Below, piece by piece: positions 1-64,000 of a stretch of DNA of 64,000 bases (its first letter is position 1; every line of letters starts with the position of its first letter). Where the stretch lies: NCBI GenBank assembly GCA_029551395.1, contig JAKPFN010000022.1, forward strand, positions 1-64,000. The letters are read 5' to 3'. Below the pieces are notes generated by a model. It saw only the letters and a program-made list of their open reading frames with translations. It ran no database searches and was not told where the DNA came from. The translations under genes were made by a program, and so were the position numbers. The stretch comes from Armatimonadota bacterium (lineage in GTDB: Bacteria > Armatimonadota > UBA5829 > DTLH01).

Positions 1-111
1 AGACGTGAGATCTTCGAGTATATCGAGGTCTTCTACAACAGGCAGCGGATCCACTCGGCACTTGGCTATATGTCACCTGCCGAGTTCGAAGCCGTTGCTC
101 AAGCAGCATAA
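1..111 (+). mobile_element. 3' end of an IS3-family (OrfB/DDE) transposase gene, truncated by the window edge
   Basis: Frame 1 reads [36 protein letters not shown], the typical IS3 OrfB C-terminus (YNxxRxHSxLGYxSPxEFE). It is followed by tgtccgtttagggttgacca, which resembles an IS3 terminal repeat. Confidence 0.88.
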
Positions 112-207
112 CTATGTGTCCGTTTAGGGTTGACCAATCCAAATGGTAGACAAGACGGCAAAGGCACGTTATACGCATTCAGACAGAGTAAGAATTGATG
201 AAAGAGG

Positions 208-843
208 ATGATGACGATGAGAATAGTGTTATCTCTATTGTGTGTTGCGTTGTTTACTTTACAGCTAACGGTATGTGCTGCGAAAGATGCAGGTACTGGC
301 GGTGCAAGTTTTGACGCTGGAGTACGAATGCAGTTCCGCGCTCAGGCTGGCTCACTTGATGGGTTCGATGCCACTGACCATATTGCAGTTCCATACGAGG
401 GCTGGAATGGTGGTGTATATCATGTCCAAGGTCAGGATGGCTGGCTAGGAGAGACAGGCTTCTACTCAATTGACTATCGCTCGCCTCTTATGCCAGGTGA
501 AACCAAGTCTTGGACGTTCTACATATGGGCACTGCCAGGAACAGCAGCTTCTGACATGCGACTAGTGGGCGGTTTCTCAAACCATGATGTGCCAAATCTT
601 CACATTGTTCTGGAGTATATTCAGAAACCTGCGGGAGTAACCGGAGGACCAGCAGTTGGCACAACGTGGACATATCCGGAAATAGTGAATGTGCTTCTCC
701 CGTTTTACAGTACTTCAGATGGGCTGACAGGGCACGGTTTCCGACTCACGCTCACAGCGGTTCCCGAACCGTCCTCCATTCTGGCACTTGCCGGAGGGAT
801 TGCCGGGCTTGGAGGACTTGTGCTAAGACGACGAAAGGTATGA
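208..843 (+). CDS. PEP-CTERM sorting domain protein (secreted)
   Basis: N-terminal signal peptide; C-terminus VPEPSSILALAGGIAGLGGLVLRRRKV = PEP motif, TM helix, Arg cluster. Start may be 211. Confidence 0.88.
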   Translation: MMTMRIVLSLLCVALFTLQLTVCAAKDAGTGGASFDAGVRMQFRAQAGSLDGFDATDHIAVPYEGWNGGVYHVQGQDGWLGETGFYSIDYRSPLMPGETKSWTFYIWALPGTAASDMRLVGGFSNHDVPNLHIVLEYIQKPAGVTGGPAVGTTWTYPEIVNVLLPFYSTSDGLTGHGFRLTLTAVPEPSSILALAGGIAGLGGLVLRRRKV

Positions 844-1061
844 TGCCTTTGTCGTGACAAAATAGAAGATCGGGGGCGTGGGTAATTACGGTCCCCTTGG
901 TGTTTGTTGGCGGAACTCAGTTCAAAGCAGGGAATCGTGACTCAATTTGTGACTCAATTTAGGAGCAAATGCAGTAAAACTGGGGCATACTCAACCATAC
1001 TGAAAAGGGTGTTTTGAGCGTAAAACACCACCTCAGACACCCTCTAACAAACTCGCTCGGA

Positions 1062-1109
1062 GGTCTGCAAAACCGTTATTCTCGGGTTCGATTCCCGACG
1101 TCGCCTCCA
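1062..1109 (+). other. Partial tRNA-Cys(GCA), 3' half only; att-site scar
   Basis: ggtctgcaaaaccgttattctcgggttcgattcccgacgtcgcctcca contains a GCA anticodon loop, T-arm (tcggg-ttcgatt-cccga), 3' acceptor strand cgtcgcc and tCCA. The matching 5' acceptor ggcgacg is absent upstream. Confidence 0.8.
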
Positions 1110-1121
1110 GATTTAAACGTG

Positions 1122-1157
1122 AAAAGCCCTTCTGAGAGTGATCTCGGAGGGCTTTTG
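1122..1157 (+). terminator. Rho-independent terminator
   Basis: aaaagcccttctgagag...ctcggagggctttt hairpin followed by T-rich sequence. Confidence 0.75.
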
Positions 1158-1338
1158 TTGTATTGAGTAGCTTAGATTCATTGCAATGTCATTAATATCC
1201 TTCACTTTTACTCTCAGTCAATCTGGTTTGCGTGGAAATCCTGTTAGGTTGTATGGTATGCTTTAACAAGCGATCATTTAGTCTCTTTCAACTTAGAGTG
1301 TATGGCTGCTTACAATTCCTCTGCAGGAGTATGATAAG

Positions 1339-3309
1339 ATGATAAAAATCTCGATAGTGTTAACCGCTATCATGGTGTGTCTGGGGGTTTCAATGAATAT
1401 TGCGTCGGGTGAGATTTCTAGTTCACCTAAATCAAACAGCTACTATCCAGCGAATAAGGCGCCGCTGGCTGAAAACGCTTACAGTCCATTACCTTTAGGA
1501 GCCGTAAAACCGAATGGATGGCTCAAGACTCAGCTTCAAATCCAGGCGGATGGACTTTCAGGTCACCTTCCCGAATTCTGGCCTTCTCTTGGCCCAGAAA
1601 ACGGTTGGCTAGGCGGAGATGGTGACCCATGGGAGAGAGGACCTTACTACACTGATGGGCTGGTGCCGCTGGCATTTCTTACCGGCGATAAGAAACTCAT
1701 TGAAATGGCTCATAAGTGGGTAGGCTGGACGCTCGAAAACCAGGCTGAAAACGGCTGGATTGGTCCTGTAAGAAACGAGGATTGGTGGCCTGCTGGGCCT
1801 ATGCTAAAGGCTCTTACCCAGTATTACGAGTTTACGGGCGATCCTAGAGTAATTCAAGTTATGCAGAAGTTCTTCGAATGTGCAAAGAATGAGCTTCCGG
1901 CTCGCCCGCTTCATTCATGGGCAAAATTCCGATGGGCTGATACAGCAATCAATGCCATCTGGCTATACAACAGAACCGGCGATCCTGAATTGCTGGAAGT
2001 CGCTAACTTGATGATGAAGCAAGGTCTTGACTACGCTGACTTGTTTACAAATTTTAAGCCATATGAGGGGAGATCGCCCAAGTGGACCCTCGAAAGCCAT
2101 GTAGTCAACGCAGCAATGGGTGTAAAAACTCCATGTGTTATGTGGGAACTTACTGGCAATCAGAAGTACAGGAAGGCTATATACACTGCAATCGATAATC
2201 TGGATAAATTCCATGGACAGGCTGCAGGAATATTCAGTGGAGATGAGTGTCTGGCAGGTAAAAACCCATCCCAAGGCACTGAATTATGCGCTGTAGTTGA
2301 GTATATGTTCTCTCTTGAAGTGTTGATGAAGAGCCTCGGGGATCCTGCATTTGGAGACAGGCTGGAGAAGATTGCATACAATGCTCTGCCTGCTCCGTTC
2401 TCACCGGATATGTGGGCTCATCAGTATGATCAACAGGCAAACCAGGTAATGTGCAAGTGGTCTGAAGATAATTGGTGGACTACCAACCTGGCGGATTCCG
2501 GTCTTTACGGACTTGAACCGAACTGCGGCTGCTGTACTGCTAATATGCACCAGGGCTGGCCGAAGTTCGTCAGTCATCTGTGGATGGCAACACCAGACGA
2601 TGGCCTTGCTGCTGTAGCTTATGGCCCTTGTGTAGTCTCAGCCAAAGTCAAAGGCGATGTTCCGGTAACCATAACTGTCGACACAGACTACCCATTTGAT
2701 GAGATAGTGTGCATGAGCTTCAGCACACCAAAATCAGTAAAATTCCCGCTACAACTTCGAATACCTGACTGGGCAGAGGATGCAACCATCAGCATCAACG
2801 GAAAAGCCATAGACACCGAACCGGGAACGTTTGCTACAGTCGATAGAGTCTGGGAAGATGGCGATAAACTGAACCTTAGACTCCCGATGAAAATCCGTAT
2901 CGAGCGGAGGTTCAATAATTCCGCTACTATTCTGAGAGGTCCGCTTGTATATTCGCTAAAGATTGGTGAAGAGTGGACAAAGGTAGCAGGAGAAGAGCCG
3001 CATGCGGATTATCAGGTAATGCCGACAACGCCGTGGAACTATGGATTGATCCTCGATATGGAGAATCCTGAGAAATCGATTACTGTCAAAAAGAAATCGG
3101 TTGGAAAGATGATCTATTCGTCTGATACGGCTCCAATCGAGCTTCATGTAAAAGGCAGAATCGTTCCTGAATGGAAAGAGGAACATGCAGGTGCAGGAAT
3201 GCTGCCCGTTAGCCCGGTTAAATCCAGTGAACCAATACAGGACTTGGTGCTGATTCCCTACGGCTGCGCTAAGTTGAGGGTGACTGAATTTCCAGTGTTG
3301 GATGAATAG
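1339..3309 (+). CDS. GH127/DUF1680-type beta-L-arabinofuranosidase-like glycoside hydrolase
   Basis: Signal peptide; PLPLGAVKPNGWLKTQLQIQADGLSGHLPEFWP and the Cys-rich NCGCCTANMHQGWPKF motif typical of DUF1680/GH127. Confidence 0.85.
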   Translation: MIKISIVLTAIMVCLGVSMNIASGEISSSPKSNSYYPANKAPLAENAYSPLPLGAVKPNGWLKTQLQIQADGLSGHLPEFWPSLGPENGWLGGDGDPWERGPYYTDGLVPLAFLTGDKKLIEMAHKWVGWTLENQAENGWIGPVRNEDWWPAGPMLKALTQYYEFTGDPRVIQVMQKFFECAKNELPARPLHSWAKFRWADTAINAIWLYNRTGDPELLEVANLMMKQGLDYADLFTNFKPYEGRSPKWTLESHVVNAAMGVKTPCVMWELTGNQKYRKAIYTAIDNLDKFHGQAAGIFSGDECLAGKNPSQGTELCAVVEYMFSLEVLMKSLGDPAFGDRLEKIAYNALPAPFSPDMWAHQYDQQANQVMCKWSEDNWWTTNLADSGLYGLEPNCGCCTANMHQGWPKFVSHLWMATPDDGLAAVAYGPCVVSAKVKGDVPVTITVDTDYPFDEIVCMSFSTPKSVKFPLQLRIPDWAEDATISINGKAIDTEPGTFATVDRVWEDGDKLNLRLPMKIRIERRFNNSATILRGPLVYSLKIGEEWTKVAGEEPHADYQVMPTTPWNYGLILDMENPEKSITVKKKSVGKMIYSSDTAPIELHVKGRIVPEWKEEHAGAGMLPVSPVKSSEPIQDLVLIPYGCAKLRVTEFPVLDE

Positions 3310-3346
3310 ATAAACATCGAACCTGCGAGTCGTCTACCAAAAAACA

Positions 3347-3400
3347 ATGCCATCCATATCCAGCTTGCGATTCATAGTGGTATGGGTGGCATATATTTTT
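3347..3400 (+). terminator. Probable Rho-independent terminator
   Basis: atgccatccatatcc ... ggtatgggtggcat inverted repeat followed by atatttttcc. Confidence 0.7.
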
Positions 3401-3549
3401 CCACTAGATGAATAGAATTTAGCAAAAGTGAAATTTCATCAATATATCTAAAATCAAAGCAAGTTGACTCTTAAATGCATACATGATATTTTAAGCTCAA
3501 ATGCAGCCGTGAGAATTGACCTCACAGTGTAGGTGATTGGAGATTATAT

Positions 3550-5418
3550 ATGACTCGTTTCCTGGTAACTGCCCTGGTGTGCTCCCTTCTGGTGTTATCG
3601 CTGTTGACAACTGCAACTACGCAAGAACTGCCTCTGGTTAAGGTATCGAAAACGTCTTTACACTCAGGCCGGATTAATCCACTGATTTATGGAAGTTTTA
3701 TAGAGCTTTGGGATGACCATGTGCCTGGTTTGTGGGCAGAAATGCTTAATGACCGTGGTTTCGAAGGCGTAAAACCTCGCGCTGACTGGTGTCACTACAT
3801 TGGTGAGCCAAATGTATGCGATCGGGAATGGGATAAGACAGGTGATTGGTCAGTCGACTTAACAGATCCGTTCAACGGCCCGTGTTGCGCAAAACTCACA
3901 TCCACAGGCTCCCCAGCGACCATCACTCAGTCAGGACTTTTCACGAAAAAAGGAATGACTTACCATTTTTCGGGATATTTCCGAACAGATTCTCCTGAAC
4001 TCCGCATTAAAGTCGTGCTAAAGGCTCTTTTGCCGGATGAGAGTTGGATGATACTGGCTTCTGCAGATATTCCCAAGCAAAGGTCGGAATGGAGAATGTT
4101 TAGCTGTGACTTGATATCTACCGGTACAACGGATAATGCCGTTTTTGAGATATCAATATCTGGCAATGGCTCATTATGGATGGATAAGCTCTCCCTTATG
4201 CCTGATGATAATGTAAACGGCTGGCGGAGTGATGTCGTTGAGGCCATCAGAGAGCTTGCACCGCCGGTTATCAGGTGGGGAGGGTGTGTTATTGATCCTG
4301 GACATTACAAATGGAAGGATTGTGTAGGTAATCGAGACTACCGGGTTCCTTTTGAAAACTGGTTTTGGGGCAGGATAGATTCCAATGATGTCGGAATAGA
4401 TGAATTCCTCCAATTCTGTTAAGCTGTCCAAGCTGAGCCGCTGGTGTGCATCAGTTTTGCAGATGGAGCACAAAATGCTGCAGATCTGGTTCACTATTGC
4501 AACGGCCTATCAAGAAGCACTGAATGGGGTAAGAAGCGAGTTGAAAACGGTCATCCCGAGCCTTATAACGTAAAATACTGGCAGATTGGCAATGAGCTTG
4601 ATGATTCACATTATATTGATGGTTTCATTGCTATAGCCAAAGCAATAAAATCTGCTGATCATGATGCTGTTATCTTCGCATCTTTCCCTTCCGAAGAACT
4701 CCTGAGAAAAGCGTGGGATGATCTGGACTTCGTTTGTCCACACTATTATCGGGATGACTTTGAGAACATAGAAGCAGAAATAAAACATATTGCTCAAATG
4801 GTCAAGAAAACAGTCCCTAACCGGGATATCATGCTTGGAGTTACCGAGTGGAATGTGACCAATCCGTGGGGCTTTATGCGCGGCAAGCTGCTGACTATGG
4901 ATTACGCAATGGGAAATGCCCGCTTCCTGAACATATTCCACAGGAATTCTGATGCTGTACAGCTCTCATGCAGGTCTAACCTGTGCAACAGTCTGTGCGA
5001 TGGTATAATCCAGACAAAGCCATCGGGAATATTGAAGACGCCTGCTTACTATGTAATGCAGCTTTATACCAGGCATTCCAAGCCAGTTCCGGTATCATTC
5101 AGTGGGCTTCCACAGGAACAGGAGATGTCTGCTTGCGCGTCAGAAGATCGAAATTCGCTTTGCCTGTTCATATTAAACAACAGCCGTGATCCTGTTGAAA
5201 TACAGCTAGACCTCAGTGAGTATGGAAGAGATTTTGCTCCGGTATCCGGTGAAGTAGTCTGTGATACACTTAATCGGCAGCAGATAGACATCATGAACCA
5301 TTGGAATGCTCCGGATCAAGTGCGGACCATATCTCTGCCAGTATCTAAGGATAAGATCAAGCTGCCTCCGTTCTCAGTGTCAGCTATTGAATGCGCTCGA
5401 CCACTACCAACTGAGTAA
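3550..5418 (+). pseudogene. GH51-like alpha-L-arabinofuranosidase interrupted by one in-frame TAA (4420-4422)
   Basis: ORFs 3550-4422 and 4444-5418 are in the same frame. Part 1 ends ...GIDEFLQFC*, part 2 continues AVQAEPLVCISFADG...KYWQIGNELDD, matching one continuous GH51 catalytic domain. Confidence 0.8.
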
Positions 5419-5439
5419 GAGCTGAATATCTATATGAGG

Positions 5440-5856
5440 TCAGGTCTGTTTATCTTTACTATTCAGATACTTAGTCAGGGTAACTCGGCAGCCATTATTG
5501 TTGTCGAACCTGACCTCATCCATTAGCAGGTTCATAAGTGGAATACCTCTACCACGATTTGATGCTGGCGATGGCATTGGAATATTTGTGTTCAATGGGC
5601 ATCCCTTACCGTGATCTTGCACTACTGCCTTGTACTTATCGGTGTCTACCCAGACCATTAATCTAGCAGGCGTTGCTTCGTCTTTAGTTCCATGTGTAAC
5701 TGCATTTACGCAGGCTTCAAAGACAGCCGAGACAATAGCCCAAAGGTCTTCGCCTTCGATACCTGCATTCGCTGCAGAACCGATTATTGCCTGGCGAGCT
5801 TCCGGTAAGCTACTCACACAGATATTCAAATCAACAACTTGATCTCTATTCACCAA
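5440..5856 (-). CDS. RsbW/SpoIIAB-type ATP-binding (HATPase_c_2) anti-sigma regulatory protein
   Basis: LWAIVSAVFEACVNAVTHGT (N-box), VVQDHGKGC (G1-like), NRGRGIPLMNLLMDEV (G2-like). Confidence 0.8.
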   Translation of the reverse strand: MVNRDQVVDLNICVSSLPEARQAIIGSAANAGIEGEDLWAIVSAVFEACVNAVTHGTKDEATPARLMVWVDTDKYKAVVQDHGKGCPLNTNIPMPSPASNRGRGIPLMNLLMDEVRFDNNNGCRVTLTKYLNSKDKQT

Positions 5857-6031
5857 ACTTGATCCTGAATTAAAGTCAGCATGGATGAGTTGTATATGAA
5901 TTTATATACCAAATATCAATCAACCTCAACCGTGTATTGATGATTCATCTATAATTTTTATTGAGATGCGAACAGATGTTTGCTATAATATTGTCAGCTA
6001 TCGCCAAGTCATCCAAAAATAAGGTATACTA

Positions 6032-6487
6032 ATGAGTAAATCAAACAATCAGAAGATGCAAGCATCAACTCTCGCAGATGTCTACGAAATCCGCTTCGAC
6101 ATTCCGGCTAATCTTGATAATGAATTAGTAGCAGAGGAATTTGCAAGCACCTTTGGTGATATTCTTGAAAACCAACGGATGACACCTCTGGTATCATCAA
6201 AAGCATGTCCTGAGAGTATCTATGTTCAAGCTTGTCTTGCAGATAAGGAGTTAGGTGAGCAGCAGAATAGGTCTTACTCATCAGTCGTAGAGATTCTATC
6301 CAAGATTGGGAAGAATGGGAAATCTGAGCTTAGGCTGGATGAGATCAGACATTGTTCGGATGATTGGCAGGGATTCCGAATATGGATGAAGTTCAAGAGA
6401 AACGAAATTGAAAAGCTTCTTGAGCGAAAAAAACATCGCAGACGTTTTCGATTGACAGCCAGAAGACTTGTATCAAAGACTACATAA
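6032..6487 (+). CDS. Hypothetical protein with a basic C-terminus
   Basis: 151 aa ORF in an otherwise empty interval; no family recognised. Confidence 0.55.
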   Translation: MSKSNNQKMQASTLADVYEIRFDIPANLDNELVAEEFASTFGDILENQRMTPLVSSKACPESIYVQACLADKELGEQQNRSYSSVVEILSKIGKNGKSELRLDEIRHCSDDWQGFRIWMKFKRNEIEKLLERKKHRRRFRLTARRLVSKTT

Positions 6488-6556
6488 ATATCTGTTGATG
6501 TTAAGTAAAATTCCGTATGCTGCGTGATTATTGGTTCTTAAAATCGTTGACGAGCA

Positions 6557-7222
6557 GTGATTCTGGGTGATAAACTGACCCAAGTTAAAGATTCCAGGAG
6601 GCGCTTGATGTACGTAGGCAGGATAGTAGCTGTCGGGAAGACTGACCGACCATTTGTTGCCTATCGGGTATCATCCCGGTCATTCCCGAACAGAGTTGCC
6701 AGAATTACCCCTGAGGGAGTTGCAATCCAACCACTAGACCCCTCTGAAATAGAAAAAAATCCCTACATAGCATACAACTGCATACGAGTTTCCAGAAGCG
6801 GTGTTGTTGTCTCTAACGGAACGCACACTGATCCGATTTATAGAGAGCTTGAAGATGGCACATCTCCTATTGATGCACTTAAAACCGTGCTGGAAAAGAT
6901 GGGCTACGAGAGAGATCAATATAACACGCCGAGGATCGCTGGGATAGTGACACCTGATAAAGGTTACTTGGGCATAATCCGAGATGATGGCCTTGAGGTA
7001 ACAGATTTCGATCTGAAAGACAAATCGTGCAAAGTCATTTGTACGTATGAACTCAATCATATTGAAGATGAATACCATCCATTCTGCGGTCCTTCTGCGA
7101 TTGATGCAGCCAAGTATGTTGTTCATGGCGGGTTTTTCAACACACTGGAGCAGCCCATCTGTTCTGCTGCGTGGCTTGGTGGTGAATTAGCTGTTTACAA
7201 CCCACACGAAGGAGAAGAATGA
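6557..7222 (+). CDS. purO: Archaeal-type IMP cyclohydrolase (PurO-like)
   Basis: MYVGRIVAVGKTDRPFVAYRVSSRSFPNRVARI ... NPYIAYNCIRVSRSGVVVSNGTHTDPI ... YERDQYNTPRIAGIV matches the PurO signature blocks. Translation may start at ATG 6608 (MYVGRI). Confidence 0.85.
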   Translation: MILGDKLTQVKDSRRRLMYVGRIVAVGKTDRPFVAYRVSSRSFPNRVARITPEGVAIQPLDPSEIEKNPYIAYNCIRVSRSGVVVSNGTHTDPIYRELEDGTSPIDALKTVLEKMGYERDQYNTPRIAGIVTPDKGYLGIIRDDGLEVTDFDLKDKSCKVICTYELNHIEDEYHPFCGPSAIDAAKYVVHGGFFNTLEQPICSAAWLGGELAVYNPHEGEE

Positions 7223-7286
7223 GTAATCAGTTAATGGTCAGGTCTAGCTGACCTCATTCTGCTGGATCTCAAAGTATGGTGCGTAT

Positions 7287-8480
7287 ATGAATGTCCAAGA
7301 TTTTAGAGAATACCTGGACTCGCTTCCGGTTATCAGTACCCATGAGCATCATCTAAAATTTCCACCTGATGAACCAGCAACATTGGAGCGTTTGTTTTCG
7401 CGCAGCTATGTTGCCTGGGGTAATGTAGACTTTAGAGTCAAAGCCAATCGTGCTCGTTTTCTTGATGTAAACTGCGGCAGGTCGTATTTTGTATGGTATG
7501 AGAAGGCGTTGAACGACCTGTTTGACTTTGGTGGAGAGATAACTGAAACCAATTGGGATGAAATATCAGAGAAAACCAGCTCTGCACTGGCTGATAAGCA
7601 CTTTCACGAGAGAGTATTCTCAGAAAAGTGTCGATACTCCTGGGCAATACAGGATTCTTACTGGGATCCTGGCTCAGATAACAGCAGACCGGACCTTTAT
7701 GCCCCGACATTCCGAATAAACAGCTTTGTTTTCAGCTATTCTTATGATTCCGTAGACCACAACAGCAATAATGCTCAGCACTTATATGGCAAATGCGAAG
7801 ATTTCGATGAGTATCTGGGCATGATCGACCGTGTGATAGGTGAGATGAAAGCCAAAGGTTGTGTTGCACTGAAGTCGGCACTGGCTTATGACAGGCCGCT
7901 TGATTTCAGAGAGCATAACAAGGCTGATGCAGCAAAAGTCTTCGGTAAATCCAAAGCTGACGTATCAGCCGGAGAAGAAAAAGTTTTTGGGGATTTTATC
8001 TTCGACTACATTTGTGAGCTTGCAGCCAAATATTCACTGCCGTTCCAGAACCATACAGGGCTTGCTAAGCTCAGTGGGTCAAACCCGATGAACCTTATAC
8101 CAATGATTGAAAAACATCCCGAAACCAGGTTCGTATTGTTTCACGGAGGTTTTCCCTGGACTGAGGAAACAGCGGCGCTTGCTCATAATTATCCCAACGT
8201 AGTTATTGATTTATGCTGGCTGCCTGCCATTTCAACATCTGCTGCAGAGAGACTGCTTCGCACGTTTCTTGAGACAGCAATGGATTGTTCCCGGATAACT
8301 TGGGGAGGCGACTGCTGGTTTGTCACAGAGAGTTATGGACACTTATTGGCAGCTAAATATGTTATCGCCAAAGTGCTTTCAGGAAAGGTTAATTCAGGCT
8401 ACCTGTCTAGACATCGTGCTGAACGAATAGCACAACGGATACTATCAGAAAACGCAATCGAAATATACGGAAGCAGATAG
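7287..8480 (+). CDS. Amidohydrolase-family (TIM-barrel) protein
   Basis: N-terminal VISTHEHH metal motif; FQNHTGLAKLSGSNP; VLFHGGFPW; ITWGGDCWF. Confidence 0.75.
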   Translation: MNVQDFREYLDSLPVISTHEHHLKFPPDEPATLERLFSRSYVAWGNVDFRVKANRARFLDVNCGRSYFVWYEKALNDLFDFGGEITETNWDEISEKTSSALADKHFHERVFSEKCRYSWAIQDSYWDPGSDNSRPDLYAPTFRINSFVFSYSYDSVDHNSNNAQHLYGKCEDFDEYLGMIDRVIGEMKAKGCVALKSALAYDRPLDFREHNKADAAKVFGKSKADVSAGEEKVFGDFIFDYICELAAKYSLPFQNHTGLAKLSGSNPMNLIPMIEKHPETRFVLFHGGFPWTEETAALAHNYPNVVIDLCWLPAISTSAAERLLRTFLETAMDCSRITWGGDCWFVTESYGHLLAAKYVIAKVLSGKVNSGYLSRHRAERIAQRILSENAIEIYGSR

Positions 8481-8489
8481 TTCATACTA

Positions 8490-8526
8490 AAAACCGGGTC
8501 TGAGTATTGCATTCCGACCCGGTTTA
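8490..8526. terminator. Bidirectional terminator between convergent genes
   Basis: aaaccgggtc...gacccggttt inverted repeat between the amidohydrolase gene and hslU. Confidence 0.8.
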
Positions 8527-8555
8527 CTTTCCACTTTACACTTTGCACTTTTTAC

Positions 8556-10001
8556 TCAGAGAATATACCTGCTCAGGTCTTCATCTTTGATGATATCCTC
8601 TAGCTGGCCGCGCACATAGTTTTCGTCGATAGTAATCTTCTTCTCAACGTCAGGCGCTTCAAATGATACTGTTTCCAGAAGTCGTTCCATTATCGTCTGC
8701 AGCCGCCTTGCACCAATGTTTTCCATACGGCTGTTTACTTCTGTAGCTATCTTGGCTATCTCGCAAATACCGCCTTCTGTGAACTCAAGATCAACACCTT
8801 CTGTGGCTAGAAGAGCTTTATACTGTTTGATTAGCGCATTCTTAGGCTCTGTCAGTATGCGTACAAAGTCATCTTCCGTCAGGTTGTCCAGCTCAACCCT
8901 TATAGGCAGACGGCCTTGAAGCTCGGGGATAAGGTCTGAAGGTTTTGAGACATGGAATGCGCCTGCTGCAACGAACAAGATATGGTTTGTGCTTACAGGG
9001 CCGTATTTTGTGATAACAGTAGAACCTTCAATAATTGGCAGGATATCTCTCTGCACACCTTCTCTCGAAACCTGAGGCCCACCGTCGCCGCCTCGTTCAC
9101 GGCCAGCGATTTTATCCAATTCGTCTACGAAAATGATCCCGGATTGCTCTGTTCGTTCAATAGCTTCTCTGGTAACCTGGTCATGGTCAATCATCTCTCG
9201 TGCAGCTTCTTCAGTCAGGATCTGTTTGGCCTCTGCGACAGTTACCTTTCGCCTTTTCGTCTTCTTGGGCATCATATTTCCGAGCACCCCTGGCAGGTCC
9301 ATACCCATCTCTTCCATTCCCTGCTGAGTAAATACCTGCAGGAATGGGCTTGTGCTCTCTTCAACCTCTATTTCGACCATCCGATCATCCAGAAAGCCTT
9401 CAACTAGCTGTTGGCGTAGTTTTTCCCGAATGCGCTGTTTACGTTCAGCGGCTGTGCGGTAATCCTCATCCTCAGGTTCCTGCTCTTCTGGCTGTTCCTC
9501 GTGATATGCTCCTGGGAACATGTTTCCAAGCGCTTCCATCCAGGCCTGCCGTTGGGTAATCGACCGCTTACGGGGCACAGGTGGTTCAATCATATCTAGT
9601 ATTCGGTCAAGAGCCATCTCTTGTGCTCTTGGTTTTACTTCTTCGACCTTTTCATTCTCCACCATTCGGACCGCCACCTGCACAAGGTCACGGACCATCG
9701 AATCTACATCTCTTCCTACATATCCAACTTCAGTGAACTTGGTTGCTTCGACCTTTATGAAAGGCGCTGCAGTCAGATTCGCAAGCCTGCGGGCGATTTC
9801 TGTCTTACCAACACCCGTCGGACCGATCATGAGGATATTCTTCGGAATAACCTCATCCCTAAGGTCATCAGAAAGCTGCCTGCGCCTGTATCTGTTCCTT
9901 AGGGCAACAGCAACGGCTTTTTTGGCTTTATTCTGGCCGATTATATACTTATCGAGTTCTTCAACTATTTTTTTGGGTGTCAGGCTATCAGCATCAACCA
10001 C
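8556..10001 (-). CDS. hslU: ATP-dependent protease ATPase subunit HslU
   Basis: [82 protein letters not shown]. Confidence 0.98.
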
Positions 10002-10055
10002 TTTGTTTGCTCCATTATCTAAAAAGTACGAGCAGTGTTATAACTGCTGTAATAT

Positions 10056-10586
10056 TTATACTTCTTCTATCGTTAGTTTGTCGTTGGTATAGATACAAAT
10101 ACTGGCTGCAACTCGGAGAGATTCTTCTACTATATCTCTGGCTGACATTTCAGTATTTTTCAATAGTGCTCTGGCTGCTGCAAGAGCGTAACCGCCACCA
10201 GAACCTATTGCTGCCACTCCTTCATCTGGCTCTATGACTTCCCCATTACCTGAGAGTACCATTAGATACTGGGGATCAGCCACTATCATCAGAGCTTCCA
10301 GCCTCCTTAGTATCCTGTCTGTCCGCCATTCCTTTGCGAATTCGATCAATGCCCTGCGCAGGTTACCATGAGTCTCTTCGAGTTTAGTCTCGAACTTATC
10401 CGTAAGTGCCTGAGCATCAGCTACCGAGCCGGCAAATCCTACTACAATCTTATTTTGATATATCCTCCGCACCTTTTTAGCGGATTGCTTCATTATGGTG
10501 TTCTCAAGCGTGACCTGTCCGTCTCCACCTACGGCCACCTTACCATTGCGCTTTACTGCGACTATTGTCGTACCGTGCATATTCAC
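10056..10586 (-). CDS. hslV: ATP-dependent protease peptidase subunit HslV
   Basis: [58 protein letters not shown]. Confidence 0.98.
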
Positions 10587-11503
10587 TGGTTAGACTCCTC
10601 TGATTTTGCACGAGGATGGGCTTTATCATAGACTTCTTTTAGCCGCTCCTTCGTTACATGCGTATAAATCTGCGTTGTTGCTGCGCTGGTATGTCCCAAC
10701 AATTCCTGTACCGCCCTCAAATCCGCGCCGCCAGACAGCATATGAGTGGCAAATGTATGCCGAAGCGTGTGCGGGCTGATCTTGAGCGAGTCGGATACCG
10801 ACTGAACATAATGATCTACAATTCTGCCTACGCTTCTGGCAGTCAATCTAGTTCCCCGGTAGTTCAAGAACAGAGCGTCTGTTGGAGACTTTGTCTCGGC
10901 AGCCAGCTCATTTCGTCCTTTTGCAATATAATCAGCAATAGCCTCTCTTGCAGCACGCCCTAAAAGCACAATTCGCTCCTTGGAACCTTTACCGATTGTT
11001 CGGATCTCATCGGATTGGCCGATGTCTTCTACATCGAGCGACACAAGCTCACTTACCCTCAATCCGGTTGCATACAAAACTTCCAGAATTGCTCTATCCC
11101 GTAGCCCAATCGGTGTCGTCAGATCAGGCGCTTGCAGCAGCATTTCAATCTGATTGCTCCCCAGGAACTTGGGCAGTTTTCTTTCCCTGCGTGGTGCAAC
11201 TACACCAACCGTTGGATCCTCTTGGATGATACCCTTTCTAACCAGAAACCTGAAGAATTCACGAAGTGCTGCAATTTTTCTGGCAACTGACGAGCGAGCG
11301 CATCCCTGACGCTGTAGGTGTGCAAGAAAACGTCGGATAACCGGGTAATCCCACTGCTCTACATCAGCTTCACGTGCGAAAGCGATAAACTGGAGAACAT
11401 CACTCGAATAACTCCGCACAGTGTGTTCTGAGGCACGTTTCACTATCTTCAAGTGGTCTATAAACCGGTCGACTTCTTTCTCCATATCGCACGATTGTAG
11501 CAT
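10583..11503 (-). CDS. xerC: Site-specific tyrosine recombinase XerC/XerD
   Basis: Core R..Hxx[54 protein letters not shown]. 4 bp overlap with hslV; classic xerC-hslVU order. Confidence 0.93.
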
Positions 11504-11745
11504 GCTGGGGTAGGGAAGAGCAAGGAAGAGGTCTAGGAGATTATAACACGACTAACACTAAATATTTCATATATTTACACAATTAGCTGCCTGAATCACT
11601 GCGTCAAGCAAATATGCCTCATAGTATCAATGGCTGACAAAGCCAGTGTTACCCTAGTTTAGATAATTTAAGCTGAATAGCAGCCATATTGATCAATGTA
11701 TGATATAATGTTAACAGCGTAGGCATTTACAGAGTTGTTTGTAGA

Positions 11746-13272
11746 ATGAAAAGGCGTGTATTAATAATTGGGACTGAGCAGAAGTGCGACCAAATTAAGG
11801 CTTTGGAAGATGCAGGTTGTGCAGTAGAAACAACTGCATCTCTAAGCAAAGCCGTTGAATTGATCGCCTCTCAGCCATTTGCAGATGTACTCCTGGACGC
11901 TGAACTGTTTATGCGTCTTGAATCTGAACAAACAGGTTTCTGCATCATGGATACTGAAGCGTCATTGGATTTTGACTGGCAACTAATGCTTGCTGAGATA
12001 GTAGCAAACTGTACAGAAGCGAATTTGGCTTATCTAGATTCGAATTTTAATTTCGTTTGGGTCAATGCATCATATGCCCAAAAATCTGGATATAAGAAAG
12101 AAGAATTGCTTGGAAAGAACCACTTTGACCTGTTTCCTAATGAAGAAAACCAAAGGATTTTCGAGCGTGTCCGTGATACAGGTAAACCTTACACTGCCCA
12201 CGAAAAGCCATTCCACTACCTGAATCAACCTGAGCTTGGAACAACTTATTGGAACTGGACTCTGGTGCCTATTAGACACAAAGATGATCCTATAGGTACT
12301 GCACGTGGATTTACATTCACTCTTGTGGATGTTACCAGCAGTGTCAAAGCTCGTAAAGAGATAGAGCGTCTTCGAGAGGAAGCATTGATGCAGGCAAGCC
12401 AGATGACTGCGGTGTTTAATGCACTAAGCGATGCTGTGATTGTCTACGCTAATGAAGGCAGAATTAGTTATGTAAATCCGGTGGCTTCTACAGTTTATGG
12501 TATTAGCCCGGATATGGACGCCTCAGTTCTTCCAGAAAAATTATCTATCAGGAATATGGATGATAGTCCTGTTCATGTTGATGACTTGCCGTCGTCGAGG
12601 GCACTTAAAGGTGAGACTGTAGAAGATCAGGAACTCAATATAGTCAATGCACATGGCCGAAAAGTTACGGTTGTAGCTTCTGCATCACCACTTATTTCTG
12701 AATCAGGCGTCATTGGTGCGGTCACAGTATGGCATGATGTCACTGAGAAAAGGTCTGCGGAACAGCGTGAACGGGAGATGGAGCAAAAGCAGCTCGAATT
12801 CTACCGCCGCACAATCTCAGCAGCAAGTCAGGATAAGCTTATCATAACCAGTTATGATGATATACGGGAAATATTCGGTGAACCGCAAGAGACATGGGAA
12901 TTTTTCGATGTTAACAAGATGGTACATACTCGCAGAAGCGTAACTTTGGCAGCAAAAACAGCAGGATTGTCTGAATCCAAGGTTAATAAGGTAGCTACTT
13001 GTGCAGGAGAGATGTTGAGTAATGCAATAAAGCATGCCGGAGGTGGTCATGCATCGATTCGCACAGATGAAGGTAAATTTCTGCTTCGTGTAGCAGACCA
13101 TGGGCCAGGCATAGAGGAGCTTAATCTACCTGCTGTTGCATTGATTCACAGATACTCGACTGTCGGCACAGGTGGTATGGGATACAAACTCACAATATAC
13201 TCAGCAGATAAGGTATACCTTGCCACTGGTGGAGAAGGTACCATAGTGGTTATGGAATTTGCAATTTCCTGA
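11746..13272 (+). CDS. PAS-domain protein with RsbW/RsbT-type HATPase output
   Basis: Two PAS-like segments (YLDSNFNFVWVNASYAQKSGYKKEELLGKNHFDLFP; VIVYANEGRISYVNPVASTVYGI). C-terminal CAGEMLSNAIKHAGGGHASIRTDEGKFLLRVADHGPGI; no His-kinase dimerisation motif seen. Confidence 0.78.
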   Translation: MKRRVLIIGTEQKCDQIKALEDAGCAVETTASLSKAVELIASQPFADVLLDAELFMRLESEQTGFCIMDTEASLDFDWQLMLAEIVANCTEANLAYLDSNFNFVWVNASYAQKSGYKKEELLGKNHFDLFPNEENQRIFERVRDTGKPYTAHEKPFHYLNQPELGTTYWNWTLVPIRHKDDPIGTARGFTFTLVDVTSSVKARKEIERLREEALMQASQMTAVFNALSDAVIVYANEGRISYVNPVASTVYGISPDMDASVLPEKLSIRNMDDSPVHVDDLPSSRALKGETVEDQELNIVNAHGRKVTVVASASPLISESGVIGAVTVWHDVTEKRSAEQREREMEQKQLEFYRRTISAASQDKLIITSYDDIREIFGEPQETWEFFDVNKMVHTRRSVTLAAKTAGLSESKVNKVATCAGEMLSNAIKHAGGGHASIRTDEGKFLLRVADHGPGIEELNLPAVALIHRYSTVGTGGMGYKLTIYSADKVYLATGGEGTIVVMEFAIS

Positions 13273-13291
13273 TTTCAGGCGATACTCCAGG

Positions 13292-13954
13292 TTAGATAAC
13301 GCTATTTGATGGCTCCAGTTTAACTCTGACCAAAAGTCCATCTATCCAGATATCAAGAGCAATATAAGCCAGCCAAAGGAAAGCGGAAAATCCAACTATT
13401 GTTGCAGCAAGTCTTGGACGACTCAAAACTACTGTAATCGAATTCAACACCTGCTGCGGTTGCGTAATCAGATCCCAACTGTTATACCGCAGAATTAGTC
13501 CAAGGTAGACTCCCAAAGATGTCAATAGAAACAATGGAATACCTAGAACCCAAAGCTTGGCCCCGGTGCTCTTGATAATCTTCGCTATCGGCCTGATGGC
13601 AAGCGCAAACGTAAGCATTCCTGCAGCACTGAAGCAAGTATAGAATCCTGTATACAACATAAGGTTCGGCAGCAGGCTTGGATTTTGCTGAAACCGCATA
13701 TACATGTTGGATGAATCTACTGTATGCAGAAAATGACGCCATTCAGTGATTAGATAGCAGGTATTTGGCAGAAAGATGAGCCACAGAAACCCAAGGATGA
13801 ATATCCCCAGCCTGGCTGATAAATTACGGTCTTTTAATGTTGCGATCCGATAAACTGCCTGTGCCAGTAAGACAGGAATTACTGCCAGAAAGATATTCCA
13901 GGAAACCCACCAAAAAACTCTGTCGATATTCATAATCATCAATACGTGTAGCAA
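13292..13954 (-). CDS. DUF1361-family multi-pass membrane protein
   Basis: LWLIFLPNTCYLITEWRHFL and several hydrophobic segments. Confidence 0.75.
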   Translation of the reverse strand: MLHVLMIMNIDRVFWWVSWNIFLAVIPVLLAQAVYRIATLKDRNLSARLGIFILGFLWLIFLPNTCYLITEWRHFLHTVDSSNMYMRFQQNPSLLPNLMLYTGFYTCFSAAGMLTFALAIRPIAKIIKSTGAKLWVLGIPLFLLTSLGVYLGLILRYNSWDLITQPQQVLNSITVVLSRPRLAATIVGFSAFLWLAYIALDIWIDGLLVRVKLEPSNSVI

Positions 13955-14002
13955 ACTAGCATTGTTCCCAACTGAATGCCCATGAGTCTGGAAAGTAGGA
14001 AT

Positions 14003-15430
14003 TCACTCAAAAATCTTCAGCGTCTTTCGGATGTATATAGGGTCTTGATAAGGTCTAGGGTCAAAACCTATACAAACTTTATATTTTCCGGGCTGCCAAT
14101 CAGCAGGTATGTTCAGAGGGAATGTCCAGGCGCCATTCCAACCTCCATGAGCTTGTCCGCTCAGGAACAGTTTATCATTCTCATCCCTAATGTTAACAGT
14201 GATTGCACAGTCGCCCATCAAATCGCTCAACCAGTCTGATCCTACGGTGGCAACGAGTTGAATGTATTTTTGCTGTCCTCGTTTAGCAGTGATTTCTTCA
14301 ATACCAGGTTCAATTTCAACTCTTATCCTACCGCCAACTTGAATTCCTGTGGTTTTATCGCTTTGAATGCTTGTGCGGTTCATTGTTGTTACCAGAATAC
14401 CAACACAGTTATCATTCTCGGATTCGTGTTTACCTGACCATATAAGCGTAGACAGGTCATAATCACCTACTGGCAGTGTTATCGTCTGAAATCCCGAATC
14501 AGGTGCAAGACAGGCATAGAATGCATCACCTGATATGGATAACTGACACCATTCAACAGTCTTGTTGTTCAAATCTTTAGCGATCAATTTCAACTGCCCA
14601 GTTTTGCCCTGGTACTCGCTGATGGTTATACTGTCTCCGTTTTCACTGACTTTTATGTTATACAGCCGTCCATCGAACAGACTGGCTTGACCCAAATACA
14701 GAATGTTGTGTGAAAGCAAAACCGGAACGGGATAATCTTTTGAACTGGAAGAAATCATAACTGTATCGCCAGTAGACTGCTGAGCAGACATGTCATTGTA
14801 AGTACCATTGCCATTTCGATCTACCGTCCGGACTTCGATATCACCATAATCAGTTTTGATTGTTCCGCGCCAGATGCCTGTGCGTTTTATCTCAACAATA
14901 TAAGGAATATCTGCGCCATCGGAATCCTGTCTACATTGTATTTTGACTTGGTAAGGGCACTTTGTCTCATCAGGCGCCGAAGTCGAGGCCTTTTCATTTG
15001 CACCTGTTTTACTGCTTTCTGATACTAAACAGGTTATAGAATCTGATTCAATTGACGCAGTCAACAATATCTTGTAAGAAGAATTACTAAGCTCAAGGTC
15101 GTCCTGAGTGAAAGGGGCCTGGAAAAGGTATAGTATGTCATATCCTGCACCAGTCCCTTTGGATTCATCAATAATAACTGCGAATTTTCCATTAGAACCC
15201 CAGCAGTATCTGCTGGATTGTGATGTTCTGGCAGGGCCGGGGGCTTCAGGCGCTGACGGATAAATATCTATGTGTGTTACATCCCAACAGGAATCACTAA
15301 GCTCATCTTCACACCATTGCAATTGATATGTCCCAGGAACAAGTTTAATGGCAGGGGTAGGGGAGTATATAAATACTGACAAGAAAGCGGTGAATATTGA
15401 TGCGATTATACTAACCCGCACGAGTATCAT
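14003..15430 (-). CDS. Secreted/anchored hypothetical protein
   Basis: 475 aa, N-terminal hydrophobic segment, beta-rich composition; no family recognised. Confidence 0.65.
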   Translation of the reverse strand: MILVRVSIIASIFTAFLSVFIYSPTPAIKLVPGTYQLQWCEDELSDSCWDVTHIDIYPSAPEAPGPARTSQSSRYCWGSNGKFAVIIDESKGTGAGYDILYLFQAPFTQDDLELSNSSYKILLTASIESDSITCLVSESSKTGANEKASTSAPDETKCPYQVKIQCRQDSDGADIPYIVEIKRTGIWRGTIKTDYGDIEVRTVDRNGNGTYNDMSAQQSTGDTVMISSSSKDYPVPVLLSHNILYLGQASLFDGRLYNIKVSENGDSITISEYQGKTGQLKLIAKDLNNKTVEWCQLSISGDAFYACLAPDSGFQTITLPVGDYDLSTLIWSGKHESENDNCVGILVTTMNRTSIQSDKTTGIQVGGRIRVEIEPGIEEITAKRGQQKYIQLVATVGSDWLSDLMGDCAITVNIRDENDKLFLSGQAHGGWNGAWTFPLNIPADWQPGKYKVCIGFDPRPYQDPIYIRKTLKIFE

Positions 15431-15690
15431 CTCCTTCCAGACAAGTTTCTATTATCACACTGCATCAAACCAGTCTTTTGGTATGATGTTATACTTAAAG
15501 CAAGCAGCCATGATTTCCTTCTAAATGGTTAATCGATGTTGACAACAGGATATTATTTGGTTATGTCTGTTTATGCTACAAATTATCCAGAAGCATTGCT
15601 GATAAAACTTTTCTTGTCTTGCAGAAAGCCATAAAATAATTAAACAAGTAAACACTTAGACCAAAACGATAATTCGTGCTACAATAGATA

Positions 15691-15720
15691 CCGCTGGATA
15701 AACTGAGGATTATCCAGCGG
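15691..15720. other. Perfect 11 bp stem inverted repeat upstream of gcvT
   Basis: ccgctggataa-actgagga-ttatccagcgg. Confidence 0.7.
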
Positions 15721-15789
15721 TTTAATTGTGCATTATTGCACAGGCAATCTTTCCTTGAAAGGAGCCCGTTATCGGGCTAATGGTGGCCA

Positions 15790-16872
15790 ATGAAGACACC
15801 CGTTCTGAACGAAGTCCACAAGCGTTCTGGAGCAAAGATAGCTGAGTTCGCTGGTTGGATGCTTCCTATCGACTACGGTAGTGCCATTAAAGAAATCAAT
15901 GCAGTCCGAACGGCTGTAGGATTGTTCGATGTCAGCCACATGGGCCGTCTTTTTGTTAAGGGACCCGGAGCACTTGAGGCACTTCAAAAACTTCTCACTA
16001 ACGATTTATCCAAACTTATAGATGGCGGCGGCCAGTACACTCTTATGTGTAATCCGTCTGGCGGCGTTATCGATGACCTTATTATATTCCGCAGAGGAGA
16101 AGATGACTTTTATGTTGTCGTAAACGCTTCCAATCTGGAGAAAGATAAGGAATGGATTATCAAACATCTGCCGGAAAGCGTAATTCTAACGGATAAGTCT
16201 CCTGAAACCGCTCTCATTGCGGTACAAGGTCCGGCTGCAATCGATTTGCTGGTTAAAACCGGGCTTACGGCTGCGAGTGAGACAAAAAGGTTCCACATGG
16301 TCACCGGACAGGTCGCCGGACGTGATGTACTGGCAACCCGAACTGGATATACAGGAGAAGATGGGTTTGAAATCGCCTGTAAGAATGAGGATGCTGAAGC
16401 TATCTGGACTACTCTCATTTCTGAAGGTGAGGAATTCGGAGTAGCTCCCTGCGGACTTGCTGCAAGAGATGTTCTTCGCACAGAAGCCTGCCTTCCATTA
16501 TACGGGCATGAGATAGATGATACCATTACTCCTGTTGAAGCCGGCCTGATGCGCTGGGTAAATCTCGATAAGGGCGAATTTATCGGTCGAGAACCGATAG
16601 CCAAAATGCTGGATGAAGGATTGAAGCGAAAGCTGATTGGAATCCTCATGGAAGGCCGCGTACCTCCTCGCGCAGAAGACAAAGTTGTCAGTTCTGCGGG
16701 AGAAGGTGTGGTTACAAGCGGCACTTTCTCTCCGACTCTTGGTTGTGGAATAGCAATGGCTTACCTGCCTTCTGGAGTTGAAGAAGGACAGCAGGTTGAT
16801 GTGATTATTCACGGTAAACCAAGACCAGGTACGCTGAAAAACGTACCATTATATTCTCGTAAAAAGAAATAA
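15790..16872 (+). CDS. gcvT: Glycine cleavage system T protein (aminomethyltransferase)
   Basis: TPVLNEVHKRSGAKIAEFAGWMLPIDYG; GLFDVSHMGRLFVKG; TRTGYTGEDGFEI. Confidence 0.97.
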   Translation: MKTPVLNEVHKRSGAKIAEFAGWMLPIDYGSAIKEINAVRTAVGLFDVSHMGRLFVKGPGALEALQKLLTNDLSKLIDGGGQYTLMCNPSGGVIDDLIIFRRGEDDFYVVVNASNLEKDKEWIIKHLPESVILTDKSPETALIAVQGPAAIDLLVKTGLTAASETKRFHMVTGQVAGRDVLATRTGYTGEDGFEIACKNEDAEAIWTTLISEGEEFGVAPCGLAARDVLRTEACLPLYGHEIDDTITPVEAGLMRWVNLDKGEFIGREPIAKMLDEGLKRKLIGILMEGRVPPRAEDKVVSSAGEGVVTSGTFSPTLGCGIAMAYLPSGVEEGQQVDVIIHGKPRPGTLKNVPLYSRKKK

Positions 16873-17012
16873 GATAAGTAGGATAGGCAAGGTCGCCTGT
16901 TGAATATAGAATTAGGCAGAGAACCTTGGAAAACTGCTTTAGTGCCTGTCTAAAACGGACAGGCACTTGCTATGACTTAGATTATTCTAAAACTGGATTG
17001 TAGGAGGATTGC

Positions 17013-17393
17013 ATGTATCCTGACGATGTCAAATACACAGAAAGCCACGAATGGGTCCGCGTTGCAGACGGTTTGGCGACCATCGGTATTACGGACTACG
17101 CCCAGGAAGAACTGGGAGACATCGTGAATGTAGAATTGCCTGAACCTGGCACTGTCGTACGTGCACATGAAGCGTTTGGCAGTGTAGACTCGGTTAAGGC
17201 TGTATCCGATTTGCTGTCACCGGTGACAGGTGAAGTTGTCGAAGTCAATGAGGACTTGGAAGGTAGTCCGGAACTGATTAACCAGGAGCCTTACGGCACA
17301 GGTTGGCTCATTATTGTCCGGATGGATGATACATCTGAGCTTAATGAGCTTATGGATAGTGAAGCATATGAACGTTTCGTCGAAGCGGAATAA
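17013..17393 (+). CDS. gcvH: Glycine cleavage system H protein
   Basis: YTESHEWVRVADGLATIGITDYAQEELGDIV; lipoyl-Lys motif SVDSVKAVSDLLSPV. Confidence 0.97.
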   Translation: MYPDDVKYTESHEWVRVADGLATIGITDYAQEELGDIVNVELPEPGTVVRAHEAFGSVDSVKAVSDLLSPVTGEVVEVNEDLEGSPELINQEPYGTGWLIIVRMDDTSELNELMDSEAYERFVEAE

Positions 17394-18723
17394 GCTCTCA
17401 TATATACCGACCACCGAGCAAGACAGGGCAGAAATGCTCCAGTCTATTGGTGCGCCGAGTGTAGACACCCTTTTTGAGCAGATACCTGCAGAGGCAAGGC
17501 TGGACAGGAACCTTCGCCTGCCCCCAGGGCTTGCTGAGCAGGATGTAGTATCACTGCTTGAAGGTATGGCAGCACGGAACAAGCACCTGGGAGAGTTGAC
17601 TTGCTTCCTTGGTGCTGGTGCTTATGATCATTTCATTCCATCTGTTGTAGATGCTGTAATCTCTCGTTCGGAATTCTTTACAGCTTATACTCCATATCAA
17701 CCTGAGGCTAGTCAGGGAGTGTTGCAGAGCATATTCGAGTATCAGAGTATGGTTGCTGCGCTGACACAGATGGAAGTATCTAATGCAAGCCTATACGATG
17801 CTGGAACCGCGCTTGGTGAAGCCATCATAATGGCCCATACAACTACCAAACGCAACACAGTACTTGTTTCCCGCGCAATCCACCCGCACTACATGCAGGT
17901 TTTGTCCAGCTATGTGTCCGGGCTTGGAATTAAGATTGGCAAAGCCGACTACGCAGATGGGGTAACTAATCTGACAGCAATGCGCGAGCATCTTGATGAA
18001 TCAGTTGCTGCTGTAGTTGTGCAGTATCCGAACTTCTTCGGAGGTATCGAACCACTTGAGGCACTGACCGAAGCTGCTCATGCTGTTGGCGCATTTATGA
18101 TAGTCTGCGTTGACCCAATTGCTCTGGGACTTCTTACACCTCCAGGCGCGTATGATGTGGACATTGTTGTTGGTGAAGGCCAGCCTTTGGGTATCCCTGT
18201 TGGGTTCGGCGGGCCGTTCCTTGGTCTTTTTGCCTGTAAGCAGGAGCATATGTGGAAAATGCCAGGCCGTGTAGTTGGAGCTACTACGGATTCAGAGGGC
18301 AGAACTGCTTATACGCTTACTCTTCAGACCAGAGAGCAGCATATCCGTAGAGAGAAGGCAACGTCCAATATCTGCACGAACCAGGCGTTGATGGCGCTTG
18401 CTGCAACGGTTTACTTATCTGCACTTGGAAAAGACGGATTGCGTCATGTTGCTGAACTTACGTTCCAGAAGGCGCATTATGCGCAGCAGCAGATTTGCGG
18501 TAAAGCCGGATATTCTGCAGCGTGGAATGTGCCATTCTTCAAAGAGTTTGTGATTAGGTCAGACAAACCGGTTGACCAGGTCAACCAGCGGCTGCTCGAT
18601 AACGGCATTCTGGGTGGTCTTAACCTCGGTAAGTATTATCCTGAGCTTGAGAACCATATGCTGTTGTGTGTAACTGAAAGGCGGACAAAGGAAGAGATAG
18701 ACCGCCTTGTGGAGCTGTTGTAA
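17368..18723 (+). CDS. gcvPA: Glycine dehydrogenase (decarboxylating) subunit 1
   Basis: YIPTTEQDRAEMLQSIG; FLGAGAYDHFIPSVVD; AYTPYQPEASQGVLQSIFEYQSM. Likely start 17368 overlaps the gcvH end by 26 bp; the ORF is open from 17314. Confidence 0.95.
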   Translation: MNVSSKRNKLSYIPTTEQDRAEMLQSIGAPSVDTLFEQIPAEARLDRNLRLPPGLAEQDVVSLLEGMAARNKHLGELTCFLGAGAYDHFIPSVVDAVISRSEFFTAYTPYQPEASQGVLQSIFEYQSMVAALTQMEVSNASLYDAGTALGEAIIMAHTTTKRNTVLVSRAIHPHYMQVLSSYVSGLGIKIGKADYADGVTNLTAMREHLDESVAAVVVQYPNFFGGIEPLEALTEAAHAVGAFMIVCVDPIALGLLTPPGAYDVDIVVGEGQPLGIPVGFGGPFLGLFACKQEHMWKMPGRVVGATTDSEGRTAYTLTLQTREQHIRREKATSNICTNQALMALAATVYLSALGKDGLRHVAELTFQKAHYAQQQICGKAGYSAAWNVPFFKEFVIRSDKPVDQVNQRLLDNGILGGLNLGKYYPELENHMLLCVTERRTKEEIDRLVELL

Positions 18724-18725
18724 TC

Positions 18726-20183
18726 ATGAAACAGAGACAAGAGCCATTGATATTCGATCTGTCGCGGGAAGGACGGATGGGAACTACGCTTCCAGAAGTT
18801 GATGTCCCGGAGATTTCAATAGAGAACGCACTACCGGAAGGCGGAATCCGCAAGGATTTACCACTGCCATCTGTATCGGAACTGGATGTCATCAGGCACT
18901 TTACGCACCTGTCCGAACGTCAGATTTCCGTTGATAGCAGCTTCTATCCGCTCGGTTCATGCACAATGAAATACAATCCGAGGGTTAATGAGCGAATCTC
19001 TCGTCTACCTGGATTTACATCAGTGCATCCACTTCAACCGGAAGAGACCGTTCAGGGTGCTTTAACATTGATGTATGAGCTTGAGCGGTATCTGGCTGAG
19101 ATAGCAGGAATGGATGCCGTTTCGCTCCAGCCAGTCGCAGGTGCCCAGGGCGAACTAGCCGGAATGATGGTAGTCAGAGCATATCATCAATCCAGAGAAG
19201 ATGATGCAAGGACCACTGTGTTGGTTCCTGACTCATCTCATGGCACAAATCCAGCAACAGCCGCCCGTGTTGGCTTCCAGATTGCTAAGATTCCATCAAA
19301 TGAGCGTGGAACTGTTGATATAGATGCGCTCAAAGGAATGCTTGGGCCTAATATTGCCGGCCTGATGCTCACTAACCCTAATACTCTTGGGCTTTTTGAG
19401 ACGGATGTAGTCAAGATATGCGAGATGGTGCATGATGCAGGCGCGTTGCTTTACTGTGACGGCGCTAATATGAATGCAATTCTCGGGAAGGCTCGTCCGG
19501 GCGATATGTGCTTCGATGTGATGCATTTCAACCTGCATAAAACGTTCTCGACTCCGCATGGCGGCGGTGGTCCTGGAGCAGGTCCTATCGCAGTCAAGGA
19601 TTTCTTGAAGCCATTCTTACCAGTTCCTGTCATTGAAAAGGACGGAAACCGCTACTGGCTGAATTACGATAAGCCTCAGTCCATCGGCAGGCTTCATTCT
19701 TTCTATGGTAACTTCCTGGTAATGGTAAAAGCGTTTGCCTATATCAGAATGCTTGGCGCTGAAGGAATGCGTGAGGTCAGTGAGAATGCTGTACTGAACG
19801 CGAACTATATAATGTCAAAGCTGAAGGACATTTATCCTGTGCCTTACGACCGCTACTGCATGCATGAGTTCGTTGCAACTGCAAAAGAGCACAAAAAACG
19901 CGGTGTAAAAGCTCTTGATATCGCCAAGAGACTTCTTGATATGGGATTTCACGCACCGACTGTTTACTTCCCGCTGATAGTTGAGGAAGCGCTCATGATT
20001 GAGCCTACTGAAACCGAAAGCAAGGAAACATTGGACGCGTTTATTCAGGCAATGATTGAGATTGACCGTGAATCTCGGGAAGACCCTGATATGGTAGCGC
20101 ATGCACCGTATAATACGCCGATAACACGTGTCGACGAGGTTGGTGCAGCAAGGAAACCGAAACTAACGTGCTTTGGCGAGTAA
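18726..20183 (+). CDS. gcvPB: Glycine dehydrogenase (decarboxylating) subunit 2
   Basis: FYPLGSCTMKYNPRVNE; MHFNLHKTFSTPHGGGGPGAGPIAVK (PLP Lys). Confidence 0.97.
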   Translation: MKQRQEPLIFDLSREGRMGTTLPEVDVPEISIENALPEGGIRKDLPLPSVSELDVIRHFTHLSERQISVDSSFYPLGSCTMKYNPRVNERISRLPGFTSVHPLQPEETVQGALTLMYELERYLAEIAGMDAVSLQPVAGAQGELAGMMVVRAYHQSREDDARTTVLVPDSSHGTNPATAARVGFQIAKIPSNERGTVDIDALKGMLGPNIAGLMLTNPNTLGLFETDVVKICEMVHDAGALLYCDGANMNAILGKARPGDMCFDVMHFNLHKTFSTPHGGGGPGAGPIAVKDFLKPFLPVPVIEKDGNRYWLNYDKPQSIGRLHSFYGNFLVMVKAFAYIRMLGAEGMREVSENAVLNANYIMSKLKDIYPVPYDRYCMHEFVATAKEHKKRGVKALDIAKRLLDMGFHAPTVYFPLIVEEALMIEPTETESKETLDAFIQAMIEIDRESREDPDMVAHAPYNTPITRVDEVGAARKPKLTCFGE

Positions 20184-20881
20184 TCAATTACGCCGAATAT
20201 GATGCAGCATGGAACATGGCGCTGGATGAAGCCATTTTAGAGGAGTACATTGCAGGCCATGTTCCTCCTACAATAAGGTTTTACGGTTGGCGGAAACCTT
20301 CTGTAACGATAGGCAGGCTGCAGCCTGTTTCCAGTGTCCCGGAAGGGTGGGGGACTAATATAGTTCGCAGACCGACAGGCGGAAGGGCAGTAGCACACGG
20401 TCAGGATCTTACCTTCAGTCTGGTGGTAGCAGCATCTATCCTAGGTTCACCTGTACGCGAATCTTATAGAAGAGTAGGGGAAGCAGTGTCTCGAGCTTTA
20501 GGCTCGATTGGTGTGCCTGCTGAGTTATGTCGCACTACCACTCCTCCTGCTTCTGTAAGAGGAATAGGCAATTGTTTTGATCTAACACTCGATTACGAAT
20601 TGTCAGTTGAGGGTAGAAAGACGTTGGGAAGTGCCCAGGTACGGCGTTCGGGGGCGGTATTGCAGCAAAACTCGCTCGCAAATCCTGCTGGGCAGCCTTG
20701 GCCGGAATGTGAAAGGTTAGTTAAGGCTATCGTGAAAGAGATCGGCGCAGAATTTGGCGTTGAAATGGTTTTTAGAGAAATTACGGAACCAGAACTCAAG
20801 TTAGCGCGCAGCCTTACCGATAACAAGTATGCTTGTGACGGTTGGAACCTTAACGGAACGGTCCAGGATGATGCTCAGTAA
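20168..20881 (+). CDS. Lipoate-protein ligase A / lipoyltransferase family
   Basis: WNMALDEAILE; IRFYGWRKPSVTIGRLQ; IVRRPTGGRAVAHGQDLTFSLV. Terminal gene of the gcv operon. Confidence 0.92.
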   Translation: MLWRVINYAEYDAAWNMALDEAILEEYIAGHVPPTIRFYGWRKPSVTIGRLQPVSSVPEGWGTNIVRRPTGGRAVAHGQDLTFSLVVAASILGSPVRESYRRVGEAVSRALGSIGVPAELCRTTTPPASVRGIGNCFDLTLDYELSVEGRKTLGSAQVRRSGAVLQQNSLANPAGQPWPECERLVKAIVKEIGAEFGVEMVFREITEPELKLARSLTDNKYACDGWNLNGTVQDDAQ

Positions 20882-20971
20882 GTTTAACGTTCCCAGGCGG
20901 CCGCACTCCAATTGACAGAATTTTTTTCAACGTGTTATACTGAGCACGACAGTTTGAGAGGAGGCAACCGC

Positions 20972-21382
20972 ATGGCTAGGAAAATTCTGGCCGTTGACGA
21001 CGAGAAGCATATTGTTCGGCTCGTCCAGGTCAATCTGGAGAGACAGGGCTACCAGGTAGTGACTGCAAACGACGGAAAAGAAGCTCTGCAGAAAGTTGAA
21101 GAGGAAAGACCGGATCTGGTGGTTCTTGACGTTATGATGCCGTATATGGACGGCTTCGAGGTTCTACAGAACCTGAGACGCAATCCTGCAACCCGTGAAA
21201 TACCGGTCATTATGCTGACCGCAAAGGCGCAGGATGCTGACGTTTTCCGTGGATGGCAGTCCGGTGTTGACTGCTACCTTACGAAGCCATTTAATCCAAT
21301 GGAGCTTATTTCATTTGTTAAGCGAATCTTTGGCTCTTTGGATGGTACTGGTGGCGGCGAAAAGCGAATCGAACTGAAGTAG
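20972..21382 (+). CDS. Stand-alone response regulator receiver protein
   Basis: MARKILAVDDEKHIVRLVQVNLERQGYQV; PDLVVLDVMMPYMDGFEVL; VIMLTAKA; LTKPFNPMELI. Start set by the gaggaggcaacc RBS; the ORF is open from 20912. Confidence 0.93.
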   Translation: MARKILAVDDEKHIVRLVQVNLERQGYQVVTANDGKEALQKVEEERPDLVVLDVMMPYMDGFEVLQNLRRNPATREIPVIMLTAKAQDADVFRGWQSGVDCYLTKPFNPMELISFVKRIFGSLDGTGGGEKRIELK

Positions 21383-21426
21383 CATACCACACGGGGTATA
21401 TCCCCGTTTTTCTAAGGAGACGACTA

Positions 21427-21624
21427 GTGTCTAACGAAAAGAAGACCTGGGCGGTATTGTTAGGCGCAGCGGCTGGTGTTACTGCTGTTTCACTGGCGGT
21501 TGCCTGGTATGTGAAGTCTCAAGCGGGATCACAACCGATAAGAGATGTTCAGGACGCAATCAGTCGTGCGTATGACAAAATCAAAGAGATCGAGCAGATA
21601 GCTACGCTCAGAATCGCACAATAA
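21427..21624 (+). CDS. Small single-TM protein, YtxH-like
   Basis: 65 aa; TM segment VLLGAAAGVTAVSLAVAWYV; GTG start. Confidence 0.6.
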   Translation: MSNEKKTWAVLLGAAAGVTAVSLAVAWYVKSQAGSQPIRDVQDAISRAYDKIKEIEQIATLRIAQ

Positions 21625-21764
21625 ACTTACTCTTAGCTTGTTAGGGTAATACGAATCTGGCCGGAGAAAATTGGCACGTCTCCGGCCATAAATTCTTCTT
21701 CTCCACAATTGAAGGTTCCTCTTTCCCCAGAGGTCAAAAATTCATGACCATATAAAGGAAAGGG

Positions 21765-24089
21765 GTGCCTATTACATTGTTTATCAATACAAAATACCGT
21801 AGACATGTCCCATTATTTTTGCTTCTAATCTCTGCTCTAAGTGTGATAATACCACTCCAAGCAGTAATGGCAGATGGGATGATCTTCCCTCCGCCTCATA
21901 CCAACCAACCGCAGATATTTTCTGTCAAATATCATCATGTTGCAGTTAATATCGATGATCAGGCAGCAGTGACCGCCGTTGATCAGGTGTTCCACAACGA
22001 GACTTCCCGGGATCAGGAGGGGATTTATATGTTTCCTCTGGTCGAAGGGAGTGTAATAAATCGCTTCTCGATGTACGCAGGTGACCGAGAAGTTGAAGGT
22101 AAAATCCTGCCAAAAGAGGAAGCGCGACGGCTTTATGAGTCTATCATAAGGCAGCAAAAAGATCCTGCAATTCTCGAATATGTTGGCCGAAACACTTTCC
22201 GTGCAAGCATTTACCCGATTCCAGCCAACGGTGAGAAGAGAGTCAAACTGGAATACTCCGAGGTGCTGCCCAAGGAAGGTGGGATGGTCAAATATGTATA
22301 TCCACTTTCCATTGAACGGTTTTCAGCAAAGCCTCTTGAGGATGTAATAATCACAATTAATCTCAGATCCAAGCTGCCGATCAGTAATGTATATTCGCCT
22401 ACACATGAAATCGATGTCAAGCAAGAGTCTCCGACACAAATCAACGTGGTATGGAAGGCAAAACACATTAAACCTGATAGAGACCTGATACTCTACTACA
22501 CACTGTCTGACGATACTTTCCCAATAGAAGTGCTGACATACCGCGAGCCTGGGCAACCGGGATTCTTTATGATGCTCGCAAGCCCGAAACAACAGCCAGA
22601 CCTTAAACCGCTACCTAAAGATATTGTTTTCGTGCTGGATAGGACCGGCAGCATGGCTGGAAATAAAATAAACCAAGCTAAAGCTGCACTTTCCTACTGC
22701 CTCAACACATTAAACCGAGAAGACAACTTCAACCTGATTACATTTAACGAAAACGCTTCCTGGTTAGAAGAAAGACTGGTGCCGGCATCTAAAGATAATG
22801 TAGATGCGGCACTTAGAATGGTTCAATCTGTTGATGCACGTGGCGGAACAAATATAGATAAAGCATTGAGTTTGGCGTTGGGCCAGTTTGAATCCAGTGG
22901 TAATGCCAATAATCGCAGGCCATATATTGTTTTCCTTACTGATGGACTTCCCACAGTTGGCGAGACTGATGTAAATAAAATCCTGGAAAATGCAGGCGCT
23001 CACAACAAGAACAGGGTAAAAGTCTTCGCTTTTGGTGTCGGTTATGATGTAAATGCTCGGTTCTTGGACAAGCTGGCTCAAGACAGCATGGCTGATGCAG
23101 ACTATATAAGGCCGGAGGAAGATATCGAAGTCAAGGTATCTGCATTTTTCGATAAGGTAAGAGATCCAGTGCTTGCAGATACCAAGCTAACCATTACTGG
23201 AGTGAGAACTGAAGATACTTATCCAAGTGATCCTCTTCCTGATGTGTTTAATGGAGGCCAGTTGATTGTAATCGGAAGATATGATGGGGAAGGGGAGGCA
23301 ATTTTCACTCTCTCTGGTATATCTCAAGGTAAACAGCAATCTATCAAAGAACGAGTAATAATGCCTAAAACCTCATCAAATAACGAATTCATCCCAAGGC
23401 TGTGGGCTGCAAGGAAAATTGGATATTTGCTTGATGAGATTCGGCTGAACCGTAATCAAGAGTTGATAGACGAAGTAGTAAGGTTGTCTCGAGAGTATGG
23501 AATACCAACCGAGTTCACTTCGTTCTTTGCAGATGAGGGAGGATACAATATCGCCCTTGATGAAGGATTGCGGCAAGCAAGAACTCGGATGGATGTAGCT
23601 TTGAAAGCAGACACTGATGCTTGGGCAGTCAATCAAAGTGCAAATGCTCGTGATTTGCGAAACCAAACAGTTGTTCTGGGCGCTGCACAGCGTGAAGGTT
23701 ACGCAGCATCTGCTGCAGGCGGACCAACAAGTTACGGCGGTTATAATACTTACAGCGGTAAAGGTATTGGTAGCACAAACACTTACAGAGATGCAGCAGG
23801 CCAAGTTGTCAGTGTAGACTCAATCCAGAATGTCGGTAATCGGACGTTTTACAGGCAGCAAAACCAATGGATTGACGCTCGGTACAAATCTCAACAGGTT
23901 CATAACATCCGCATGTACAGCGAAGCGCATTTTCAGCTTCTTGAAGAGGAACCTGAGCTTCGAAAGTATTCGACACTTGGAGAAGTAATTGTTACCGTAA
24001 ATGGAAACGCTATCCAAATTGGTGCTGAGGGAAAAGAAAAGCTGTCAAGAGAAGAGATAGACATTATCCTGGGAAGAAAAAAGGCATAG
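21765..24089 (+). CDS. VIT domain + vWFA domain protein (inter-alpha-trypsin inhibitor heavy-chain-like)
   Basis: Signal peptide; VDQVFHNETSRDQEGIYMFPLVEGSVINRFSMY (VIT); DIVFVLDRTGSMAGNKINQAK (MIDAS DxxGSM). Confidence 0.9.
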   Translation: MPITLFINTKYRRHVPLFLLLISALSVIIPLQAVMADGMIFPPPHTNQPQIFSVKYHHVAVNIDDQAAVTAVDQVFHNETSRDQEGIYMFPLVEGSVINRFSMYAGDREVEGKILPKEEARRLYESIIRQQKDPAILEYVGRNTFRASIYPIPANGEKRVKLEYSEVLPKEGGMVKYVYPLSIERFSAKPLEDVIITINLRSKLPISNVYSPTHEIDVKQESPTQINVVWKAKHIKPDRDLILYYTLSDDTFPIEVLTYREPGQPGFFMMLASPKQQPDLKPLPKDIVFVLDRTGSMAGNKINQAKAALSYCLNTLNREDNFNLITFNENASWLEERLVPASKDNVDAALRMVQSVDARGGTNIDKALSLALGQFESSGNANNRRPYIVFLTDGLPTVGETDVNKILENAGAHNKNRVKVFAFGVGYDVNARFLDKLAQDSMADADYIRPEEDIEVKVSAFFDKVRDPVLADTKLTITGVRTEDTYPSDPLPDVFNGGQLIVIGRYDGEGEAIFTLSGISQGKQQSIKERVIMPKTSSNNEFIPRLWAARKIGYLLDEIRLNRNQELIDEVVRLSREYGIPTEFTSFFADEGGYNIALDEGLRQARTRMDVALKADTDAWAVNQSANARDLRNQTVVLGAAQREGYAASAAGGPTSYGGYNTYSGKGIGSTNTYRDAAGQVVSVDSIQNVGNRTFYRQQNQWIDARYKSQQVHNIRMYSEAHFQLLEEEPELRKYSTLGEVIVTVNGNAIQIGAEGKEKLSREEIDIILGRKKA

Positions 24090-24105
24090 GGTTACTGTGA
24101 AAAGG

Positions 24106-24142
24106 CTGCATGGACTGGGGAGAAATCCTTCGGTCCATGCAG
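24106..24142 (+). terminator. Hairpin, probable terminator
   Basis: ctgcatggac...gtccatgcag just downstream of the vWFA gene; weak U-tract. Confidence 0.5.
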
Positions 24143-24339
24143 TTAAAGTTGATGAGTCTGATAATCATTGTTATGTTAACTTGCAGGTATGGAGATGAAG
24201 GCATATTTTGACTGGCTTCTCCCCTTCTTGCCAACTCAGTCAGCATTTACATACTGGTTGATTGAAGTTTATAGCCTAAATAAGTTGTTGCCTGCTCAGT
24301 TTAATTCCTCGCTGCTTCGGGTAGACTAAGTATGAACCG

Positions 24340-24915
24340 TTGAGTTTTGACGCACCAAACGGGTCCGTCCCCTTGGTCCGTGGAAAGGAAGGTCAGATTA
24401 TGGGGCACGGCGGACAGCCCAACGACGTAAAGCGAATCCGGCGTAACATCGAGAACTATGGTGATCCTTACATTACCCAGGCCGGTCGTGCAGAAGTTAG
24501 AATGTGCAGTGTTTGTGAAGCCGTGTACTATGACCAAAGATGGTACTTGAAAAATCAGGTGGACACAAAAAAACTCCGAGGTCAGGAAATCCACTACACG
24601 GTATGTCCAGCATGTCGAAAGACGCGGGACAGGTCTCCAGGAGGTATAGTCCACCTATCAGGAGATTTTATTCGACAACATAAAGATGACATAATGAACC
24701 TTATCCGTAATGAGGGTGATCGGGCGATGGCTGTCAATCCTCTTGAGCGGATTATAGATATTGAAGGTAACGGTGCAGGATATAACGTTCTAACCACGAA
24801 CGAACGGCTTGCACAACGAGTTGGTAAAGCCCTCCATCGGGCATACGGTGGAGACGTGACCTATAAATGGTCTGAAGATAACAAGTTAGCCAGAGTTGTA
24901 TGGCGTAGGGATTAG
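24340..24915 (+). CDS. Zinc-ribbon protein, BCAM0308-like (distantly NMD3-like)
   Basis: CSVCEAVYYDQRW ... CPACRKTRDRSPGGIVHLSGDF, two CxxC knuckles. Start may be 24400 (MGHGGQ). Confidence 0.6.
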   Translation: MSFDAPNGSVPLVRGKEGQIMGHGGQPNDVKRIRRNIENYGDPYITQAGRAEVRMCSVCEAVYYDQRWYLKNQVDTKKLRGQEIHYTVCPACRKTRDRSPGGIVHLSGDFIRQHKDDIMNLIRNEGDRAMAVNPLERIIDIEGNGAGYNVLTTNERLAQRVGKALHRAYGGDVTYKWSEDNKLARVVWRRD

Positions 24916-24933
24916 CAAGAGAGGATCTTCAGT

Positions 24934-25218
24934 ATGCGAACCAGCAGGAAAAATGCATTATTAGCTGCCGGCGGCGGTTTAATTGTTGGCGCACTGGCAG
25001 GATTATTACTTGCGCCTCAAAGTGGCCGACGTACTCGCGCGTTAATCAGAGACAAAGCAGTCAAACTTTCCCATGATGTGACAGACTTCACAGATAAAAA
25101 GGCTAGACATACTGCAAATAAGATGAAAGGCTATGTACATGAGGTCCGTGGATTCGTAGCGGAAAAAGTCGGCCGCCGAGGTGAGGCGATAACAGAAGAA
25201 ACGATAACTGCGACATAA
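24934..25218 (+). CDS. YtxH-domain protein
   Basis: LLAAGGGLIVGALAGLLLAPQSGRRTRALIRDKAV. Confidence 0.85.
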   Translation: MRTSRKNALLAAGGGLIVGALAGLLLAPQSGRRTRALIRDKAVKLSHDVTDFTDKKARHTANKMKGYVHEVRGFVAEKVGRRGEAITEETITAT

Positions 25219-25250
25219 AATTATCTACAAATTATTAGCAGTTGTTATAA

Positions 25251-25290
25251 GGGGAGGGTTCTGGAATGTATGTCCCTCCCCTACTCTATT
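25251..25290 (+). terminator. Rho-independent terminator
   Basis: ggggaggg...ccctcccc followed by a T-rich stretch. Confidence 0.8.
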
Positions 25291-25493
25291 TATTTTGCAG
25301 GATTGTATGAGATATAACGCTAATTATACTTAAAGAGTGCTTGTTTTGAGGCACTTGTAGATTTACTGACTCCGTATATAATTGTATCGAAGCATACTCC
25401 AGCTTCAATAGTTCATCAGTTGTTTTTGGACAGTAATGGCAAAGCCGTCCATATTCTGCAGTTAAAATCATTACAAACTTGGAGGAATTTGCA

Positions 25494-25841
25494 ATGTGGG
25501 ATCTGGTGAAGAAGTCTTTAGCTTTTGGTATTGGAGCGGCTGTAGTAACTGGAGATAAACTCCGAGAATTTGTAGATGAGGCTGTTTCACGAGGTGAAAT
25601 GTCTCGAGACGAAGCTAAAAAATTCGTCGATGAAGTCATGAAACGAGGTGAAGAAGAGCAGCGCAACATCCAATGTCGAATCCGTGAGCAGGTAAACAAG
25701 ATGCTGAAGGAAGCAGGCGCTGCTGATTCCAACCGTGTAGAAGCGCTGGAAAGACGAATCCAGTTACTTGAGGAAAAACTTGCTGCAGCCCAGAGCGCAT
25801 CTCAACCTGGTGAACCGATTGGAGAGGAACCAGCCAAGTGA
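25494..25841 (+). CDS. Phasin-like coiled-coil protein
   Basis: MWDLVKKSLAFGIGAAVVTGDKLREFVDEAVSRGEMSRDEAKKFVDEVMKRG plus heptad-like C-terminus; overlaps the downstream AarF gene by 4 bp. Confidence 0.65.
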   Translation: MWDLVKKSLAFGIGAAVVTGDKLREFVDEAVSRGEMSRDEAKKFVDEVMKRGEEEQRNIQCRIREQVNKMLKEAGAADSNRVEALERRIQLLEEKLAAAQSASQPGEPIGEEPAK

Positions 25842-27487
25842 TCCTGCGGCGCAGGAATCTGAGTCGTCTTAAGGAGATAGGAACCATTTTGGCCAGACAC
25901 GGCTGGGGACACGTAGCCAGCCGCCTTGGTTTGGCTCGCCTGTTACACTTGAGGGGAACAGCATCTCAAGAACAAGGTACGCCAGCGCGCCTGGTTCAAG
26001 CTTTGGAAGAACTGGGCCCAACATTCATTAAGTTTGGTCAATTGCTTAGCACACGTTCCGATCTCCTTCCGCAAGGATATATTGAAGAGCTTAGTAAACT
26101 ACAGGATACAGCACCAACTATCCCGATAGCTTACGTTAGAGAAGTCATATCAACCGAGCTTGGCGGCTCCCCTGAGACAATTTTTGCAGAATTTAATGAT
26201 GTTCCGATTGCCGCGGCATCCCTCGGGCAAGTCCACTCTGCTGTTTTACATGATGGCACACAGGTAATTATCAAGGTTCAACGACCTGGTATCAGAGATG
26301 TTGTTGATAGAGATATTGAGATTCTCTATACAATTGCCAGTATGCTGGAGCGGCGTTGGGAACGTGCAAAAACATACGGGCTGACTGAAGTCGTAGATGA
26401 GTTTGCAATTACAATACGTGAAGAACTTGATTACACACGAGAAGCATATAATACCCAAAGGCTGAGAACAAACCTTTCGAAAGAAAATCGTGCTCGCGTT
26501 CCACAAGTCTACTGGGAACTGGTCACACAGCGTGTGCTGACACTCGAGCGGATTAATGGAATCAAAATCACAGACGAGCGCGGTCTTGAAGCACTCGGGA
26601 TAGATATCAAAGATGCAGCAAATGCATTGACATCTATCTTTCTCCATCAGATATTCGTCGATGGCTTCTTCCATGCAGATCCTCATCCAGGCAATATTCT
26701 GGTTACTCCGGATCATCAAATAGCACTGATAGACTGCGGACAGGTCCGTCAATTGGATGCAAGTGCCAGAACAGGGCTTTTGCGATTGATGATATCGTTC
26801 GAGCATCAACAGACTCGTCGTTTTGCAGAGGAAATCGAAGCTCTTGGTATTTCCTCAGGTGATGTAGATTTGCAGGCATTAACCAGGGATTTAGAAAAGA
26901 TTCTGCGGCAGTATTATGATATACCTTCGCGATTAGCGAATGTAGGACAGATTCTAATGAGAGTAATGGACGTTTCTGCACGCCATAAAATACGTCTGCC
27001 TGTTGAATTTGCAGTTCTTGGAAAAGTGCTCGCTAACATCGATGGTATAAACAGACTACTCAACTCGGATTTTAACTTCACAGAAGCGCTCAGGCCTTAT
27101 ATTTCACGAGCTGTAAGAGAGCAATTTGCTGTAGACGAAATGCTGACCGATGCTTATAGGACAGTGATTGACATTAAGAACTTGATTCTGAGCCTTCCGG
27201 AATATTTAGACCAGTTGCTGCACAAAGCTGTTGAGGGATCCTTGAGGCTGGAATTCAGACATAAAGGGCTTGATGAATTAGAGTCCCGTCTAGATAAAAT
27301 TAGCAACAGGCTATCATTTGCCCTCATAGTCGGAGCAATTATTATTGGCAGCTCAATCATTGTTGTGTCCAACCAAGGCCCCACAAGCATTTTTGGTCTG
27401 CCAGCACTTGGTGTAGCAGGTTATGTTATCGCAACTATACTCGGAGTGTGGCTATTGATATCTATAATCAGGTCAGGTAGACTTTGA
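25838..27487 (+). CDS. ABC1/AarF/UbiB-family kinase-like protein
   Basis: LGPTFIKFGQLLSTRSDLLPQGYIEELSKLQD; ASLGQVHSAVLHDGTQVIIKVQRPGI; GFFHADPHPGNILV. Confidence 0.96.
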   Translation: MILRRRNLSRLKEIGTILARHGWGHVASRLGLARLLHLRGTASQEQGTPARLVQALEELGPTFIKFGQLLSTRSDLLPQGYIEELSKLQDTAPTIPIAYVREVISTELGGSPETIFAEFNDVPIAAASLGQVHSAVLHDGTQVIIKVQRPGIRDVVDRDIEILYTIASMLERRWERAKTYGLTEVVDEFAITIREELDYTREAYNTQRLRTNLSKENRARVPQVYWELVTQRVLTLERINGIKITDERGLEALGIDIKDAANALTSIFLHQIFVDGFFHADPHPGNILVTPDHQIALIDCGQVRQLDASARTGLLRLMISFEHQQTRRFAEEIEALGISSGDVDLQALTRDLEKILRQYYDIPSRLANVGQILMRVMDVSARHKIRLPVEFAVLGKVLANIDGINRLLNSDFNFTEALRPYISRAVREQFAVDEMLTDAYRTVIDIKNLILSLPEYLDQLLHKAVEGSLRLEFRHKGLDELESRLDKISNRLSFALIVGAIIIGSSIIVVSNQGPTSIFGLPALGVAGYVIATILGVWLLISIIRSGRL

Positions 27488-28621
27488 CGCACGGCCTGCT
27501 GCGTATACACGGACGATGTTTTCTGCTGTTCGAGAAAGCAGTTCTCTTGTGCTGTTGATAGATTCCTCTAGCGTTATAGGACCTGGGGCAATGCTAAAGA
27601 TTCCAGTGGCGCCTAATGGATAAAGCAGTTCTGAGCCTTCCCCTACTCCACCTGCGATAACAACTACCGGCACACCTGCGCGTTTTGCTCGTTTCAATAC
27701 ACCTGAGATCACTTTTCCGAATGCAGTCTGCCTGTCTACACGTCCTTCACCTGTCAAGATCAGATGCGCATCGTTAATCCTGTCGTCGAACCGGGTGACA
27801 TCCAGCACAATATCTATGCCAGATTCCAAATGGGCATCAAGAAATGCCATAAGACCTGCTCCGAGTCCTCCTGCGGCACCAGCTCCCGGCGTATTAGCTA
27901 TTGTTATCCCCAAATCACGTTCTACAATGCTGGCAAAGTTCCTCAATGCATCATCTAATTCCCTTACAATCTCTGAGGATGCGCCTTTTTGCGGCCCATA
28001 TACTACAGATGCGCCTTCAGGTCCAACGAGAGGATTGGTTACATCGCAGGCAACTCTTATATTGAGTATTGAAGGGTCGATTTTCATTGCTGATGTATCG
28101 ATTTTCGATAAATGTGCAAGGGCAGCGCCTCCAGGAGGCAGTACCTGGCCGTGTGCATCAAGAAAACGAACACCTAGTGCTGATAAAGCACCTGTGCCTG
28201 CATCATTGGTTGCGCTGCCTCCTATTCCGATGATTAGGCTTCTATATCCACGGTTGTAGGCATCCAAGATCAACTGACCTGTGCCATAAGTCGTTGTAAA
28301 TCGCGGATCACGTTTAGCGGAAGGCACCAGGTCCAGGCCGGATGCTGCAGCCATTTCAATCACGGCTGTTTTGCCATCACCCATAACACCATAATATGCC
28401 TGGACAGGCTCTCCCAGCGGCCCAGCGACTTCCAAATTGATAATCTGGCCACCGCTGACACTGGTCAATGCATCTACGGTACCTTCGCCACCATCTGCAA
28501 GAGGTATTAACTCTCTCTTTGCGTCTGAGAAGGCAGAAGCCACTCCAGCATCGATTGCTGCAGCAGCATCTGAAGCAGATAAGCTTCCCTTAAATGAATC
28601 CGGGCATATAATAATCTTCAT
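27473..28621 (-). CDS. Glycerate 2-kinase (GarK/GlxK family)
   Basis: MKIIICPDSFKGSLSASDAAAAIDAG; PLADGGEGTVDAL; GIGGSATNDAGTGALSALG; TGEGRVDRQTAFGKV. Confidence 0.96.
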   Translation of the reverse strand: MKIIICPDSFKGSLSASDAAAAIDAGVASAFSDAKRELIPLADGGEGTVDALTSVSGGQIINLEVAGPLGEPVQAYYGVMGDGKTAVIEMAAASGLDLVPSAKRDPRFTTTYGTGQLILDAYNRGYRSLIIGIGGSATNDAGTGALSALGVRFLDAHGQVLPPGGAALAHLSKIDTSAMKIDPSILNIRVACDVTNPLVGPEGASVVYGPQKGASSEIVRELDDALRNFASIVERDLGITIANTPGAGAAGGLGAGLMAFLDAHLESGIDIVLDVTRFDDRINDAHLILTGEGRVDRQTAFGKVISGVLKRAKRAGVPVVVIAGGVGEGSELLYPLGATGIFSIAPGPITLEESINSTRELLSRTAENIVRVYAAGRASKST

Positions 28622-28748
28622 TGTATTAACTCATCACCTACTGGATATCTGACCTATTGTAGCTGTTGACATTGGCTTGAATCAAATATATGAAAGAATA
28701 CACTTGTGTTATTCGGCAATATTGGATGTATAGTATAATGGAGAAGTT

Positions 28749-29498
28749 ATGCTTACCAGTACATATATTCATGCATCAGGAATCGGTCCGCTTACAGAAA
28801 AACGTATTTGGCAGTCGGGGATAACAGATTGGGAATCTTTTCTGAGCGGCTACAAATCAATCAGGTTATCAGATCGTCATACTGAGATACTTCTGCCCGT
28901 AGTAGAAGAATCGATAAATCGGTATGAAGAACAGGATTATGGTTATTTTGCCCGTAAATTAGTCAACCGGGAGCATTGGAGGACATTTGGCGATCTGGGA
29001 GAACGCGCTGCCTATCTTGATATCGAAACGACTGGAACTTATTTAGGCGCGGGTATAACAGTCATCGGAATCTACGACGGCCACAACACCAAGAGCTTTA
29101 TCAGGGGTTATAATCTTGATGAATTCCCGGCAGAAATAGAAAAATACCCTTTACTGGTTACATACTGTGGAGCGACTTTTGACCTTCCACATCTTCGGCA
29201 CGCATTTAAAGGCACTAAGCTGGATCAACTGCATTTGGATTTATGTCCAGCGTTAAGACGGCTCGGATATAAGGGTGGTCTTAAGCACATAGAGCAAGAA
29301 CTGGGAATTTCACGAAAAGACGAAATCACAGGACTTGATGGATGGGATGCTGTGCGATTGTGGCATGAATGGGAAGATGGAAGTAAGGAAGCATTGGATT
29401 TGCTTGTTGCATATAACTCTGCAGATGTGGAAAATCTGAAGATACTTGCTGAGTTTGCTTATAATAACCTGCGTGCTCAGTGTTTACCGGTAATATAA
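28749..29498 (+). CDS. YprB-like ribonuclease H-fold exonuclease domain protein
   Basis: AYLDIETTGTYLGAGITVIGIYDG; LVTYCGATFDLPHLRHAF; VAYNSADVENLKIL. Confidence 0.88.
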   Translation: MLTSTYIHASGIGPLTEKRIWQSGITDWESFLSGYKSIRLSDRHTEILLPVVEESINRYEEQDYGYFARKLVNREHWRTFGDLGERAAYLDIETTGTYLGAGITVIGIYDGHNTKSFIRGYNLDEFPAEIEKYPLLVTYCGATFDLPHLRHAFKGTKLDQLHLDLCPALRRLGYKGGLKHIEQELGISRKDEITGLDGWDAVRLWHEWEDGSKEALDLLVAYNSADVENLKILAEFAYNNLRAQCLPVI

Positions 29499-29501
29499 AC
29501 A

Positions 29502-29584
29502 GGGTGCGGCTCCCATCCGGCCACAACGAACGTGCCTGATTAAACAATCAAGCCATTGAGATGGTATCAGTCGAGTCCGCACCC
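29502..29584. ncRNA. Candidate structured RNA of unknown class
   Basis: Closing stem gggtgcgg (29502-29509)/ccgcaccc (29577-29584), inner stem ccatc (29513-29517)/gatgg (29560-29564), hairpin gcctgatt-aaac-aatcaagc (29534-29553). Confidence 0.4.
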
Positions 29585-30074
29585 ATTTGACATTATGGCG
29601 GTTTTGATACATTAATTGGAGGGTGTCTATCCCATACATACAGAACCACTATCTTTTTGTGAGAGAATTGGAGCTTAATTACGCTCTCCAGTGAGAAATT
29701 CCATCTGTAACTTCAACAATGTGAGCTGTAAATAAAATTATCCTCACTGCTAATTTACCAGCCTCTTTATTTCTTTCTTTTACAATGCGAAACACCACAC
29801 TGTTATACCTGATTGCCACGTCATGCTGACTCGATTCATCAACTCTCCAAATGTAAATGCCTGTTTTCAAGATAAATGATTCATATAAGCATCCTTAAAC
29901 ACGCTCTAAGCCTGAAAATAGATGGTTTCCAACCGAATGTGACGGGTAAACTTATGTTGGTCAAGTATGATGAGGTCAACTTGTTGACAATGTTTTGTGA
30001 TGCTGGGCCGTGGGTAAACGAGCACACGATTGGGCATGGTGGCAGCCTGATTGTGCCAGGTTGGAGGTTAGGTA

Positions 30075-30482
30075 ATGTCAGAGCAGGTTTCGCTGACGAT
30101 TATTGCGATCTGTATGATATTAATCACGTTAGCAATCGTAGTAGTGTCTATTGCTTTGATTATGCTTGCGCTTCGAGTACGTAAGTCGGTTGCCACTCTC
30201 ACTAATAGAGCGCAGCCCCTAATTACTCAGGCAACAGATGTAGCAAAGACTGCAAATGACATTGCTCAGAAAGTCAAAGCAGGTACAGAAGGTATAGTGG
30301 ACAAGACTGAAAGGACCGTTGAGGATATCACAAGACGAGTCCATACAACAACGAATATTGTTCAGGAATCAATTAGTCCGCCTATGATCACACTTGCAAG
30401 TGTGGTAACAGGAGTATCACGAGGTCTGGAAGTCCTGACACAGATGAGAAAAAGAGGAGGTGACGGTCGTCATGCGCACTGA
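30075..30482 (+). CDS. DUF948-like membrane-anchored protein
   Basis: N-terminal TM then long helix TLTNRAQPLITQATDVAKTANDIAQKVKAGTEGIVDKTERTVED. Confidence 0.75.
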   Translation: MSEQVSLTIIAICMILITLAIVVVSIALIMLALRVRKSVATLTNRAQPLITQATDVAKTANDIAQKVKAGTEGIVDKTERTVEDITRRVHTTTNIVQESISPPMITLASVVTGVSRGLEVLTQMRKRGGDGRHAH

Positions 30483-30777
30483 GAACCGGAATCTCTTGAT
30501 AGGAACAATTATTGGAGCTGTTGTAGGGGGAGTAGTTACTGTGCTGCTTGCACCATCAGCAGGTGCAGATACAAGAAGAAAAGTTAAAGAAACGACAGGG
30601 CAAGTTACACAGAGAACTAAAGAGCTGAGAGAAAAAGCTCGCGAATATGTTGAAACAAAGAGATCGCAGTTGCAGGAAGCAATTGAGGAAGGTAAACGTG
30701 CTGCTGAACAGAAACGGCATGAGCTTGAAGCTGAAGTTCAACAGCAAACCCATGCAACTACCGGGAGAACTAGCTGA
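30472..30777 (+). CDS. YtxH-domain protein
   Basis: MRTENRNLLIGTIIGAVVGGVVTVLLAPSAGADTRRKVKETTGQ; overlaps the DUF948-like gene. The ORF is open from 30460. Confidence 0.85.
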   Translation: MRTENRNLLIGTIIGAVVGGVVTVLLAPSAGADTRRKVKETTGQVTQRTKELREKAREYVETKRSQLQEAIEEGKRAAEQKRHELEAEVQQQTHATTGRTS

Positions 30778-30901
30778 GTTTTCTCACAAATCTAGAAGGG
30801 TATATTGATGTGTTACAGTCGCTGACTGCACGCCTATTCCGCGTCAGATAGATTATTGGTGCGGATGATGCCGAGAGGCGACGTTAGGAGGGGGTGACCT
30901 C

Positions 30902-31240
30902 ATGGCTGATGACAAGCCCGGACCGGATCCGGGATCTGAAGGAGCTCGGAAAATCGCTGAGGCCCATCGAGGCTCTCACGAGCATGACAAAGAAGGTGGA
31001 TTTGCAGCAAACCCTGAGCTGGCTAAGGAAGCCGGTCGCAAGGGTGGCGAAGCCGTAAAGAAGAAATACGGTGCATCTTTCTACCGACAGATAGGTAAGA
31101 AGGGCGGAGAAACAGTCAAACAAGAGCGAGGGTCTGAGTTCTACGCTGAAATCGGCCGCCGAGGCGGTGAAATGCGGAGTACCCGCATGAAGGAACGCCA
31201 GGCTGCTGAGAAAAAGAAAAACGAGGAACAAGGTAAGTAA
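30902..31240 (+). CDS. KGG-repeat stress protein (group 1 LEA/Em-like)
   Basis: Repeats: GGFAANPELAKEAGRKGGEAVKKKYGASFYRQIGKKGGETVKQERGSEFYAEIGRRGGEMRS. Confidence 0.85.
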   Translation: MADDKPGPDPGSEGARKIAEAHRGSHEHDKEGGFAANPELAKEAGRKGGEAVKKKYGASFYRQIGKKGGETVKQERGSEFYAEIGRRGGEMRSTRMKERQAAEKKKNEEQGK

Positions 31241-31278
31241 TAACTCTGTATGGCTGTTTTGGATTCCACCTCTGAGGT

Positions 31279-31304
31279 GTAAGAGGCAGATATCTGCCTC
31301 TTAC
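31279..31304. terminator. Bidirectional terminator
   Basis: Perfect 26 nt palindrome gtaagaggcagatatctgcctcttac between convergent genes. Confidence 0.85.
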
Positions 31305-32533
31305 GCCTTTTGTGCATTTGTATCGCGACGCAGTCCAATAACCTGCATTGTTGCACCTACTACGAGTATAATACTCACCAGTGGGAATATCAGCTTTATA
31401 TCCCAGCCCAGGCTGACAAATCCTTCAACCAGTGCACCGCCAATGAATGGAGCAAAAATCCCTCTAATACCTACTATAAATGCAAATAACGCTTGATAAT
31501 GAGATGTTCGGCCTTCTTCTGAGAATGAAAGCACAGCGCTGAAATATGCCATTTCGATGCCAGCGTTGGTTATTCCTGCTATCAGATGAGCAGGTGCGAG
31601 TGCCCACCAATTCCAGGCAAAGAAATATCCCATGGGAACGAGAACTGCTAAATATACATTCACTACAGTTGCCCTTAGGGGGCTTCTCATGTCTATATAT
31701 TTTCCCCAGTATATGTACGCGAACATCCAGGCAACATTTTGTCCGATAGTAAGCATTGCCAATTGTCTATATGTTAGCCCTAACTTGTCTGCCTGATATA
31801 AAGGATATACAGGAGAAAGTATAAGTGTGCCCAAACCATAAATAACGACTGATATAGCAAACCATCTAAAACCACGATTGTGCTTCAATATCGAAAAAGA
31901 AGAGTGTAAGAATTTGAGGGTAGAGCGCTTTGCCGCTATTTCTATGCTGCTTGGAGAAGGCGTTTTTATCTTCGAGAAAAAGTATGCTGACAATATTCCA
32001 AATACCGCGCCTAAAGGAAACAGCCATTCATACCCTATGGTTTTCATCATCCATCCGGCAATGAGGGTAGTAATCATCATAGAAAACGCGACCAAAGCCC
32101 TTACATATCCCATAATCCGTCCGCGATGCGCATCAGGATAAACATCTTTCATGACCGCTGCGTATGCTGGAGATGCTAATGAAGTAATGCAGTTGCCAAT
32201 ACTGACTATAAGCGCAAAAGATAAGGGAGTTGTCGCAAAGAGCATCAAGAAGAATATCCCACGGCCAATATACCAAGGCCAGACAACGAAGGGCATCTTT
32301 CGTTTGCCCTCCATTGCATTTGTAGATAGTAATGACAAGACATTCCCAATAAACAATGATGCCGTCATCAGACTGATGAGAAATGGGCTGGCATCAAGGC
32401 TCTTTCTGGCTATGAGAAGATAGAATGGCATAATAGTCCCAGTGAACAAACCTGCAAGAATGCTGGCCCATGCATCATACCTGTAGGCTTGGCGCGATTT
32501 GATTGGTACAGCCTTTTCAAATAAAACTTCCAT
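31301..32533 (-). CDS. Major facilitator superfamily transporter
   Basis: About 12 hydrophobic segments; YPDAHRGRIMGYVRAL loop motif. Confidence 0.88.
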   Translation of the reverse strand: MEVLFEKAVPIKSRQAYRYDAWASILAGLFTGTIMPFYLLIARKSLDASPFLISLMTASLFIGNVLSLLSTNAMEGKRKMPFVVWPWYIGRGIFFLMLFATTPLSFALIVSIGNCITSLASPAYAAVMKDVYPDAHRGRIMGYVRALVAFSMMITTLIAGWMMKTIGYEWLFPLGAVFGILSAYFFSKIKTPSPSSIEIAAKRSTLKFLHSSFSILKHNRGFRWFAISVVIYGLGTLILSPVYPLYQADKLGLTYRQLAMLTIGQNVAWMFAYIYWGKYIDMRSPLRATVVNVYLAVLVPMGYFFAWNWWALAPAHLIAGITNAGIEMAYFSAVLSFSEEGRTSHYQALFAFIVGIRGIFAPFIGGALVEGFVSLGWDIKLIFPLVSIILVVGATMQVIGLRRDTNAQKA

Positions 32534-32546
32534 ACTACCTCAAAAT

Positions 32547-32574
32547 AAAGGCTCCACTGGCCAGTGGAGCCTTT
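32547..32574 (-). terminator. Terminator downstream of serA
   Basis: Perfect palindrome aaaggctccactggccagtggagccttt followed on the minus strand by tttattttg. Confidence 0.85.
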
Positions 32575-32600
32575 AGCAATTTATAATAATTTGCTATGCT

Positions 32601-34190
32601 TTAGTTGGTATCAAACGATATCTGTCTGATGCTCTCGATTCCACTCATTTGCATAATCTTTTGTCTAATCTCATCCGGTACTATACTATCAACTGATAAA
32701 ACCATTACTGCACGTTTTGAAATCTTATCTCGACCTACATGCATACCACCAATATTGATACCCTGGTTTCCGAGGATTGTTCCGACTTGACCAATAATTC
32801 CCGGTTTATCTTCATGTGGCACGAACAACATAGTACCTTCCGGGACAAGGTCCATTCTATAGCCATCCACACGGACAATTCTCATCTCATTTCGCCCAAA
32901 TATGGTTCCACTAATCTCTCTAACGCCTTTACTTGTTTTGGCGCGGATATTCACTAGAGAGGTAAAGTCATCGAAAGTGGCGGTACGGCTTTCTGTAACT
33001 TTTATATCTCTAGCTTCAGCAATCAGTGGTGCATTTACGAAATTGACTGTTTGACTCAGCATAGGTCTAAGAATGCCCACCAGTACTGCTCTGGTTATCG
33101 TATTAGTCTCTTCTTGTGCCACATCTCCACTATAGCATACATCAATGGAATCAAAATGACCTTCAGCAGTTTGCGTCAGGAACACTCCCATTCGCTCGGC
33201 TAATGTCAGGTAAGGTGCAATACGCTCCATAACCTCTGGAGAAACGGGCGGAATATTCACTGCTGCACGAGGCGGTTTTCCTGTGAAGTAATCAACCATT
33301 TGCTCGGCAACATCAATAGCTACCTTACTCTGTGCTTCAGTTGTAGATGCGCCTAAATGTGGAGTAGTGATGATATTAGATGCTTTAAGAAGTGGATTAT
33401 CCTGCGATATTGGCTCTGTCGAGTATACATCAACAGCAGCTCCGGCAACTTTTCCGCTTTTAAGCGCTTCAGCTAACGCAAATTCGTCTATTATACCGCC
33501 GCGCGCTACATTGATTATTCGGATGCCGTCTTTCATCTTGGATATCTGTTCAGCACCGATAAGCCCTTCTGTATCTCTAGTCTTTGGCAGATGCAGAGAT
33601 ATATAATCGCTTTGCGCAAGCAGTTCATCTAAGCTCACCAATTGTATTCCCAGCTTTTTCGAGACTTCGCTGGAGAGATATGGGTCTTGAGCAATAACAC
33701 GCATACCAAAAGACTGTGCGCGTTTAGCTACTTCTCTACCAATTTTACCTAGTCCAATTATGCCTAAGGTTTTATTGTAAACTTCAACACCAACATAGCT
33801 ATTGCGATCCCACTTGCCTTGTTTCATTGATGAATCCGCAACAGGTATATTGCGAGATAATGCAAGCAGTAAAGCCATTGTCAGCTCAGCAGCAGCAATA
33901 GTGTTTCCTTCAGGAGAATTTACTACTACAATGCCATGTTGGGTAGCTGCCGGCACATCTATGTTATCAACCCCTACCCCGGCACGTCCAATTATCTTGA
34001 GGTTTTTAGCAGCAGTAATAACATCTGTAGTAACTTGGGTAGCGCTTCTGACAACCAGTCCGTCATAACAGCCAATCGATGTGATTAACTCATCAATTCC
34101 CAAGGAAGTTTTAACATCAACATCTGCTACTTTCTTTAAGATTTCTACGCCTTCAGATGATATCTTGTCTGCTACTAAAACTCTTGGCAT
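32601..34190 (-). CDS. serA: D-3-phosphoglycerate dehydrogenase (long form with ACT domain)
   Basis: PRVLVADKISSEGVEIL; VVRSATQVT; LGIIGLGKIGREVAKRA; NVARGGIIDE; C-terminal DKPGIIGQVGTILGNQGINIGGMHVGR (ACT). Confidence 0.97.
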   Translation of the reverse strand: MPRVLVADKISSEGVEILKKVADVDVKTSLGIDELITSIGCYDGLVVRSATQVTTDVITAAKNLKIIGRAGVGVDNIDVPAATQHGIVVVNSPEGNTIAAAELTMALLLALSRNIPVADSSMKQGKWDRNSYVGVEVYNKTLGIIGLGKIGREVAKRAQSFGMRVIAQDPYLSSEVSKKLGIQLVSLDELLAQSDYISLHLPKTRDTEGLIGAEQISKMKDGIRIINVARGGIIDEFALAEALKSGKVAGAAVDVYSTEPISQDNPLLKASNIITTPHLGASTTEAQSKVAIDVAEQMVDYFTGKPPRAAVNIPPVSPEVMERIAPYLTLAERMGVFLTQTAEGHFDSIDVCYSGDVAQEETNTITRAVLVGILRPMLSQTVNFVNAPLIAEARDIKVTESRTATFDDFTSLVNIRAKTSKGVREISGTIFGRNEMRIVRVDGYRMDLVPEGTMLFVPHEDKPGIIGQVGTILGNQGINIGGMHVGRDKISKRAVMVLSVDSIVPDEIRQKIMQMSGIESIRQISFDTN

Positions 34191-34899
34191 GCCAGATGGC
34201 CTCCTTGATTCAAAGTAAATGGCTACTTGATATAATTATATATCCCACTTATACGAAAGATTATTCGACACCTTCAGTAAAAGTAGTAACAATAATGACT
34301 ACTGCAATCATTAAGGCTGTGTTCCCATTTTAAGCAGTTTAACTGGTGCAAATAGTGGGAAACGAGAACACTGAAGGCAGTCTGGAGCACTTTTGTGCAG
34401 TATTTACATAAATGTTACATGCATGTTGTTACAATGTTGCACATTCTTGCTAGTGTATTATTGAGAAAAAAGTACCTGACTTGGCAGGCTGCCGTTATCA
34501 AGCTAACGAATCATAGTTAGGTGTTCAGGTTTTGCTCAAGTAGAGAGGCACACTTGATGCACTTCCGATTGCCGTATAACCAGGATTCGGATAATGTCAG
34601 CTTAAGGACTGCAAATAGAAGCAAATTGCATCTGGATGCAGGTGCTTCTTGCATAGTTCGGCGTAGGTACTCGTTTGATTATAACCTCAGTGCAAGAACA
34701 ATGAATTGGGCTTGCACATTAGCCATTGTTGGCAACTCTCCGCAAGGAAGCAAAACTAAGCGGACGACAAGATCCGGCGTTATGCAAGCAATAATTCAAC
34801 ATTTGGACTTCCTGGGAATCCTGGAGCAGCATAGTAGTGGTATTGCTGTCAGTGCTGCTAGACAACTTAAAGTATCCCATTACAGGTAACGTCCAAATA

Positions 34900-34945
34900 C
34901 AGGTAGTGCGGTGCAGGGAGACCGGCCGGGATGCCGGCTCACCTG
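34900..34945 (+). promoter_or_regulatory. Possible structured 5' leader upstream of the sigma factor
   Basis: caggt (34900-34904)/acctg (34941-34945) enclosing gag-a-ccggc (34918-34926)/gccggctc (34933-34940). Confidence 0.4.
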
Positions 34946-35021
34946 ATACCCGAAAAAAGAAGCATGGTGGCGGGGTGTAGAAAAGGCTGTAACACAGACC
35001 GGCTGAAAGGAGGCTGGAAAG

Positions 35022-35924
35022 ATGGACAGCGAGGCTCTGGAACTGACTGAACAAGAACATGAATTCGAGTCAGAAGAGCGTGAACGCGTACCTGTAGTCA
35101 CCGATTCTATGGACATGTACTTGAACCGGATTGGTAAATGGCCACTTTTATCTCATAAAGAGGAGCTAGAATTGGCCCGCCGGGCAAGGCTTGGTGACAA
35201 TGAGGCAAAGCACCGTCTGGTTGAGTGCAATCTGAAACTCGTCGTTAGTATTGCCAAAATGTATGCTCGGTCCGGTGTTTCGCTGCCAGACCTGATTCAA
35301 GAAGGTAACATCGGCTTGATGAGGGCTGCAGAAACTTTCGACCCGAGCCGGGGATTTAGATTTAGTACTTATGCTGTAGCTTGGATTCGACAAGCAATAA
35401 CTCGGGCCATTGAGCGCCAAGGACGGACTATTCGAGTTCCAAGTTATGTGATACAATCCATTAGGAAACTCCACCGGATCGAATCGGACATTATGAGCGA
35501 ATGCGGTAAGGAGCCAACTATTGATGAGCTTGCCAAAAGAGCAAACCTGTCCAGGGAACAGGTAATGAAGCTGCTGGAGGCATCTGAAGGGCTGGTTTCT
35601 CTCGATGACTGCGTTAAAGATAGCGGTGCAACCGCTTTGTTGGAAAGGCTCACGGATGCTACCGCTGAAGATCCTGAAGTAGGAGCTCTCAAGAGAGAAT
35701 GTGAAGAGTTTGTTGAAAAGCTCATTGCTTCCCTAAGTCCGCAGGAGAAGCTGATTATTGAGAGACGCTTCGGGTTGACAGATGGTGATACAGCAACCTT
35801 ACAGGAAATTGGACGCCAATTGCATATCACCAGAGAGAGAGTCAGACAACTGGAGACGAGAGCCCTCAAAAAGCTGCGTATAGCTGCTACCAGAAACCGT
35901 CTGGAGGGCTACTTCGTTAGTTAA
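35022..35924 (+). CDS. RNA polymerase sigma-70 family factor (RpoD/SigA-like, short N-terminus)
   Basis: DSMDMYLNRIGKWPLLSHKEELELARRARLGD; SIAKMYARSGVSLPDLIQEGNIGLMRAAETFDPSRGFRFSTYAVAWIRQAITRAI; LQEIGRQLHITRERVRQLETRALKKLR. Confidence 0.97.
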   Translation: MDSEALELTEQEHEFESEERERVPVVTDSMDMYLNRIGKWPLLSHKEELELARRARLGDNEAKHRLVECNLKLVVSIAKMYARSGVSLPDLIQEGNIGLMRAAETFDPSRGFRFSTYAVAWIRQAITRAIERQGRTIRVPSYVIQSIRKLHRIESDIMSECGKEPTIDELAKRANLSREQVMKLLEASEGLVSLDDCVKDSGATALLERLTDATAEDPEVGALKRECEEFVEKLIASLSPQEKLIIERRFGLTDGDTATLQEIGRQLHITRERVRQLETRALKKLRIAATRNRLEGYFVS

Positions 35925-35948
35925 TGCAATAGGAGAGGGTGTGGGAAG

Positions 35949-36203
35949 ATGATTGATTTATCTACTGAGCAGGTGGCACTCAGCCTAAACGATCAGGAGG
36001 TACTATCTAGACTCACAGAAAGGGAACGAGAGATACTGCGGCTGATTTTCGACGGTAAGTGCTCTAACGAGGTTGCCAGCATCCTTTGTGTGAGTAAACG
36101 AACCGTAGACTTTCATCTTGCTCGTGCTTATGTCAAACTGGGAGTCTCAAACAGGTTCCAAGCTTTCAAACGTGCGCTTCAGCTTGGAATTATTTCATCT
36201 TGA
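35949..36203 (+). CDS. LuxR-type HTH DNA-binding protein
   Basis: LTEREREILRLIFDGKCSNEVASILCVSKRTVDFHLARAYVKLGVSNRFQA. Confidence 0.93.
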   Translation: MIDLSTEQVALSLNDQEVLSRLTEREREILRLIFDGKCSNEVASILCVSKRTVDFHLARAYVKLGVSNRFQAFKRALQLGIISS

Positions 36204-36300
36204 CAGGCATTTATAACAAGATTACTTTTTCAAAACGCCCTGAAACTCTGAAGACTAATATCCGGTCCATCAACCGTGTATGATGGAGAGATCGAGAACG

Positions 36301-37305
36301 TTAATATCCTCGTTGGCGGTTAAACACGTTTATCATTGGCTGCCCTTCTTCAAATGCGTTCAGATTCTCCCTGAATACCTCAAACGCGCGTTCCGAATAA
36401 CCGGAAAAAGATCCTGCCACGTGTGGCGTTATGATTAGATTCGGCAGATCCCAAAGCGGATTATCGTGCGGTATTGGCTCTTGTGTGAACACATCTAGTG
36501 CTGCACCTGCAATCCAGCCTTCACGAAGAGCCTGTATTAACGCCTGTTCGTCTATCATTCGGCCTCTCGCAACATTTACAATGTATGCAGAAGGCTTCAT
36601 CAGCTTGAGTTCTCGTTCTCCTATTAGTGCCTGCGTATCTGCTGTAAGCGGTACTATTAAAACCACGTAATCTGCTTGCTTCAGCACAATATCCAGCGCC
36701 GTTGGCGGTAGTACCTGGTCTACATAATCCAACTGGCCCTCAATTGTCCTTTTTGTGCCAATTACCTTCATCCCCAAACTCTTACAGAGTCTTGCAAGCT
36801 CAGTACCGATTTTGCCAAGACCAACAATGCCTGCTGTTTTATCTGAGAGATTATCAGCAAATGGTGCAATAACAGCTCTGTCGTATACATGCTGCTCCTG
36901 ATTTCGAATCGCGGTATGTATCCTTCTCGAAAGCGCAAGCATCAGTCCCAGAACATGTTCTGAAACGGCTGTTCTATGTATCCCGGACATTGTAGTAATA
37001 ATGATGTCACTTTCAAGCAGTTCAGGAAAGATTGTATGGTCTATACCGGCACTTCCAAACTGAATCCACTTCAACTTCTTCGCACGAGCAAACATTGCCG
37101 GCAGGATTCTGTAGCCAATCATTATATCAGCATCTTGAATTTCGCTAATCACACTGTTAGTATCGCGGCAGACTACTGCCTTATGCCCTCTTGATTCAAG
37201 TTCACGGATGGCTAAATCTACATAACGATCGACAATGAGTGCATCTTCGAGATGATGCGCTACCCAGAATACAGCCTTCATCTTTTGAGCTGGTCTATTC
37301 GTCAT
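36301..37305 (-). CDS. D-2-hydroxyacid dehydrogenase family protein
   Basis: AGIVGLGKIGTELARLCKSLGMKVIG; IVNVARGRMIDEQALIQALREGWIAGAALDVFTQEPIP. Confidence 0.93.
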   Translation of the reverse strand: MTNRPAQKMKAVFWVAHHLEDALIVDRYVDLAIRELESRGHKAVVCRDTNSVISEIQDADIMIGYRILPAMFARAKKLKWIQFGSAGIDHTIFPELLESDIIITTMSGIHRTAVSEHVLGLMLALSRRIHTAIRNQEQHVYDRAVIAPFADNLSDKTAGIVGLGKIGTELARLCKSLGMKVIGTKRTIEGQLDYVDQVLPPTALDIVLKQADYVVLIVPLTADTQALIGERELKLMKPSAYIVNVARGRMIDEQALIQALREGWIAGAALDVFTQEPIPHDNPLWDLPNLIITPHVAGSFSGYSERAFEVFRENLNAFEEGQPMINVFNRQRGY

Positions 37306-38200
37306 CTGTTAAGGTCTCCAATTCTGGTAATGTGCGTATTATCTCTTTTACACGGGCTACTGACTCAGCAGTAACTACTACACAATTAGCGCCAGAAACC
37401 ACTTCCTTTCGGACAGTTGTATCATCAAGAACTTTTGGCTTCTCTGACGAGCTTAGGAATGATACTTGCTCACTGGCTGCATACTTATGTATAAAGCTCA
37501 ACAATCCTTCATCCAGATTATCCAGTATCAGATACAGCTTCTTACCTGCTGACAACGCAAGGAGCATCTGAAAGGCCTCTACGTGCAGATTGAGCAGGTC
37601 AGCGCGATTATGCATCGCCTCGATTGAGGCGAAATCGTCAAATTGAACTATAAGAGCATCTGCACCTTGATTGATTGCAGTCTCAACTTCATCTACTGAG
37701 GCTGCTAGTGCCATAACAAGGACTACACGTCCATCCAGTGTTTTGGCTGGAATGTGTGCAGATTCTAGAAAGATGCGATTAGAACTCTGTGTTGAAGTTT
37801 CTGATTGGTACCTGACGAACGTCTGAACATCAGGATCGATGTACACCGTGCCCTGGTTAGCATCAAGTATAGCAATCTGCTCTCCTTGGACAGACTGCAT
37901 AAGGTTACTTATGCCCGTGACACAAGGTATGGTCAGAGGAAGCGCCGGTTCATCATTTCCCTGAGCAGCAATTCCTACTGTGCGGACTCCTGGTATCCTT
38001 ATAGCAGAGCCAACAGCCAAGAGGTCGCAGGCAATCACTACTTCGGTCCAGTCAGCTTCAATGAGTCCCATCTTTAGAGCTTTCAGCCCTCGACTCAACA
38101 CGCTTTGAGGCACTCCTGATAGCCCGTTAGAAACATCGATGGGTATTATAGTGGCAATTACGATCCCAGGTGTCTTTGGAATCCCTTGGAGTTCGATCAT
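37295..38200 (-). CDS. PEP-utilizing-enzyme/PTS Enzyme I-like protein, apparently lacking the phosphohistidine
   Basis: N-terminus LQGIPKTPGIVIA (EI-like); ALPLTIPCVTGISNLMQSVQGEQIAILDANQGTVYIDP resembles the PEP-utilizer mobile domain; C-terminal barrel-like segment. Confidence 0.5.
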   Translation of the reverse strand: MIELQGIPKTPGIVIATIIPIDVSNGLSGVPQSVLSRGLKALKMGLIEADWTEVVIACDLLAVGSAIRIPGVRTVGIAAQGNDEPALPLTIPCVTGISNLMQSVQGEQIAILDANQGTVYIDPDVQTFVRYQSETSTQSSNRIFLESAHIPAKTLDGRVVLVMALAASVDEVETAINQGADALIVQFDDFASIEAMHNRADLLNLHVEAFQMLLALSAGKKLYLILDNLDEGLLSFIHKYAASEQVSFLSSSEKPKVLDDTTVRKEVVSGANCVVVTAESVARVKEIIRTLPELETLTDDE

Positions 38201-38206
38201 TGGCTG

Positions 38207-39016
38207 CTACTCCTGCTTTTCCTCTTCTTCCGCAGGAGTCTCAGTAGTATCATCACCCTCAATTTCTTCTTCAAGATCGACTTTTACCGTAGCACTGCCG
38301 TTCTCAGCCTCTATCCATTCAGATCCTTCTTTGAGTGACATTCGTACAGTGCCTTCTGATGAGAACGTTTGCCCTTTTTCATCCTTAACGAAGACGCCGC
38401 CAGTTAGGGTTAGATGCTCCTCGTTGACGTCATAGACAGCTTTCTTTGCAATACCGACTCGATCCTTTTGTACAACCTTTATATTGCCTTCTGCAGTGGC
38501 GATTTTCTTCCGATAAAGATATTCTACTTTGTCACAGGTCATAGTAGTTGGCTGTGTAAGATGTTCACGGATAGTTTCCGGGTCGTTTTCTGACTGTTGG
38601 TTTGAGGATTTAGGTTTGGCTACCAGCTTGACTCCCCCATCAATGACACATTTTCGTTCATTAAGGTAAGTAGTACCTTTTGGCCCGGTGATTTCATTTT
38701 CCGGATCAGTAATTTTGAGATTCCCTTCCATCACAACAATCTTGGTTTTTTCAGTGTAGACAGCCTTATCAGATGTGATAGTGACATCGCCATACTTGAC
38801 AACCACATTACCTGTTATGGTCCAAACCTGCTCGCCCTTCTCCCCTTGGCCTTTCCAGTGGTCACCATTCACAGTGGCAGTCTCCGGTTGTTTCTTATCT
38901 GACTGCTTATTATTCTGTTGTGCGTCTACAGGCCATTCTGTAAATACCATGAGAATAGCTGTAGATACCATCAAAACCAAAATAATCCGTACACCTAAGA
39001 CTCTAAGGTGTTTCAT
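38207..39016 (-). CDS. lptA: LptA/OstA-like periplasmic protein
   Basis: Signal anchor; OstA-type repeats GNVVVKYGDVTITSDKAVYTEKTKIVVMEGNLKITDPENEITG, CDKVEYLYRKKIATAEGNIKVVQKD. Confidence 0.8.
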   Translation of the reverse strand: MKHLRVLGVRIILVLMVSTAILMVFTEWPVDAQQNNKQSDKKQPETATVNGDHWKGQGEKGEQVWTITGNVVVKYGDVTITSDKAVYTEKTKIVVMEGNLKITDPENEITGPKGTTYLNERKCVIDGGVKLVAKPKSSNQQSENDPETIREHLTQPTTMTCDKVEYLYRKKIATAEGNIKVVQKDRVGIAKKAVYDVNEEHLTLTGGVFVKDEKGQTFSSEGTVRMSLKEGSEWIEAENGSATVKVDLEEEIEGDDTTETPAEEEEKQE

Positions 39017-39057
39017 TCTTCACTCCTTACCACTTACCTGAACCATAGTAACCCGAA

Positions 39058-39633
39058 TCACGGGATTTCAGATACACTCACAACTAACTTTGCTTTTTTC
39101 AGTGTAACATCCCGATTCTTGGCATCAAGTAAAAGATCTTGTCCTACCAAACTGCTTTCTTCAGATGTCAACTTCACAGTTCCTGGACACCTAAGCTGGC
39201 TTAAATATGCAGACCATAAAGCTTTATCTGCTTCTGCTTTATACCCGTGTATTGAAGCGACTTTTACACCTTTCGATACTTCTACGTTACCTGTTGAAGC
39301 ATCATAGACAGCCTTCCCTGCTGAAACTGATGCCACAACCTTGTTATTATCGAAGAGCTTTCCATCTCTAATGGATATAAACTCTGTGCGGTACCTGCCC
39401 CGGGAAACGCTGGCTTTATCTGCAGCAAAGCTCCAGGTCTTTTGTCCATCTGAGCGCCCTACTATCTCTACGTCTTCTAATGCCAAAACAATTTGAGGAT
39501 TTCCTACCAATGAGCTTTTTATGACGTACGGAGAATAGCCTCTCAGCATGTAAATCGATACAGCTAAGCCGCATATTATCAGAATTGCAATAATGGGAGC
39601 AATATACTTTCGTTTGGATGATATAGTAGGCAT
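39058..39633 (-). CDS. lptC: LptC-like LPS export periplasmic protein
   Basis: N-terminal TM; QKTWSFAADKASVSRGRYRTEFISIRDGKLFDNNKVVASVSAGKAVYDASTGNVEVSKGVKV; adjacent to the LptA-like gene. Confidence 0.75.
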   Translation of the reverse strand: MPTISSKRKYIAPIIAILIICGLAVSIYMLRGYSPYVIKSSLVGNPQIVLALEDVEIVGRSDGQKTWSFAADKASVSRGRYRTEFISIRDGKLFDNNKVVASVSAGKAVYDASTGNVEVSKGVKVASIHGYKAEADKALWSAYLSQLRCPGTVKLTSEESSLVGQDLLLDAKNRDVTLKKAKLVVSVSEIP

Positions 39634-39647
39634 ATCAAATTAAGACT

Positions 39648-39672
39648 CCCCCTGATGCAATTCATCAGGGGG
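39648..39672 (-). terminator. Hairpin terminator
   Basis: ccccctgatg-caatt-catcaggggg. Confidence 0.7.
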
Positions 39673-39699
39673 CATTCTATAGCGCAAAATTACTAATTT

Positions 39700-40149
39700 C
39701 TATTGTGGACAGGCAGGTGGAAATGGTGGAGGGTTATCTGCATTCATAAGCATGATAGTGCCTAGAGAAGTCTCACCTTTTGGTATCAAAGGCAGTTCGA
39801 TGCATTTTGCATTCTGCACTTTGTTATTTGCCCTACACCAGAAGTCGAAATATCCAGGTGATGGAGTGGCATTCCTGCCATCTATAGAAAAAATCCGCAC
39901 AACCGGCGCTGTACTCATTTCAAACCTGAACTGGCCTTGGCTATTTGTTGTTGTTTCAACCGTCCCAATCTTAACCTTTGCACCCACTACAGGTTTGCTG
40001 TTATTGGAATCTTTAACAAATCCTGTAACCACGTAAGAATTCTGGTTTACCGGAGGATTTTCGCCACCTCCGCCTCCACCTCCACCGCATCCGATTACCA
40101 AGGCAGCGACTATTGCCAGTAACACTATCACTACCGCATTTCTTTTCAT
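39700..40149 (-). CDS. Lipoprotein with carboxypeptidase-regulatory-like domain
   Basis: Lipobox ALVIGC followed by poly-Gly; YVVTGFVKDSNNSKPVVGAKVKIGTVETTTNSQGQFRFE. Confidence 0.78.
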   Translation of the reverse strand: MKRNAVVIVLLAIVAALVIGCGGGGGGGGENPPVNQNSYVVTGFVKDSNNSKPVVGAKVKIGTVETTTNSQGQFRFEMSTAPVVRIFSIDGRNATPSPGYFDFWCRANNKVQNAKCIELPLIPKGETSLGTIMLMNADNPPPFPPACPQ

Positions 40150-40262
40150 GCTTTTGATATCTCCTCCCGGCGATGGACCCGGTTACTTCAGACCGGGAAT
40201 CGCCCTGCAGTATCTGCAGCAGCTATTTGATTATATGTCATAGAATCGCCATCAAGCAACTG

Positions 40263-40862
40263 CTACTGCCGCTCAAGCGTCAGATTTACAGTAATTACCT
40301 TAGTCAAATCTTTGATGGCTACTTGTTGTGTCTTTGTGATAAATCCTGCCTTGGCCGCACGGATTTCATAATTCCCAACCGGTGCCCAAAACTGGTATTT
40401 ACCATCGCTTGCTGTGATCATTTGGTCATATTGTGTTGTGCCTGCGAACAGGCTGACCGTCACTCCTGTTGCATTAGACGCACCACTCAGGGTTATTGTT
40501 CCTTGTAAAGTCCGCGGTGTTTGATCAGGTGGGTCTCCACTTGTAGGAGCCATACGAATAGGTTCAGGAAGTGTATTTGCTCCTGATTTGATTGTGATAT
40601 TTTGGGATGAGATCTCGTAACCAGCAAGCTGCGCTGTGAGTACTCCAGGCCCAGTCGATAAACCTTTTAGGATAAAAGAACCGTCTGTACCTGTCGTTGT
40701 GTTAACAGACCCAATTGCCACACGAACGCCTGAAAGCGGCGTTTCCGTAGCCCCGTTAATCACAGTTCCGGTTAGACTGGTGCTTGAGCCTCCTCCTCCG
40801 CCACAGCCAGAGATCATATAGACTAGTAAGAGAACCAATGCCAAAAGTAAACAGTTTCTCAT
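40263..40862 (-). CDS. Lipoprotein with two carboxypeptidase-regulatory-like domains
   Basis: Lipobox YMISGC + Gly run; GTVINGATETPLSGVRVAIGSVNTTTGTDGSFIL and GTITLSGASNATGVTVSLFAGTTQYDQMITASDGKYQF. Confidence 0.8.
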   Translation of the reverse strand: MRNCLLLALVLLLVYMISGCGGGGGSSTSLTGTVINGATETPLSGVRVAIGSVNTTTGTDGSFILKGLSTGPGVLTAQLAGYEISSQNITIKSGANTLPEPIRMAPTSGDPPDQTPRTLQGTITLSGASNATGVTVSLFAGTTQYDQMITASDGKYQFWAPVGNYEIRAAKAGFITKTQQVAIKDLTKVITVNLTLERQ

Positions 40863-40881
40863 CTGTATATTCCCTTTGAAA

Positions 40882-43800
40882 TTACCTTGCGATTAACAAC
40901 GGTCGAACGGCCTTGACCATCTCGCCATCTTCAGCAACAGCAGTCATTTGCAGCACATACATCCCTGACGGAACAACCTGTCCAGAATCATCTCGTTTGT
41001 CCCATGTTAAAGCATTGATTCCTGAGCGGGTAGGTCTACCAGGCTCAAGTCTCCTTATTACTCTGCCTGTTGGTCCGAGTATTTCCGCAGATATTTGCGC
41101 ATCAGATGTCAGGTTATAGCTAACTGATACACTAGACCCTCTCATTGGATTCACCATAAGGCCAGTAATCATTAGCCGTGAAGTGGGAGAAGTATCCGCC
41201 ACAATAGTAAGTCTTCGCGGACTTCCATCACCTGAATTGAACCTGTAGCTGGATGTTGTCCGCATATATTGACTTCGACCTGTAGATTGATCCAGTATCG
41301 AAAGCCGGTAATCTTTTGGCACCTGAATAATATCCTGCCACTTGATAACTACATCCTGATTTGGCTCGGTCGGTGAGACGACAAGGTCCCAGGATACCTT
41401 GGAAGTTCCGATACCGCGCGTATCGACAGCGCATACATCCCCTGCCCTTCCAGGTATTTGAGCTGCCATCATTATAGATTCGCCAAATGGAGGCGGTGCT
41501 TCAGCATCAAAAGCGTTATCAAACCCCTCAGTTGCTCCTGGCGAAATACCAAGCGTAACATTACTTACAGAACCATCTGGAGAGACAGCCGCAAGCTTCA
41601 TAGCCCATCCGTTACCGGACTTGGACTCTGTTCCGGCACCAACAGCCGGGATGCTCGCGGCTCTGCTGGTATACTGCGGACCAGGAACAATGAGGACTGC
41701 TCCATCTGGAGCATTACACTTTATCCAATAACCTTCCCACGGTGCCAGACTTGTTGCTTCTGTATAACCGGTGTTAGGCGTATACCTCCATATCACTTTG
41801 CCAACAATCCCACTGGCCCAGGCCTGAGCAAAAGTAACAGGTTCATCATTGCCCTTCTCTACCATAAGCGATGAAACAGCGACAGGGCTTTCGAATGGCC
41901 CACCAATCTGGTTCCATCCGTTCACCAAGCCGATTCTGTAGCGCCCAGTTGGGTCAGGAACCTCACCGGTAACCGTTACCGTCGTAGTAGACGGGAATTT
42001 TACCCAGTAAGCTCTTCCAGGAGCAAAAGGAGGTGTTCGTGGATACATCTCATACTTGTAATTCGATGTCAAGGTCGGGTTCCATCGTGCCAGGAGTAGT
42101 TGGTTGGCTGGGATAGCCGGGCCACTTGCACCTTGAAGCGCCTGCGCCTGGTCCTGCATATATGTGGTCATAGGCACTGACATCATCTGAACACCTGCGG
42201 TGTATGTATGCGTAAGTGTTTTCGCAGCAACAGGCGCGTTGATAATCGCAAGATACGAACCAGGACCGACATTAGCAACCTTCGTAACGGGACTCCCGGT
42301 AGTTGGACTGTAAGTTATTGTCATCTTGCTGAATAAGTCGAGGCTCAATGCTTTTCCAAACGCACCATTTGTAACAGTAGCTGTTGTGGATGGATTTGCA
42401 TCAAGCACAGCAGATATTGACCCGGAATTCCCTCCGACTATAATACCAAGCAATGTATTTGGATTAGCTGAAGTTCCAGCCAAGCCAGCCGGGAAGTAAA
42501 TTCGCCTTGTTTCCGGCCCGATTGTGAAGTCAATTGCTACGCGCTGCGCTCCGCCCATATTGGAGGGATAGAATGTAGGTGTGACATATCCTTCACCAGC
42601 TTCGATCGGGACAACTTCATACTGACTGGAAACAAAAACATCATTCTGGTATTTATAATCCCAATAAACCGGGTAGACAGTGCCCTCAAGCGGAGTCTCA
42701 TTACCCGTAGATGTAGTATTGTAGTGAATAAGGAAAACAGGCAGTGAGTAGCCACCCGATGAATCTTCAACATCTGGTGGGAAAGTAAACGCATAGAGCT
42801 TTTTCCCAATCGAGATGCTTGTATCAAGAACATACTGCCTTCTGAACCACTCATTGAAAGGCAGGGCTTCAACTGATGGAGTAATTCCGGCAGCTATACC
42901 TTTGAGTGCAGGCACATTTCCTGCAATTCCAGGGTTTCCAGAAAGCTGCTGATAATATGCCTCATTAAACAGTTTGAAGAATGACTGTCCATCAGTGCGA
43001 AGCCTCTCTATATACACCTTGAGCCACGCAGTAGAGGACATTCCCAGCCTTGGGATAATCATCCCGCCAAATTGTCCACCACCCTGAAGACTATCAACCC
43101 ACGATGTCATAAAGGTATTGTTCGATAGCGGTGGTTGATTCAACACTTCATAGTTCGGCATCAGGTAATAGAAAGCATCACCAAGAGTACGTCCAACAAA
43201 GTCCATCTGTGATAGACCTGACGCCGGCTGCTGGGCTATTTTCTTGTCTATTTCCTCACCGGCAACAACCGCGGCCGCTCTGGTAAAGCCTTCTTCCCAT
43301 GCATCATAATTGAAAGCAGCAGTGTCATGGAACGCATGTATCATCATGTGAAGGAAGCTGCGCTCAAGGCTGACGTTGCTGTTGTACCGCCATAACTTAA
43401 TCTGTGGCTGGACGCTGCTTCCCGTGATGTATACTCCGCCAAGAAGAGAGTCCTTCTCAGTTTGCGTAGTATCATTTACCACATTTACAGTAATTGAACG
43501 CGCAGGAGCGCCGTATACCTGCACAACTATCGGATAAGCAATCTGCACGAAGGACTTCAGGAGTGCTTCATCAGATGCAGACCAACCAGTATATGTAAAC
43601 GTGATAGTACCGCCGCCGTACGCCCGCGAAGCTCGGCCAGGTATATCAAATGTACCACCGGATTGTATTAATACAGTGGCATACATCTCCGGGTCGACAT
43701 CAGGACGTATCAAACCTGCTTCCTTCAGCTTAGATATCTGCCTGGAAAGTGGATTTCCAATTGCACGAGTTGAAACACGCCCTAATGCAGCCGAAACAGC

Positions 43801-43992
43801 AGCTTCTACTGCTGCGGGATTGGTCGGGTCTGCAACATCGACAACAATTGCATTCTGTGGGCCGTTCGAAATCGTTTCAAACGGCACGTTAGAAACGTTG
43901 TAGTAACTTGCTGCATCTGCAGGCTGGTATAAACCAGCAACTACAGCTAGCACGGTGACTGTAATAGCTAATATTCGCAAGATCATCATCAC
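40882..43992 (-). CDS. Large secreted protein: degenerate metallopeptidase-like N-terminal part and FlgD-like Ig C-terminal domain
   Basis: Signal peptide; FLHMMIHAFHDTAAFNYDAWEEGFTRAAA; C-terminal VSYNLTSDAQISAEILGPTGRVIRRLEPGRPTRSGINALTWDKRDDSGQVVPSGMYVLQM. Confidence 0.78.
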   Translation of the reverse strand: MMMILRILAITVTVLAVVAGLYQPADAASYYNVSNVPFETISNGPQNAIVVDVADPTNPAAVEAAVSAALGRVSTRAIGNPLSRQISKLKEAGLIRPDVDPEMYATVLIQSGGTFDIPGRASRAYGGGTITFTYTGWSASDEALLKSFVQIAYPIVVQVYGAPARSITVNVVNDTTQTEKDSLLGGVYITGSSVQPQIKLWRYNSNVSLERSFLHMMIHAFHDTAAFNYDAWEEGFTRAAAVVAGEEIDKKIAQQPASGLSQMDFVGRTLGDAFYYLMPNYEVLNQPPLSNNTFMTSWVDSLQGGGQFGGMIIPRLGMSSTAWLKVYIERLRTDGQSFFKLFNEAYYQQLSGNPGIAGNVPALKGIAAGITPSVEALPFNEWFRRQYVLDTSISIGKKLYAFTFPPDVEDSSGGYSLPVFLIHYNTTSTGNETPLEGTVYPVYWDYKYQNDVFVSSQYEVVPIEAGEGYVTPTFYPSNMGGAQRVAIDFTIGPETRRIYFPAGLAGTSANPNTLLGIIVGGNSGSISAVLDANPSTTATVTNGAFGKALSLDLFSKMTITYSPTTGSPVTKVANVGPGSYLAIINAPVAAKTLTHTYTAGVQMMSVPMTTYMQDQAQALQGASGPAIPANQLLLARWNPTLTSNYKYEMYPRTPPFAPGRAYWVKFPSTTTVTVTGEVPDPTGRYRIGLVNGWNQIGGPFESPVAVSSLMVEKGNDEPVTFAQAWASGIVGKVIWRYTPNTGYTEATSLAPWEGYWIKCNAPDGAVLIVPGPQYTSRAASIPAVGAGTESKSGNGWAMKLAAVSPDGSVSNVTLGISPGATEGFDNAFDAEAPPPFGESIMMAAQIPGRAGDVCAVDTRGIGTSKVSWDLVVSPTEPNQDVVIKWQDIIQVPKDYRLSILDQSTGRSQYMRTTSSYRFNSGDGSPRRLTIVADTSPTSRLMITGLMVNPMRGSSVSVSYNLTSDAQISAEILGPTGRVIRRLEPGRPTRSGINALTWDKRDDSGQVVPSGMYVLQMTAVAEDGEMVKAVRPLLIAR

Positions 43993-44050
43993 TCCTGCTA
44001 TGTATTACGACAAAGCTGACTGCCTCGTTCCGTTTACTTCAGCAAAAGGC

Positions 44051-45586
44051 TTAACGGGCAACAAATGAGTGCAGTGCAGATATTGAAAAAGCGTTTCCGT
44101 AGTCGAAGTCCGAATCATTTGATGCAATGACTACCCACCAGTATGTGCGTCCTGGCACTAACTGAATATCAGGTTCTCCGAAGGCAACCGATGTTCCACT
44201 GATAGACTGCGAGCCTGCCCAGGAAGGCAGATGGTCAGGCCGTGCAGGATCGCCTTCCGGTGTAAACATTGCATCCATAATCGGATACTTCTCATAAATA
44301 TAAACCTTGTAACTCCTTGCTCCACTCACAGGATTCCAGCTAAAAGTAGGTCTGGAACTGGATATCTGTGCATTGTTTGCGGGAGAGACTGCAGTGAGTT
44401 TCCCAAGTGGAGTAACGGATGTTGGATATGTCATGTCGCTTTCAGCTTCTGGGTTGAACCTGTCGTATTCGTCCAGATAACTGGTAGTAACCGAAGAGAC
44501 GCCATACCAGTAAGTAACACCAGCAGTAAGTATGTCACTGGTATCAGAATAGCTGATTATCGCAGGATCACGTAAGAAATCGATTCTGAATCTATCATTT
44601 TGTTGTAGCTGAGGTGTAGTACCCCGATAAATAGTAAATCCTGCATGATTTACTGGCGGATCAATCCCGAAATAATCATGCCAGATGGAATACCAAACTA
44701 CATTGTTTTCAATAATCGAGCCTGCAGGCGCCGCTCGCCCGGATTTCTTTTTCAAAGCTATTACTTTGCGACTTTTTTCTGATATGCAAGACTTTATTGC
44801 ATCGTAAGCATCATTCTCAGCTCTGCTGGTAATCACTTTCGGCACGGTATAAGAAACCGCGTATATTGCATCCGGGTCTGTCCATCCTACAGGAACTTCT
44901 GGGGTAACGTCAGTAGAGCTTTCAAGCTTGAAATGAACTGAGGTTACATAACCGCCAGCAACAGTCGCTGTCTTTAACTCGTTATCGTATCCTCTGGGAT
45001 CTCCTGACATACCTGCAAAGGATGCAATAACGTCGTAAAGGATTTCTTCTTTGACACCGTTTACAGTTATGCTGGCAGGGAGATTATCTATAACATATCT
45101 GCCATTACGATCCGCAATAGCAACTTTACTGATTACAGATGCCTCATCCGCTGGCCTGTCTTGAGGATATCTTGCAATTGCTATGACCCGAGCACCTGAT
45201 AATGATTGGTTGCTGGGGTTCGTAACTGTTCCCTCGATGTCTCCTAACTCATCCCAAGGACCAATCACGATATTCATGCTGGCAGTAGGACCATCAGAGT
45301 ATACATCAACTGCTCTAGTCCCGTACCATTCTTTGCCATCAATAATTGCGCTGGCTTCAATGTTATATGATCCTGCAAGTACATCTGAAATCTTATACGT
45401 TCCATTCATCAGAGATTTAGTTGAATACTGGTTGTCAATTGTGACAACAGCTCCTGGTATAAGATTCCCTGCTACATCAGTAACAGTGCCAGATAATGTA
45501 CCTCGGCTCTTACTGGTACCATTACCGCCGCATCCTGACAGCATAACTATGATAAGTAGTGCAAGAAGTAACGCAATTCTTTTCAT
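44051..45586 (-). CDS. Lipoprotein with carboxypeptidase-regulatory and fibronectin-like domains
   Basis: Start taken at MKRIALLLALLIIVMLSGCGG; GTLSGTVTDVAGNLIPGAVVTIDNQYSTKSLMNGTYKI; LTAVSPANNAQISSSRPTFSWNPVSGARSYKVYIYE. The ORF is open from 45706. Confidence 0.82.
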   Translation of the reverse strand: MKRIALLLALLIIVMLSGCGGNGTSKSRGTLSGTVTDVAGNLIPGAVVTIDNQYSTKSLMNGTYKISDVLAGSYNIEASAIIDGKEWYGTRAVDVYSDGPTASMNIVIGPWDELGDIEGTVTNPSNQSLSGARVIAIARYPQDRPADEASVISKVAIADRNGRYVIDNLPASITVNGVKEEILYDVIASFAGMSGDPRGYDNELKTATVAGGYVTSVHFKLESSTDVTPEVPVGWTDPDAIYAVSYTVPKVITSRAENDAYDAIKSCISEKSRKVIALKKKSGRAAPAGSIIENNVVWYSIWHDYFGIDPPVNHAGFTIYRGTTPQLQQNDRFRIDFLRDPAIISYSDTSDILTAGVTYWYGVSSVTTSYLDEYDRFNPEAESDMTYPTSVTPLGKLTAVSPANNAQISSSRPTFSWNPVSGARSYKVYIYEKYPIMDAMFTPEGDPARPDHLPSWAGSQSISGTSVAFGEPDIQLVPGRTYWWVVIASNDSDFDYGNAFSISALHSFVAR

Positions 45587-45677
45587 GATAGCCACTCTCC
45601 AATCTGGTGGTAGTAAACCTGTTGCCGGCTTGTAAGTCAAACAGAGCTGTCTTGCATAATTATTGATGACGAGATTA

Positions 45678-48263
45678 CTAGCGGAACCTTGCCCCAATCT
45701 GAGCATTCAGCATGTTTGCGCGGTAATTGTTTCCTGGGTTTTTGACGTCATCATAGTTGATAATCCGCCAGTCGACTTTTAGCCCTAGAATTTCATTTAG
45801 TGGGTATTCGATACCTACAGCATAAACGGATTTATTATTATCAATCATCCCAAAAGTGCTCGTATTTAGATATTCAGCAAAAAGATACTTCCCGCCACCT
45901 ATGTCTCTGCGCAGGATTGCACTTATGCTTTTCATATTTACCGTGCTGTCTCGGTAAGCGTACATTGGGTCTGTGGGGTCTACATTGCTGAGTAAGGTGC
46001 TGGACAACATCTTTTGGTAGTTGATATCAAGTGTATACTTGTCAATTGGGCCAGCGCTCAGAGTCAAAAAGCCAATCCGGCTGGACATATCTCCGCTCGA
46101 ACCAATAAAGCTTCCATTTTGCCTGCTCGAATGCGCTCTAAGCGTGAGTTTTTCAACAGGAGTATAACTGAAGCCTAAATCCGTTCCTGTAACGGTTGTA
46201 TTGGTGTTGTTTTCACCTTCCGAGTAGTTGTAATTGAAGCTCGAGTCAAAAGAAAACTTCTTTGATGGCGCCCAACCGATATTAATCATCCTCATTGTGG
46301 ACTTCAGCCCGAATGAAGGTAAGTATCCGCCAGCCGGATAACCCCATCCTGAACTTCCAGTAACAGGATAACCTCCATAATTGCTTCCAACACCGGTATA
46401 AGGCGTGTCATAGTGCCCACCTGAATCAGATATGCGATAAATCGCAGCCACATTTACCGAATCAATAGGCGTATAATTGGCAGTAAACTGATAGTTGCGA
46501 GCGTTAGTCTTTGCTCCATTCGAATTATTAACGTTACTATATGAAATATCTGAAATTAACGAAAACCTGTGCCCCGGTAGATAACGCAGGCTTAATCTGG
46601 ATGTGTCTACAGAATTGCTGGATTTGACCAATGTTCCATCGTAAGGAGATAGTTGGACTTCATCTCTGGATGACCGACTGATCTCACCGCTAATCCCCAA
46701 CTTATTTCTGCTCCAGTTCATCGTCAGAGCATCAGTCGACATAGAGTCGCTGTCAGTCCCGCCAGAACTGTTCATCCTGGTACTGGTTAGCCTTAATTGA
46801 GGCAGATTTTTATCCGGCTTCCATTCAAATCCGTTGACCGACTGTGTGGTTGTATAGACAATATCAGTGTCGGGACTAGTAATTCCGAAGGTAAATGGTG
46901 GACGCTTGTATCTGTCAAACCTTGAGAACCAGGATAACTGCTCGTTAAAAGCATATCGCATGTCGATGCCGCCGCCACGTTCATTTCTAAAGAAACCAGC
47001 GCTTTCAACAGAGGCATAATTCTCGCCAATATTCTTAAAAACTGCAGTCAAGTTAAGTTTGCCGTAATTACCAACTGCTCTTAAAGATGTTGCTGTGCCG
47101 CCGTTTTTGCTTCCTGTATAATCTTTGTTAGACTTGGCAAATTGACCAGAGACTGTAAGGTTGTCTGACAATCTATACGATGCATCAAGCCCCATCACGC
47201 TTCGGTCGCTGGAAACAGCATTTTCTCCTCGTGGAATGTAACTTACAAGGATGGTAGAACTAGACGGTATCGGACGGTTGAACAGGATGTAGTGCAGGGA
47301 GTAGTTGATTGTATAATCGACAATTGGTGACTGCAGTATTCCGTCCACCTTTACTGTAACACTGCCTTCGACTGGTATATAGAGCAGTTCATACGGAAGA
47401 CTGAGACTATTGTTGCCGTGGAAAGGCTCAGTTATCTCTCGTCCTAGCCCGGAAGACTTGTCAGAAGCCTGGGTAAGGTAGGTAAATCCAACATTACCGC
47501 CTTTTCCAACGGGAATATCAGACCTGAGACCATAAATTGACCCAGCAACGCTGTTGTAACCTTGGGTTTCGAAACTGACTGTTATCTGAGATGTGCTTGG
47601 AACGATGAACCCATCGCGGAAAATCAGAATTCCGGCAAAAGCATCGAATGTATAATTAGGCATTCCCGTAGCATCTGACCTCGGGATTTCAGTTTCATCA
47701 ACTTTCACACGTTCGCTGCCATCGATTATTTGCGATGCTCCTAAGTAGTAAGGCCCGGGAGTGTTGTTACCTGTTAGAGTAACAGTCCGTGCAGCAGCTT
47801 TTATCTTGGAAGCTATGGCAGTCACTTTAGCAAAGCCGAAATCGTGTGCAATTGTTGCACCATGAATCCTCTTCGCAAACGGAATCAATTCGTTGCCGGT
47901 TAACGATGCAGTTATATCTCCATACGCCGCACGAGTGCTCTTTCGCTCGTAATTGAATACCATCGTTCGTTCGTTTGGGTTCCATCTGTTGTTAGAGAGT
48001 GTTGCTGTAACAGAAAGTCCGGGGAGCAACCTTCCGGTTACCGTGAGATTGGTCTCATTCCGATACTGAGGACTAAACCCGTAGTTATCATCAAAGAACA
48101 TATCGCGGCTGCCATCGACAGACAGCACCTGAAGCCCGTATGTCTTTGTTCCGGTAATATCAAGGCGGTCATCAACGCGATGCCACAAAGACTCACCATA
48201 AATGGATGTGCAGGTGGCAAGCAACGCTGCAATCAATAAGAAGGAGATTATCTGCTTAACCAT
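45678..48263 (-). CDS. Outer-membrane beta-barrel protein with SprA-like repeat segments
   Basis: Signal peptide MVKQIISFLLIAALLATCTSIYG; alternating hydrophobic/polar strands; C-terminal LNAQIGARFR ending in F-x. The ORF is open from 48305. Confidence 0.8.
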   Translation of the reverse strand: MVKQIISFLLIAALLATCTSIYGESLWHRVDDRLDITGTKTYGLQVLSVDGSRDMFFDDNYGFSPQYRNETNLTVTGRLLPGLSVTATLSNNRWNPNERTMVFNYERKSTRAAYGDITASLTGNELIPFAKRIHGATIAHDFGFAKVTAIASKIKAAARTVTLTGNNTPGPYYLGASQIIDGSERVKVDETEIPRSDATGMPNYTFDAFAGILIFRDGFIVPSTSQITVSFETQGYNSVAGSIYGLRSDIPVGKGGNVGFTYLTQASDKSSGLGREITEPFHGNNSLSLPYELLYIPVEGSVTVKVDGILQSPIVDYTINYSLHYILFNRPIPSSSTILVSYIPRGENAVSSDRSVMGLDASYRLSDNLTVSGQFAKSNKDYTGSKNGGTATSLRAVGNYGKLNLTAVFKNIGENYASVESAGFFRNERGGGIDMRYAFNEQLSWFSRFDRYKRPPFTFGITSPDTDIVYTTTQSVNGFEWKPDKNLPQLRLTSTRMNSSGGTDSDSMSTDALTMNWSRNKLGISGEISRSSRDEVQLSPYDGTLVKSSNSVDTSRLSLRYLPGHRFSLISDISYSNVNNSNGAKTNARNYQFTANYTPIDSVNVAAIYRISDSGGHYDTPYTGVGSNYGGYPVTGSSGWGYPAGGYLPSFGLKSTMRMINIGWAPSKKFSFDSSFNYNYSEGENNTNTTVTGTDLGFSYTPVEKLTLRAHSSRQNGSFIGSSGDMSSRIGFLTLSAGPIDKYTLDINYQKMLSSTLLSNVDPTDPMYAYRDSTVNMKSISAILRRDIGGGKYLFAEYLNTSTFGMIDNNKSVYAVGIEYPLNEILGLKVDWRIINYDDVKNPGNNYRANMLNAQIGARFR

Positions 48264-48345
48264 GGTATATAAAACAAGTGCTCGACATCGAAGCAGGGTG
48301 AACAACTAGTTAATTATTTGACTTGACTGCCCGAATCAATGTTCC

Positions 48346-49437
48346 TCATAGACCAATGAGGCTGCAGGCAAGGTCAGCATTCTCAAGTGCTGCAGTCCTG
48401 AGCTTTTCTACTTCAACTACAGCTTCCTTGACCATTATATCGCGATGCTCCCACACATCAAGGATTCGGCCTTCAAGGTCTGTTGCTGTAAGGTCATCTA
48501 TACTGAGGATATCTTTCTGTTTCATTACATGCAGAAACGATTCTACTTTAGGGTCGTATGCAATACCCATCATAGGCACACCCATGGAAGCTGCAAACAT
48601 CAGTGCGTGCAGCCTCATGCCCACAACAAGCGACATCTGCCCCACCACAGCAAGCATTTGAGAAGGAGAGAGCTTCGCAGCAACTACTGCAGCAGGTACA
48701 TTCATTTGTGATGCCAACTGTACACTTAGTCCCCTATCCTGATCTAGCTGCATCGGCAGGAAGACAAGAGCAGCCCCGATCTTCTTAGCAGCAACCTCCA
48801 GTCCTGTAGCAATCGAAGGAAGCCACTGCAGTTGGTCCTTCCAGGGGCGCATCGATATGCCAATCAATGGCATTTCGGTTTTGACACCCGACGCTTTTAG
48901 TATCTCTACTGCTTCATCTAAACTGACAGGTTGTATTGCAAATGAAGGATCTGCAGTGACACGAATCTCTGGGCGGTTTACACCCAGTGCTTCAAGATAA
49001 GACTTGGACTCGAAATCTCTTACGGTAATATAATCCACCAGATTGAGGATTTTTGCAGTTACAGTACGTGCTGTTAATCCCGTAATAGGACCAATCCCCT
49101 GCGCATAAACCATAACTTTTTTCTTCATGCGCTTTGCGAGCCAGATTACGCTGAGGTAATACCCGAGGGAACGTGAACTGGTTACATTTTGAAGAAGGCT
49201 TCCTCCTCCAGAGACAAGAAGCTCACTTTCTTTAAGGGCTGCAATCAGCTCACCCATCGCCATACGATTAACTGCCTTGACCCCATGAAGCTCAGTAGTA
49301 TGTTCTGGATTACCGGACAGCACTAGAATGTCCGCCTTTGGACATCGCTCACTAAAAGATCTGATAATTCCGGCAAGTACGGCTTCATCTCCTGCATTAC
49401 CAAAGCCATAATAACCGGATACTGCGACTGTAGCTAC
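48346..49437 (-). CDS. csaB: Polysaccharide pyruvyl transferase CsaB-like; start codon unclear
   Basis: Downstream of 49323: ESELLVSGGGSLLQNVTSSRSLGYYLSVIWLAKRMKKKVMVYAQGIGPI. The frame continues upstream of the called ORF with VATVAVSGYYGFGNAGDEAVLAGIIRSF, the conserved N-terminus. Confidence 0.85.
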   Translation of the reverse strand, partial: VATVAVSGYYGFGNAGDEAVLAGIIRSFSERCPKADILVLSGNPEHTTELHGVKAVNRMAMGELIAALKESELLVSGGGSLLQNVTSSRSLGYYLSVIWLAKRMKKKVMVYAQGIGPITGLTARTVTAKILNLVDYITVRDFESKSYLEALGVNRPEIRVTADPSFAIQPVSLDEAVEILKASGVKTEMPLIGISMRPWKDQLQWLPSIATGLEVAAKKIGAALVFLPMQLDQDRGLSVQLASQMNVPAAVVAAKLSPSQMLAVVGQMSLVVGMRLHALMFAASMGVPMMGIAYDPKVESFLHVMKQKDILSIDDLTATDLEGRILDVWEHRDIMVKEAVVEVEKLRTAALENADLACSLIGL

Positions 49438-51392
49438 TTCTGCACCCCCACCTGTTTGCGACCAGAGTCTTTGGACGCTCGTTTATGTCCTGCATCTCCA
49501 GCAGGGCGTGAGAATATTATCAGAAGAATAACCCCTATGGCAAGTCCAAGAGCTGCGCCAATAATGCTTCTCAACACAGAAATTGCGATTGGAGTGTGAA
49601 TGTGGCAGAATGTGTTGAGTAAAGATACTTCTCCAATTGTCCCGACTACCAGCAGCACCGCAGCCAGATTCCTTCGCCCACCAAGCGCAGCAGTTATACC
49701 TAAGAACATTGCAGGATGTCCTATTAGAAACTCTTTAGTGCGTGGCCGGACTACAAGCAGCGTATCAAGCATTGCTCTTATCTTCAACTCAAGTCCCGAT
49801 ACACCAACTCCAGGTTCGTTGCCTGAACGCGCAAGTAAAATCCCAACCATACCTATCAAGATAAATGCAAGTGCTGCCTGCCAAAACAGCACCGGTTGTT
49901 CAGCAAGACGTTTAGCAGCAGAGACCACACGTTCTTTTTGCTCATTCCAGGTACCGCTCCCCCATCCTATTCCTGAAGCAAGCATGAATGCCGCAGCAAC
50001 TATCGGGATAAGATGGGCCATTTTAACCCCTGAAAACTGGTCGATGCGAAGCATAAACTCTAATTTGCTGAGAAGTCCAGCTACTATGAGCCCTCCTGCT
50101 CCGGTAATGATTACTACACCAGTAAATCTGACGATAGCATTCCAAAGATTGCTCCTGATAGGCTTGTTATCAGGTGTATTCGGTGTGTTGGAAGCAGCAT
50201 GCAACACTGCCAGAGAAGGGAATATAATGGCCGTGCTAAATGCTACAAGTTTAAGCCCGATTGGGATACCCGATGCTGCCAAGCTGGCAAAAATAACAGC
50301 TAGAAAAGCAAATCCAAACCACACCAGTGAAGCTTTTAACCTGACTAGGGACAGTATGAGTAGAATCGCGCCGCCAGCAGCTCCAACAGCCATAAGTATA
50401 ACAGCAGGAATCGGTACTGAAGGGTCATCGAAAATCCTGGCAGGCTTAGCGCCCATCCCTTCACTCTCAAGATTACTTGCAATGGATGTTATGTAGTCTG
50501 CATTCTTCTCGAGCGAATCAGGGTCACCAAAGTCGAACATCCTCACATAGATGAGCCGGATATTACGTTCCTTTGCTGCCTTTTCGAACCGTTCAACCGC
50601 TGTAGGCTGGTCGAGTCCTCCCATCTCTGCAGCGGTTATACTATGCACCCGGATCATATTCGGCAGCATCTTGGCAGAAAGCCTTCCGTCGCCTTTTTGT
50701 CTAGCAAACTCCACTGACCCGTAGATAATATTATGCTTTTTAAAGACTTCTGCTACTTCATCAATGCCGCCCCGGAAGCCCAATACCTCATCACCTGCGA
50801 AGATTACCTTCCGAATACCATTCTGTGCCAGTAGGGCAGCCGAGCGCTCGATATCATCCTTATCCTGGTCTGGATAGCTGATAAGTCGGGCAACTACAGG
50901 CATACCAACGGTTGATGCTGCAGAAACAGCCTGCTCAGGAAGTCCCACCGGTAAAGAAAGCACGTAGTCAGGTTGTGCTTTTGTCCGGACAATCGCTGCT
51001 GTTCCTGAGGCTCCACCTGGATTAATCATCTCAATATCAAGCCCGGTGGAACTCAATGCGTCAATCATTTTATGACTCAGTCCGAGTATCACAGTTTGGC
51101 TGTCATACTGCCCTGGCCTGCCAATCTGCACACTTCCTGATGCTGCCAAGTCTGCGACTGTAGTCTCCTGGACTGCAAGACTTGATGCACCAGCTTTTTT
51201 AAGACGCATCAGCGTTTCTTCAACCGTCAGCCCGGAAGCACCGGCAAGTTTCACGGTTTCCGCATAATCAATGGCTATCTCGACAGCGCGGTTATTTGTT
51301 TCGACCTTGTACCGCTGTGAAAGTGCCCATGCAGCGCCAATGACACCAAGGGCAAGCATTAAAGTGAGAAATCTATTCTGCTTGAAAACCAT
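49434..51392 (-). CDS. DUF5693-like multi-pass membrane protein
   Basis: ETNNRAVEIAIDYAETVKLAGASGLTVEETLMRLKKAGASSLAVQETTV; multiple TMs; immediately upstream of csaB. Confidence 0.82.
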   Translation of the reverse strand: MVFKQNRFLTLMLALGVIGAAWALSQRYKVETNNRAVEIAIDYAETVKLAGASGLTVEETLMRLKKAGASSLAVQETTVADLAASGSVQIGRPGQYDSQTVILGLSHKMIDALSSTGLDIEMINPGGASGTAAIVRTKAQPDYVLSLPVGLPEQAVSAASTVGMPVVARLISYPDQDKDDIERSAALLAQNGIRKVIFAGDEVLGFRGGIDEVAEVFKKHNIIYGSVEFARQKGDGRLSAKMLPNMIRVHSITAAEMGGLDQPTAVERFEKAAKERNIRLIYVRMFDFGDPDSLEKNADYITSIASNLESEGMGAKPARIFDDPSVPIPAVILMAVGAAGGAILLILSLVRLKASLVWFGFAFLAVIFASLAASGIPIGLKLVAFSTAIIFPSLAVLHAASNTPNTPDNKPIRSNLWNAIVRFTGVVIITGAGGLIVAGLLSKLEFMLRIDQFSGVKMAHLIPIVAAAFMLASGIGWGSGTWNEQKERVVSAAKRLAEQPVLFWQAALAFILIGMVGILLARSGNEPGVGVSGLELKIRAMLDTLLVVRPRTKEFLIGHPAMFLGITAALGGRRNLAAVLLVVGTIGEVSLLNTFCHIHTPIAISVLRSIIGAALGLAIGVILLIIFSRPAGDAGHKRASKDSGRKQVGVQK

Positions 51393-52153
51393 TAATCTTC
51401 GTACCAGGACCTTCTATTACGAGGTTCATATCTATAACTTGGGTAGTTTCTTACCAGTCTACGCCCACCAAAAAGCAATATACCTACTACACCTGCAACA
51501 AATCCGCCTATGTGTGCCCAGTATGCCACACCACCACTGCCTGGAGTCATTCCAGTGCCTTCGATTGCACTAAAAACTTGCAGGGCAAACCATATTCCCA
51601 GTACAACTACGGCTGGAACAGCTATAGTTGTTATGAAAAACAATAGAAATACGAGTACAATTACACGATGCTTTGGAAAAAGCACCAGATAAGCACCTAG
51701 CACCGCAGCAATTGCACCACTCGCACCAACCGTTGGAACTTGAGAGTTTATGTTAAACAGAATATGTGCACAAGCAGCAACTACGCCGCCCATCAGGTAA
51801 AAGAACAGAAACTTTACATGGCCTAGAGCGTCTTCGATGTTATTTCCGAATATCCATAGATAGAGCATGTTGCCGCCAAGATGCAGCCATCCGCCATGTA
51901 AAAACATCGATGTGATTATAGTCAACCACACCGGATTCGGTGAGCTGTGAGGAACTATTTCCCCTCTAATCACTGCTGGAAGATCTTCGCCGGTCACTAT
52001 TTCTGCTGGAATCATGCTGTATCCCCACAGATTACCGCGAAAATCCTGGGCGCCAATGCTATCGATAATGAAAAACAGGACATTCAGTGCTATAAGCACA
52101 TAGACTACATATGGAGTAGTGCGAGTTGGATTTTCATCTCTGATTGGTATCAT
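51392..52153 (-). CDS. Rhomboid-family intramembrane serine protease
   Basis: MIPIRDENPTRTTPYVVYVLIALNVLFF; FLHGGWLHLGGNMLYLWIFGNNIED; TVGASGAIAAVLGAYLVLFP; YWAHIGGFVAG. TAATG overlap with DUF5693. Confidence 0.96.
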   Translation of the reverse strand: MIPIRDENPTRTTPYVVYVLIALNVLFFIIDSIGAQDFRGNLWGYSMIPAEIVTGEDLPAVIRGEIVPHSSPNPVWLTIITSMFLHGGWLHLGGNMLYLWIFGNNIEDALGHVKFLFFYLMGGVVAACAHILFNINSQVPTVGASGAIAAVLGAYLVLFPKHRVIVLVFLLFFITTIAVPAVVVLGIWFALQVFSAIEGTGMTPGSGGVAYWAHIGGFVAGVVGILLFGGRRLVRNYPSYRYEPRNRRSWYED

Positions 52154-52196
52154 TCATTATCCTCCACCCACCTACCACCCGGTAGATTCTATCACA

Positions 52197-54245
52197 ATGG
52201 TACCCTGGTGTAAAACATCAACAGTCACACGAACAGTCAATATTTGTACTAATAAAAGGAGGAGATTTCTGCTTATTCTAATAAGTATTCTCTATATTAT
52301 TAACTTTCTTGGCAGCCAATTGAGTACCTTAGATATCAATAAATCCGCATTTAATCCTGATAACACCAAAGATTCTACTGAACAGGCTATCGAGATATAC
52401 CGTCTTCTTGCAGAAACCTCTTCAGATATTATCTGGCAGATGGATATGGACGGACGGTTCACTTATATGTCTCCTTCAGCAAGGCGCTTTGGTTATGAGC
52501 CAGAGGAATGTATTGGAAAATGTCCTACAGAATTCCTGCCGCCTGATGGCTGGGATTACTACGACTATAGAATGGCTCTGGACCGTGAAGATCCTACTCC
52601 TAGAAGATACGAAATACGAGTAATCTGTAAAGATGGCTCATATGCCTGGCTGGATGTTATAGTCGACTTTGTTTTCGTTGATGGAGTTCCTGTCAGATGC
52701 CAGGGAGTTGCACGAGACATTACTGAACGAAAACTCGCCGAAAGAGCGCTCGCTGCAACAGAGGAAAAATATCGCCTCTTAGCTGAGAATGCCTCTGATA
52801 TTCTGTGGCAGTTGGACCTGCAGGGACGTTTCACATATATGTCTCAAGCTATTACAAAGCTCACTGGTTATAATGCTGAAGAGTGTATAGGGCGCCGGTT
52901 AATTGAGTTTTTGCCGACTTCTGAAGCAGAAAGGCTCAATATTCATTCAGACGGCTTCCATGTGGATTTAGAAAAGACAAGCACCAGGTTAATTGAAGTC
53001 CAGGCATTCAAGAAAGATGGAGAAGTCATCTGGTTAGAAGTCTCCTGGAATGTTGTTTATCTTGATAAACGACCTGTTGGCATTCAGGGCATTGCCAGAG
53101 ATATTACTCATCGCAAACATACTGAGGCAGCTCTTCGGGAAAGCGAACAACGCTACAAGAGCATTATTGAAAATAGCTCCGATCTTATAATGCTGCTTAA
53201 ACCTGATGGCCTTATCATTTATATGAGTCCCGCATGCAAATCAATCCTTGATTATGAGCCATCTGAAATGGTGGGAACGTATATGAGGCCAATTTATCCT
53301 GATGATTGTGAATTGGTAAGGAAAGCCTTTGAACGTGCTATATCTGGTGATCGTGGGACTAATCTAGAATATCGTATTGTGAGAAAAGATGGTGGATATA
53401 GGTGGGTTTCTCATTCCTGGTCACCGATTTTTGATGATGCAGGCAGGCTCATGATGATTGCCAGTGTGATTAGAGACATAACAGAACGCAAAGAAGTAGA
53501 CGAGGCCATAAGAAAAGCTCATGACAACATCGAGCGTGCTTATGAACTGCAGAGACAGTTCCTTAACAACGTTACCCATGAAGTCAGGACTCCTCTTACT
53601 GCAATTCAAGGTTATGCGCAAATGATCCTTGAAGGCCTGACTGGACCTGTCAATACAGAACAGGCTCAGCTATTAAAGAAAATGCTCACTTGCTCGCAGG
53701 ATCTTATCGTTATGGTTACGGGAGTTTTGGAAGTTGCACGTTTAAAAAGTGGTATTGTCGGGCTTAAACCTGTTGTCTGTAATCCTTATGATGTTGTAGA
53801 AAAATCTATTGCTGCTATTCTCCCGCAGGCTCAGCAAAAAGAAATCACTCTGAACATTGAATGTCATCAAAAGCAGACAATGGGTGTATATGATGAAGAT
53901 AAACTCACTGCAATACTAACCAATCTTCTATCCAATGCAGTGAAGTTTACGGAACAAGGTGAGGTTTGTATTGTTATAAATCCCGGGTTAAATGGTACTG
54001 AGATTATTATTTCGGACACAGGTATAGGTATAAGCGAATCAGACTTAACGAATATCTTTGATGAATTCCGTCAGCTTGATTACCCTGGTAAGCATAAACC
54101 TACGGGTTTCGGTATGGGATTGACTATAGTAGCAACATTGGTCGAGGTTATTGGCGGAAGCCTGACGGTATCCAGCAAAAAGAGGATCGGTACTGCTTTT
54201 ACGTTGTATGTTCCAACGCTTGACCCTCACCGTCAGGCTGAATAA
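52197..54245 (+). CDS. Sensor histidine kinase with three PAS/PAC repeats
   Basis: Three ASDIxWQxDxxGRFTYMS/SSDLIMLLKPDGLIIYMSP PAS units; FLNNVTHEVRTPLTAIQGYAQM; NLLSNAVKFTEQGEV; ISDTGIGI. The ORF is open from 52119. Confidence 0.95.
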   Translation: MVPWCKTSTVTRTVNICTNKRRRFLLILISILYIINFLGSQLSTLDINKSAFNPDNTKDSTEQAIEIYRLLAETSSDIIWQMDMDGRFTYMSPSARRFGYEPEECIGKCPTEFLPPDGWDYYDYRMALDREDPTPRRYEIRVICKDGSYAWLDVIVDFVFVDGVPVRCQGVARDITERKLAERALAATEEKYRLLAENASDILWQLDLQGRFTYMSQAITKLTGYNAEECIGRRLIEFLPTSEAERLNIHSDGFHVDLEKTSTRLIEVQAFKKDGEVIWLEVSWNVVYLDKRPVGIQGIARDITHRKHTEAALRESEQRYKSIIENSSDLIMLLKPDGLIIYMSPACKSILDYEPSEMVGTYMRPIYPDDCELVRKAFERAISGDRGTNLEYRIVRKDGGYRWVSHSWSPIFDDAGRLMMIASVIRDITERKEVDEAIRKAHDNIERAYELQRQFLNNVTHEVRTPLTAIQGYAQMILEGLTGPVNTEQAQLLKKMLTCSQDLIVMVTGVLEVARLKSGIVGLKPVVCNPYDVVEKSIAAILPQAQQKEITLNIECHQKQTMGVYDEDKLTAILTNLLSNAVKFTEQGEVCIVINPGLNGTEIIISDTGIGISESDLTNIFDEFRQLDYPGKHKPTGFGMGLTIVATLVEVIGGSLTVSSKKRIGTAFTLYVPTLDPHRQAE

Positions 54246-54261
54246 TTAAAGGTTATTACTA

Positions 54262-55380
54262 CTAAGAAATCAGGTTCTCAGGATTTAACCCCTGCAGACT
54301 TTCTGGAATAAACCGACCTTCTTTGCGGATCAGTTCGCCATCGAAGTAGATTTCTCCACCGCCGAATTCTGGCGTCTGGATAAGCACCAGATCCCAGTGA
54401 ATTTTTGAACGATTGCCATTGTCTGCCTTCTCATACGCCTGACCAGGAGTGAAATGAAGCGATCCTGCGATTTTCTCATCAAACAGTATGTCTCTCATTG
54501 GCCTGGTGATATATGGATTGAAACCAAGTGAGAATTCACCAATATATCTTGCTCCCTCATCTGTATCGAGGATTTCATTGAGAGATTTTGTATCTGAAGA
54601 AGTAGCTTCCACAATCTTTCCATCTTTTAAGACAAACCGGATATCATCAAACGGCTTACCATGACTGATTGTGGGAGCATTATAATGAATAACGCCATTA
54701 ATGCTGTGTTTAACAGGAACAGTGAAAAGCTCACCATCCGGTATGTTGCGGTCGCCGGCACATGGAACCGCAGGCATTCCTTTAATGGAGAATTCGATAT
54801 CAGTGTCCTTTGGACCGACTATGCGTACATGGTCTGTTTTCTCCATTAGTTCCTTTAGTGGCTGTTCGGCCTCAGCCATTTTGGCATAATCAAGAGTGCA
54901 TACATCAAAGAAGAATTGTTCAAAAGCATCAGTGCTCATACCAGCAAGCTGAGCCATGGCAGGTGTAGGCCAGCGCAGGACTACCCACTTTGAGTGCTCT
55001 ACTCTTTGGTCACGAACTGGTTTATGCCAGTACTCCTCGGCAAGCTTGAACTTTTCATCTGGAACATCAGCATATTCGGTTATGTTGTCGCTTCCACGCA
55101 AAGCAATATAGCACTGCATCTGCTTCATGAACTCCAGGTCCCGCTGCCCAAGAATTTTCATCTGTTCTTCTGTAGCATTGAGATATATCGACCGGGTGAT
55201 TCTTGGCTTGCTTACTTCTATAAACGGAATACCTCCGGCTTCAATAACTCGTTCGACCAATGCAACTGCCATTTCATTCGGGATTTCGGTAACATCTATC
55301 AGACAGCGCTCTCCGGGCTGCACTTTTGTGGAATAGCCAACCAACACATCGGCAAGTTTCTTCATACGTGGGTCAAGCAC
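54262..55380 (-). CDS. M29-family aminopeptidase
   Basis: MLDPRMKKLADVLVGYSTKVQPGERCLI; INGVIHYNAPTISHGKPFDDIRF; ARYIGEFSLGFNPYI; GSLHFTPGQAYEKADNGNRSKIHWDLVLI. Confidence 0.95.
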   Translation of the reverse strand: MLDPRMKKLADVLVGYSTKVQPGERCLIDVTEIPNEMAVALVERVIEAGGIPFIEVSKPRITRSIYLNATEEQMKILGQRDLEFMKQMQCYIALRGSDNITEYADVPDEKFKLAEEYWHKPVRDQRVEHSKWVVLRWPTPAMAQLAGMSTDAFEQFFFDVCTLDYAKMAEAEQPLKELMEKTDHVRIVGPKDTDIEFSIKGMPAVPCAGDRNIPDGELFTVPVKHSINGVIHYNAPTISHGKPFDDIRFVLKDGKIVEATSSDTKSLNEILDTDEGARYIGEFSLGFNPYITRPMRDILFDEKIAGSLHFTPGQAYEKADNGNRSKIHWDLVLIQTPEFGGGEIYFDGELIRKEGRFIPESLQGLNPENLIS

Positions 55381-55597
55381 TTTATATCCTCCTGTTCATC
55401 TCAAACTTCCAGATTATTCCCGCATAATTGTAGCACTCAGGGATTCTATTATCTAGTCTGATAATGTCAACAAAGAGAAGAAGATTGATAAACGCGGAAC
55501 TAGCTGCAACTACGGTTGTATATGAGATAATCACCAGATTGAATAAAAAAGCCGGAAATCTTGCTTTCAGGCATGATTTCCAGCTTCATTACTAATA

Positions 55598-55673
55598 TGG
55601 TGAGCCGTGTTGGACTCGAACCAACGACCCTCTCCTTAAAAGGGAGATGCTCTACCGCCTGAGCTAACGGCCC
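55598..55673 (-). tRNA. tRNA-Lys(TTT) with encoded CCA
   Basis: gggccgttagctcaggcggtagagcatctcccttttaaggagagggtcgttggttcgagtccaacacggctcacca folds as a canonical cloverleaf with anticodon TTT. Confidence 0.98.
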
Positions 55674-55768
55674 ATTATCGACACAGAGATTATACCAGAT
55701 TTCAAAGGCTTCGGTCAATGCTGAAACAGGCCAAAAACCGAAAGAATAAGCTTGTTCGGCAAGTAATT

Positions 55769-56593
55769 TTAGAAAATCGGTTTCAGCTTATCTTCTAATC
55801 CATACGCCTCTGCTATCTTCTTTACCCTTTGCCTTAGATTGCTTCGATATTCATCATAATATTCCCTGTCATAGGAGTAACGCTTGTAAATATCGATCAA
55901 ATCAGGACGCCAACGCCTGATAGACGCAAGTATCGATCCTAACACACCGGGTTTCAGGTTCAGCTTGTCGGCGATAATATGTGAAAGAGGTAAAGGGGCA
56001 ACGGCAGAGATAAGCGAGTCAAGGGCTTCATCTGTATCGGACAATCCTGGCATGAATGGCCCCAGAAACGCCCAGGACTTGATTCCCCTGCTGCAGGCTT
56101 CTTCTAAGACAGATATTCTGTCCTTCGTTGGTGATGCACCTGGTTCAATTTTGAATCTGAGATACTCATCTGTTGTTGTTAAAGTAAGTCCAAGATCACA
56201 AGCATTACTTGAACTCAAAATATCAAAGTCTCTTGTTACTAATCTGCTCTTTGTGAGAATCCCAACAGGAAATCCCGCATCAACAAGTATCTCCAGGCAA
56301 GCACGAGTCAACTTATAACGTTTTTCTGCAGGCTGATAAGCATCGCAAACCGAACTTATAAACACACGCGCTGGCTTTTTCTTCTTGACTTCCTTCGAAA
56401 GAACATCTGGAGCGTTAATCTTGACATCCAGGAACTGTCCCCACGGTTCTTCATGCCCGGAAAATCGTTTCATATACCTTGCATAGCAATAAAGACAGCC
56501 ATGCAGACATCCGGTATAGCAGTTTACACAATAAGCAGATAACCCCGATTTGGAAAGTATCGATTTTGCTATGATTTCTCGTGGCAGTGGCAT
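55769..56593 (-). CDS. SPL-family radical SAM protein
   Basis: CVNCYTGCLHGCLYCYARYMKRF contains CxxxCxxC; GILTKSRLVTRDFDIL. Confidence 0.9.
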   Translation of the reverse strand: MPLPREIIAKSILSKSGLSAYCVNCYTGCLHGCLYCYARYMKRFSGHEEPWGQFLDVKINAPDVLSKEVKKKKPARVFISSVCDAYQPAEKRYKLTRACLEILVDAGFPVGILTKSRLVTRDFDILSSSNACDLGLTLTTTDEYLRFKIEPGASPTKDRISVLEEACSRGIKSWAFLGPFMPGLSDTDEALDSLISAVAPLPLSHIIADKLNLKPGVLGSILASIRRWRPDLIDIYKRYSYDREYYDEYRSNLRQRVKKIAEAYGLEDKLKPIF

Positions 56594-56702
56594 GTTACAA
56601 TACTATCATGAAAGCCACTCATAAGTGATGGCCTGCTAGATATTAGAAAGCGGCTCGATAACCTGTATTACCAAGCCGCTTCATTGCAGATATCTCAATA
56701 TT

Positions 56703-56900
56703 CTAAGCAGTTACCTCGTCCTTAACCTTGAAGATATGGTACAGGCCTGCAAGTCCAACAAGTGAGTAGACGATTCTGCTGGTCTTGCTCATGCTCCCAA
56801 ATAGCCTTGCCACAAGGTCGAACCTGCTTGCACCTACCAATCCCCAGTTTATCGCACCTACTGTGACGAGGAGTGACAACAAGCCTTTCATAACTTTCAT
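56703..56900 (-). CDS. DUF378-family small membrane protein
   Basis: MKVMKGLLSLLVTVGAINWGLVGASRFDLVARLFG; ORF open from 56963. Confidence 0.88.
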   Translation of the reverse strand: MKVMKGLLSLLVTVGAINWGLVGASRFDLVARLFGSMSKTSRIVYSLVGLAGLYHIFKVKDEVTA

Positions 56901-57146
56901 AACGCTGTATCCTCCCGATACTCCCCGAACTGCCTGATATGGCATTTTCGAAGATATCCACACATATCTGTACTACCCTTGATGACGCTTAATACGAGCG
57001 TGGCAGCTTGAAGGATGTTTGTGGAGGACGCTTGTGTAATATGCGAAAAACCCGCAAAAGAGTGCAGGTTTTAAGCAGTGAAAAATCAGAATTGCCAGAC
57101 GATTGAAGTTAGCGTATAGCTTATAAACTTGGTTAAGCGAGTACTA

Positions 57147-57341
57147 TTACTTCTCGATCTCTACCTCTTTTGTTGGTCCCTGGGTTGTGAGCCAGTTGTC
57201 GCAGTCCAACCGAGAGCAATAGAACATTTTTTTGCGCTTACCATCTCCCATTACCACATCTGCGATGTATGCGTTATCACATCTTACACAGAGAATCGGG
57301 TCAATGATTTTAATTACGCGCAATTTGCTCTTTCGTGTCAT
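57147..57341 (-). CDS. Small zinc-ribbon-like protein
   Basis: MTRKSKLRVIKIIDPILCVRCDNAYIADVVMGDGKRKKMFYCSRLDCDNWL: CxxC and CxxxxC; ORF open from 57368. Confidence 0.5.
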   Translation of the reverse strand: MTRKSKLRVIKIIDPILCVRCDNAYIADVVMGDGKRKKMFYCSRLDCDNWLTTQGPTKEVEIEK

Positions 57342-57500
57342 TTTGCCTCCAGTATCGGTGCACTGCACCTTGGCTCGCCCATTGTAAACTTTCTACATTT
57401 GCATTATCGGCAGTTTGATCCTGAAATAGCAGGCGTGGATGTATGTTGTTTGGTCAGGTTTTATGCTGAATAACCGGGGGTAACTGATAGACAGACGTGG

Positions 57501-57743
57501 TTGAATCCTGGGGGGAGTGAAAATATGCCAGATATTGAAACCAAAGAACATGTATTACAACATTTCAAAGAACATGAAGAACAAGACCGCGTGCAGATCC
57601 TTGAATGGATAGCAGGTGATGAAGACGGCGAACCTGTCGAGATGTTTGTCCAGGCGAATATGGTTATGAATGAAGACCAATTCCGGGAGGCAAAGATTCG
57701 TTTGAATGAGCGAGGCTATCCGGTAGATTTCGTGAGCGTCTGA
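57501..57743 (+). CDS. Small protein, copy 1 of a tandem paralog pair
   Basis: EHEEQDRVQILEWIAGDEDGEPVEMFVQANMVMNEDQFREAKIRLNERGYPV; likely start MPDIETKE (57525). Confidence 0.72.
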   Translation: MNPGGSENMPDIETKEHVLQHFKEHEEQDRVQILEWIAGDEDGEPVEMFVQANMVMNEDQFREAKIRLNERGYPVDFVSV

Positions 57744-57758
57744 GAGGAGTGAAAGCTA

Positions 57759-57977
57759 ATGCCAGAATCACCAGAAAAGACGTTTTATGACTTTCTCCAA
57801 CTTAGCAAAGAAGACAGGCGGTGGGTACTGGAGCACATTGCAAAGGATCATGATGGTAATCCAATAGATATGTATGTTGCCGCTGCAATGGTACTGGACG
57901 CAGACCAGTTCGAGGAAGCGAAAAAGTTGCTTAAAGAGCGTGGCTACGTTCCACTTGCTAACCCAGAATTACGCTAA
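57759..57977 (+). CDS. Small protein, copy 2 of a tandem paralog pair
   Basis: LSKEDRRWVLEHIAKDHDGNPIDMYVAAAMVLDADQFEEAKKLLKERGYVPL, clearly similar to copy 1. Confidence 0.75.
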   Translation: MPESPEKTFYDFLQLSKEDRRWVLEHIAKDHDGNPIDMYVAAAMVLDADQFEEAKKLLKERGYVPLANPELR

Positions 57978-57983
57978 AGTCTC

Positions 57984-58016
57984 TGAGCAGCCAGTTTTTT
58001 ATATGCTGGCTGCTCA
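57984..58016 (+). terminator. Hairpin terminator
   Basis: tgagcagccag...ctggctgctca with a T-rich loop. Confidence 0.6.
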
Positions 58017-58097
58017 ACCATCTCTAAAGAAGGAAAACCACCTCATCCTATGTAAGGTATATTTGACGAAAATCATTAATGATTCGGAGGTATACCA

Positions 58098-58892
58098 TTG
58101 CAATTTCTAAACACAGGCCGCAGGTATCAGACAATCGTTCTGACGATTCTCATACTGGTTCTCTGCGTTTCTGCATGGTGCCAGACATTTGAGGAGATAC
58201 TTGGCAATTTCGCTCAGCGCAGGTCTGGTGTATGTGTCCTTTATGCCCATGCTATGGCTATAGCTGCTGCTGATCCGGCAACATTTTCAAAACTTGTATT
58301 TGAATCTTATAGTGGTGCCTGGAGCGTAAAGCTGAACGGCAAGCGTTGGGCTTATGTATCTCGTGAGGAAGTTGACAAATCCATCAAGGCAGGATTCTCT
58401 GCCGGAGAACCGAACAATATCCTTACAGTCTTCTCAATTGCTGTCAGCAAGACAGTTGGTGGCTTCAATTATGAAACCGGCGAGCTTGATTATGGCGATG
58501 GTTGGATGAAATATGTAGGTACTGGCAACTGGACGCTCTACGATAATGAGCAAGGCCCCGGAAAATCGCTGAAAGATGGACTGGATAGACTGGCACGAGA
58601 AGTAAAACCAGATGGCACACCCAGTTGTCCATCTACTATGGGATTTGGCAGTCTTGATGAAAAGACCATTCCAGATTATATAGATGGTGTTAGGAAGGCA
58701 AAGTTGGTCGGCGGCCACGACTTCATGGTGGATAAATACGATGCAGAAAATAGGATCGTATTTCTCCGAAATCCTCATAATCCAAAGGAACTTCTGGAAG
58801 CTCCTGTCGATCTTTTGCTTAATATTCCTGCGGGCATCGACTTTATGGAACCTCATCCTGCTCCTACAGAGCAGACTGCAAGCAGCAAGTAA
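58098..58892 (+). CDS. Secreted calpain-like (C2-type) cysteine-peptidase-like protein
   Basis: Signal peptide; GVCVLYAHAMAIAAAD (Cys), VGGHDFMVDKYD (His), VFLRNPHNP (Asn) in C-H-N order. Confidence 0.5.
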   Translation: MQFLNTGRRYQTIVLTILILVLCVSAWCQTFEEILGNFAQRRSGVCVLYAHAMAIAAADPATFSKLVFESYSGAWSVKLNGKRWAYVSREEVDKSIKAGFSAGEPNNILTVFSIAVSKTVGGFNYETGELDYGDGWMKYVGTGNWTLYDNEQGPGKSLKDGLDRLAREVKPDGTPSCPSTMGFGSLDEKTIPDYIDGVRKAKLVGGHDFMVDKYDAENRIVFLRNPHNPKELLEAPVDLLLNIPAGIDFMEPHPAPTEQTASSK

Positions 58893-58894
58893 TA

Positions 58895-58932
58895 AATTAA
58901 GGCCGGTACGATATGATGTACCGGCCTTAATT
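58895..58932. terminator. Bidirectional terminator
   Basis: aattaaggccggtac-gatatgat-gtaccggccttaatt perfect inverted repeat between convergent genes. Confidence 0.9.
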
Positions 58933-58950
58933 TAACTTAACTATAGATAT

Positions 58951-59541
58951 CTATTCAGGAGATACCGCTACCTTCACTCTTGCTGGCCGAATTACCTTAT
59001 TGTGTTGAGTGTAACCGGTTTGAAGCTCTTCAACTATAGTATTTTCTGGATACTCGTTCGTCTCCACTCGCATAACAGCTTCATGAATCGCAGGGTCGAA
59101 CTCCTGCCCCACTGCCGGTATTGGCTGGACACCTTCCTGCTCCATAAGCTGTTTTAACTGCCGAAGAGTCAGCTTCACACCTTCCACAAGACTCTCGAAA
59201 CTATTAGTCCGTTCTGCAGCCTCGAGTGCACGCTCAAAATTATCTACAACAGGCAGAATTCTGCTCACAAGGTCTTGAGTAGCAAGTAACCTGGATTGCT
59301 TGGATTCTTCTTGCTGTCTTCTGCGGTAATTTGCAAAATCTGCCAGAGCACGAAGATGCTGATCATGCTCGTCATCAGCACGCCGTCTGGCTTTATCAAG
59401 TTCAGACCTTAACCTTTCGATCTCATCCTGCAGTTCATCTACCGTAAGTGGCAATGCTTCAGTCTCCGGTTCCAGTCCTCCCTCATCATCCTGCATATCA
59501 ACCTCCAGTGGTTCCGTATCTTGCCTGTTTTGATCTACCAT
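58951..59541 (-). CDS. grpE: Nucleotide exchange factor GrpE
   Basis: LRALADFANYRRRQQEESK; ILPVVDNFERALEAAE; GVQPIPAVGQEFDPAIHEAVMRVE. Confidence 0.96.
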   Translation of the reverse strand: MVDQNRQDTEPLEVDMQDDEGGLEPETEALPLTVDELQDEIERLRSELDKARRRADDEHDQHLRALADFANYRRRQQEESKQSRLLATQDLVSRILPVVDNFERALEAAERTNSFESLVEGVKLTLRQLKQLMEQEGVQPIPAVGQEFDPAIHEAVMRVETNEYPENTIVEELQTGYTQHNKVIRPARVKVAVSPE

Positions 59542-59567
59542 GCTTCTTACCTCAACCTTACTTGCAG

Positions 59568-61127
59568 CTATTCAGATCTAGGTGCAGATCCATCATCACG
59601 CTTACGGATTATTACATTAATCCTGAGTACTGCCTCTGCTACTTCAGCCGCTGCTTTTATCGCATATAATTTCACCTTTGCAGGATCTGTTACGCCCAGG
59701 TTAAACATATCGGCAACATCTCCGGTATCACAATCGATGGCCAGCGAAGCAGAATCCTGCTGAGATTGAGCTGCTGCAGCATCTTCCACTTTCTCGAGTG
59801 GATTGAACCCTGCATTAGCCACAATCTGCATCAGAGGGCGTTTAAGTGCTTCAGCAACGCAATCAACTCCATAGGCAGCCATTCCACGAACGCCCTGCCT
59901 CAGATTGCTAACTTTGCGAGCTGCTGCCAACTCGACTGCACCACCACCAGCCACAACTCCGGACAGCAATGCTGCTTGAACCGCGGATGTAGCATCTTTC
60001 GCTATCCGGTCACGTTCTTCTTTGACTTCCTGTGTTGATGCACCAACCAGAATCGTTGCAGCGGGCTTTCCTGCACCACCTACTACCCGGATATGCCCCA
60101 ATTGCTCATCTTCGTATACCCGGTCGCACCTTCCCAGAAACTTGGCAAGCTCATCTGGTTCTTTCTTCAAACCGGACCGCTTGATAGGTCTAGCTCCAGT
60201 ATGGTCAATCAGTCTGGAAATATCTCTTGATGAAAGTCTCCGTACCGCGAGTATTCCAGCATCAGTGAATAATTCCTCTGCTGAATCGTCTATTGCTTTT
60301 GCAGCAACGACAAAGCGTACGCCAAGCTCGACGATTTTCTTCAAATTCTCTCGAAACTCAGCTTGAAGTGACATGTATCGAGCAAAACCGGCTTCAGTCG
60401 ATAATGCATCTTCTTCTATATGCTCAGGTTCGATGGCATCATCAACGACCAGCACCTTTACATCCTCGACAGACCTTGGCATCTGCCTGCTCATCCGCTC
60501 TTTATCGATTATAAGACCTGCAAATACCTCATTTTTTGCGCCTTCTTTGGAAACAACGGCATCAGCTAGTCTAAATGCAGGGTCTGCAAGTTTATCCAGT
60601 CCTACTAACTTAGCGGCTTTAACGGACAGTTCAGCTAAATCGTTCTGTCCACGAGCAGATACTAAAGCTGTCTGCATTAGGAGAGGATTATCGAAATCGC
60701 TAATCTGTTTGGCCTGCTCTGTAATGTAAGATACGGCTTCGGAGACTCCAAGACGAATTCCTTCAATAACTTTCGTTACAGGAACTCCTCTGACAACCTG
60801 ATTAGTACCTTCTGAGATTAATGCGCTGGCAAGTACGGTTGCTGTAGTTGTTCCATCTCCTACTTCATCATCTTGAGCTTTTGCCGTATTGATCAACATA
60901 CGTGAAGCTGGATGAGTCACATCGATCTTATCCAGAATAGCACTGCCATCATTAGTGATAATGACATCCCCAAATCGGTCCACCAGCATACAATTAAGTC
61001 CTTTTGGGCCGATTGTGCCTTCTACAGCAGCAGCAACAGTACGAATAGCACCAGCATTTGCTAAAAGCGCCGCTAACCTCTCATCAACATCTGATCCTTT
61101 GTTAATCTGTCTGGACTGGTCTGACAT
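59568..61127 (-). CDS. Archaeal-like (thermosome/TCP-1-type, group III) chaperonin
   Basis: VEGTIGPKGLNCMLVDRFGDVIITNDGSAILDKIDVTHPASRMLINTAKAQDDEVGDGTTTATVLASAL: thermosome-type signature, not GroEL-type; GVVAGGGAVELAAARKV. Confidence 0.93.
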   Translation of the reverse strand: MSDQSRQINKGSDVDERLAALLANAGAIRTVAAAVEGTIGPKGLNCMLVDRFGDVIITNDGSAILDKIDVTHPASRMLINTAKAQDDEVGDGTTTATVLASALISEGTNQVVRGVPVTKVIEGIRLGVSEAVSYITEQAKQISDFDNPLLMQTALVSARGQNDLAELSVKAAKLVGLDKLADPAFRLADAVVSKEGAKNEVFAGLIIDKERMSRQMPRSVEDVKVLVVDDAIEPEHIEEDALSTEAGFARYMSLQAEFRENLKKIVELGVRFVVAAKAIDDSAEELFTDAGILAVRRLSSRDISRLIDHTGARPIKRSGLKKEPDELAKFLGRCDRVYEDEQLGHIRVVGGAGKPAATILVGASTQEVKEERDRIAKDATSAVQAALLSGVVAGGGAVELAAARKVSNLRQGVRGMAAYGVDCVAEALKRPLMQIVANAGFNPLEKVEDAAAAQSQQDSASLAIDCDTGDVADMFNLGVTDPAKVKLYAIKAAAEVAEAVLRINVIIRKRDDGSAPRSE

Positions 61128-61227
61128 TTTCCCTCTTTACAAACGAAGTGGGTGCGGCATATCGTAGATCAAGCAACAGCGCTTACTGCAGCCTGATATC
61201 CGACATCCAGCACCCAACAATTTTACT

Positions 61228-62286
61228 TTAACTCAAACTAAGCGCAGTAAGAAGTTCACTCAAATTATTTGCCATCGCTTCAACAGCAGCCACTGCGTGG
61301 CGGTAATTCATCCTGGTAGGGCCAATTACTCCAATTGTTCCAGCAGTCCTGTCATTGATACGATACCTGGCCCCAACAAAACTCGTATCCTGCATCTCAT
61401 GATATGGATTCTCAGAACCTATTATGACCATAACATCAGGTCCAAGCACTGCTTTAGAGAGCATGAGATACAACTTAGTCCGGTGTTCAAGTGCTGCCAA
61501 AATCGTTTCAAGCTTGTTGAGGTCTTTGAACTCTGGCTGCTTTAGAATGCAATTAGTTCCTTCTATGTGTACGCTTGCCTCAGAAGTTCCTAACTCATTT
61601 ATTACCTGGTCTATCGCAGTTGATGCAGCTTGATACAGCTCAGACTGCATTAGATTGTCAGTACTGCCAGACTTGTGTTCCGAGTTTCTAATGTCATTTA
61701 CATTCTTACCTATGAACTGCTTTGCAAGAACCGAAGAAGTACGCATCACTTCAACATTCAGAACATGGTGTCCGGCGTCAATAATCCTATGCTCTACTTG
61801 CCCGCTTGAAAGCACCACAACCAGTAAAAGCTTTCGCTCACCGACCTTTGATAGCCCGATATGGCTGATAAGGTTTTCTGTTGAGATTGGCTGTGTAGCA
61901 ACGGATGTATAACAGGTAAGACCGGTGAGTATCCTGCAGGTTTGACTGACAATCCTCTCAATCTCAGTTGCTATAGTAGAAAGCTTTTCTTTTGCAGTAA
62001 GGACCTGCCGTTTTGGGAGATACGGAGCAGGCATTAGCCGGTCTACGTAAAACCTGTATCCTAAGTCTGATGGCACTCGTCCGGCAGATGTGTGAGGCTG
62101 CCAGAGATATCCAAGCTCAGCCATTTCTGCCATTTCATTCCGTATGGTAGCAGATCTGACATCAAAGCCGTAATTCTGAACAAGCACTTCCGACCCGACT
62201 GGCTCAGCCGTATGGATATGCTCGTGTACTATCGCTTTTAATATTTTCTGCTTCCGTTCATCGAGTTGTTCCTTGTGCGTACGCAT
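61228..62286 (-). CDS. hrcA: Heat-inducible transcription repressor HrcA
   Basis: LDERKQKILKAIVHEHIHTAEPVGSEVLVQNYGFDVRSATIRNEMAEMAELGYLWQPHTSAGRVPSDLGYRFYVD. Confidence 0.97.
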   Translation of the reverse strand: MRTHKEQLDERKQKILKAIVHEHIHTAEPVGSEVLVQNYGFDVRSATIRNEMAEMAELGYLWQPHTSAGRVPSDLGYRFYVDRLMPAPYLPKRQVLTAKEKLSTIATEIERIVSQTCRILTGLTCYTSVATQPISTENLISHIGLSKVGERKLLLVVVLSSGQVEHRIIDAGHHVLNVEVMRTSSVLAKQFIGKNVNDIRNSEHKSGSTDNLMQSELYQAASTAIDQVINELGTSEASVHIEGTNCILKQPEFKDLNKLETILAALEHRTKLYLMLSKAVLGPDVMVIIGSENPYHEMQDTSFVGARYRINDRTAGTIGVIGPTRMNYRHAVAAVEAMANNLSELLTALSLS

Positions 62287-62446
62287 ATCAGGAATTCCTC
62301 TTACTACCTGTTAAATAACCAGTTTCCCAACTCAATCCTACCATCCAGTCGAGCTTATGTCAAGGTTCATGGCCTTGCCTAACCTGCAAGTATGTGCAAA
62401 TTTTGAACTATTAAGGACACTAAAACAGCAGGAATAACAATAATCA

Positions 62447-63049
62447 ATGTTGAACCATAACGTAACTCGAATCAATTATAGGATGGCGCTTATGGAAGAA
62501 CCTATCAATCAGAAGAAGAAAGGTCTGCTTGATCGGCCGGTCAGATTGTTCTGGCCGTTTACGCTTTTTATTGTCTTTGCAGTAGTTATATGCATTGGCT
62601 GGTTTTACCATATCAACAAAATCGCTAATCTGAGATACACTGCAAAGCATGTGATGAAAGAAGAAATAAGGCAGAAAGCTGAAGCACTTGGACAAACAAT
62701 CGCTGTTACATCCCGCGATGACATCAGAAACTCGGATTTTAACAAATTACAGGAATACTTCATTGACATTGCCAAGAACAATCCTGACATAGAGTATCTT
62801 GTAGTTATGAAGCTAAATGGAGAAGCAGTTGTACACACTGATACCAAATTCAGAGGTAAAAAGCTTCAGGACAGTCTGGCTCAAGCGGCACTAGATGCCG
62901 ATGACGTTGTCGTGTCTGAAGTAGATGATAAATCTTTGTATGACGTAGCTGTGCCGGTTATGGGCTTTACGTCTAAAGCTGCAGTTATCCGGGTTGGAGC
63001 ATCATTTGAACGATCAAAGCAAGCTTTTGAGGCTAAACCAAAGAATTAG
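62447..63049 (+). CDS. Single-TM protein with probable extracytoplasmic Cache/PAS-like sensor domain
   Basis: FWPFTLFIVFAVVICIGWFYHI TM then YFIDIAKNNPDIEYLVVMKLNGEAVVHTDTKFRGKKL; likely start 62483 or 62492. Confidence 0.65.
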   Translation: MLNHNVTRINYRMALMEEPINQKKKGLLDRPVRLFWPFTLFIVFAVVICIGWFYHINKIANLRYTAKHVMKEEIRQKAEALGQTIAVTSRDDIRNSDFNKLQEYFIDIAKNNPDIEYLVVMKLNGEAVVHTDTKFRGKKLQDSLAQAALDADDVVVSEVDDKSLYDVAVPVMGFTSKAAVIRVGASFERSKQAFEAKPKN

Positions 63050-63801
63050 ATATTCAACAGGACTAGTGTTGCGATCATAACAATCATCCCGGACATTACC
63101 CCAACAGTTGTGGCATGTTCTTGTCCGTAGTGGTGAGCAGCGGGTAGTAATTCATCGAGGCTGATGAAGACCATTACCCCTGCTACTCCGGCAAGGCTAT
63201 AGCTCACAACGGCAGGATTCAGCAGGGGCAAGAGTACGAGTGCGGCAAGCAGCGCACCGACTGGTTCAACAATTCCTGAAATGAACGAGTACATCAACGC
63301 TTTCTTCTTGCTGCCTGTCGCATAATATATGGGAACCGCCACAGCAATTCCTTCAGGGATGTTGTGGATGGCTATTGCTATGGCAAGCAGAATACCAACC
63401 TCAGCAGATTGTAAAGTGCCAGCAAATACAGCAAAACCTTCTGGAAAATTGTGTAATGCCAGACCCAGGGCTGTAAATCCCCCTACTTTCAACAAAACAC
63501 CTTTTTGTTGAGTTTCACCTTCTGCCGGATGAGAATGTGGCACTAACACATCAATGATAAACATCAATGCAAACCCAACAAAAAATGCCAGGCTGGCACC
63601 CAACAGGCTTGTAGCTAGTATAGCAGAAGCATAAAGCTCAACAAATGACACGGCAACCATTACACCTGCTGAGAAACCTAGCGTAATACTAAGAAATCGG
63701 TGGGTAGGATTGCGAACCAGAAATGTTACAAATCCGCCAACAGTCGTTGATAACCCAGCAGCCACCGATAAGCCAAGCGCTATCAATATGCTATTATCCA
63801 T
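63046..63801 (-). CDS. ZIP-family metal transporter
   Basis: GGFTALGLALHNFPEGFAVFAG; AIAIHNIPEGIAVAVPIYYATGSKKKA; GIVEPVGALLAAL. Confidence 0.95.
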   Translation of the reverse strand: MDNSILIALGLSVAAGLSTTVGGFVTFLVRNPTHRFLSITLGFSAGVMVAVSFVELYASAILATSLLGASLAFFVGFALMFIIDVLVPHSHPAEGETQQKGVLLKVGGFTALGLALHNFPEGFAVFAGTLQSAEVGILLAIAIAIHNIPEGIAVAVPIYYATGSKKKALMYSFISGIVEPVGALLAALVLLPLLNPAVVSYSLAGVAGVMVFISLDELLPAAHHYGQEHATTVGVMSGMIVMIATLVLLNI

Positions 63802-63878
63802 TTATGGATATCCCTAGAGTATAAAACTAGTTTTTGATGAGTATTATATTTATTACCAGCTAGAAAGACTTGGGCATA

Positions 63879-64000
63879 TCATTCAATTTCCGCTGCTGGA
63901 GGTACTGCAGATTCCTCTGGCACTGCTTCCTCTTCGCCTCTAATCTCCTCTTCTACTGGTTCTGCATGAATATGAGGTGGTCTGACTACTGCAATAACTG
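63879..64000 (-). CDS. C-terminus of a protein, possibly ribosomal protein bL25/Ctc; truncated by the window edge
   Basis: Minus-strand frame ends VIAVVRPPHIHAEPVEEEIRGEEEAVPEESAVPPAAEIE*, reminiscent of the acidic bL25/Ctc tail. Confidence 0.45.
   Translation of the reverse strand, partial: VIAVVRPPHIHAEPVEEEIRGEEEAVPEESAVPPAAEIE

Follow-up and report, generated by a model that had tools for sequence, protein, structure and literature searches.

A group III chaperonin gene between hrcA and grpE in an Armatimonadota genome

Group III chaperonins have been little studied, and it is debated whether they are a remnant of the ancestral chaperonin or came from archaea by an old transfer. Both the family and its linkage to the dnaK operon are already published. 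Thus, by 2017, 195 group III CPN sequences were known, nearly all of them in the dnaK operon (PMC5635000, PMC5220055). The marks of the group that we use for comparison are the nucleotide-sensing loop, residue Arg155 of the Carboxydothermus hydrogenoformans protein (Ch-CPN), and the length and residues of the lid (PMC5635000). Here, we analyse a chaperonin gene, cpn, from a MAG of the phylum Armatimonadota (3.58 Mb, 98.7% complete, contamination estimated at 2.8%). The whole stretch of DNA analysed is 64 kb in length and is referred to as the window. To the published picture we add how the gene is distributed across Armatimonadota, that dnaK has been lost from the operon, and that CIRCE is missing.

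Family assignment of the chaperonin

The cpn gene occupies positions 59568 to 61127 on the minus strand. The reading frame is open, begins with ATG and encodes 519 amino acids, including the sequence quoted in the first-pass annotation. The Pfam model Cpn60_TCP1 matched residues 31–509 (E = 2e-112). The NCBIfam thermosome models scored 304, 302 and 297 bits, against cut-offs of 671, 400 and 450 respectively. The GroEL equivalog model scored 159 bits, with a cut-off of 582. Scores of around 300 bits for thermosome models, versus 159 for GroEL, agree with the earlier description of a thermosome-type rather than a GroEL-type chaperonin. That no thermosome or GroEL model of NCBIfam exceeded its cut-off is expected of a third chaperonin group.

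Comparison with solved structures points the same way. The nearest solved protein, at 625 bits, is 9RWQ, a group III ancestor; the name in its PDB record says ACII, but PMC12696368 assigns it to ACIII. Ch-CPN (5X9U) comes second with 441 bits, ahead of ACII (277 bits) and of natural thermosomes, which score about 224 or less. An AlphaFold model of Cpn, built from ten homologues, had a pLDDT of 86 and a pTM of 0.83. Its top fold matches were 5X9V and then 5X9U, both of group III, with TM scores of 0.85–0.90. The first-pass annotation had proposed looking for a lid in such a model; lid helices are present at residues 239–242 and 245–267.

In an alignment of Cpn with proteins from all three groups, the six-residue nucleotide-sensing loop is missing from Cpn, leaving a gap against all group II rows. 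Residue R159 aligns with Arg155 of Ch-CPN. The built-in lid is three residues shorter than that of group II, and L242, F248, Y251 and F258 match the conserved hydrophobic lid residues Leu237, Phe243, Tyr246 and Phe253. Both catalytic aspartates (D60 and D378) are kept, as are the GDGTTT and GGG motifs. Hence, Cpn is a genuine and complete group III (bacterial thermosome-like) chaperonin. Assignment to group I was rejected; the GroEL score is far below cut-off and a lid is present. Assignment to group II was also rejected, given scores below all three thermosome cut-offs and the missing nucleotide-sensing loop.

A phylogeny against groups I, II and III had also been suggested, and a maximum-likelihood tree of 50 rows was built. 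All rows outside groups I and II were Ch-CPN and 37 Armatimonadota proteins. Groups I and II each formed one side of a branch with 100/100 support, and Cpn stayed together with the other Armatimonadota proteins and Ch-CPN outside both. The closest partner of Cpn was the protein of a relative in the same family (G227; 100/100). Ch-CPN is on a long branch. The tree contains few group III sequences from beyond Armatimonadota and so gives no placement within group III.

The hrcA-cpn-grpE locus and its control

The genes either side of cpn are hrcA, encoding the heat-shock repressor (positions 61228 to 62286, 352 amino acids; TIGR00331, 286 bits with a cut-off of 197), and grpE, encoding the Hsp70 nucleotide exchange factor (positions 58951 to 59541, 196 amino acids; PF01025, 173 bits). 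All three genes are on the minus strand, separated by 100 bp (hrcA to cpn) and 26 bp (cpn to grpE). The gene order given by the first-pass annotation is therefore real. No second copy of hrcA or grpE was found in the genome.

Upstream of hrcA there is a predicted σ70-type promoter (positions 62335 to 62363, minus strand) with the arrangement TTGACA-17-TAGGAT and a TG extension. The layout recurs; most of the relatives examined have TTGAC-N17/18-TGnTA before hrcA. In single upstream regions the promoter beats nearly all mononucleotide shuffles. Scanning the whole 3.9 kb region gave no excess over shuffles, so the case for the promoter rests on position and conservation. Downstream of grpE, between convergent genes, is a predicted terminator (positions 58897 to 58930, minus strand). 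This is a perfect 13-bp inverted repeat with an 8-nt loop (fold z = −7.4), and is missing from the output of a simple terminator scan. A divergent gene starts upstream of hrcA at position 62447. Because of the inverted repeat after grpE, and this divergent gene, the locus reads as a three-gene operon, and we infer that hrcA, cpn and grpE are probably co-transcribed. Between hrcA and cpn, the 100-nt gap is predicted to hold a long RNA hairpin that lies immediately 5′ of the cpn ribosome-binding site (positions 61149 to 61216, minus strand; fold z = −4.9). The hairpin is strong but occurs once in the genome and is not conserved in relatives. Hence, we rejected a conserved RNA element at this position. 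The hairpin could stabilise a processed cpn-grpE message.

The first-pass annotation asked whether groEL and groES occur elsewhere in the genome, and saw in the locus an in-operon test of regulation by HrcA. Two groESL operons, with two GroELs, are present. A perfect match to the CIRCE consensus, TTAGCACTC-N9-GAGTGCTAA, precedes each groES-groEL pair, which accounts for both perfect CIRCE elements in the genome. Conversely, the window holds no CIRCE, even with 3 mismatches allowed; with none near hrcA-cpn-grpE, the idea of an in-operon test was not supported. One genome thus combines groESL operons marked by CIRCE with a cpn operon free of it, which suggests that its two types of chaperonin may be under different regulation. 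In the class as a whole, a CIRCE with up to 1 mismatch was found in 21 of 28 genomes. Where a CIRCE and groEL were both listed, the site was about 350–500 bp upstream of groEL and never on the cpn stretch (coordinates compared by eye). A CIRCE core with 1 mismatch was also seen at G000:C5:30026-30048 (L028), beside a glycosyltransferase-like ORF and away from chaperone genes; it may be a chance match. Control through HspR (HAIR) sites was rejected, since the two matches in the window lie at a distance and do not exceed chance.

Could the operon still be under HrcA autoregulation, via a degenerate operator, with Cpn a classical HrcA-controlled heat-shock protein? The hrcA gene is upstream of cpn and in the same direction. 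Furthermore, two genomes of the same class (G220 and G221; loci L095 and L094) have a CIRCE-like site, with 4 and 3 mismatches respectively, exactly over the promoter before hrcA. These are possibly decaying or altered HrcA operators, and the operon may thus ancestrally have been under HrcA control. However, in the source genome the closest CIRCE match within the 330 bp upstream of hrcA differs at 8 of 18 positions, no better than shuffles, whereas the groESL sites are perfect. The clean window, and the class-wide position of CIRCE upstream of groEL, also weigh against autoregulation, which we consider unlikely. The absence of CIRCE would still allow a divergent HrcA site, or other heat-shock control, at the operon.

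Distribution in Armatimonadota and origin

A group III gene was found in 40 of 291 Armatimonadota genomes (30 of 194 good ones), representing 16 of the 45 families in the phylum. In the class of the source genome it is present in 19 of 28 genomes. GroEL was found in 193 of the 194 good genomes; hence the group III protein is an addition, not a replacement. All group III carriers at least 90% complete also have GroEL, and replacement was rejected. The three carriers with no strong GroEL match (G202, G274 and G289) are 79–86% complete. One internal stop was seen in each of the group III matches of G227, G234, G235 and G203; these may reflect errors in the sequence, the end of a frame or copies in decay.

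The first-pass annotation had raised the possibility of an organism outside the Carboxydothermus-type set. Armatimonadota is indeed outside the Carboxydothermus lineage. Conversely, the location near genes of the dnaK operon is not odd; the Hsp70 operon is the published norm for group III CPN and so the position of cpn is expected. Residence within the dnaK operon itself, the usual published state with one exception, and a matter of location rather than a protein feature, was not found in the source genome, dnaK being elsewhere. In a small literature search that covered the text of articles, we found no report of a group III chaperonin in Armatimonadota.

Across the 40 carriers, cpn is mostly beside grpE, hrcA or both. 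The order hrcA-cpn-grpE occurs in about 20, and cpn-grpE with no adjacent hrcA in about 11. Three carriers have hrcA-cpn with no grpE in sight, one of these at a contig end. Only in G192 and G193 is dnaK next to grpE. In G206, G207 and G208, which belong to one genus (family f30, genus g124), cpn follows murI- and rph-like genes (named by eye), and no hrcA or grpE was found near cpn within the fetched stretch (loci L006, L007 and L059–L061). This genus is an exception to the published Hsp70-operon rule, and its genomes are natural tests of the need for an Hsp70 link. At 19 loci, pairwise distances were correlated between Cpn and GrpE (rho 0.62) and between Cpn and HrcA (rho 0.40); the pairs are not independent and P values are not meaningful. 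The correlations are consistent with joint inheritance of Cpn with GrpE and HrcA. The gene has been retained in many Armatimonadota lineages, in most cases next to grpE and in two next to grpE-dnaK, which provides a deeper sample for the question of origin.

Two further explanations concern the gene itself. A thermosome-like sequence, in a bacterial bin with a 2.8% contamination estimate, might be a recent archaeal acquisition or an assembly contaminant, and the third-position GC content of cpn is somewhat lower than in its neighbours. Against this, overall GC content is 46.9% for cpn and 45.5% for the window, bacterial hrcA and grpE flank the gene, and a 79% identical orthologue (L004) is found in the same family. 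In the tree, a branch of 2.75 with 100/100 support sets the side containing Cpn apart from group II. Given these data, and the spread through 40 genomes of the phylum, archaeal contamination was rejected and a foreign origin of this kind is extremely improbable. Alternatively, Cpn might be a paralogue that has degenerated or lost its activity and is retained through the structure of the operon. The gene is absent from several genomes of the order, and the group III sequences of G227, G235, G234 and G203 have internal stops or truncations, although these may be sequence errors. However, cpn is intact, with both catalytic aspartates and both motifs, and 11 orthologues have many invariant columns in common at catalytic and motif sites. 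Loss of activity is thus very improbable.

No match was found for plasmid carriage of a group III cpn. Carriage by viruses was rejected; among the best 80 of 366 confirmed places, viral loci hold only group II-like proteins about 26–32% identical to Cpn. The viral contigs in question (L098–L177), which encode thermosome-like group II chaperonins, are probably archaeal viruses or host fragments.

Proposed role and comparison with known systems

The source genome encodes two dnaKs, both on contigs other than that of cpn. One set has the order dnaK-hsp20-dnaJ-hspR-like, where the HspR-like gene is of the MerR type. The other has the order rpoZ-like-dnaK-dnaJ, followed by prmA- and rsmE-like ORFs. 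Some of these genes were named by eye. No gene of the prefoldin_2 family was found in the genome.

We propose, with good but not full confidence, that this genuine group III chaperonin is made constitutively, as a folding chamber that works independently of GroES and is expressed together with HrcA and GrpE, and that HrcA represses groESL. By homology to the Carboxydothermus protein, Cpn would form a double ring of eight-membered rings (a hexadecamer) and bind unfolded protein. Its own lid would close on ATP binding, so that neither GroES nor prefoldin would be needed. Transcription of hrcA-cpn-grpE would begin at the predicted constitutive-type σ70 promoter and end at the terminator after grpE. 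Such transcription would tie a standing supply of Cpn to the only HrcA and only GrpE of the cell. Acting through CIRCE, HrcA would repress both groESL operons. Clients may be handed over to Cpn from the DnaK/GrpE cycle.

GroE modulates HrcA in Bacillus. The conserved hrcA-cpn neighbourhood, together with the missing CIRCE at the cpn operon, raises the speculative and rather improbable idea that HrcA in Armatimonadota is kept folded by the group III chaperonin encoded alongside it, not by GroEL, and reports the free capacity of that chaperonin. If so, HrcA activity, and hence groESL repression, would be a second-tier chaperone sensor of free group III capacity.

Of the known systems, Ch-CPN (5X9U/5X9V; PMC5635000) resembles Cpn over the whole length of the sequence, as top fold match, in the missing nucleotide-sensing loop, in the Arg155 equivalent and lid residues, and in Hsp70-operon company. 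The differences are a sequence identity of about 43%, the position of dnaK outside the operon here, a host from Armatimonadota, and a search for CIRCE that here found none. Group II chaperonins (the archaeal thermosome and CCT) have in common with Cpn the built-in lid, overall fold and catalytic aspartates. Unlike Cpn, they possess the nucleotide-sensing loop of six residues and a lid longer by three, and they form a separate 100/100 branch. GroEL/GroES of group I is alike in fold, ATP site and bacterial host, with two copies in the same genome. Conversely, GroEL has no lid, needs GroES and is CIRCE-marked in the source genome. Finally, whereas dnaK and dnaJ are away from grpE in most group III loci here, the order of hrcA and grpE is as in hrcA-grpE-dnaK-dnaJ Hsp70 operons, and dnaK still follows in G192 and G193.
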